32,436 nucleotides of DNA from Bacteroidaceae bacterium (GTDB lineage: Bacteria; Bacteroidota; Bacteroidia; Bacteroidales; Bacteroidaceae). The stretch is taken from the NCBI GenBank assembly GCA_024697285.1, contig JAILFY010000139.1, positions 1-32,436 on the forward strand. Reading direction: 5' to 3'. The translations under genes and the position numbers were made by a program. The notes beneath the pieces are model-generated. The model saw only the letters and a program-made list of their open reading frames with translations. It made no database searches and was not told the origin of the DNA. Numbering within the stretch: position 1 is the stretch's first letter; each line of letters starts with the position of its first letter. This document shows, piece after piece, positions 1-32,436 of the stretch.

Positions 1-323
1 TTGCATCTACGCGCTTAACGTCGAGAGCTGCGGCTAAGCAAGCTTGCCTTGCTCTCTCTGAGCGCTGTGAAGTCAGCTCGAAAACAACACTCAGTTGTTT
101 CCGTCGCAGCCATCTCTGAGCGCTGTGAAGTCAGCTCGAAAACAACACTCAGTTGTTTCCGTCGCTGCCACCCCCGAGGGGGGAGGACTGGTAGTGGCCC
201 CCCTCTAACTCTCCCGAGGGGAGGACTGGGCTGCGCGGAAGGATGGGGAAGGCTGGGCTGCGCGGAAGGAGATGGCTGGGTTGCGCGGAAGGAGAGGGAG
301 GATAAAAGGAGGGGGAGAGAGGA
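1..323. repeat. Intergenic region with a 58-bp tandem duplication and GC-rich short repeats
   Basis: No convincing gene is seen in these 323 bases downstream of prfA. Bases 55-112 and 113-170 are two copies of a 58-bp unit differing at one visible position. Each copy contains a small inverted repeat, AAACAAC, five bases, GTTGTTT. Around 171-230 a C-run/GAGG/G-run palindrome followed by AGGACTGG occurs twice. Between 226 and 300 a 23-27-bp unit built on CTGCGCGGAAGGA occurs three times (anchors at 231, 258 and 281). A short open frame crosses the repeats on the plus strand but has no family resemblance and is treated as non-coding. Confidence 0.75.
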
Positions 324-1439
324 TTAGAGAGCGGATTCCTTGAGGCGTTCGGCGTTTTCGGCTACTGTGAGGCGGTCTATGCATTCCTGGATGTCGCCGT
401 CCATGAAAGCAGAGAGATTGTAGATGGTGTAGCCGATGCGGTGGTCGGTGATGCGTCCCTGGGGATAGTTGTAGGTGCGAATTTTGGCGGAGCGGTCACC
501 AGTGCTGACCATCGTCTTGCGGCGGGCCGCTATGTCGTCGATGTATTTCTGGTGCTCCTTATCATATATAAAGGTACGCAGGCGCGCGAGAGCCCGTTCT
601 TTGTTCTTGGGTTGGTCTCGAGTCTCGGTACACTCGATGAGTATCTCCTCAGTCTCGCCCGTGTTGGGGTTGGTCCACATGTAGCGAGCGCGCACGCCTG
701 ATTCCACTTTGTTCACGTTCTGTCCGCCAGCACCCTGGCTCCGGAAGGTGTCCCACTTGATGGCACCCTCGTTGATCTCCACGTCGAACTCCTCAGCTTC
801 GGGGAGTACGGCAACGGTGGCGGCGCTGGTGTGCACGCGACCTTGGGTCTCGGTCACGGGCACTCGCTGTACGCGGTGGACGCCGCTCTCATATTTCATC
901 GTGCCATAGACTTTCTCTCCGGTCACGGAGAAGATGATTTCCTTATATCCACCGGCAGCACCTTCCGTGAAACTGGAGATTGCTATCTTCCAACCTTTTG
1001 TCTCGCAGTACTTGGAATACATGCGGAAGAGGTCGCCGGCAAAGAGGGCTGCCTCGTCGCCGCCTGTGCCACCACGTATCTCCATGATGACGTTCTTGTC
1101 GTCCTCGGGGTCTGCAGGAATCAGCAGCAGTTTTATCTCTTCCTCCAGCTGGGGCACGCGCTCCTGTGCGGAGCTGAGTTCCTCGCGCGCCATCTCCTTC
1201 ATCTCGGCGTCGTCTTCTGTGGTCAGCATTTCTTTGGCCTCATCGATGGTGGTGAGGGTCTGAATGTATTCGGCGCGTTTCTTCACGATGGCGCCGAGGT
1301 CCTTGTATTCCTTGGTGAGTTTGACATATCGGCGCTGATCAGCAATCACGGCGGGGTCAGTGATGAGCGTTCCCACTTCTTCGTAGCGGCTCACCAAACC
1401 TTCCAGGCGGTCCAGTAGTTCGTTGTTCTCTATGACCAT
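324..1439 (-). CDS. prfA: Peptide chain release factor 1 (RF1)
   Basis: RF1 recognises UAA and UAG stop codons in the ribosomal A site and triggers hydrolysis of the peptidyl-tRNA. The 371-residue protein has the catalytic GGQ motif at residues 238-240 within RSQGAGGQNVNK, and a PVT tripeptide at 194-196 where RF1 carries its PxT stop-codon recognition motif. RF2 would have SPF there, so this is RF1. The length is typical (about 355-370). The open frame continues upstream through a tRNA gene, so the start is placed at the ATG at 1439 (MVIENNELLDRLEG), which matches the family N-terminus. A terminator-like hairpin lies 56 bases upstream; just after it TTCCTTTG resembles a -7 box and may be the prfA promoter. 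Confidence 0.96.
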   Translation of the reverse strand: MVIENNELLDRLEGLVSRYEEVGTLITDPAVIADQRRYVKLTKEYKDLGAIVKKRAEYIQTLTTIDEAKEMLTTEDDAEMKEMAREELSSAQERVPQLEEEIKLLLIPADPEDDKNVIMEIRGGTGGDEAALFAGDLFRMYSKYCETKGWKIAISSFTEGAAGGYKEIIFSVTGEKVYGTMKYESGVHRVQRVPVTETQGRVHTSAATVAVLPEAEEFDVEINEGAIKWDTFRSQGAGGQNVNKVESGVRARYMWTNPNTGETEEILIECTETRDQPKNKERALARLRTFIYDKEHQKYIDDIAARRKTMVSTGDRSAKIRTYNYPQGRITDHRIGYTIYNLSAFMDGDIQECIDRLTVAENAERLKESAL

Positions 1440-1495
1440 AATTTCAGTTTTGCTCTGTTGGATGAATGGTAATGTGATGGTGTTGGGCAAAGGAA

Positions 1496-1530
1496 AGAGG
1501 CGGACTTGCCATAATGGCCAGTCCGCCTCT
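1496..1530 (-). terminator. Perfect hairpin between tRNA-Val and prfA
   Basis: AGAGGCGGACT pairs perfectly with AGTCCGCCTCT, and the enclosed bases contain a further GCCAT/ATGGC pairing. Almost the whole 35-base element can fold into one long stem. On the minus strand the stem is followed by a T-rich stretch (TTTCCTTT), which suits rho-independent termination after the tRNA gene. The T run is interrupted, so efficiency is uncertain. Confidence 0.7.
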
Positions 1531-1538
1531 CGTAGTGG

Positions 1539-1616
1539 TGGTAGGAACGATCGGGCTCGAACCGATGACCTCTTCAATGTGACTGAAGCGCTCTGAACCA
1601 ACTGAGCTACGCTCCT
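1539..1616 (-). tRNA. tRNA-Val (anticodon CAC)
   Basis: The minus strand folds into a complete cloverleaf. The acceptor stem is AGGAGCG with CGTTCCT, the D stem GCTC/GAGC, the anticodon stem CTTCA/TGAAG with loop GTCACAT, the variable loop AGGTC, and the T stem ATCGG/CCGAT with loop TTCGAGC. The discriminator base is A and CCA is encoded. With T at position 33 the anticodon reads CAC, which decodes the valine codon GUG. G at position 32 is less usual but does not disturb the fold. The gene lies between purM and prfA and has its own promoter and terminator-like hairpin. Confidence 0.93.
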
Positions 1617-1637
1617 ATCCTTTTTGGTTTGCGGGTG

Positions 1638-1668
1638 CAAAGGTACAACATTCTTTTGAAACAGCCAA
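1638..1668 (-). promoter_or_regulatory. Bacteroidetes-type promoter of tRNA-Val
   Basis: On the minus strand TACCTTTG (1645-1638) matches the Bacteroidetes -7 consensus TAnnTTTG. A TTG core (1668-1666) lies 20 bases upstream in the -33 position. The -7 box is 21 bases upstream of the tRNA 5' end. Confidence 0.7.
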
Positions 1669-1725
1669 CGAAAATGGAATATTTTTTTATTTATTCCTTA
1701 TTTTCGTAGTCAGGAGGCCTCCAAG

Positions 1726-2895
1726 TCAGTAGTTGAACTCGCCAAATTCGCTGCGGATGGTGAGGCTGCGAGGTCCTTCTTCGATGTGTCCCACTACCTG
1801 AGCATCGATATTAAAGCTCTTGGAGATGGCGATGACCTTCTCTGCATCTTCGGGACTGACGTAGACCTCGAGACGGTGGCCGCAGTTGAAAACCTTGTAC
1901 ATCTCGCTCCAGTCTGCTCCGCTCTCCTGGGCAATAATGCGAAAGAGGGGGGGGACGGAAAACATATTGTCCTTGATGACACGGCAGTTATCGCCCACGA
2001 AGTGGAGGACTTTCGTTTGGGCACCGCCGGTGCAATGTACCATTCCGTGGATGTGGGGACGCAGTTGGTCGAGCAGGACCTTGACGACGGGGGCGTAGGT
2101 GCGGGTGGGGGAGAGGACGAGCTGTCCGGCGCCCACAGGAGCGCCCTCCACCTCAGTGTCGAACCTATAGTGCCCACTATATACCAGTTCCTCTGGCACC
2201 GCCTTGTCGTAGGTCTCGGGGTATTTCTCGGCCAGGTACTTGCTGAAGACGTCGTGGCGGGCGCTGGTGAGTCCGTTGCTGCCCATTCCTCCGTTGTAGG
2301 ACTTCTCGTAGGTGGCTTGTCCGAAACTGGCGAGGCCTACGATGACGTCGCCAGGACGGATATTGGCGTTGTCGATGACGTCGGCACGACGCATGCGGCA
2401 GGTGACGGTGCTATCGACGATGATGGTTCTGACGAGGTCGCCCACGTCGGCTGTCTCGCCGCCAGTGGCGTAGATGCCGATGCCCATCTCGCGCAGCTCT
2501 GCCAGCAACTCATCGGTGCCATTGATGATGGCAGAGATGACTTCGCCAGGGATGAGCATCTTGTTGCGCCCGATGGTGGAGGAGACGAGGATGTTGTCCA
2601 CGGCTCCCACGCAGAGCAGGTCGTCGGTGTTCATGATCAGGGCGTCCTGTGCGATGCCTTTCCACACGGAGAGATCGCCTGTCTCGCGCCAATACGCATA
2701 AGCGAGGCTGCTCTTAGTGCCGGCGCCGTCGGCGTGCATGATATTGCAGTAGTCGGGGTCGCCTCCGAGGATGTCTGGGATAATCTTGCAGAAGGCCTGT
2801 GGGAAGATACCTTTGTCGATGTTCTTAATGGCGGCGTGGACGTCCTCCTTGGCGGCAGAGACGCCGCGCGCCATGTAGCGTTGTTTGTTGTCCAT
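1726..2895 (-). CDS. purM: Phosphoribosylformylglycinamidine cyclo-ligase (AIR synthase)
   Basis: PurM closes the imidazole ring in de novo purine synthesis, using ATP to convert FGAM to AIR in the cytosol. The 389-residue protein shows the ATP-grasp-unrelated PurM fold signatures HADGAGTKSSLAY (about residues 54-66), NTDDLLCVGA (89-98) and ATGGETADVGD (about 143-153), and a C-terminal half with FNCGHRLEV. It is longer than the roughly 345-residue enterobacterial enzyme, as in other Bacteroidetes. It starts 25 bases downstream of the lemA stop with no obvious promoter between, so it is probably transcribed with lemA or from a promoter inside lemA. purC lies 3.7 kb away on the same strand, but the purine genes are not contiguous. 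Confidence 0.95.
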   Translation of the reverse strand: MDNKQRYMARGVSAAKEDVHAAIKNIDKGIFPQAFCKIIPDILGGDPDYCNIMHADGAGTKSSLAYAYWRETGDLSVWKGIAQDALIMNTDDLLCVGAVDNILVSSTIGRNKMLIPGEVISAIINGTDELLAELREMGIGIYATGGETADVGDLVRTIIVDSTVTCRMRRADVIDNANIRPGDVIVGLASFGQATYEKSYNGGMGSNGLTSARHDVFSKYLAEKYPETYDKAVPEELVYSGHYRFDTEVEGAPVGAGQLVLSPTRTYAPVVKVLLDQLRPHIHGMVHCTGGAQTKVLHFVGDNCRVIKDNMFSVPPLFRIIAQESGADWSEMYKVFNCGHRLEVYVSPEDAEKVIAISKSFNIDAQVVGHIEEGPRSLTIRSEFGEFNY

Positions 2896-2920
2896 AAGTA
2901 TTTTTCAGCACGGAAGGTTT

Positions 2921-3508
2921 TCAGAAACTCACCTCGGGAGCTTTCTCGGCACCGGCATCTGCCTTGAAGTTGCCTTTGACGCTGAAGCCAAAGAGGGAGG
3001 CAAAGATATTGCCAGGGAAGCGACGTACACTGACGTTATACTCCTGAGCGGCCACATTGAAGAGACGACGGGACTCGGCGATGCGATTCTCGGTGCCTTC
3101 GAGCTGAGCCTGCAGTTCGCTGAACTGTTCGTTGGCCTTCAGGTCGGGATAGTTCTCGGTAATGGCGAGCAGTCGGCCCAGAGCCTGACTCACCTCGCCC
3201 TGTGCAGCCTGATACTCAGCGAGCTTCTCGGGAGTGAGGTTAGTGGGATCTACGGTAACTTGGGTAGCTTTCGAGCGAGCTTCCACGACGGCCTGCAGCG
3301 TCTGGCTCTCGTGGGCGGCATAGCCTTTGACGGTGTTCACGAGGTTGGGGATGAGGTCGGCGCGACGTTGGTACTGGGTTTCTACGTCAGACCAGGCGCG
3401 AGAAACGTTTTCGTCCTGGGCGACCAAGCCATTGTAGGTGTTGCAGCCATAAAAGCCACAGAAAACAACAAGTACTGCCAGTACAAGGTAGATAGTGGAT
3501 TTTTTCAT
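2921..3508 (-). CDS. lemA: LemA family membrane protein
   Basis: LemA-family proteins are single-pass membrane proteins with an elongated helical domain outside the membrane; their biochemical role is not settled. The 195-residue protein has an N-terminal hydrophobic segment (about residues 5-22) followed by the family core with DENVSRAWSDVETQYQRR and RADLIPNLVNTVKGYAAHE, and a conserved C-terminal half with EYNVSVRRFPGNIFA. A cysteine at about residue 22 could be lipidated, but the flanking FYGC is a poor lipobox. The upstream neighbour is a TPM-domain protein. LemA and TPM proteins are commonly adjacent, which suggests a shared envelope function. The 294-base gap between them is filled with degenerate repeats. 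Confidence 0.93.
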   Translation of the reverse strand: MKKSTIYLVLAVLVVFCGFYGCNTYNGLVAQDENVSRAWSDVETQYQRRADLIPNLVNTVKGYAAHESQTLQAVVEARSKATQVTVDPTNLTPEKLAEYQAAQGEVSQALGRLLAITENYPDLKANEQFSELQAQLEGTENRIAESRRLFNVAAQEYNVSVRRFPGNIFASLFGFSVKGNFKADAGAEKAPEVSF

Positions 3509-3802
3509 TGTTGTAAGGGTTTTTTATTATAGTGGGTTTGTAATGATGTTATATCTATTGAGGTGGGAGGATTCGGAGAAAGTTTTCTTTTCTTGTTGTC
3601 CTTCATTATTGTGGGATGAAGGGGGAGAAAGTTACCTTTTCTTGTTTTCCAACTATTATTGTGGGATGATGAGGGTGAAGTTTCCTTTTTTCTTTTTCTT
3701 TTTCTCCTTCTATTATTGTGGATGAAGTGGAGTATAATCTTCTTTTTGTGGCTTTCTTTCTTTTGGGGAATGTTTAGGGGGCCAAAGGACATCCGTCTTT
3801 TA
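3509..3802. repeat. Degenerate T-rich tandem repeat between the TPM gene and lemA
   Basis: The phrase ATTATTGTGGGATGA recurs at 3605, 3655 and, slightly altered, 3712, giving a unit of about 50-57 bases with long pyrimidine runs (TTCTTTTTCTTTTTC and similar). A further degraded copy may lie around 3530-3580. No gene or clear terminator is seen. If TPM and lemA are cotranscribed, the message carries this purine-rich array on the transcribed strand. Confidence 0.65.
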
Positions 3803-4723
3803 TCAGAAACGTCCTCCAGCTCCACCTCCTCCGAAGCTGCCTCCTCCGAAACTGCCTCCGCTGAAGCCGCCTCCGAAGCCGCCTCCTCTGCCAAAGAAAC
3901 TGCCGCCCAGAGCTCCCCCTGCTGCCGCTCCGTTGCTGCCGCTGTGGAGGTCCTCGTCCCAATGGATTTCTTTCGTGAAATGGCAGTTGGTGCAGCGGTA
4001 GGTGTCGTGGTGGCTGCGAATTCCCAATCTGCGATTGGTGTCGGTGTAGCCCGATATCTTCTTCATCTTGTGCTGTTTGCAGCTGGGGCAATAGGACTTC
4101 TTGTAGTTCTCGTACCAGACGCCTAAGGCTACGAGGCCAATTCCGAACAGCATCATCAACACGAACACGATGAGGGCTGCCGTGTCGTCTTCACTCTCGA
4201 AATCCGAGGAACCCACCAGCGAGTCGTCGCCATCGACGTATTTCGTGATAGCTCGTACGGTGTTGAGCATTGCTTCGTCCCAGTCGCCCTCTCTCAGGGC
4301 GGGGAGCATCTGGTTGTTCTCTATTCGCTTGCAAATGGCATCTGGCAATGTGCCCTCGAGTCCGCGTCCGGTGAGGATGTAGTAGGCGCGGTCGCCCGTG
4401 GAGAGAAGGATGATGAGGCCGCTGTTCTGTTCCTTGTTACCAATCCCGTATTTGCGCCCCAGAGCCATGCTGAAATCGTAGGGGTCACCGCCTTCTATAC
4501 GTTCCACTACCGCCAGCAACGTCTGCACCCCATGTGCCGTCTCCATCGTTCCGAGCCAAAGGTTGAGGGAGTCCACGGTTTCTTGAGAGAGGATTCCATC
4601 GGGGTTGGAGACGTACTGCGTCTTGTCCTGCAAATAGGGAATAGGAAGGTCGTCGACGGAGTAGGTGGCGGCCTGCAAGCCAGTCACTAGCAGAAAGACA
4701 CAGAGGGATAATATTTTTTTCAT
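3803..4723 (-). CDS. TPM-domain (YgcG-like) membrane protein with zinc ribbon and Gly-rich tail
   Basis: A 306-residue envelope protein. A signal peptide (residues 1-19, ending LQAA) is followed by a TPM domain (about 35-165) with the family features VSNPDGILS, GIGNKEQNSGLIILLS and YYILTGRGLEGTLPD. A transmembrane helix lies at about 183-203. Next comes a putative zinc ribbon, with CPSC at 212-215 and CTNC at 244-247. The last 40 residues are a low-complexity tail of Gly, Ser, Phe and Arg. TPM domains are reported as phosphatase-like or as assembly and quality-control modules of membrane complexes; the substrate here is unknown. Gly-rich tails after the helix are typical of the YgcG group. 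lemA follows downstream on the same strand. No TAnnTTTG box is obvious upstream, where four 25-bp repeats lie instead. Confidence 0.88.
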   Translation of the reverse strand: MKKILSLCVFLLVTGLQAATYSVDDLPIPYLQDKTQYVSNPDGILSQETVDSLNLWLGTMETAHGVQTLLAVVERIEGGDPYDFSMALGRKYGIGNKEQNSGLIILLSTGDRAYYILTGRGLEGTLPDAICKRIENNQMLPALREGDWDEAMLNTVRAITKYVDGDDSLVGSSDFESEDDTAALIVFVLMMLFGIGLVALGVWYENYKKSYCPSCKQHKMKKISGYTDTNRRLGIRSHHDTYRCTNCHFTKEIHWDEDLHSGSNGAAAGGALGGSFFGRGGGFGGGFSGGSFGGGSFGGGGAGGRF

Positions 4724-4779
4724 AAGCCTTTTTCGTTTTCCGTTTATGCGTTTTTGGATGGTGGGGTGACCTCCTCTTC

Positions 4780-4876
4780 ACATTATTTAATAAGGTGTGG
4801 CCCGACATTCTAAAAGGTGTGGCACGACATTATATAATAAGGTGTGGCCCGACATTATTTAATAAGGTGTGGCCCG
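4780..4876. repeat. Four tandem 25-bp repeats upstream of the TPM gene
   Basis: Four contiguous copies lie at 4780-4804, 4805-4826 (shortened to 22 bp, two changes), 4827-4851 and 4852-4876. Each is an AT-rich part (ACATTATTTAATAA) followed by GGTGTGGCCCG. The array lies between the aroE stop and the TPM start, about 57 bases upstream of the latter, so it could be read as tandem protein-binding sites or as a minisatellite. The remaining bases up to 4951 show no gene. Confidence 0.85.
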
Positions 4877-4951
4877 ACAAGGTTCTTCGCCCGAGGAGCA
4901 GATGAGGTTGGTTCTTGGTCTCTCGGGCAGAGAAGAGCGCCCCATCCGCCC

Positions 4952-5698
4952 TCACTCCTTGCCGTTCCAGAACTCCCAGCTGGCGAGTGCCTGCAGGTGC
5001 AACATCTCAAGTCCTCCCTTGATGGTGGCACCGAATCGGCGTCCTTGTTTCAGGAAGAGAGTTAGTTCGGGGTTGTAAACGAGGTCGTAGAGCAGGTGGC
5101 GCGGGGAGAGGGCGGCATAAGCCAAGGTGGGTGCGACGTCCTCTTTGGGGTACATCCCCACTGGCGAACAGTTGACGATGATTGTATATTCGCTCAGAAC
5201 GGCGGGGGTGAGCGAGGAGTAGGTGAAGTGTCCCTCGCGAGGGGTGCGACTGACGTAGCGCCATTCTATCCCGAGCTGTTGGAGGCCGTGGCAGATGGCG
5301 CGGGAAGCACCGCCAGTGCCCAGCACGAGGGCCTTACGATGATGGGAGCGTAGCAGCGGGCGCAAGCTCTGGGTGAAGCCGATGATGTCGGAGTTGAAAC
5401 CTTTGAGACAGCGTCGGCCATTCTTTTCTCCTACGCGAATCACGTTCACTGCCCCTATGGCGCGTGCCTCGTCGCTGAGCTCGTCGAGCAGAGGTATTAC
5501 TGCTTGTTTGTGGGGAATTGTCACATTGAGTCCTCGCAGGTTAGGGTGCTCATCGAGTACCTGCAGGAGCATCTCTGCCCGAGGCAACTCGAAGTTGAGG
5601 TAGACCGCATCCAGGTGCTCCTGCGCGAATTTCTCTGTGAAGAAGGCGCGAGAGAAGGAGTGACCGAGGGGATAGCCTAAAAGACCATATTCTTGCAT
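4952..5698 (-). CDS. aroE: Shikimate dehydrogenase
   Basis: AroE reduces 3-dehydroshikimate to shikimate with NADPH, the fourth step of chorismate synthesis. The 248-residue protein has the substrate-binding SFS (residues 14-16, in GYPLGHSFSR), NVTIPHKQ with the catalytic lysine at 64, GAVN, FNSDIIGF with the catalytic aspartate at 104, and a nucleotide-binding loop VLGTGGASRAI (about 125-135). The C-terminus carries DLVYNPE and KGGLEMLHLQA, which contains the conserved glutamine. It is slightly shorter than the E. coli enzyme (272), as is usual in Bacteroidetes. It lies 102 bases downstream of menG on the same strand. Confidence 0.96.
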   Translation of the reverse strand: MQEYGLLGYPLGHSFSRAFFTEKFAQEHLDAVYLNFELPRAEMLLQVLDEHPNLRGLNVTIPHKQAVIPLLDELSDEARAIGAVNVIRVGEKNGRRCLKGFNSDIIGFTQSLRPLLRSHHRKALVLGTGGASRAICHGLQQLGIEWRYVSRTPREGHFTYSSLTPAVLSEYTIIVNCSPVGMYPKEDVAPTLAYAALSPRHLLYDLVYNPELTLFLKQGRRFGATIKGGLEMLHLQALASWEFWNGKE

Positions 5699-5800
5699 CG
5701 TTTGCTTGTTGAAGGGTTGGAGGGTGAGTGGTTGCTTGGCAACCTTTTCTTGGCTATAGTGATGACCTCGCCGGTGGCTACGGCACTGAATAAGTGGCGG

Positions 5801-6538
5801 TTATTTCGTGGCCAAATACATGGTGCTGAGTCCGAAGGTGAAGCGCCGGAACTGCACGTCGGAGAAGCCGGCTTGCAGCAGTCGGGGTTTCAGTTCCTCG
5901 GCTTGTGGGAAAGCCGCCATGGATTGTGGCAGATAGGTGTAGGCGCTGTCGTCGTGGCTGATGAGGCGGCCGAGGAAGGGCATTACTGTGTGGGCATAGA
6001 AGTTGAACAGCTGCTTCATCGGGAAGCGAGGAGGTGTGGTGAGCTCCACCAGCATCAGATGTCCTCCGGGATGGAGCACCCGGCACATTTCTTGCAGTCC
6101 TGCCTGGAGGTCGTCGAAGTTGCGTGCCCCGTAGGCGATGGTGATGGCGTCGAACGTGTCGTCGGGGAAGGAGAGGCAGGTGCAGTCGTCCTTCTGGAAC
6201 GAGATGATGTTCTCCAGTCCGGCTTCCTTCACCTTCCGGAGTCCCACTTCCATCATCCCCTCACTGATATCGGCTCCGATGATCTGTCTGGGCTTCAGGC
6301 GACGAGCAGCCAAGATGGCGAAGTCGCCAGTGCCTGTGGCAATGTCGAGTATCTTCTGGGGCGCAAAAGGTTTCAGCGAGTCGATGGCTGTGCGCCGCCA
6401 ATGCCGGTCGATGCCGAGGGAGAGGGAGTGGTTGAGGCGGTCGTAGGTGGGGGCAATGTGGTTGAACATCTCCACCACTTGTTGGCGCTTAGTCCCTTCA
6501 GAGGAGGGATATGGAGTGATGTTTTCTTGCTGATTCAT
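5801..6538 (-). CDS. menG: Demethylmenaquinone methyltransferase (MenG/UbiE family)
   Basis: This enzyme transfers a methyl group from S-adenosylmethionine to demethylmenaquinone, the last step of menaquinone synthesis at the inner face of the membrane. The 245-residue protein has the N-terminal family segment [22 protein letters not shown] motif I (DIATGTGDF, residues 65-73), GADISEGMM, and the UbiE signature around [14 protein letters not shown] followed by [17 protein letters not shown]. Bacteroidales use menaquinone only, so menG is the preferred symbol (also called ubiE). The start at 6538 is supported by conservation of the N-terminus. Oddly, a strong hairpin ends only seven bases upstream of the start codon. 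Confidence 0.94.
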
Positions 6539-6545
6539 GAGCAGA

Positions 6546-6577
6546 AAGGGGGCTCTGCCGCAAGGCCGAGCCCCCTT
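6546..6577 (-). terminator. Strong hairpin between purC and menG
   Basis: AAGGGGGCTC pairs with GAGCCCCCTT, and inside it GCC/GGC closes a four-base loop. On the minus strand it begins 9 bases after the purC stop and is followed by TCT, so it resembles a purC terminator with a weak T tract. It ends seven bases before the menG ATG, so it could also act on menG expression. Confidence 0.75.
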
Positions 6578-6586
6578 CGGTGTATC

Positions 6587-7537
6587 TTATTTCTGAGCGG
6601 CGAGCCAGTTGTTCACATTCTTCTCTATGCGAGCAGCCACATCAGCCTTGCTCTCGGCCTTCTCGAATTTCTCGCCCACGATATGTTCGTAGAGCTCGAT
6701 ATAGCGGTCGCTGATGCTCTCGACGAAAGCGTCAGTAAGTTCCGGCATCACGTCGCCGGGACGGTTCATGAAGTTGTGGTCTATGAGCCACTGGCGCACG
6801 AACTCTTTGGAGAGCTGGCGCTGGGGCTCGCCATTGGCGAATTTCTCCTCGTAGCCTTCGGCATAGAAGTAGCGGCTGCTGTCGGGCGTGTGGATTTCGT
6901 CGATGAGGATGACCTTGCCGTCGCGCTTTCCAAACTCATATTTCGTGTCCACGAGGATGAGGCCTTTTTTGGCAGCTATCTCGGTGCCGCGCTGGAAGAG
7001 AGCCTTCGTGTAGCCTTCCATAACCTCATAGTCCTCGGCGCTTACGAGCCCCTGAGCGATGATCTCCTCCTTGGAGATATTCTCGTCGTGACCCTCGTCG
7101 GCCTTTGTCGTCGGGGTGATAATGGGCTCGGGGAAACGTTCGTTTTCGCGCATGCCATCGGGAAGTTTTACTCCGCAGAGCTCGCGGCAACCATTTTTAT
7201 ATTCGCGCCAGGCGGAGCCAGTGAGGTAGCCGCGGATAATCATCTCCACACGGAAACCTTCGGCTTTCAGTCCCACAGTGACCATGGGGTCGGGGGTGGC
7301 CAGTTTCCAGTTGGGGACGATATCTGCAGTGGCATCGAGGAAGGCGGCGGCTATCTGGTTCAGTACCTGACCTTTGAAGGGGATGCCTTTGGGCAACACT
7401 ACGTCGAAGGCGCTGATGCGGTCGGAGGCGACCATGACCATCAGGTCGTCATTGATGTCGTAAACATCACGTACTTTTCCGTGGTAAACGCTGCGTTGTC
7501 CTGGGAAGTTGAAATCTGTGCGGGTTAATGCTTTCAT
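6587..7537 (-). CDS. purC: Phosphoribosylaminoimidazole-succinocarboxamide synthase (SAICAR synthetase)
   Basis: PurC joins CAIR and aspartate with ATP to form SAICAR in purine synthesis. The 316-residue protein shows [12 protein letters not shown] near the N-terminus, [12 protein letters not shown] (about 38-49), the family segment [17 protein letters not shown] (about 130-146), [10 protein letters not shown], and the signature [12 protein letters not shown] (213-224). The open frame continues 11 codons upstream, but the start is placed at the ATG at 7537 ([14 protein letters not shown]) because the family begins there. It lies downstream of phoH on the same strand, separated by a 39-bp tandem repeat array, and is followed by a hairpin. 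Confidence 0.96.
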
Positions 7538-7609
7538 TGTTTTTGTATGTTTAGAGGTTTGTTGTTTCAAGTAGGTCTTGCTGCGGGAGAGGAACTCTGC
7601 GGCGGGAGT

Positions 7610-7741
7610 CGCGTCGGCAGGAGGGCAGACCTGTCCGGCTTGTTGTGCCGCGTCGGCAGGAGGGCAGACCTGTCTGGCTTGTTGTGCCGCGTCGGCAGAA
7701 GGGCAGACGAGTTAGGTTCGTTGTGCCGTGTCGGCCTGTAA
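7610..7741. repeat. 39-bp tandem repeat array running into the 3' end of phoH
   Basis: Copies start at 7610, 7649 and 7688, each 39 bp, built on CGCGTCGGCAG, AGGGCAGAC and TTGTTGTGC. The first two differ at one visible position. A truncated fourth copy (CGTGTCGGCC, 7727-7736) lies inside the phoH coding sequence, and the phoH stop codon (7712-7714) lies inside the third copy. The array fills most of the gap between phoH and purC. Confidence 0.88.
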
Positions 7742-8722
7742 TGTGCTCTTTTCGGACGACTCAGCCGCGGCCTCGCTTTCTCGGCGAAGGCGGTCGCGTT
7801 CGTTGTAGGCTTCCACGATTTTCGTCACCAATCGATGGCGTACGATATCTTTCTGTGTCATCTCTATCACCGCTATCTCATTGACATCTCTGAGCACGTG
7901 TAGGGCGTCTTTCAGTCCGCTGCGCTGGGATGGGGGAAGATCTATCTGGGTGAGGTCGCCCGTGACGATCATCTTGGTGTTCATTCCCATGCGGGTGAGG
8001 AACATCTTTATCTGAGCGGAGGTGGTGTTCTGTGCCTCGTCGAGGATGACCACTGCATCGTTCAAGGTGCGACCACGCATAAAAGCCAGGGGTGCTATCT
8101 GAATGATGTTCTGTTCCATCATCTCGTTCAGTTTCTGTCGAGGTATCATATCTTCCAGCGCGTCGTACAGCGGTTGGAGGTAGGGGTCAATCTTATCCTT
8201 CATGTCGCCGGGCAGAAATCCCAGTTTCTCCCCAGCCTCCACAGCTGGACGGCTGAGGATGATGCGGCGCACCTCCTTGTTCTTCATGGCTCGAACAGCC
8301 AAGGCGATACTTGTATAGGTTTTGCCCGAACCTGCCGGTCCGATGGCAAAAACCATGTCGTGGGTCTCGAAGGCTTCCACCAGGCGCTGCTGGTTCTCGC
8401 TGCGGGCGGTGATGGGTTTGCCCGTGACACTGAAGACGATAGCGCCTTGGATGCTGTCGCGCTGGGTTTTCTCGCCTTTGATGATATGCAGGATATCTTC
8501 TTCTGTGAGGCTGTTGTACTTGGAGCAATGCGTCTGCAGTCGTTCGATATTCTCTTCGAAGGCGCATAATTCTTCCTCGTCGCCCATCACCTTGATGACA
8601 TTGCCGCGGGCTACTATGCGTAGCTTTGGATAGAGCGCTTTGACCATTTGCATATTGGCGTTGTTCACACCATAGAAGACCACTGGGTCTGCCTCTTCCA
8701 GAATTAGATGTTTCTCGGTCAT
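7712..8722 (-). CDS. phoH: PhoH-like ATPase
   Basis: A cytosolic P-loop ATPase of the PhoH family, RNA-associated proteins related to the N-terminal part of superfamily 1 helicases; the exact role is unknown. The 336-residue protein has a small N-terminal nucleic-acid-binding-like region (YPKLRIVARGNVIKVMGDEE), Walker A GPAGSGKT (128-135), RPAVEAGEKLGFLPGDMKDK, Walker B VVILDEAQNTT (about 224-234), and MIVTGDLTQIDLP. The frame extends 10 codons upstream, but MTEKHLILEEADPVVFYGVNN matches the family start. A -7 box at 8750-8757 precedes it. The final eight residues (QADTAQRT) are encoded by sequence belonging to the adjacent 39-bp tandem array. Confidence 0.94.
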   Translation of the reverse strand: MTEKHLILEEADPVVFYGVNNANMQMVKALYPKLRIVARGNVIKVMGDEEELCAFEENIERLQTHCSKYNSLTEEDILHIIKGEKTQRDSIQGAIVFSVTGKPITARSENQQRLVEAFETHDMVFAIGPAGSGKTYTSIALAVRAMKNKEVRRIILSRPAVEAGEKLGFLPGDMKDKIDPYLQPLYDALEDMIPRQKLNEMMEQNIIQIAPLAFMRGRTLNDAVVILDEAQNTTSAQIKMFLTRMGMNTKMIVTGDLTQIDLPPSQRSGLKDALHVLRDVNEIAVIEMTQKDIVRHRLVTKIVEAYNERDRLRRESEAAAESSEKSTLQADTAQRT

Positions 8723-8749
8723 TAAGACTGTATTTACTATTTTTCGCTG

Positions 8750-8757
8750 CAAAATTA
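8750..8757 (-). promoter_or_regulatory. -7 box upstream of phoH
   Basis: TAATTTTG on the minus strand matches TAnnTTTG and lies 27 bases upstream of the phoH ATG. A GTTG at 8777-8774 is the nearest -33 candidate, but its spacing (16) is short. Confidence 0.5.
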
Positions 8758-8801
8758 GTGAAATTTAGTGGAACAACGAGCGTTATTCGGAAAATTTGTG
8801 C

Positions 8802-8809
8802 TACTTTTG
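8802..8809 (+). promoter_or_regulatory. -7 box upstream of, or within, the DUF5715 gene
   Basis: TACTTTTG followed by TGCC is an excellent Bacteroidetes -7 box, but no clear -33 TTTG is found at the usual distance. If real, transcription would begin near 8815, which rules out the more upstream GTG start at 8758. Confidence 0.45.
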
Positions 8810-8826
8810 TGCCAAAATTGATACAA

Positions 8827-9693
8827 GTGGCTTATAGAAGACTTAAGAAGAAGGTGTTTTTGGCCTTAGTGGGCATTTTGGTTGTCCTTTTGTTTGTTGT
8901 CCGGCTGCTGTTCCCCGAGGTTAACAGTCCTCAGCCGCATCCAGCAGAAGGTGCACTCTCGTCCGGCCAGGAACCGCTGGCGGAAGTGGAGTGCGGAGTT
9001 GAGGCGGATTCTGTGCGCTGCACAGAGTCGGGACCAGCCGTTGCCGCCCCCGGTCCCTCAGCCCTGGCGCCCTCTCCCCAGCTCGATGTTGCCTCTGAGG
9101 TGCCGCAATTGGATTTCACCTACAAACACCGCATCTACAGCGTCCCTTCTTATCATCGTTGTTTCCCCGATGTGCAGGAAGTCCATTATCCAGTGGCTCG
9201 CGCCAATGGAGTCCAGCCCGTTGCCAACCGTGAGGAGGCGGAGGCGCGGAAGAGTGAACTGCTCTTTGTGGGCTGCAATCCCTACTATCAGATAGATCCA
9301 GCCATCAGAAGCAGTATACCTTATTTAATACCGCGAGCTAGTTACCTCCTCCAACATATCGGCCGTCGCTTCCTGGACTCCTTGGCGGTGAAGCAGATCC
9401 CGCTGCATACCATCATCGTTACCAGTGTGTTGCGTACGGAAGAAGATGTCACCCGGCTACGCCGCATCAATGGCAATGCGTCGGAACAGAGTTGCCACCG
9501 CTTCGGCACCACCTTTGATATCTCCTATAACCGCTATCACACCGTTTGCCCGCCGGGAGAGACACGGCGCCAAGTGAGCAACGACACCTTAAAATATATA
9601 CTCTCTGAAGTGCTGAGAGATGCCCGCAACGAAGGACGTTGTTTTGTCAAATACGAGGTGAAGCAGGGGTGCTATCATATCACGGCAAGATAG
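8827..9693 (+). CDS. DUF5715 family membrane-anchored protein, M15 peptidase-like
   Basis: A 288-residue protein with a basic N-terminus (RRLKKK), one hydrophobic anchor (about residues 9-27), a Pro/Ala/Ser/Glu-rich linker (about 30-90) and a C-terminal globular domain. The domain matches the Bacteroidetes DUF5715 family in my recollection. Its core CHRFGTTFDISY with His224 and Asp231, and a C-terminal CYH with His284, recalls the H-x6-D...H zinc site of VanY/M15 peptidoglycan carboxypeptidases. This is inference. The frame has no ATG: GTG 8758, GTG 8809, TTG 8818 and GTG 8827 are all possible. I chose 8827 because a -7 box at 8802-8809 precedes it and the resulting N-terminus is a good signal anchor; a start at 8758 would give 311 residues. 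Divergent from phoH. Confidence 0.75.
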   Translation: MAYRRLKKKVFLALVGILVVLLFVVRLLFPEVNSPQPHPAEGALSSGQEPLAEVECGVEADSVRCTESGPAVAAPGPSALAPSPQLDVASEVPQLDFTYKHRIYSVPSYHRCFPDVQEVHYPVARANGVQPVANREEAEARKSELLFVGCNPYYQIDPAIRSSIPYLIPRASYLLQHIGRRFLDSLAVKQIPLHTIIVTSVLRTEEDVTRLRRINGNASEQSCHRFGTTFDISYNRYHTVCPPGETRRQVSNDTLKYILSEVLRDARNEGRCFVKYEVKQGCYHITAR

Positions 9694-10084
9694 GTGCGAG
9701 AGGAAAAGAGGGGAGACGGAGCGGAAGGGAAACAGAGAGGGAGGTTGCAGCGACGCTGCAACGTACAGAACGAAAGTAATAGGGGAGGGAGAACATGATT
9801 AATGGGGAAAGGATGTGGTATCTGGGGAGGAATGGGCGGCAGTATGAAGAGAAGGAGAATATGATTAATGGGGAAAGGATGTGGTATTTGGGGAGGAATG
9901 GGCGGAATTATGGGGGGATTGTTGGGACTTTTGAGGTTCTTTCGGGGGAAAATGGCCTTTTTATTTGTTAAGGAATCTAAATTCTTTCTACACCTTTAAA
10001 CCTTTTTCTGTATGTAATGTCATAGGATTGTGATCACACAAAAAAAACACATATTCTAACAATCCTCAAAAAACACATTCAGAA
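9694..10084. repeat. Intergenic region with a 66-bp duplication and a short palindrome
   Basis: No gene is seen. At about 9743-9761 GTTGCAGCG, A, CGCTGCAAC forms a perfect palindrome. Around 9785-9850 and 9851-9916 a 66-bp unit containing ATGATTAATGGGGAAAGG and GGGGAGGAATGGGCGG is repeated with few changes. The last 120 bases are AT-rich and presumably hold the promoter of the Spy-like gene. TTTG at 9964-9967 is present, but I cannot place a good -7 box with confidence. Confidence 0.7.
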
Positions 10085-10597
10085 ATGAAAAAGATATTCT
10101 TAACAACCATGATTGCACTCCTCTTAGGAGCAGTTAATACGATTCAAGCACAAGACAATCGCAGCGATCGTCGACAGGAAATGCAAGCTCGCCAAACAGA
10201 ACGTCTGGTGAAGGAGCTGAAACTCGAGGGCGAGAAGAAGACCCAGTTCGAGACTATCTACGCTCGCTATCAAGAAGAACTGGCTGCAACCCGACAGCAG
10301 CAACGCCGCGACGATGCCGACCGCTCTAAGAAAGACCTCACCGACGAGGAGGCAACAGCTCAGCTCAACGCCATCTTCACCCGTCAGGCAGAACAGATAC
10401 AACAGCAGCAACTTCGTCTGGATATCCAGAAGAAATACTGTGCAGAACTATCCTCTGTGCTTACACCTCAGCAGTTGCTGACCGTCTTCAACCAGCAGGG
10501 CGGACGTCAAGGCCGACAAATGCAGGGCCGACAGATGCAGGGCGGAGCCCGCGGAGGTGCTGGTGGCGGCTTCGGAGGCGGCCCCGGTGGATTCTAA
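10085..10597 (+). CDS. Spy/CpxP-like (LTXXQ-type) periplasmic protein, probable DUF4890
   Basis: A 170-residue secreted protein. The signal peptide (about residues 1-22, ending IQA) is followed by a charged, mostly helical region with two LTXXQ-like elements: TERLVKELKLEGEKKTQFE, and SSVLTPQQLLTVFNQ near residue 130. A region very rich in Gln and Arg lies between. The last 35 residues are low-complexity Gly/Arg/Gln (GGRQGRQMQGRQMQGG), ending in Gly-Phe repeats. Such proteins resemble Spy, a periplasmic chaperone, and are often linked to envelope-stress sigma/anti-sigma operons in Bacteroidetes; none is seen next to this gene. The final tail resembles that of the TPM protein at 3803-4723. Confidence 0.8.
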   Translation: MKKIFLTTMIALLLGAVNTIQAQDNRSDRRQEMQARQTERLVKELKLEGEKKTQFETIYARYQEELAATRQQQRRDDADRSKKDLTDEEATAQLNAIFTRQAEQIQQQQLRLDIQKKYCAELSSVLTPQQLLTVFNQQGGRQGRQMQGRQMQGGARGGAGGGFGGGPGGF

Positions 10598-10788
10598 TGA
10601 GTCTTCAGACACCATAAATCACATACCTTTTTTCCCTCTTTTAGAATATTCACATTGAACCTACTTGAGATTTTACAACACAAACACAATTTAACTCACA
10701 TGAAAGTGAAAAATGTAATCGTTGCATAAATCAGATTAGTTTTAGATTGATTAGTTGATTGAGTGTGCAGTGAAAACTGCATGCAAAA

Positions 10789-10826
10789 AAGGAGACCGCA
10801 GCCCGTGAGGGTAGCGGTCTCTTTCT
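10789..10826 (+). terminator. Rho-independent terminator
   Basis: GAGACCGC (10792-10799) pairs with GCGGTCTC (10814-10821), extended by a few A-T pairs outside. Inside, GCCC and GGGT close a GTGA tetraloop. The stem is followed by TTTCTTC. It lies about 190 bases downstream of the Spy-like gene and is the best terminator candidate for it or for a short RNA. Confidence 0.85.
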
Positions 10827-10997
10827 TCATGGTTGTCGGTGTCCTTTATCAAACCTCGATAACCTTGATTTCCTAATCAGGTAACGTTCCCTTTCTTCTC
10901 GGTTGTCGGTATCCTTTATCCAATCTCGAGAACTTTGATTTCCCAAAACAGGTAGCGGTCTCTTTCTTCATGGTTGTTGGTATTCTTTATCCCTTTC
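10811..10997. repeat. 70-71-bp tandem array that copies the terminator's 3' arm
   Basis: Copies start at 10811, 10881 and 10952 (the last partial). Each starts with GTAGCGGTCTCTTTCTTC or a variant and continues through GGTTGTCGGTGTCCTTTATC and TTGATTTCC. The first copy begins inside the 3' arm of the terminator at 10789-10826, so the arm and T tract are repeated twice more without their pairing partner. Confidence 0.85.
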
Positions 10998-11108
10998 GCT
11001 GCGACCCCAATGGCTCTACGTCCCGTAGAGGGGAAGATGTCGGGCGTGGCCTTTTCGGGAAAAGAGTGGCAGCACTATCGTCTAAAAATAAAAAAAGTGG
11101 CTGCAAGT

Positions 11109-11139
11109 TTTGTTGTTTCGCCAAATAGCAGTAACTTTG
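11109..11139 (+). promoter_or_regulatory. Consensus Bacteroidetes promoter
   Basis: TTTG (11109-11112), a 19-base spacer, then TAACTTTG (11132-11139) followed by CGCC, matching TTTG-N19-TAnnTTTG exactly. Transcription would begin near 11146, leaving a leader of about 24 bases before the ATG at 11170. Confidence 0.85.
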
Positions 11140-11169
11140 CGCCATATTCATTTTAAAAACATTTTGTCT

Positions 11170-13242
11170 ATGAGAAAACTCTACTCTTTATGCATCGCAT
11201 TGCTGGCCGTTTGCGGACTGGCAAATGCACAAGTAACCTTTGACTTCACGGGCGAAACGGCCTATGAGCAGTTCGGCCTCGCTGGCTTCTCGAACTCCGA
11301 ATCCAAGGCCGGTGATATCACCGCCGATGCTACCGTTACTTCTGGAGATATCTCCATCACCGTTTCGGCCGCCGCAGAGGGTGCCAGCAATCCCAATCGC
11401 ATGTGGGGAACCGTAAACAAGGAGACATCTGCTGTTGTAGGTTCCCTCCGCATGTACAGCGGTACTTTGACTATTGAGTCAGCGGGTCAGGCCATGACCT
11501 CTATTCAGATGGGATATGGCAAATGGAATGACGGCAACACGGCTGACTGCGGCACCCTGGCCTCTGGCAAATGGACCGGTAGCTCCAACAAGGTTGTCAT
11601 CACCATTGCAGCAAACACACAGTTGAAGAACATCACCGTGAACTTCGGCGAGAATCCCACTCCCGACCCCGATCCCGAAGAGATTGACTGGACCAGCTCC
11701 GCCACCGCCCCCTTGACCGTGCCCCAGCTGCTGGAACGTGCTGCCAAGCTGCAGCAGGGCGAGAACAGCTCCAGCAACGCCGTTTATGTGAAAGGTAAGA
11801 TTTCACAAATCAAGTACACCTTCAGCGCACAATATGGCACCGCTCAGTTCCATATCTCCGAGGACGGCCAACAGGCCAATGAGTTCCTCTGCTACGGCTC
11901 CCTGTATCTGGGCAATCGCAGTTGGGTAGACGGCGACACCCAGATCGCTGTAGGTGATGAAGTCATCATGTGCGGCACAGTCACCAACTACAAAGGAACC
12001 CTTGAGTATGCCAATAAGAAGAACTACATCTACAGCCTCAATGGCGTCACCGATGGTGGGGAAGTCGTCGTTCCCGAGTACACCAAGATTGCTGATATCA
12101 AGGCCGCTGCAACGACAGCTCACGTACAGGTCCTCTACAAAGCCTCCGATGTTCTCGTGTCCTTTGTCAATGGCAGAAGCGTGTATGTCTATGATGGCAC
12201 CGACGGTCTGCTCCTCTACGGCGACAACAGCGGTATCAAGACCGGTGACAAAGTGTCCTTAACCGCCAAGGGTGAACTCTATCTCTACAACGGACTGACG
12301 GAGATTTCCGTAACCGAATATGCTGACCTGAAGGTTGCAAGCAGTGATAATGCCGTGGAACCCCAGAAGGTGACTATTGCTGACTTGGTGGATTTCGACA
12401 AGTATGAGAATGAACTGGTGGTCATGGAGGAACTGACTCCCGCTGCTGAGGCTTGGTCGAATCGCAATATCGTCTTCGTGGACGACAGCGACAATGAGGT
12501 TACTATTCGTGATAACTTCAACACTGCTACCACTCTTACTTTCGATACTTCCAAGAGCTACACCGTGACCGGTTTCGTCAGCATCTATCAAAATGACTCC
12601 GGCTCCACCATTCAGATTTATCCTCGCGACGCCGAAGACCTGTCCAACGGCACAGCTCCTGTGGAATATGAGTTCACGGGCGACGGCACGCTGAATAACC
12701 CCTTCACCGTGGAGGACGTCCAGCATATAGTAGCCCCTGACACCAAAACAGCCGTGAAGGAAGATGCATGGGTGAAGGCTTATATAGTGGGCTATATCAA
12801 CGGTAGCTCCCTCAGCGACAAGACCGCCATGTTCACCGCCAACGCTCCCGAGGGAACCGACAAGAACGGCGAACCCCTGACGACGGCTGTCTCGAATATC
12901 CTCGTGGCCGATGCTACTGACGCAGCTACCATCAGCGCCGTAGTGCCCGTTGCCCTGCCCAGCAAGAGCGTGGCTCGCACCGACCTGAATCTGGCCGACA
13001 ACCCCGACAAGCTTCATACTCAGGTGTGGCTGAATGGTAATATCATCAAGTACATGGGTGTCACAGGACTCAAGGAAGTGTATGCCTACAGCCTCGACGG
13101 CACAGCTATCGTTGATGCCATCCGCGACGTGCATTCCGCAACTGCAGAGGGTGCTATCTACAACCTTGCCGGCCAGCGCATGCAGAATATCAACCGTAGC
13201 GGCATCTATCTGATAAACGGCAAGAAGGTCGTTGTCAAATAA
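11170..13242 (+). CDS. Secreted OB-fold / DUF6359-like protein with C-terminal sorting-type tail
   Basis: A 690-residue secreted protein of unknown function. The signal peptide (residues 1-20, ending GLANA) precedes a beta-rich domain (about 21-160). An OB-fold-like domain (about 170-300) follows, with VYVKGKISQIKY and GDEVIMCGTVTNYKG. A second similar segment (about 305-490) contains VQVLYKASDVLVSF and VSLTAKGELYLYNG. A further domain (about 500-655), starting EYEFTGDGTLNNPFTVEDV, resembles DUF6359. The last 30 residues (IYNLAGQRMQ, then SGIYLINGKKVVVK) resemble the C-terminal tails that direct proteins through the type IX system. OB-folds of this type also occur attached to secreted nucleases, and the next gene is such a nuclease. 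The start at 11170 is chosen over one 20 codons upstream because a consensus promoter lies between. Confidence 0.78.
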   Translation: MRKLYSLCIALLAVCGLANAQVTFDFTGETAYEQFGLAGFSNSESKAGDITADATVTSGDISITVSAAAEGASNPNRMWGTVNKETSAVVGSLRMYSGTLTIESAGQAMTSIQMGYGKWNDGNTADCGTLASGKWTGSSNKVVITIAANTQLKNITVNFGENPTPDPDPEEIDWTSSATAPLTVPQLLERAAKLQQGENSSSNAVYVKGKISQIKYTFSAQYGTAQFHISEDGQQANEFLCYGSLYLGNRSWVDGDTQIAVGDEVIMCGTVTNYKGTLEYANKKNYIYSLNGVTDGGEVVVPEYTKIADIKAAATTAHVQVLYKASDVLVSFVNGRSVYVYDGTDGLLLYGDNSGIKTGDKVSLTAKGELYLYNGLTEISVTEYADLKVASSDNAVEPQKVTIADLVDFDKYENELVVMEELTPAAEAWSNRNIVFVDDSDNEVTIRDNFNTATTLTFDTSKSYTVTGFVSIYQNDSGSTIQIYPRDAEDLSNGTAPVEYEFTGDGTLNNPFTVEDVQHIVAPDTKTAVKEDAWVKAYIVGYINGSSLSDKTAMFTANAPEGTDKNGEPLTTAVSNILVADATDAATISAVVPVALPSKSVARTDLNLADNPDKLHTQVWLNGNIIKYMGVTGLKEVYAYSLDGTAIVDAIRDVHSATAEGAIYNLAGQRMQNINRSGIYLINGKKVVVK

Positions 13243-13438
13243 GACAGACGGTTGTCGATGGATTAACCTGATGGTAGTCATCAAATAAACCAGAAGGTTG
13301 TCGTCGGATTAATCAGAAAGTCGTAGCTCGATAAACTGGAAAGTTGCCGTCCGATAAACCAAAAGGTTATCGACAGAAGAACAAGAAAATTGTAGCCCGA
13401 TAAGCCAAAAGGTTATCGGCGTAGGAAACCTTCGAGCG
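13243..13438. repeat. About 23-bp degenerate tandem array following the stop codon
   Basis: Seven to eight degenerate units occur one after another, each like GGTTGTCGTCGGATAAACC followed by AGAA. They begin immediately at the end of the preceding gene. The gene's own last codons and stop (AAGGTCGTTGTCAAATAAG) read as one more unit. Typical variants are GGTAGTCATCAAATAAACC and GTCGTAGCTCGATAAACTGG. The rest of the 324-base gap holds TTGCATCCCTACGCGCG (13439-13455), a terminator and a promoter. Confidence 0.85.
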
Positions 13439-13472
13439 TTGCATCCCTACGCGCGCAAACCATAAAATAAAG

Positions 13473-13502
13473 GAGCCAGGACAGCTGTTCTGGCTCTTTT
13501 TT
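13473..13502 (+). terminator. Rho-independent terminator
   Basis: GAGCCAGGACAG (13473-13484) pairs with CTGTTCTGGCTC (13485-13496), with one G-T pair, followed by six T. It ends transcription about 230 bases downstream of the OB-fold protein gene. Confidence 0.88.
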
Positions 13503-13512
13503 GCTTTTATTC

Positions 13513-13543
13513 TTGTTCTTTGGTGAAAAATGCACTAACTTTG
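13513..13543 (+). promoter_or_regulatory. Bacteroidetes-type promoter of the endonuclease gene
   Basis: TTG (13513-13515), 20 bases, then TAACTTTG (13536-13543) followed by CCGCC. The predicted leader before the ATG at 13567 is about 17 bases. Confidence 0.75.
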
Positions 13544-13566
13544 CCGCCAAATAAAAGAAATAGACA

Positions 13567-15015
13567 ATGAGACGATTCCTTACGCACCTCTTTCTGGCGA
13601 CAATTCTCGCCACGGTTTCTGGCTCGCCGCTGAGTGCACAATCCGTGGACCTCGCCACCTACTACTCCGCTGCCAACGGCAAGAAAGGCGCTCAGCTGAA
13701 GACCGCTCTATATGAGATTATCACCAACCACACCGTCATCAGCTACGACGGACTCCACGACGCCTATAAGACTTCTGATTGCCGGCCCGATGGCAAGTTG
13801 CGCGATTGGTACTCCAACGTCACCAACTACACCATCGGCACCGACAAGGCAGGCAGTTATACCGAAGAGGGAGACTGCTACAACCGCGAACACAGCGTGC
13901 CGCAGAGCTGGTTCAGCAAGGCTTCGCCCATGAAGAGCGATCTCGTTCATGTTGTGCCCACCGATGGCTATGTCAACAACCGCCGCAGCAGCTATCCCTT
14001 CGGCGAGACCAATGGAGAAGTATATCGTTCCGCTAATTCCTACAGCAAGTTGGGTGCTTGCACCACCAGCGGTTACACAGGTCTGGTCTTCGAACCCAAC
14101 GATGAGGTGAAGGGCGACTTCGCACGTATCTATTTCTATATGGTCACCTGCTACGAGAACCGCATCAGCAGTTGGAACGGCGGCACCGCCTCGCAGGTCT
14201 TCGACGGCAAGACATATCCGGGCCTGCGCGACTGGACCCTGAAAATGTTTCTGCGCTGGGCCAAAGAGGACCCCGTGGACGATACGGAACGTGCTCGCAA
14301 CGAAGCTGTGTATAAGTTGCAGAAGAACCGCAACCCCTATGTAGATTATCCTTCGCTCTGTGACTACGTCTGGGGCGACAGCATCAGCAATGCCTTCCAG
14401 GCGAGTGGGGGAGGGGGCACGGACCCGGTGGATCCCGTTGATCCTGTGGACCCCGTGGACCCTGTTGACCCCGAGGACCCCGAAGAACCGGTGTCTGGGG
14501 CCATTGACCTCACCAAACTTACATGGGTGTCCGATACTCATCCCACCTATGGACAAGGCTTCACCGCCACGACCAACGGCCTCACCCTGAGCTACTATAA
14601 AGACCAGTCTTCCGTGGAACCCAAAGCCGTGGGTACGGAACTGCGCTTCTACGACGGGTCCGTCTTCCTGATTTCAGGCGCCGAGGTGCAACGAGTGGTG
14701 TTCCACGACGCGGGCGGTTCCAAGAGCGGTTGCGCCATCATCATCGACGGAAAAGAATATTCCTTCCAGGATGGTAAGATAAGCTGGAGTGGCTCCATGA
14801 ATCCGTTCATCTGCAGAGCCAGCCTGCAATCCCGCTTCGCCTCCATAGATATCACGATATCTCAGCCCGACGGCGTCTCCAGTCCGTCTGATGTGCCTTC
14901 CTTTCGGTGCGTCTTCGACGAGCAAGGCCGCTATCTGGGTCATAGTGTGCCTCCTCGTCGTGGTGTTTATCTGGTTCGCAAGGGCGAGAAAACGGAGAAA
15001 GTGATTATCCGCTAA
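13567..15015 (+). CDS. Secreted endonuclease I family nuclease
   Basis: A 482-residue secreted nuclease. A signal peptide (residues 1-24, ending PLSA) is followed by an endonuclease I domain (about 28-280) with the catalytic segment CYNREHSVPQSWF (His109 as general base, Glu108 as likely metal ligand) and DLVHVVPTDGYVNNRR, which supplies the conserved asparagine. A linker of Pro-Val-Asp repeats (about 286-307), encoded by 12-bp DNA repeats, leads to a C-terminal beta-rich region (about 312-440). The tail GRYLGHSVPPRRGVYLVRKG is reminiscent of type IX sorting tails. It presumably degrades extracellular DNA. The clear promoter and terminator around it make it the first gene of a unit that may read into truA (18 bases downstream). 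Confidence 0.9.
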   Translation: MRRFLTHLFLATILATVSGSPLSAQSVDLATYYSAANGKKGAQLKTALYEIITNHTVISYDGLHDAYKTSDCRPDGKLRDWYSNVTNYTIGTDKAGSYTEEGDCYNREHSVPQSWFSKASPMKSDLVHVVPTDGYVNNRRSSYPFGETNGEVYRSANSYSKLGACTTSGYTGLVFEPNDEVKGDFARIYFYMVTCYENRISSWNGGTASQVFDGKTYPGLRDWTLKMFLRWAKEDPVDDTERARNEAVYKLQKNRNPYVDYPSLCDYVWGDSISNAFQASGGGGTDPVDPVDPVDPVDPVDPEDPEEPVSGAIDLTKLTWVSDTHPTYGQGFTATTNGLTLSYYKDQSSVEPKAVGTELRFYDGSVFLISGAEVQRVVFHDAGGSKSGCAIIIDGKEYSFQDGKISWSGSMNPFICRASLQSRFASIDITISQPDGVSSPSDVPSFRCVFDEQGRYLGHSVPPRRGVYLVRKGEKTEKVIIR

Positions 15016-15033
15016 CGGGCCGCGGTTTCGTCC

Positions 15034-15816
15034 ATGCGTTATTTCATCTATCTCAGCTTCGACGGCACAGCCTACCACGGTTGGCAGGTGCAACCCAATG
15101 GCGAGAGCGTGCAAGGAACCATCCAGCGCGCCCTCTCCGCCTTATTGCGCGTGGATACACCGATAACCGGAGCCGGACGAACCGATGCGGGTGTGCATGC
15201 AGCCATGATGGTTGCCCATTTCGATGCCGAACCGGATCAGCTGCCAAGCAGTCCTCGCGAGGGTCAGTCGCCGCTCGACTATCTGACCTATCGACTGAAT
15301 GGAATGCTCCCTCCCGACATCGCTATCCAGCGAATAGAGCGCGTGGCAGACGACCTTCATGCTCGTTTCTCTGCTTGTGCGCGTACCTATTATTATTATG
15401 TCCACACCTGCAAGTCCCCTTTCTTGCGCGACCGTTCCTGGCGATTGGTTTCCACTCCGGACTTCGAGGCGATGAACCGCGCCGCTGACTTGTTGCTGGA
15501 ATATGAAGATTTTACCAGCTTCTCTCGCACCAACACCGACGTGAAGACCAATATCTGCCACATCAGCTCGGCCCGATGGGTGCAGCTCTCGGATTCCGAA
15601 TGGCGCTTCGAGATCACCTCCGACCGTTTTCTTCGCAATATGGTTCGCGCCATCGTTGGAACACTTATGGAGGTCGGGCGCGGTAAACTCACTCTGGATG
15701 GCTTTCGAAAGGTCATTGAACAGAAGAACCGCTGTGTTGCCGGGGACAGTGTCCCTGCCAGAGGCCTTTTCCTGCAGAAAGTGGAATATGAACATTTAAC
15801 AGGACCTACTTCCTGA
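15034..15816 (+). CDS. truA: tRNA pseudouridine(38-40) synthase
   Basis: TruA converts uridines 38-40 in the anticodon arm of many tRNAs to pseudouridine. The 260-residue protein starts MRYFIYLSFDGTAYHGWQVQ and has the catalytic motif GAGRTDAGVHA with Asp51. Further family segments are ARFSACARTYYYYV, the FTSFSRTNTD region, and FLRNMVRAIVGTLMEVGRG near the C-terminus. The length and all motifs are normal. It starts 18 bases after the endonuclease stop and ends 7 bases before the EamA transporter gene, so the three are probably cotranscribed. Confidence 0.96.
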   Translation: MRYFIYLSFDGTAYHGWQVQPNGESVQGTIQRALSALLRVDTPITGAGRTDAGVHAAMMVAHFDAEPDQLPSSPREGQSPLDYLTYRLNGMLPPDIAIQRIERVADDLHARFSACARTYYYYVHTCKSPFLRDRSWRLVSTPDFEAMNRAADLLLEYEDFTSFSRTNTDVKTNICHISSARWVQLSDSEWRFEITSDRFLRNMVRAIVGTLMEVGRGKLTLDGFRKVIEQKNRCVAGDSVPARGLFLQKVEYEHLTGPTS

Positions 15817-15823
15817 TATCTTT

Positions 15824-16732
15824 ATGTGGTTGCTATTAGCCTTTGCTTCAGCCGCTTTGCTCGGCTTCTATGATGTCTTCAAGAAACATGCCTTGAGGGC
15901 AAATGATGTCGTGTCGGTACTTACGCTGAACACGCTCTTCGGCTCCCTTATCTTCCTGCCTTTCGTCTTCCTCTCTTCTACGGGTCGTTTGTCCCCAGAC
16001 CAACTGATGTACGTCCCCGTCTGCGGTTGGGAGGTCCACAAATATGTGTTCCTCAAGGCCATTATCGTGCTGGGCTCCTGGCTCTGTGGCTATTTCGCCC
16101 TGAAGAGTTTGCCCCTGACTATCGTTGGTCCCATTAATGCTACGCGACCGGTGATGGTGTTGCTGGGTGCCATCTTTGTCTTTGGCGAGCGGCTGAATCT
16201 CTGGCAATGGGTGGGTGTGCTCTTCGCCATCTTCGGTTTCTATCTCCTCAGCCGCAGCGGCAAGAAAGAAGGCATCGACTTCCGCCACAACCGGTGGATA
16301 TTTCTGGCAGTGATGGCCTCCGCCTTGGGAGCTGTCAGTGCCCTCTTTGACAAATACTTGCTGGCGCCCGTAGCCGCAGGAGGTCTGGGATTTAATCATA
16401 TGGTGGTCCAGAGCTACTTCATGTTCTATCAGTTTTTGATGATGGCGATGTTATTACTTGTGTTGCGACGTCACTCCACCATTCAGTTCACGTGGCGCTG
16501 GTCCATCCCTCTCATCTCCATCTTCCTCTGTGCTGCCGACTTCGTCTACTTCTATGCCCTCAGTCTCCCTTCTGCCCTCATCGCCGTAGTCTCCATGATT
16601 CGCCGCGGCAGCGTCGTCGTCTCGTTCTTCGTAGGCGCCCTCGTCTTCCACGAGAAGAACCTTCGCTACAAAGTTGTGGATCTAGCCCTCGTATTGCTCA
16701 GCATGCTTTTCCTATATATTGGTTCCAAATAA
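15824..16732 (+). CDS. EamA family (drug/metabolite) transporter
   Basis: A 302-residue inner-membrane protein with about ten hydrophobic segments arranged as two EamA repeats (about residues 1-145 and 150-300). The repeats are separated by a charged stretch, SRSGKKEGIDFRHN. Family features include SLPLTIVGPINATRPVMVLLG in the first half and SLPSALIAVVSMIRRGSVVVS with VFHEKNLRYKVVDL in the second. Members export metabolites or take up solutes; the substrate cannot be inferred. It follows truA by 7 bases. A pyrimidine-rich repeat array separates it from the DUF3256 gene downstream. Confidence 0.92.
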   Translation: MWLLLAFASAALLGFYDVFKKHALRANDVVSVLTLNTLFGSLIFLPFVFLSSTGRLSPDQLMYVPVCGWEVHKYVFLKAIIVLGSWLCGYFALKSLPLTIVGPINATRPVMVLLGAIFVFGERLNLWQWVGVLFAIFGFYLLSRSGKKEGIDFRHNRWIFLAVMASALGAVSALFDKYLLAPVAAGGLGFNHMVVQSYFMFYQFLMMAMLLLVLRRHSTIQFTWRWSIPLISIFLCAADFVYFYALSLPSALIAVVSMIRRGSVVVSFFVGALVFHEKNLRYKVVDLALVLLSMLFLYIGSK

Positions 16733-16735
16733 CCT

Positions 16736-16855
16736 TCCCCCTCTCCCGCAACTCCTCATCACCCTCTTCCGCAACTCCTCATCACCCTCTCCCTTAAGTC
16801 CTCCCAAAGCAACTCCTCATCAGCCCTCACGCAACACTTCATTTCCCTCTCTACT
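16736..16855. repeat. Pyrimidine-rich tandem repeat between the EamA and DUF3256 genes
   Basis: GCAACTCCTCATCACCCTCT or a close variant occurs with anchors at 16748, 16771, 16809 and 16831, a basic unit of about 23 bp with one longer interval. It begins right after the EamA stop and ends at the DUF3256 start. The DUF3256 frame stays open through it in one reading frame, which makes upstream start calls unreliable. Confidence 0.8.
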
Positions 16856-16859
16856 CAAT

Positions 16860-17537
16860 ATGAAACACTTCCTTTTCTTTTTTCTTTTTCCCTTCTTTTC
16901 TCTCCCCCTCTTTGGGCAGCAGGTTTTGATGCGCGATGTGTTTGCCGCCATGCCGGATTCCATTGCTCCGATGACCACTCGCAACAATCGTCTCGACTGC
17001 ATTGACTATATAGAGAATAACATGGAAGCACGAGTGCGCAACAAGCTCGATGAGAACGTTCTCCTCGAAGCACTTACCGCTGATTATGCACGTTTTCGCA
17101 CGAGCACTTCTGCTTTTCTGGAAATGAAGTTACTTCCTCAGACCGATACTACCTCGGTGCTTTGCCTGGTTCGAACAGCCCAGACCGGTGAGCCCGACAC
17201 TCCCCGTCGGCTCGAGGACAGTACTATCCGTTTCTTTCAACCCGATTGGACTCCTCTGGACACCCTCACCTCCTCCTTCTTCTCTCTCCCCTCCCTGGAC
17301 CACTATCTCTCTGCGCAAGCTGCTGACAGCCTCTCCGCCTCTTCTCCCGCTTTCGAGTCGGCACTTCGTTCCCTCCAGTCTTTCCATCCTGTGCGTCTTG
17401 CCCTCGGCGCCGACGCCTTCACCCTTACAGCCCAGTTGCAGCCCGCCTACCTCGCCACCGACGAGCGTAGCGCTCTGTTGCCCCATCTGCGCCCGTTGCT
17501 CTTCCGCTGGAATGGAAGTCGCTTCGTCCTCGAATGA
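16860..17537 (+). CDS. DUF3256 family secreted protein
   Basis: A 225-residue protein of the Bacteroidetes family DUF3256; function unknown. The signal peptide is residues 1-19 (ending LFGQ, with a strongly hydrophobic Phe/Leu core). The family core follows: DVFAAMPDSIAPMTTRNNRLDCIDY, split here as VFAAMPDSIAPM and NNRLDCIDYIENNM, then LTADYARFRTSTSAFLEMKLL and a C-terminal half ending LLFRWNGSRFVLE. The start is placed at the ATG at 16860, where the signal peptide begins, because the 47 codons upstream only translate the repeat array. The gene overlaps the next one by four bases (ATGA), so the two are translationally coupled. Confidence 0.88.
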   Translation: MKHFLFFFLFPFFSLPLFGQQVLMRDVFAAMPDSIAPMTTRNNRLDCIDYIENNMEARVRNKLDENVLLEALTADYARFRTSTSAFLEMKLLPQTDTTSVLCLVRTAQTGEPDTPRRLEDSTIRFFQPDWTPLDTLTSSFFSLPSLDHYLSAQAADSLSASSPAFESALRSLQSFHPVRLALGADAFTLTAQLQPAYLATDERSALLPHLRPLLFRWNGSRFVLE

Positions 17538-18580
17538 CCCTGAGCATGACCCTTCGTTCCGTCCTGTTCTCCTTCCTCCTCTTCAGTCCTCTGTACCTTC
17601 TGGCACAGAGCGAGCCTATCGTGGAGCGCCTGCACCTCGACAGTACCCGTGCCTCCCATATCCATTGGGCCGACAGTCTCCTCAGCGCCCACTACCGTCG
17701 CCTCACCTACGACACCACATACCTGAGTCGCCCTCGCCAGGATTTCACTTTCAAAGCCCGGATGAACACCTCCGGCAATGGCATCCACACAACAGGTACA
17801 TTCTCTGGTTCCCCCTTCAATAACCACCTCGAGACGGACCACCACATCACCTCCAGTTTCGGCCTCACCTTCCGTGGCATCTCCCTCTCCCTCACCCTCA
17901 ACCCCTCCAGACTCTCGGGCAAGAACCATAATACCGAACTCAACGCCAGCCTCTTTTCCAACCGCTATGGGCTGGAAGCCTCCTACCAGGACTCCAAGGA
18001 CTACCATGGCAGTACGTTACTGAACGCACAGCGCAGCGATTTCCCCTCAGATGTAGTCACTTCTCGCCTGCTCAACCTCAACGCTTACTACGTCTTCAAT
18101 CCCCGCAGGTTTTCCTATCCCGCCGCCTTCACCCAGAGTTACCTCCAGCTACGCAGTGCCGGTTCCTGGCTGTTGTCACTCTCCTGTCTGGCCGGAGAAA
18201 TCAGCGCCCAGCAGTCACCTGCCATTCAGAACCCTGCCATGCACCTGCGGCTCGGCGACCTTGGTGTGGGCGGCGGCTATGGTTATAACTGGGTGTTGCC
18301 CCACTCCTGGCTCCTCCATGCTTCATTCCTGCCAACGCTTGTCGTTTCTTCCTTCAATCGCCTCGATGTCGATGGAGAACGCAAGAAAGTGCCATACAGT
18401 TTTCCCAGCTTCATATTGACCGAACGCGTGGCCATCATCCATTATTTCAGCGAGCAGCATTTTGCCAGCATCACCTTCTCCATGAACAACAGCTTGCTCG
18501 CACATGTTCATGATTTGCGAATGACTAACGACCACTGGCGCCTCCGCGTGGGCTATGGGTTCCGTTTTTCCCTTCGATGA
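17534..18580 (+). CDS. DUF4421 family outer-membrane beta-barrel-like protein
   Basis: A 348-residue protein with a signal peptide (about residues 1-24, ending LLAQ) followed by a region with alternating hydrophobic residues and many aromatic-ended strands. Examples are SSFGLTFRGISLSLTLNPS, LLNLNAYYVFNPRRFSYPAAF, GGYGYNWVLPHSWLL and the final HWRLRVGYGFRFSLR. This is typical of a beta-barrel in the outer membrane and matches DUF4421 as I recall it. Function unknown. The start codon overlaps the DUF3256 stop (ATGA). A second in-frame ATG four codons later is also possible. No clear terminator follows. Confidence 0.82.
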   Translation: MTLSMTLRSVLFSFLLFSPLYLLAQSEPIVERLHLDSTRASHIHWADSLLSAHYRRLTYDTTYLSRPRQDFTFKARMNTSGNGIHTTGTFSGSPFNNHLETDHHITSSFGLTFRGISLSLTLNPSRLSGKNHNTELNASLFSNRYGLEASYQDSKDYHGSTLLNAQRSDFPSDVVTSRLLNLNAYYVFNPRRFSYPAAFTQSYLQLRSAGSWLLSLSCLAGEISAQQSPAIQNPAMHLRLGDLGVGGGYGYNWVLPHSWLLHASFLPTLVVSSFNRLDVDGERKKVPYSFPSFILTERVAIIHYFSEQHFASITFSMNNSLLAHVHDLRMTNDHWRLRVGYGFRFSLR

Positions 18581-18689
18581 AGTGCATCCTTTGGACTCGG
18601 TAAGATGTAAAAGATGATAAAAGATTCCAAAAAGCGGTGAGGGACGTTTATTTTTACAACTTTTGATATGTTTTTACTTAGGTTTTTAC

Positions 18690-18697
18690 TACCTTTG
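18690..18697 (+). promoter_or_regulatory. -7 box upstream of the GT2 gene
   Basis: TACCTTTG followed by CACCC is a consensus -7 box 25 bases upstream of the ATG at 18723. TTTG at 18662-18665 is 24 bases away, further than usual for a -33 element. Confidence 0.65.
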
Positions 18698-18722
18698 CAC
18701 CCGTTTTAGCGTAAAACCCTTC

Positions 18723-19532
18723 ATGCAACAAGACCTTGTCTCCATCATCATGCCCACCTTCAATGCTGCTCAGCACGTGGCTGACAGCATCGAAAGCATT
18801 CTTGCCCAGACCTATCAGAACTGGGAACTGCTGCTTATCGATGATTGTTCGTCCGACGACACGCAGCAGATCCTGGAACACTATGCACAGCAAGATTCGC
18901 GACTGAGAGTCTTTGTGCAAGAAGGTAATATGGGAGCTGGTCACACCCGCAACAAGGGAATAGAGAATGCCCGAGGAAGATATATCGCTTTCTGCGACAG
19001 CGACGACCGTTGGTTGCCCGAGAAGTTGGAGCTGCAGATAACTTTTATGCAGCAGAACAACTACGCCTTCACCTTCACCAGCTACTATACCTGCGATGAA
19101 GAGGGAACCACCAATGGCATCATTCTTGCTCCCGAACGTCTGACGCTCTTTCAGCTCAAGTGCGACGACAAGATAGGCTTTCTCACGGCCGTCTATGATA
19201 CCGCTCGCTGTCCCAAGTTCCTGATGCCCCTGCAGCGCAAGCGCCAGGACTACGCTTATGTGCTGATGATTCAGCAGCAGGTGGGCGACTCCCACGCCTT
19301 GCGTCAGCCCCTGGCCATCTATCGTCAGCGCTCCAACAGCATTTCCCATAACAAATGGTCCTTGGTGAAATACAACGCAGCCGTCTATCGCAACGTCTTC
19401 GGTTACTCCACTCTTCAGTCCTACGCCTTCCTCTTTGTCTTCTTCCTTCCCACCTATTTCGTCAAGCGCGTCACCAACATCATCAACCGTCGTCGCCTCC
19501 GTTCCCAGTGGGAAAACTTTACTCTTTCCTGA
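18723..19532 (+). CDS. Glycosyltransferase family 2
   Basis: A 269-residue GT-A-fold transferase, probably acting at the inner face of the membrane in surface polysaccharide synthesis. It starts DLVSIIMPTFNAAQHV, has LLIDDCSSDDT (Asp40-Asp41 for nucleotide binding), GAGHTRNKGIENARGRYIA, and the metal-binding CDSDDRWLPEK with DSD at 92-94. A hydrophobic stretch near the C-terminus (YAFLFVFFLPTYFV) may attach it to the membrane. Donor and acceptor are unknown. The frame extends 20 codons upstream through the promoter box, so the start is the ATG at 18723. Convergent with the GT4 gene at 19852. Confidence 0.93.
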   Translation: MQQDLVSIIMPTFNAAQHVADSIESILAQTYQNWELLLIDDCSSDDTQQILEHYAQQDSRLRVFVQEGNMGAGHTRNKGIENARGRYIAFCDSDDRWLPEKLELQITFMQQNNYAFTFTSYYTCDEEGTTNGIILAPERLTLFQLKCDDKIGFLTAVYDTARCPKFLMPLQRKRQDYAYVLMIQQQVGDSHALRQPLAIYRQRSNSISHNKWSLVKYNAAVYRNVFGYSTLQSYAFLFVFFLPTYFVKRVTNIINRRRLRSQWENFTLS

Positions 19533-19851
19533 TTCCTTCCTGTCGGACATCCAGTCCTTTATATTGACGCACGCGCTCCAGAAAAAGCTCTTGCGGTCGC
19601 CTCTTCTTGCACTTGCAGATAATCAAGTACTCCTTTTTTTTCTTTCGCAGATTATCCGGTAGTCCCTTCCTTCCTTCCGCAGATTATCCGGTAGTCCTAT
19701 TGTCCTTTCGCAGATTATCCGATAGTCCCTTTCAGCCCTCGGTGCACTTCTGCTTCAGGTGCATCCTATACCTATTTATATAAGTATCCCCACTCAGATT
19801 CATTTCATCAGAAGAATTACCTCTCAGATTTATTCATCAGAAACCTCCTCT
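19533..19851. repeat. Convergent intergenic region with a 32-bp tandem array
   Basis: Four contiguous units with anchors at 19615, 19647, 19679 and 19710 (period 31-32) contain GCAGATTATCCGGTAGTCC; the first copy is diverged. A further degraded copy may start directly after the GT2 stop (CCTTCCTGTCGGACATCCAG). Beyond 19760 the phrase CTCAGATT...CATCAGAA occurs twice. There are no spacers, so this is not a CRISPR array. No clear rho-independent terminator is seen on either strand. Confidence 0.75.
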
Positions 19852-20985
19852 TCAGAAAGGAGCTTCGTATAATTCCATGGTGAGCCGTGCAATGCGCTCC
19901 CATCCGTAGTATTTCTGTACCCGGTTCCACATCTCTTTGTCCTCCTTCTTCTGTTGGACTTCCTCTGGGTGCGAGGAAAGGTGGAGGAGGAGCGAGCGGA
20001 GTTGGGAAGCGGAGTCGGGAGGAAGCGTCCATCCTATGGGAGCTATTTCGAATGGTTCGGTGAGACCGCCCACTTCCGTGGCGAGCACGGGAACGCCCTC
20101 GGCGATGGCCGTAAGGAGAACGCCGCTCTGCGATATCTCGCGGTAGGGAAGAAGATAGACATCTGTGTGGCTGAGCAGGAAGTAGAACTCGTCGTCGGGG
20201 ATGAGTCGGTCTTCGATAATCACGTTGTCAATTCCTTTTGCGGCCGAGAGGTCAGCGCCCTTGTTTTTCCCCACGAAGAGGAGCTTGAGTTCGGGGTTGT
20301 CGCGCAGGGCTGGTGTGCTGGCCCACACCTCTGCCAGGAGGTCTACACCTTTGTAGGGATACTGATAGCCGAGAGCGGAGAAAACCATGCGCCCGGAGAG
20401 GCCGTAGCGGCGTTCGTAGTCGTCGGAGTTCTGCCGAAGAGCGGCTGGGTCGTGCTCCATCTGAAGCACTCCGTGGCTGATGACCACCACCTTCTGCAGC
20501 GGGATATCGGGGAAGGTGTCGTGGAACTCGCTCTGGGTCGCCTTGGCATGGACGATGATATGGTCGGTCAGCTGGTACCATCTACGATAGCTCTTCAGAT
20601 AGCGGGTGCCTGTGTCGTGGGGGAGAATATTGTGGGCAGTGAAGACAACTTTGCAGCCAGTGAGGCGCTTGATGAGTCCGAAGAAGAAGATATCGAAAGC
20701 AGGCAACCGAAGCCATTGGACGTGGATGGTGCGGGGGCGCAAGCGGAGGATGAGGCAAAAGATACGAAGATAGGAAAGAAGATAGCTGAAGGCCTTGGAC
20801 CAGTTGTGGCGCAACTCATTATAGCGGAAGAGCGGATGAAAATGAATGTGCGACGGCAGCGGCTTGTAGTCATAATGCATCGAGCCCACGTAGTGCACAT
20901 CGGACTGCATGTGAGAGAGAAGGCTATAGTCGTAGATGGCGAGGTTCCTCATGGATTGAGGATTGATATACATAAAGGTTTTCAT
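19852..20985 (-). CDS. Glycosyltransferase family 4
   Basis: A 377-residue GT-B-fold transferase for surface polysaccharide assembly. The N-terminal half has VVFTAHNILPHDTG (AHN 117-119) and HIIVHAKATQSEF. The C-terminal nucleotide-sugar domain has FSALGYQYPYKGVDLL (Lys212), LKLLFVGKN, DVYLLPYREISQSGVLLTA with AEGVPVLATEVGGLTE, the usual E-x7-E region. The start is the ATG at 20985 (MKTFMYINPQSMRNL), 30 codons inside the longest frame, because the upstream part overlaps the preceding gene's end. It lies 25 bases downstream of the WbsX-like gene and is probably cotranscribed with it. Donor and acceptor are unknown. Confidence 0.92.
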   Translation of the reverse strand: MKTFMYINPQSMRNLAIYDYSLLSHMQSDVHYVGSMHYDYKPLPSHIHFHPLFRYNELRHNWSKAFSYLLSYLRIFCLILRLRPRTIHVQWLRLPAFDIFFFGLIKRLTGCKVVFTAHNILPHDTGTRYLKSYRRWYQLTDHIIVHAKATQSEFHDTFPDIPLQKVVVISHGVLQMEHDPAALRQNSDDYERRYGLSGRMVFSALGYQYPYKGVDLLAEVWASTPALRDNPELKLLFVGKNKGADLSAAKGIDNVIIEDRLIPDDEFYFLLSHTDVYLLPYREISQSGVLLTAIAEGVPVLATEVGGLTEPFEIAPIGWTLPPDSASQLRSLLLHLSSHPEEVQQKKEDKEMWNRVQKYYGWERIARLTMELYEAPF

Positions 20986-21010
20986 AGCAGACGGAGAGGG
21001 GAGAGGGGGA

Positions 21011-22156
21011 TTACTGAATAGCATCGCGAATAGCCTGGAGGAAACCGTGTCCGTGGAGCAGGTCGGGCTCCACATAGTTACCCTCCGCCCACTCGTTCCA
21101 GGAGCGCAAAATGAGGATGCGATGGTCGGGTTGTTTCTGTTTGATGACCTCCAGGGCTTGCTCTATATGTTCCCGGAAATGTTCGGGGGTGGCGTTGACG
21201 TAAATGCCGTCTGTCCTGCCGGTGCGTGCGGACCGATCCCATTGTGGCATGATGATGGGGAACACGTTTTCCCAGGTGTCCTCTGGAGCGAAGAAATGTC
21301 TAACCACCTTGGGGTAGTCAAGCTTCAGTGCCGGCAGCCAGGATAGATGATCGCGCAGCAGTCGTTCCGCCACCTTGCGGTATTTCCCCAAGTAGAGCAT
21401 CTCGGCGCGCGCTTTGCCGTTGGAGATGATGCCATCGAACCCCAGGTCCAGGAAAGGCTGGAACACGTCGGCACTGCTCTGGAGATTTGGCATCACACGC
21501 TCCACGGAGCCATCGTCGTGGCGCCGGATAGTACTGGTGTTATTGGTCTGTGCCACGAAATAAATCCCCGGCAGTCCATTTTTCTCTGCCAGCGAGCGCC
21601 ATAGTTGGAGGAAATGTCCCACGTCGGGGATGCGGTAAGGGTCGTAGATGACGAAGAGAGGTCGTCCGTCCACGGTGATGTAGCGGTGGTCGCGGAAGGC
21701 CGGCAGAACATAGTTGAAGTGCAGGATATAATCCTCGTCGCCGAGGTAGCGCTGTTCGGCAATCATCTGTGAGCCGCCCCCGTTCATCCAGGTGCCCGTC
21801 GTCCAGTCGTGGTTGGCCCATGCGAGGCAGAAGGGGAAGTCCGGTTGTCCACTCTTCAGCACCTCCTGAAAAGGGCGCTGAAGCAACATCTTGCCTCCAC
21901 CAAACCAATAGTGCCAATAGCAGAACCCCTCCACTCCCGCCTCCCGAGCGAGTTGCGCCTGTGCCTCTCTCACTTCTGGCATTCTGAGGTCATAGAAACC
22001 AAGGTCCGCGGGAATGCGAGGTTGATGGTGGCCTCTGAAGAGCGGGCGAGCCTTGGCGACGTTCGTCCACTCGGTGAAACCTTTTCCCCACACTGCATCA
22101 TTTTCGGGAATGGGATGAAATTGAGGAAGGTAATATGCGATGACTCTTGCTTTCAT
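21011..22156 (-). CDS. WbsX-like / GH99-like protein of polysaccharide synthesis
   Basis: A 381-residue protein of the WbsX family, found in O-antigen and capsule clusters and related in fold to the GH99 (endo-mannosidase) barrel. Family features are IAYYLPQFHPIPENDAVWG, GFTEWTNVAKARPLF, GVEGFCYWHYWFGGGK, FPFCLAWANHDWT, and the C-terminal RSWNEWAEGNYVEPD. Whether it makes or trims glycosidic bonds is not established. The start is the ATG at 22156 (MKARVIAYYLPQF). The 34 upstream codons lie across a perfect promoter and are rejected. It heads a two-gene unit with the GT4 gene. Confidence 0.9.
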   Translation of the reverse strand: MKARVIAYYLPQFHPIPENDAVWGKGFTEWTNVAKARPLFRGHHQPRIPADLGFYDLRMPEVREAQAQLAREAGVEGFCYWHYWFGGGKMLLQRPFQEVLKSGQPDFPFCLAWANHDWTTGTWMNGGGSQMIAEQRYLGDEDYILHFNYVLPAFRDHRYITVDGRPLFVIYDPYRIPDVGHFLQLWRSLAEKNGLPGIYFVAQTNNTSTIRRHDDGSVERVMPNLQSSADVFQPFLDLGFDGIISNGKARAEMLYLGKYRKVAERLLRDHLSWLPALKLDYPKVVRHFFAPEDTWENVFPIIMPQWDRSARTGRTDGIYVNATPEHFREHIEQALEVIKQKQPDHRILILRSWNEWAEGNYVEPDLLHGHGFLQAIRDAIQ

Positions 22157-22182
22157 TTGCGATACATCTTGTTTTTGCGCCA

Positions 22183-22213
22183 CAAAGTTAGCGCTTTCTT
22201 CTGGAATGGCAAA
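22183..22213 (-). promoter_or_regulatory. Consensus Bacteroidetes promoter of the WbsX-GT4 unit
   Basis: On the minus strand TTTG (22213-22210), a 19-base spacer and TAACTTTG (22190-22183) match the consensus exactly. Transcription would begin near 22176, about 20 bases before the start codon. Confidence 0.85.
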
Positions 22214-22822
22214 AAAAATAGATGGAAAAATCAAGAATAGGAGAAGGTCATAAGCCACAGAGGAATTCTACTTGCCTTTTCCCACGAAAGAATAACCTGT
22301 TTATCACATGTAATCAGCCGAAGGGCCACGGACACTCAAAACAAACCACATGTCCTGTTGACCTGCACCATGTAAACTCCGGTGTAACCCACTCGCTGCT
22401 TGCACCTCGTCTGACACCCTATAGTCCCTCCGTTGTTCGAACATGATGGAACAATTGTTCGAACATGATGGAACAACAAACACAGTGTAATGTATAAAAT
22501 CGCTACGTTCAGAGTCGTTTAATTCAACGCCTAAAGGTCTGAATTAAAGCGCTGGAAGTTATCCAGTTCGGCGCCTAATGGTTCGTGTCTCAGCGCAAGG
22601 AGTTATCACGTTCAGCTGCTAATGGTTCGAGTCTCAGCGCTGGGAGTTATCACTTTTGGTGCCTTTCTTGGTCCGAATCATTCCCATTAAGCTGATAGGT
22701 TCTGAATCATTGGGCTTTTCAATACATATATACGTGTTAGCCGATGCGAATATAGGCGCAAGGATTCAGTCTGTGAAGCTTCAGTTACTTTATACGTTCA
22801 GACTCGGAAAGTGCGACGAGAA
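22214..22822. repeat. Intergenic region with 22-bp and 44-bp tandem arrays
   Basis: No gene is seen in about 600 bases. Bases 22433-22454 and 22455-22476 are two perfect copies of a 22-bp unit starting TTGTTCGAACATGATGG and ending AACAA; it contains the palindrome TGTTCGAACA. From about 22513 a 44-bp unit is repeated (22513, 22557, 22601, partial at 22645), built on AGTTATC, GTTCGGCGCCTAATGGTTCG and CTCAGCGC; copies two and three are close, the first is diverged. Bases 22260-22430 and 22690-22822 show nothing I can name. Confidence 0.8.
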
Positions 22823-23248
22823 TCAGAACTGCCACCACTTCTTGCGGGGCTTCATCTCCACGGCCGAAGGATTCAGTTGCTCCGTAAGCACTTCCTCATA
22901 GGTCTTGTGGTTGTGGATCATGTTATAGATGGTTCCCCAATCAGGCAACCCACCCACATTGCGGTCGTCAATCCAGAGATCGACTTTCAGCTTACGGGAG
23001 AAGTGCATGTTCTTAGACACATCTTCTTCGGGGAAATCGCGGTTCACGGCATAGAACTCCACTCCCCGCTCGCGACACCACTCCACAGCGTCGTCCAACA
23101 ATTGCCCTTCACGCACCGTCCAGAGAATCAGCTGATGTCGTTCCTCTATCAGCATACGTAGTGTTTGGGTGGCGAAGGGTATCTCCTCGCCTATTGCGGG
23201 ATAACGATGACGGACGATGGTTCCGTCGAAATCTACTGCTATTGTCAT
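22823..23248 (-). CDS. HAD-like hydrolase of the BT0820 type
   Basis: A 141-residue cytosolic haloacid-dehalogenase-like protein. The N-terminal VDFDGTIV has the nucleophile and acid aspartates (DFDGT, residues 6-10). LILWTVREG supplies the motif II threonine, and VDLWIDDRNVGGLPDWG the acidic motif. There is no large cap, as in the small BT0820-like hydrolases of Bacteroides. The substrate is unknown. A -7 box precedes it, and its 3' end faces the 44-bp repeats. It is monocistronic as far as can be seen. Confidence 0.88.
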   Translation of the reverse strand: MTIAVDFDGTIVRHRYPAIGEEIPFATQTLRMLIEERHQLILWTVREGQLLDDAVEWCRERGVEFYAVNRDFPEEDVSKNMHFSRKLKVDLWIDDRNVGGLPDWGTIYNMIHNHKTYEEVLTEQLNPSAVEMKPRKKWWQF

Positions 23249-23280
23249 TCTTTTTTATCGTTTTTATCCGATTTCGGGTG

Positions 23281-23288
23281 CAAAGATA
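23281..23288 (-). promoter_or_regulatory. -7 box upstream of the HAD gene
   Basis: TATCTTTG followed by CACCC on the minus strand is a consensus -7 box 32 bases upstream of the ATG at 23248. No clear TTTG is found at the -33 position. Confidence 0.65.
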
Positions 23289-23335
23289 CATAAAAAACAT
23301 GACTTGACGTTTTATTTTTCATTTTTCTTTCCTCA

Positions 23336-23369
23336 TTTGGTTAGATACAAATTATTTTGTGTACTTTTG
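23336..23369 (+). promoter_or_regulatory. Probable promoter of the first giant secreted protein
   Basis: TTTG (23336-23339) and TACTTTTG (23362-23369) followed by CTGCG resemble a Bacteroidetes promoter, though the 22-base spacer is longer than the usual 19-20. If used, it gives a leader of about 285 bases before the start codon at 23661, much longer than the 17-30 bases of other promoters here. Confidence 0.55.
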
Positions 23370-23439
23370 CTGCGATTTCTCAAATAGGCACTATAAAAAC
23401 ACCTGGTTTTGGACCTCTTCTCCTATAGAAAGTTCCCGA

Positions 23440-23605
23440 CCATCTATCAACTATATATAATAAGGTAAGGATAATCCTCATTTTAGCGTGATTTAAAGAC
23501 TGTCCTCATTTCAGTAGAAAAACTTTTTTAAGGACAATCTTCCTTTCAGAAAAACACTCTATTCAGGACAATCCTCCTTTCAGAAAAAGGACAGATAATC
23601 ATTTA
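23440..23605. repeat. Degenerate repeats in the leader of the first giant protein
   Basis: AGGACAATCCTCCTTTCAGA or a variant occurs at 23531 and 23575, with more diverged copies at about 23468 (AGGATAATCCTCATTTTAG) and 23498 (GACTGTCCTCATTTCAG). Intervals are 30-44 bases. The gap 23249-23660 otherwise contains the two divergent promoters and an AT-rich stretch. Confidence 0.65.
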
Positions 23606-23660
23606 TTTTTTATCAAATAGCAAAATTTAATCATTTAATCACTAATTAACAAAATTAAGA

Positions 23661-26600
23661 ATGAAACAACGTATCCTTTCTCTTCTTGCCATGATCTTCC
23701 TGATGTTGGGAAGCGCAGTGGCACAAACGTGGACGGCCCCCGTTGCTCCCGAAACACCCGATGTGAAGGGTGTGGAACTGGAATCAGGGTCCTCCTATTA
23801 CATTCGCAATGTAGGTGCCGGACAATACATGGTCGGCGCCAATTCCTGGGCCACGCAGATATCAATCAGCGAAACGCCCACACCGAACCTGAAAGTGAAG
23901 CTCACGCAGGTGAACAACTCATGGCTCGAAACCGAAGATCCCAATTATCCCGCACAAGGATGGGAAATGTCGCTGGACGGCGACCATTTCTTCACGGGTG
24001 ACCACAACCGCAAGGACTATAAGGTCCCCAGTGGTAAGAAGCTCTTCCGCGACAGCGATGAAAGCGGTTTCGTGGACCTGGGAAGCCAGAACAGAGGCTT
24101 CATCTGGACTATCACCAAGAATGAGAGCGGCAACTACTTCATCCAGACTATTGCTGGCGACCCCAACTACCCCAATGCCATCGACGAATATGCGGGTGTG
24201 GCTGCAGGCACTGAGCCCGGAGCGCCCGTAGTGATGAACTTGGCGCTGGATACCGAGAACAACTGGATTGAATGGGAATTCATTCCCACAAACCTCTTCT
24301 CCGACTATGATGCCGCCGTTGCTATCTACAAGGCTCGCTTGGTGCTCTATCAGTACCTCGTGGACGCTACCACCTATGGCGCTGACACGGAAGCTGCCGG
24401 AGCCGTATACAACAATGCCGACGCCACCGTAGAAGAGATTAATGCCGCGGCCGAAGCCCTTCGCCCCGAAGTGCGCAAGGCTATCCTCGCCTATGCCAGC
24501 AAGAATGCTACGGCTGAGAACACCATTGACCTCACCAATTATGTCCTCGAGAACCCGGCTTTCGACACCGGCGACCTCTCTGGCTGGACCATCAGCGCCG
24601 GTGGCGGCAACCGCCAGTACCAAGGAGCCTCCTATGAGGATGCTGAAACAGGCGTGAAGATTCAGGGATTCATAGAGACCTGGGTGGCTGCGCCCAACTG
24701 TCTGGCCAACGGCAGCGCCAGCCAGAAGGTGGGTGGACTGCCCGATGGACACTACATCCTGGAATGCGATGGAATGGCCCTGAACCAGACGTCGGAAGAC
24801 AGCGAATACTATGTGGAGAAAGAGGACTATAAAGGTGCATACCTCTTCTATAGTAATGGCGCCATCACCGTGAAGAGCGAACCGCTGGCCAGCAACCGCG
24901 GCGTGAAAGAGAACGAAGAAGGCAATCTCGTAGACACATGGTTGCCCACACACTTCACCTTCGGATTCGATGTCACCGGAGCCGACACCATCAGCGTGGG
25001 CTTCCTGACGGATGATGCAAACATCAACTGGCTGGCTGCCGACAACTGGAAACTCATCGCTGCAGGTGCCGTACAGGCTCCCCCTGCCTACACGGCTCTG
25101 CTCACCGAGGTGGCTGCTGCCGACGCTGTGCTCGCCCAGCGTGACGACGTGGCTGCACAGACGGCCGCTTACGACGCTCTGGCTCAGGCCCTGGAAGAGG
25201 TGACGCCTCTCATCGAGGCTGCCGCCAGCTTCGACAAGGTCGCTGAATACGAGGCTGCATACACGAAGCTGAACGCTGCTCGAGTAGAGGTGCACGCTTC
25301 CATTGAAGCTTACGCCAAGATCGAGGGTTTCATCGACTTGCTGATGGACACCAACGAGCAGTATACTGACAACGAGACCTACAAGCCTCTCTGCGACAAG
25401 CTCGACGAGCTGCTGGAGAAGATGGAGAATGCACAGCAAGAACAGAACCTCTCTGCTGCTGAAATCAACAGCGACATCGACGGATTCGACGAGATGGTCA
25501 AGCAGACGGTGAAGGAGATCTTCGAGAGCATTGCCGCTCAGGGCAAGGAACTCGATAGCCCGCTGGACATCACCTCCCTCTTTGATAACATGAGCTTTGC
25601 CTATGGCACCAGCCAGGTGGCTTTCGCCGGTGGTTATCCAGCTGAGAACCCCGTATGGATGAACGAGACCGGAACAGGCAACTTCAAGACAAACTACAGC
25701 ACTGGAGAGGTATGGAATGTACGTCCTTTCAATATCTACCGCGACTTTGCTGGACTGCCAAAGGGCAAGTATACCATTCAGACCCATGCCTTCTATCGTG
25801 TGGAAGCCAACGCAGCCAACTATGAGAACTACAACGCCGGAGCCTATGAGGGAATGGAATATGCTTACGTCTATGCTGGTTCCAACAAGAGCCCGCTGGT
25901 CAACAATGCAGCTCTCGCTTGCGATATTTTCTCTGGACTTACCTCTCCCTACGACTGCGGTGATGGCAACTACCTGCCCAACAGCCAGCTGAACGCCTAT
26001 GAAATCTTCACGAAGGAGGAATATGCTGAGCAAGCAGAAATGGCACTCGTGGAGGCTTCTTCCGTGGTCACAGAAGACGGTGGCACTCTCAGAGTGGGTA
26101 TTGCTGGAACTGATCAATTGCTGGATAACCAATGGACTATCTGGTACGGATGGAAACTCTTCTACCATGGCGTGTCGTCCTCTGCACTCGCAGAAGAACT
26201 TGCAAAACTGATTGAAGAGGTGAGCATGCTGGATGCCTGGGGCGTTGAGGAAGGCGCTCAGATGATGGATGAGGCTCTCACTGCTGGCGAGAAAGCTCTC
26301 TCTGCTGATGAAGAGGCCATGAACGATGCTATCAGCAAGCTGAAAGCTGTCATCGAATATGTCAAGAAGAGCGAAGAACTCGCCAATATCATCTACAACT
26401 TGCCCATCACCTATCAGGATATGATGGCAGAACTCGCTGATTATCAGTTCACCGATACAGAGTTCACCGCACTCCTGAAGGAAGTGCAAGATGCGAACGC
26501 AAACAGCCAGTACAGCAGTAACGCACAGATAGAGAAGTGGATTGCTGACCTCAAGGCCCTCTGGCCCAACTACATCCTCTCACGTGCTGACCTCGCTGAT

Positions 26601-27395
26601 GCAACTGTCGAGAACCCCGTGGATATGAGCATGTTGATCAGCAACGCCAGCTTCGACAACAACGACAAGAGCGGATGGGATGTCACCTGCGAGTCCAATG
26701 GCGGCAAAGAACGCGAAGGTATCGCTGAGTTCTGGAACTGCAGCGCATGGGACCTCTCGCAGGAACTGCCCAAACTGAAGGATGGATACTGGCGCCTCGA
26801 GTGCGACGCCCTCTTCCGTGCTGGCAATAGCGACGACGAAATCTCAGCCCTTAAGACAAAGCGCGACTCCGTATTGTTCAACGAGGAATATCTCTACGTC
26901 AAGTCCGAGAATATCGACATCGAAACGAAAGTGGTGCAATGGAGCAACACCGAGAAGGGTGCCGTTGTGGACAACGAAGAGAATGCGGCGCTCCTGGAAC
27001 TGTTGTCCGGCAAGACGCTGTATGAAGTTACCTACGACACCGAAACGCTGAACTTCTACTCCGCCAACAACCAGAGTGCCCTTCTGGGCTTCTTCGAGAA
27101 CGGACGCTACCACAATGCCCTCACCTTCTCCTACAGCGAGGCTGAAGGACCCGTGCGCATCGGCCTGAAGTTGAAGGAAGCTTTCACTAACTGCTGGTGC
27201 CCCTTCGACAACTTCAAGCTGAACTATCTTGGCACGGAAGCACCCGTAGGTGTGGAGAACCTCGAAACTGAAAAGACTGCTATGGCGACCTCCGCTATCT
27301 ACGGCGTTGATGGTCGTCGGCAGAACCGACTCTCACGTGGCATAAATATCGTACGCACTGCCGACGGCAAGGTGCGTAAGGTGCTGGTGAAGTAA
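23661..27395 (+). CDS. Giant modular secreted protein A (trefoil-like, three jelly-roll modules, sorting tail)
   Basis: A 1244-residue secreted protein of unknown function. A signal peptide (residues 1-21) and a short Pro-rich stretch (APVAPETP) lead to a beta-trefoil-like domain (about 42-210) starting SYYIRNVGAGQYMVGANSW. Then three rounds of an acidic helical segment plus a jelly-roll, carbohydrate-binding-like module follow. Modules at about 290-468, 635-837 and 986-1191 each open with a phrase like YVLENPAFDTGDLSGW, have a central LPDGHYILECD-like strand and close with a WKL or FKL strand. The last 35 residues (YGVDGRRQN, then GINIVRTADGKVRKVLVK) form a tail shared with protein B, probably a type IX sorting signal. 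A hairpin terminator follows. Likely a cell-surface or matrix adhesin. Confidence 0.82.
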   Translation: MKQRILSLLAMIFLMLGSAVAQTWTAPVAPETPDVKGVELESGSSYYIRNVGAGQYMVGANSWATQISISETPTPNLKVKLTQVNNSWLETEDPNYPAQGWEMSLDGDHFFTGDHNRKDYKVPSGKKLFRDSDESGFVDLGSQNRGFIWTITKNESGNYFIQTIAGDPNYPNAIDEYAGVAAGTEPGAPVVMNLALDTENNWIEWEFIPTNLFSDYDAAVAIYKARLVLYQYLVDATTYGADTEAAGAVYNNADATVEEINAAAEALRPEVRKAILAYASKNATAENTIDLTNYVLENPAFDTGDLSGWTISAGGGNRQYQGASYEDAETGVKIQGFIETWVAAPNCLANGSASQKVGGLPDGHYILECDGMALNQTSEDSEYYVEKEDYKGAYLFYSNGAITVKSEPLASNRGVKENEEGNLVDTWLPTHFTFGFDVTGADTISVGFLTDDANINWLAADNWKLIAAGAVQAPPAYTALLTEVAAADAVLAQRDDVAAQTAAYDALAQALEEVTPLIEAAASFDKVAEYEAAYTKLNAARVEVHASIEAYAKIEGFIDLLMDTNEQYTDNETYKPLCDKLDELLEKMENAQQEQNLSAAEINSDIDGFDEMVKQTVKEIFESIAAQGKELDSPLDITSLFDNMSFAYGTSQVAFAGGYPAENPVWMNETGTGNFKTNYSTGEVWNVRPFNIYRDFAGLPKGKYTIQTHAFYRVEANAANYENYNAGAYEGMEYAYVYAGSNKSPLVNNAALACDIFSGLTSPYDCGDGNYLPNSQLNAYEIFTKEEYAEQAEMALVEASSVVTEDGGTLRVGIAGTDQLLDNQWTIWYGWKLFYHGVSSSALAEELAKLIEEVSMLDAWGVEEGAQMMDEALTAGEKALSADEEAMNDAISKLKAVIEYVKKSEELANIIYNLPITYQDMMAELADYQFTDTEFTALLKEVQDANANSQYSSNAQIEKWIADLKALWPNYILSRADLADATVENPVDMSMLISNASFDNNDKSGWDVTCESNGGKEREGIAEFWNCSAWDLSQELPKLKDGYWRLECDALFRAGNSDDEISALKTKRDSVLFNEEYLYVKSENIDIETKVVQWSNTEKGAVVDNEENAALLELLSGKTLYEVTYDTETLNFYSANNQSALLGFFENGRYHNALTFSYSEAEGPVRIGLKLKEAFTNCWCPFDNFKLNYLGTEAPVGVENLETEKTAMATSAIYGVDGRRQNRLSRGINIVRTADGKVRKVLVK

Positions 27396-27437
27396 GTCCG
27401 GAACCGAGCGCTCCGGCGCTCTATATATAATTAAGGT

Positions 27438-27479
27438 GTAGCGCCACGTCCTCTCCAGCGACGTGGCGCTACTTCTTTT
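27438..27479 (+). terminator. Rho-independent terminator after giant protein A
   Basis: GTAGCGCCACGTC (27438-27450) pairs perfectly with GACGTGGCGCTAC (27460-27472) around a nine-base loop, followed by TTCTTTT. It separates the transcripts of the two giant genes. Confidence 0.9.
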
Positions 27480-27681
27480 CTGCAAGATAGAGAGCGGAAG
27501 CCGATGGGCGGGAAACAATGTAATAGTATTTCTGCATTTTGAACAAATAATCATGAAAACACACCGGCATGTAACTATTGTAGAACATATTTACGGGCCT
27601 AAAGTAACAAATATCTGTTAATAAACTTTAAATGGTTTCACTTTTAACACTCTATCCTATACATATAATTAGAAATAAGTG

Positions 27682-27689
27682 TACATTTG
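27682..27689 (+). promoter_or_regulatory. -7 box of giant protein B
   Basis: TACATTTG followed by C matches TAnnTTTG. No TTTG is found at the usual distance upstream, so the -33 element is unclear. The predicted leader is about 94 bases. Confidence 0.6.
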
Positions 27690-27789
27690 CCTATAAAAGA
27701 ACGCAAAACGGCCTGTTTTCGGGCCTTAAACAAGGTAAATTCATTCATTTTATACACTAATTATCTCTTTTTTATTAATTAACTGCTTT

Positions 27790-30700
27790 ATGAAACACAA
27801 TTTACTCTCTTTCTTTGCACTTGCAGGTGCAATGTTCATGAGTGCAAGTGTTGCTGCATGGGATGAACCGGTAGCTCCCGTAGCTCCCACCACGGTTCCC
27901 ACGAGGCCCTCTTTCGAAGGCACCTGGGTAGAACCCGAAGATGGCGGCACTTATTATCTCTACAATGTAGGTTCCGGTCAGTTCCTCGGTGCTGGTCAGG
28001 ACTGGGGTACACGCGCTATTGCCACAGCAGAAGCCTGCGTGGCAATAACGGACGACGCCACGACAACACTCACAAAGAACAAGAACTACATCTTCCCCTT
28101 CTTGTTCAGCAAGCCCAGTGATCCCACACTCGACGAATCCCTTCAAGATAAGTGGATGATTCAGATTCAGCAATCCGACCGCACTGATGTGTATCTCTGC
28201 CACGAAGGCAATGCTGCTTGGGTGGATGGTGATCTCAATCGTCGCAACACGGACAACAATGGTTTCTGGGAAATCAGTGCTGTAGACGGTGGTTACGAAC
28301 TCATCCCTCTCGATGGCCAAGAAGGTAATACCATCGTCTATGGTGTTCACCTCACCAACCTGGCCAAGGCTCTCACCGCATACACTTGGACCGACTTGAC
28401 AAACGGCGATGCTACTGTTGCCGGTGTCTGGAAGTTCGTATCTGCTGACGATGCTGAAGCTATCAGAGCTTATGTGACAGAATGTGTAGGAAACACAGAA
28501 CTGACCTCCAGCTTCACTGCATATCAAGAGGAACTTGCTGCCTACAACACTGCTGTGACTCTGTACAATGCTCAGCTGGCTCTGTACAATCAACTTCTGG
28601 AAGCTGACAAATATGGCGTAGATGCTACAGAAGCTGGCGCTGTTTATACCAACGCTGAGTCTACTGTTGCCCAACTGAATGCTGCCACCGCAGCCCTGAA
28701 GGAAGCCATCGCACCTCATGCGCTGGCTGCTCTTATCAAGACTTCCACTGAAGACAATCCCGTTGATATCACCTCTTATGTCCTCAAGAATGCAGACTTC
28801 TCGGAAGCCTGCGATAATGGTAAGACTCCTCCGGGATGGGAAATCACCATCAAAGGTCAGAATGTAGGACAGCAGAACCGAACCGACACCAACTCTGAGA
28901 CTCAAGCTTCTATAACGAACTTCCTCGAGGCTTGGACTCCTCAACCGGGTACCCTCGGTGATGGTTATGCAGGACAATGGCTCACTGGTCTCCCCCAGGG
29001 TCGCTATCGTCTTGAGATGGATGCTACCGCTTGCCAACAGAGTAATCAAATTGCTATTCAAGACCTTACGGGTGTTTGCCTCTTCGTAGGAACTGGTTCC
29101 TATAACATCCAGGGAGATGCTGTTCAGACAGGTGAGAAGATGGTACAACACTACACCTTCGACTTCGACTTCAATGCTGAAAAGTTACTTGTTGGTCTGT
29201 TAGTTGAGAAAACTAATTGTAACTGGATCTCTGCTGACAATTTCAAGCTTTATGCTATTGGAGAAATGAAAGAAGATCCCAACCGTCTGGGTCTCCAGAG
29301 CAATATCGAGAAGGCTGAAAAGGTACAGAACAACATGCCAGTCAACAACATTGAAGACGCTAATATTCTGAACGTCAGCGAAGCTACTCGCACTTACTTC
29401 GAGGCCGCTCTGGAAGCTGCCAACGAAGCTCTCTCTGGTACCAGCGAAGAGATGAAGGCTGCTTCCGAGGCTCTGGCTCTCGCTATCGATTCCGTAAATG
29501 CTGATGCTGCTATCTACGCTGCTTATCAGGCTGTTTACAACCTGGCCAACAGCTATGCCAACAAACTGGATGAAATTGATCAGTGGGAAGATCTGAAGAA
29601 CGATCTCTGGGAATTTGCTGAAGATGAAATCGCTGCAAACTTCAACGATGGTCTCCTCACTGCTGAGGGCCTCGCTGCCGCTCAGGCCAAGCCCGATGAA
29701 CTCATTGCTGCATTCATTGGCGACGGCACCGGTATCGAACCGGGCGACGACCTCACCATCCTCGTTAAGAACGCTGACTTCAGCGAAGGCAGCGGTGCTA
29801 CCAACATTCCTGGTTGGACCATAGCCAGCGGTGCTATCACCGAACTCTCCGCATCTTTCCATAATATCGAAGCTTACCACAAAGCATTTGACTTCCAGCA
29901 GACCATCAAGAACCTGCCTAAGGGTACCTACAATATCTCCGTTCAGGGATTTGTACGTATTGATGGCGGTGTCAACGACATGGTTCTCTATGCCGGTGTT
30001 TCCGACAAGAAGTTCAAGGAGATTACCGATGAGTACAGCGAGTGGGCAATCCTGAGCAATGGCACAGACGAGGAAGGCCATCCCACCAGTACTGGAGCTT
30101 GGCCCTACGACACTCAGGTCTCCAACGGCTATCAGCCCAACTCCATGGAAGGTGCCAAGGCATACTTCGAAACGGAGAACCCCTTGACAGGCAAGCCCTT
30201 CTACCTCAACGAAGTTTCCATCGCCCACACGGGTGGCGACCTCACCATTGGTGTGAAGTGCAGTGCTACCAACCTCTGGATCCTCTGGGATAACTTCACC
30301 CTGACCTTTGTCAGCAGAGAGGCTCTCTCCGGCATCCTCGAAGATATCGACGCTCTGTCTGAACAACTCACAGCCATGCTCGACGAGTATCAGGCTCGCA
30401 CACTTGACACCAATGCCGCTTACGATGCTATCATGGAGCGCGTAGCTGCCAAGGACGAGATCACGACTGAAGAAGATGCTGTTGCACTGCTCAACGATAT
30501 CAAGGCTCTCATCGAGACCATCAAGAGTGACAACACCAAGATTCAGGAGCTCATCGACCTCTGCGACGAGTACAATGGCAAGATCGAGACTGCTGGTATT
30601 GAAATTGGCGAAGAATACATCGCTCTGCTTGACGAGGCCAGCGGAAAGGCTGCCAGCTACGAACTCAAGAATCAGGAGGAAATCGACAACTACATCCAGC

Positions 30701-31425
30701 AAATCAAGGCTGGTTGGATTCCCGCTGTCATGGCTAACGCACAGCCCGGTTCTGACGTAACCATCATCCTGAGCAACCCCGACTTCGAACTCGGCAACAT
30801 GAACTTCTGGACCATCACTCCTGCTGAGGAAGGCGATAAGATTGGTGACAACCAAGGCTTCCAGAACAACAATGTTTACAACAACGCAGAGAATCCTGAA
30901 CTGACCCTGGAGAACTTCGTTGAGGCATGGCGCAGCGCTGCCAGCTTGCACGATGGTACTATCAGCCAGACTATCGCAGTTGCCCTGCCCGCAGGTGCTT
31001 ACAAACTGGGTTGCGTAGGTTATGCTGTCAACCAGAGCGGCAATGGTGGTGTTCCCGAGGCAGGTGTCTCCGGTGGTTACCTCTATGCAAAGGTTGGCGA
31101 GAGTGTCGTTAAACAGTCCATCTGTGTAGACTCTGATACTGCTACCCCCACTCAGTTCGAGGTTGCCTTTATGTCCAACGGCACTGACCTCACCACTGTT
31201 GGTCTGATGGTTCAGGGTGCTAACTTCAACTGGATGGCTGCTGACAACTTCACGTTGACCTACCTCGGCAAAGATGCTCCCGATGCAGTTCAGAACCTGA
31301 ACAGCAAGGCTGCTGCCACTTCCACCATCTTCACAATCGATGGCCGTCAGTCCAACGTCCTGCGTCGCGGCATCAACATCGTTCGCATGAGCGATGGCAG
31401 CGTTCGCAAGGTTCTCGTGAAGTAA
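27790..31425 (+). CDS. Giant modular secreted protein B, paralogue of A
   Basis: A 1211-residue secreted protein with the same layout as protein A. It has a signal peptide (about residues 1-22, ending SVAAW), a Pro/Thr stretch, and a beta-trefoil-like domain (about 50-215) opening TYYLYNVGSGQFLGAGQDWG. Three jelly-roll modules (about 325-491, 654-840 and 990-1160) are each preceded by Ala/Glu-rich helices. They open YVLKNADFSE, LVKNADFSEG and ILSNPDFELGN and close with SADNFKLYAIG, WDNFTLTFV and AADNFTLTYLG. The tail (FTIDGRQSN, then GINIVRMSDGSVRKVLVK) differs from that of A at only a few positions. It has its own promoter and terminator. It is 170 bases upstream of the polysaccharide export lipoprotein gene. 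Function is inferred, not known. Confidence 0.82.
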   Translation: MKHNLLSFFALAGAMFMSASVAAWDEPVAPVAPTTVPTRPSFEGTWVEPEDGGTYYLYNVGSGQFLGAGQDWGTRAIATAEACVAITDDATTTLTKNKNYIFPFLFSKPSDPTLDESLQDKWMIQIQQSDRTDVYLCHEGNAAWVDGDLNRRNTDNNGFWEISAVDGGYELIPLDGQEGNTIVYGVHLTNLAKALTAYTWTDLTNGDATVAGVWKFVSADDAEAIRAYVTECVGNTELTSSFTAYQEELAAYNTAVTLYNAQLALYNQLLEADKYGVDATEAGAVYTNAESTVAQLNAATAALKEAIAPHALAALIKTSTEDNPVDITSYVLKNADFSEACDNGKTPPGWEITIKGQNVGQQNRTDTNSETQASITNFLEAWTPQPGTLGDGYAGQWLTGLPQGRYRLEMDATACQQSNQIAIQDLTGVCLFVGTGSYNIQGDAVQTGEKMVQHYTFDFDFNAEKLLVGLLVEKTNCNWISADNFKLYAIGEMKEDPNRLGLQSNIEKAEKVQNNMPVNNIEDANILNVSEATRTYFEAALEAANEALSGTSEEMKAASEALALAIDSVNADAAIYAAYQAVYNLANSYANKLDEIDQWEDLKNDLWEFAEDEIAANFNDGLLTAEGLAAAQAKPDELIAAFIGDGTGIEPGDDLTILVKNADFSEGSGATNIPGWTIASGAITELSASFHNIEAYHKAFDFQQTIKNLPKGTYNISVQGFVRIDGGVNDMVLYAGVSDKKFKEITDEYSEWAILSNGTDEEGHPTSTGAWPYDTQVSNGYQPNSMEGAKAYFETENPLTGKPFYLNEVSIAHTGGDLTIGVKCSATNLWILWDNFTLTFVSREALSGILEDIDALSEQLTAMLDEYQARTLDTNAAYDAIMERVAAKDEITTEEDAVALLNDIKALIETIKSDNTKIQELIDLCDEYNGKIETAGIEIGEEYIALLDEASGKAASYELKNQEEIDNYIQQIKAGWIPAVMANAQPGSDVTIILSNPDFELGNMNFWTITPAEEGDKIGDNQGFQNNNVYNNAENPELTLENFVEAWRSAASLHDGTISQTIAVALPAGAYKLGCVGYAVNQSGNGGVPEAGVSGGYLYAKVGESVVKQSICVDSDTATPTQFEVAFMSNGTDLTTVGLMVQGANFNWMAADNFTLTYLGKDAPDAVQNLNSKAAATSTIFTIDGRQSNVLRRGINIVRMSDGSVRKVLVK

Positions 31426-31445
31426 AACAGAACTTAAATTCCCCA

Positions 31446-31472
31446 CGTTGAGTCCCAAAAAGCAACTCAACG
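31446..31472 (+). other. Hairpin in the 3' UTR of giant protein B
   Basis: CGTTGAGT (31446-31453) pairs with ACTCAACG (31465-31472) around an 11-base loop, 12 bases upstream of the terminator. It may stabilise the 3' end of the message. There is no T tract, so it is not itself a terminator. Confidence 0.55.
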
Positions 31473-31484
31473 ACACTAAGCAAG

Positions 31485-31512
31485 GCCTGCACAAGTACGT
31501 GCAGGCTTTTTT
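31485..31512 (+). terminator. Rho-independent terminator after giant protein B
   Basis: GCCTGCAC (31485-31492) pairs with GTGCAGGC (31499-31506) around AAGTAC, followed by six T. It lies about 60 bases after the stop codon and insulates protein B from the export lipoprotein gene. Confidence 0.93.
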
Positions 31513-31524
31513 CTTGCAAATTTC

Positions 31525-31556
31525 TTTGGACATTTGTGAAAAAGTACGTACTTTTG
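31525..31556 (+). promoter_or_regulatory. Bacteroidetes-type promoter of the polysaccharide export gene
   Basis: TTTG (31525-31528), 20 bases, then TACTTTTG (31549-31556) followed by CAGGC. The leader to the ATG at 31596 is about 33 bases. Confidence 0.8.
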
Positions 31557-31595
31557 CAGGCAGAAAACAGAAAACATCTAAAAAACAACAACAAC

Positions 31596-32423
31596 ATGAA
31601 GAAGTATTCAACTCTGGCCCTCTTAGCCATCGCCATCCTGTGTCTCTCTTCCTGCGTAAGCTCAAAGAAGATTATCTACTTCCAGGGAAGCGACAGTTTG
31701 TATGCTCAGGCACAAGATATTGTGCAGAAATATGAGATGCGCCTCAAGCCCGCTGACCAGGTGCTCATCAAAGTCACTTGCGACAATCCGGAACTGCTGG
31801 AAATCTTTAATCTCGATGTCACCATGGGTTCTGGTATGCGTGGTGGCGGTAACCTCAGCTATGGTACAACCGGTAGCATGGGTTCTGTCTATGGTTACAC
31901 CGTTGACAACGAAGGTTATCTGGACCTGCCTTCCTTGGGTAAAGTAAAAGTAGGTAATATGACCGTGGACGAAGCAGCAAGAGCCGTGGAGAAGGTTATC
32001 CAATCACGTAATCTCATCAAAGAACCTGAGGTGACGGTACGTCTGCTCAATGCACGTGTAGCCGTTCTCGGAGCTGTGAAGAGTCCGCATGTGGTCAGCC
32101 TCAACTCCGAGCGTAATACTATCCTCGATGTGCTTGCCAGTTGCGGTGATGTCAGCGACCAGGCTCTGCGTCAGAATGTTACACTCTTCCGCGAGAACAA
32201 CGGTAAGCGTGAGATGTTTCACATGGACCTCACACAAGCTGATATCTTCAAGAGTCCTGGCTTCTACGTTCAGCAGAATGACCTCATCTACATTCAGCCT
32301 AACAAGAGCCAAAACGTGAAGAGTTCCGCTTTCTCCACCTTCCTCGGCGTCGGTGGCAGCGTCATCAGCGCACTCGCTTCTATGACTGCTCTGGTCATCT
32401 CTATCGTAAACCTCAGCAAGTAA
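31596..32423 (+). CDS. Polysaccharide export outer-membrane lipoprotein (Wza-like, SLBB domain)
   Basis: A 275-residue lipoprotein of the Wza/BexD family that forms the outer-membrane exit channel for capsule or exopolysaccharide. The signal sequence ends in a lipobox, LSSC, with Cys20. The Poly_export domain (about 45-150) contains RLKPADQVLIKV and YTVDNEGYLDLPSLGKVKVG. An SLBB domain follows (about 153-205, RVAVLGAVKSPHVVSL, ILDVLASCGDVSD), then NDLIYIQP and a C-terminal hydrophobic helix (about 250-272). A Gly/Ser/Met-rich insertion (about 77-98) is unusual in its composition. The start is the ATG at 31596; a start 20 codons upstream would precede the promoter box. It probably opens an operon, but only 13 bases remain in the window. 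Confidence 0.94.
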   Translation: MKKYSTLALLAIAILCLSSCVSSKKIIYFQGSDSLYAQAQDIVQKYEMRLKPADQVLIKVTCDNPELLEIFNLDVTMGSGMRGGGNLSYGTTGSMGSVYGYTVDNEGYLDLPSLGKVKVGNMTVDEAARAVEKVIQSRNLIKEPEVTVRLLNARVAVLGAVKSPHVVSLNSERNTILDVLASCGDVSDQALRQNVTLFRENNGKREMFHMDLTQADIFKSPGFYVQQNDLIYIQPNKSQNVKSSAFSTFLGVGGSVISALASMTALVISIVNLSK

Positions 32424-32436
32424 GTCTACAATATCG

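Follow-up and report, generated by a model that had tools for sequence, protein, structure and literature searches.

Giant modular proteins with predicted type IX secretion tails in an inherited gene block beside a wza-family export gene of uncultured Bacteroidaceae

The window, by which we mean the whole stretch of 32,436 nucleotides that was analyzed, is an entire contig (G000:C247) of a Bacteroidaceae genome of 2.4 Mb that is 73% complete. Three consecutive genes on the + strand occupy its right end: giant A (23661–27395), which encodes 1244 aa, giant B (27790–31425), which encodes 1211 aa, and a gene for a Wza-family outer-membrane polysaccharide export lipoprotein of 275 aa (31596–32423), here called wza, 13 bases beyond the end of which the contig stops. 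Both giants have the same architecture, composed of a signal peptide, a beta-rich N-terminus, three repeats, and a short T9SS-type tail. To their left lies a small HAD-like gene on the − strand (22823–23248; 141 aa, MTIAVDFDGTIV...), the conserved left neighbor of the giants, for which a Pfam search gave no match. The earlier note on this DNA had counted three further glycan genes within 13 kb upstream, and all three are found there: a GT2 gene (18663–19532, + strand), a GT4 gene (19852–21075, − strand), and a WbsX gene (21011–22258, − strand). In relatives, homologs of two of these genes are found past rny, at the far end of the gene block described below: GT2 in G011 and G055, and WbsX in G011.

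The product of wza matches the Pfam Poly_export model above the cut-off (E 3.6e-15), has SLBB matches that fall below the curated cut-off, and carries a lipobox (LSSC) read from the sequence, features that together identify it as a Wza polysaccharide export lipoprotein. We set its start at the ATG at 31596, not at the GTG at 31536, because this ATG is where the lipoprotein signal MKKYSTLALLAIAILCLSSC starts and because there is a promoter at 31525–31556; with this start the gap between giant B and wza is exactly 170 bases, the distance previously noted. The window gene shares Poly_export, SLBB, and the lipobox with the Wza/Wzc capsule export pair, and relatives have a Wzc-like kinase with a Tyr-rich tail beside wza; however, wza and wzc face each other or lie apart and do not form one operon. 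A search for a Wzc ortholog in the incomplete window genome returned just a 32% relative.

An E. coli-like sigma-70 promoter scan of the window gave chance numbers only, and the Bacteroidota pattern, TTTG-N16-24-TAnnTTTG, was used instead. The window contains 5 matches to this pattern where 0.4 would be expected; two of the 5 precede giant A (23336–23369, + strand; TTTG...TACTTTTG) and wza (+ strand, 39 nt before the ATG). Terminator-like hairpins follow giant A (about 27433–27477, + strand; fold −28.9 kcal/mol, z −6.8) and giant B (31482–31509, + strand; z −4.2). Based on the promoters and the strong hairpins after both giants, giant A, giant B, and wza are probably separate transcripts. The proposal that each gene has its own promoter and terminator thus holds for the promoters of giant A and wza and for the two hairpins; it does not extend to giant B, which has just a −7-like box read by eye (TACATTTG, 27682–27689), or to a terminator of wza, before which the contig ends. 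Across the genus, a −7 box at most 200 nt from the wza ATG is present in 22/30 giant-bearing and 34/49 giant-free loci, compared with 5.5% of shuffled stretches. The box is absent from the five loci with rfbA between giant and wza, in which wza may be read from rfbA. Tandem repeats with 17/34-base units (23503–23588) lie between the promoter and the ATG of giant A, in what is presumably its 5′ leader.

By sequence reading, giants A and B have an N-terminal signal peptide, and the C-terminal tail of each follows the pattern DGRQ-x-LRRGINIVR-x-DG-x-KVLVK. In Prevotella intermedia, a class of T9SS cargo has "short" C-terminal domains of about 40–55 residues; these carry motif B, a motif D that is GxY or, in one subgroup, GxN, and a motif E that is basic, and they are predicted to form three strands after a flexible linker (PMC11969387). 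By pattern match, the signature of motifs B, D, and E occurs in 59/68 giants, 43 of which are of the GxN type. In giant B, motif and AF2 model assign residues 1166–1211 (31285–31422, + strand) to a linker plus a short T9SS-type C-terminal domain of the GxN subgroup, the linker having pLDDT below 50 and being followed by three strands in the model; the end of giant A matches. The window genome encodes SprA, PorV, and PorU, and the PorU and PorV genes lie side by side (G000:C74:11177–15776). The giants therefore share with the P. intermedia cargo the signal peptide, motifs B, D (GxN subgroup), and E, the predicted three-strand tail after a linker, and SprA/PorU/PorV; they differ in having much longer modular bodies and in belonging to another genus, and their secretion is predicted. 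We rejected the long-CTD cargo class for the giants, the Pfam long-tail model Por_Secre_tail (PF18962) having no match to the giant tails at E up to 10; the assignment of the sorting signal therefore rests on the motif and the model. With tails of the T9SS type and T9SS genes in the same genome, the giants are very probably surface proteins, a prediction that bears out the suggestion of such a location. In one relative (G043; L070 9849–13325), the giant B reading frame ends without a sorting tail, by either a frameshift or an assembly error.

AF2 models of the giant bodies (mean pLDDT 78 and 85; pTM 0.45) contain a beta-rich N-terminal domain, modeled with low confidence in giant A, and three repeats of a helical bundle plus a CBM-like sandwich, the relative placing of the modules being meaningless at this pTM. 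The sandwiches of giant B, all on the + strand and delimited from the AF2 model, comprise residues 328–491 (28771–29262), matched to CBMs by Foldseek; residues 677–842 (29818–30315), which module comparison divides into two exchanged types; and residues 1008–1160 (30811–31269), DUF5013-like by profile match. In Foldseek searches the sandwiches match CBM families 61, 16, 22, and 4 and a porphyran-binding CBM, with a target-normalized TM of up to 0.71, E of 1e-3 to 1e-6, and 10–18% identity, and they have the CBM-type beta-sandwich fold. The likeness of the three modules to CBM61, CBM16, CBM22, and CBM4 is one of fold; sequence identity is 10–18%, and no catalytic domain is attached. We predict from the modeled fold that the sandwich modules probably bind glycans. 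Pfam and NCBIfam searches of the giants find no named family except a sub-threshold DUF5013, and a profile search of solved structures with the giants gives few, weak matches. Full-length Cry proteins head the Foldseek matches of the giants and a few other toxins rank lower, all at a global TM of 0.07–0.14; these matches reflect a shared local mix of helical bundles and CBM-like sandwiches, and we do not take them as evidence of a toxin.

The window's giants have close relatives in uncultured Bacteroidaceae/Prevotellaceae genomes; most of these genomes are from ruminant guts, and one is the MAG UBA4372. This origin, together with the plant- and algal-glycan CBMs among the best fold matches, would suit adhesins for plant fiber or mucin in rumen bacteria, located in a surface-glycan region by chance. 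Since we see neither an enzyme domain or dockerin nor linkage to polysaccharide-use genes, and specificity cannot be taken from fold, we put this forward as a tentative possibility; it is compatible with the explanation that we favor below and differs from it in the ligand alone.

The earlier note had named conservation of the neighborhood across genomes as the check on whether the adjacency of giants and export gene is accidental. We searched 121 genomes of the genus, all MAGs, and read the DNA around 80 wza orthologs (window included) and at a further 20 places where giants lie away from wza. The loci fall into three arrangements. In type I, to which the window is similar, a HAD-like or GNUC gene is followed by one or two giants, sometimes rfbA, and wza, often with wzc (which faces wza), zapA, and rny beyond. 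Type II consists of wzc, zapA, rny, the HAD-like gene, and wza, with the giant absent, and type III of rny, the HAD-like gene, a diverged giant (GIANTc), and wza. The small HAD-like gene is a marker present in most giant loci, and in giant-free loci it adjoins wza directly. The Wza clade of the window (support 100/99) has a giant just upstream of wza in 26/27 genomes, a second group of the Wza tree has a giant beside wza on the same strand in 5/6, and the giant label changes 4 times on this tree, compared with about 25 times in shuffles. The preservation of this order throughout the Wza clade shows that the adjacency is no accident; it is inherited and old, and more than chance. A basal genome (G077; L188 891–12729) has three giants in tandem upstream of wza, including one GIANTc, which may point to an ancient array here. 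A polysaccharide cluster lies near wza in one type III genome (L104 3–6909) and includes a flippase, a pyruvyl transferase, a second, larger Wza-like protein, and others.

Does this adjacency mean that the giants anchor or organize the exported polymer, as the earlier note went on to suggest? Stated concretely, the giants would act as anchored lectins for the capsule or matrix of the same cell, holding the polymer of the neighboring Wza. This reading is favored by the same-strand adjacency in the window's Wza clade (26/27) and the second group (5/6), by the CBM-like modules, and by the retention of the giant-to-wza pair in 29/32 loci, a figure biased upwards by the choice of most loci by wza, which exceeds the 17/27 for wza and wzc, known partners. 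However, 49/80 wza loci have no upstream giant, and three genomes that lack wza and wzc (G041, G055, G116) still carry the giant at this site, flanked by the HAD-like gene on one side and by rfbA/zapA/rny on the other. Further points against this proposal are that giant pairs are located elsewhere in two genomes (G060, G015), that the left neighbor of the giants is equally conserved (kept in 16/17 loci reaching far enough), that Wza hardly varies where giant B varies most, and that anchoring of the PorU type would lead to an LPS-type glycan and not to the Wza polymer (extrapolating from PMC11969387). The suggestion is thus unsupported by the comparison, and we regard a polymer-holding role as unlikely. 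A search for a giant-specific loop in Wza found none; the pattern caught few rows, and a glycine-rich loop occurs in both kinds of Wza.

The giants and Wza need not act together, because wza has its own promoter and is found without giants across most of the genus. The data leave room for a functional link but are explained by synteny of an inherited block, and they do not necessarily imply joint function; where the other genes of a block are conserved to the same degree, a conserved place beside an export gene counts as weak evidence that the two function jointly. A search of the open-access literature found no report linking T9SS giants with wza. In the three loci without wza and wzc (L152, L153, and L154, from G055, G041, and G116, respectively), these two genes appear to have been lost together, and the block is otherwise intact, with giants and rfbA remaining.

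Giant B and Wza differ in how they vary. Wza of the window and of G115 are 83% identical, compared with 35% for giant B of the same pair. The giant B proteins closest to that of the window are those of G003 and G088. Relative to the window's giant B, module 2 of L182 is 68% identical and the adjoining modules 23–34%, and in L170 and L175 module 1 is 82–83% and module 2 39–43% identical. The two types of module 2, which were named from module-2 identity and not from the trees tested, form a single branch of the module-2 tree, whereas the trees of module 1, module 3, and the N-terminus require 6 changes each, and forcing the types together in these other trees is rejected (p-AU about 1e-50 or lower). 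Close pairs display the exchange directly. In G003 and G042, Wza is 99% and giant B 48% identical; at the DNA level, there is hardly any alignment over the initial 2.6 kb of giant B, whereas its 3′ end, wza, and the stretch beyond are 81–88% identical. In G115 and G043, Wza is 98% identical, and giant B is 39–51% identical in its first three eighths and 79–93% thereafter, between flanks with about 86% DNA identity; in this pair, just the N-terminal part of giant B was replaced. The best reading of these sequence comparisons is that giant B changes by repeated module exchange between relatives, which would make it a module-exchange hotspot between nearly identical flanks. A mosaic could also arise as an artifact of MAG assembly or of comparing paralogs: all of the genomes are MAGs, and the module trees include three rows for giants that do not lie beside wza (L171, L172, L176). 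However, the close pairs compare the same-site gene between aligned flanks, the conflict is present in three separate module trees, and the type III pair G069/G097 has no such jump (Wza 94%, giant 85%), so that an artifact appears very improbable to us.

We posit that the giants are T9SS cargo, namely diversifying, lectin-like surface proteins in an inherited block beside export genes, a reading to which we assign a probability of roughly 0.7. According to this explanation, the giants would cross the inner membrane by their signal peptide and the outer membrane through SprA with PorV, the genes for which are present. PorU, a sortase whose gene is also present, would then cleave them at the linker and attach them to a surface glycan of the LPS type, a step that we extrapolate from P. 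intermedia and Porphyromonas gingivalis. The protein displayed at the surface would be a string of CBM-like modules on helical spacers that, to judge from the fold, probably binds glycans. Module exchange in giant B would fit an exposed protein under a presumed diversifying pressure, and the site beside wza is inherited as part of a block composed of the small HAD-like gene, the giants, wza, and often wzc, zapA, and rny. A more specific proposal is that giant B is an anchored, module-swapping lectin for the cell's own Wza-exported polymer, with modules that track the polymer type and an adjacency that keeps lectin and export alleles matched; we consider this conjecture quite unlikely.

The process of module exchange is itself already known, for example from P. 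gingivalis, in which the adhesin domains of gingipains and HagA and other surface proteins diversify by domain rearrangement and allelic exchange (PMC5266723). Like the gingipain/HagA proteins, the giants are T9SS-type surface proteins of repeated modules with mosaic variants unrelated to the strain tree; unlike them, the giants have no protease domain, Pfam finds no cleaved adhesin domain match, the exchange in giant B is between species of uncultured rumen bacteria, and the giants form a block with wza. Neither this locus nor this type of protein is described in the papers that we searched. Loci of this kind usually mark what phages, hosts, or neighboring cells recognize. For an uncultured, abundant rumen lineage, large surface proteins are now defined as a class, together with the route by which they likely reach the surface.

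Elsewhere in the window, a gene at 13567–15015 encodes an Endonuclease I family protein with a repeat-rich stretch (14421–14482) and a weak WxL match. Many different short intergenic tandem repeats are present in the window (e.g., 55–170, 4780–4879, 7610–7735, 9788–9912, 10810–10992, 19615–19732, and 22433–22653), at a density that is unusual for a bacterial contig.
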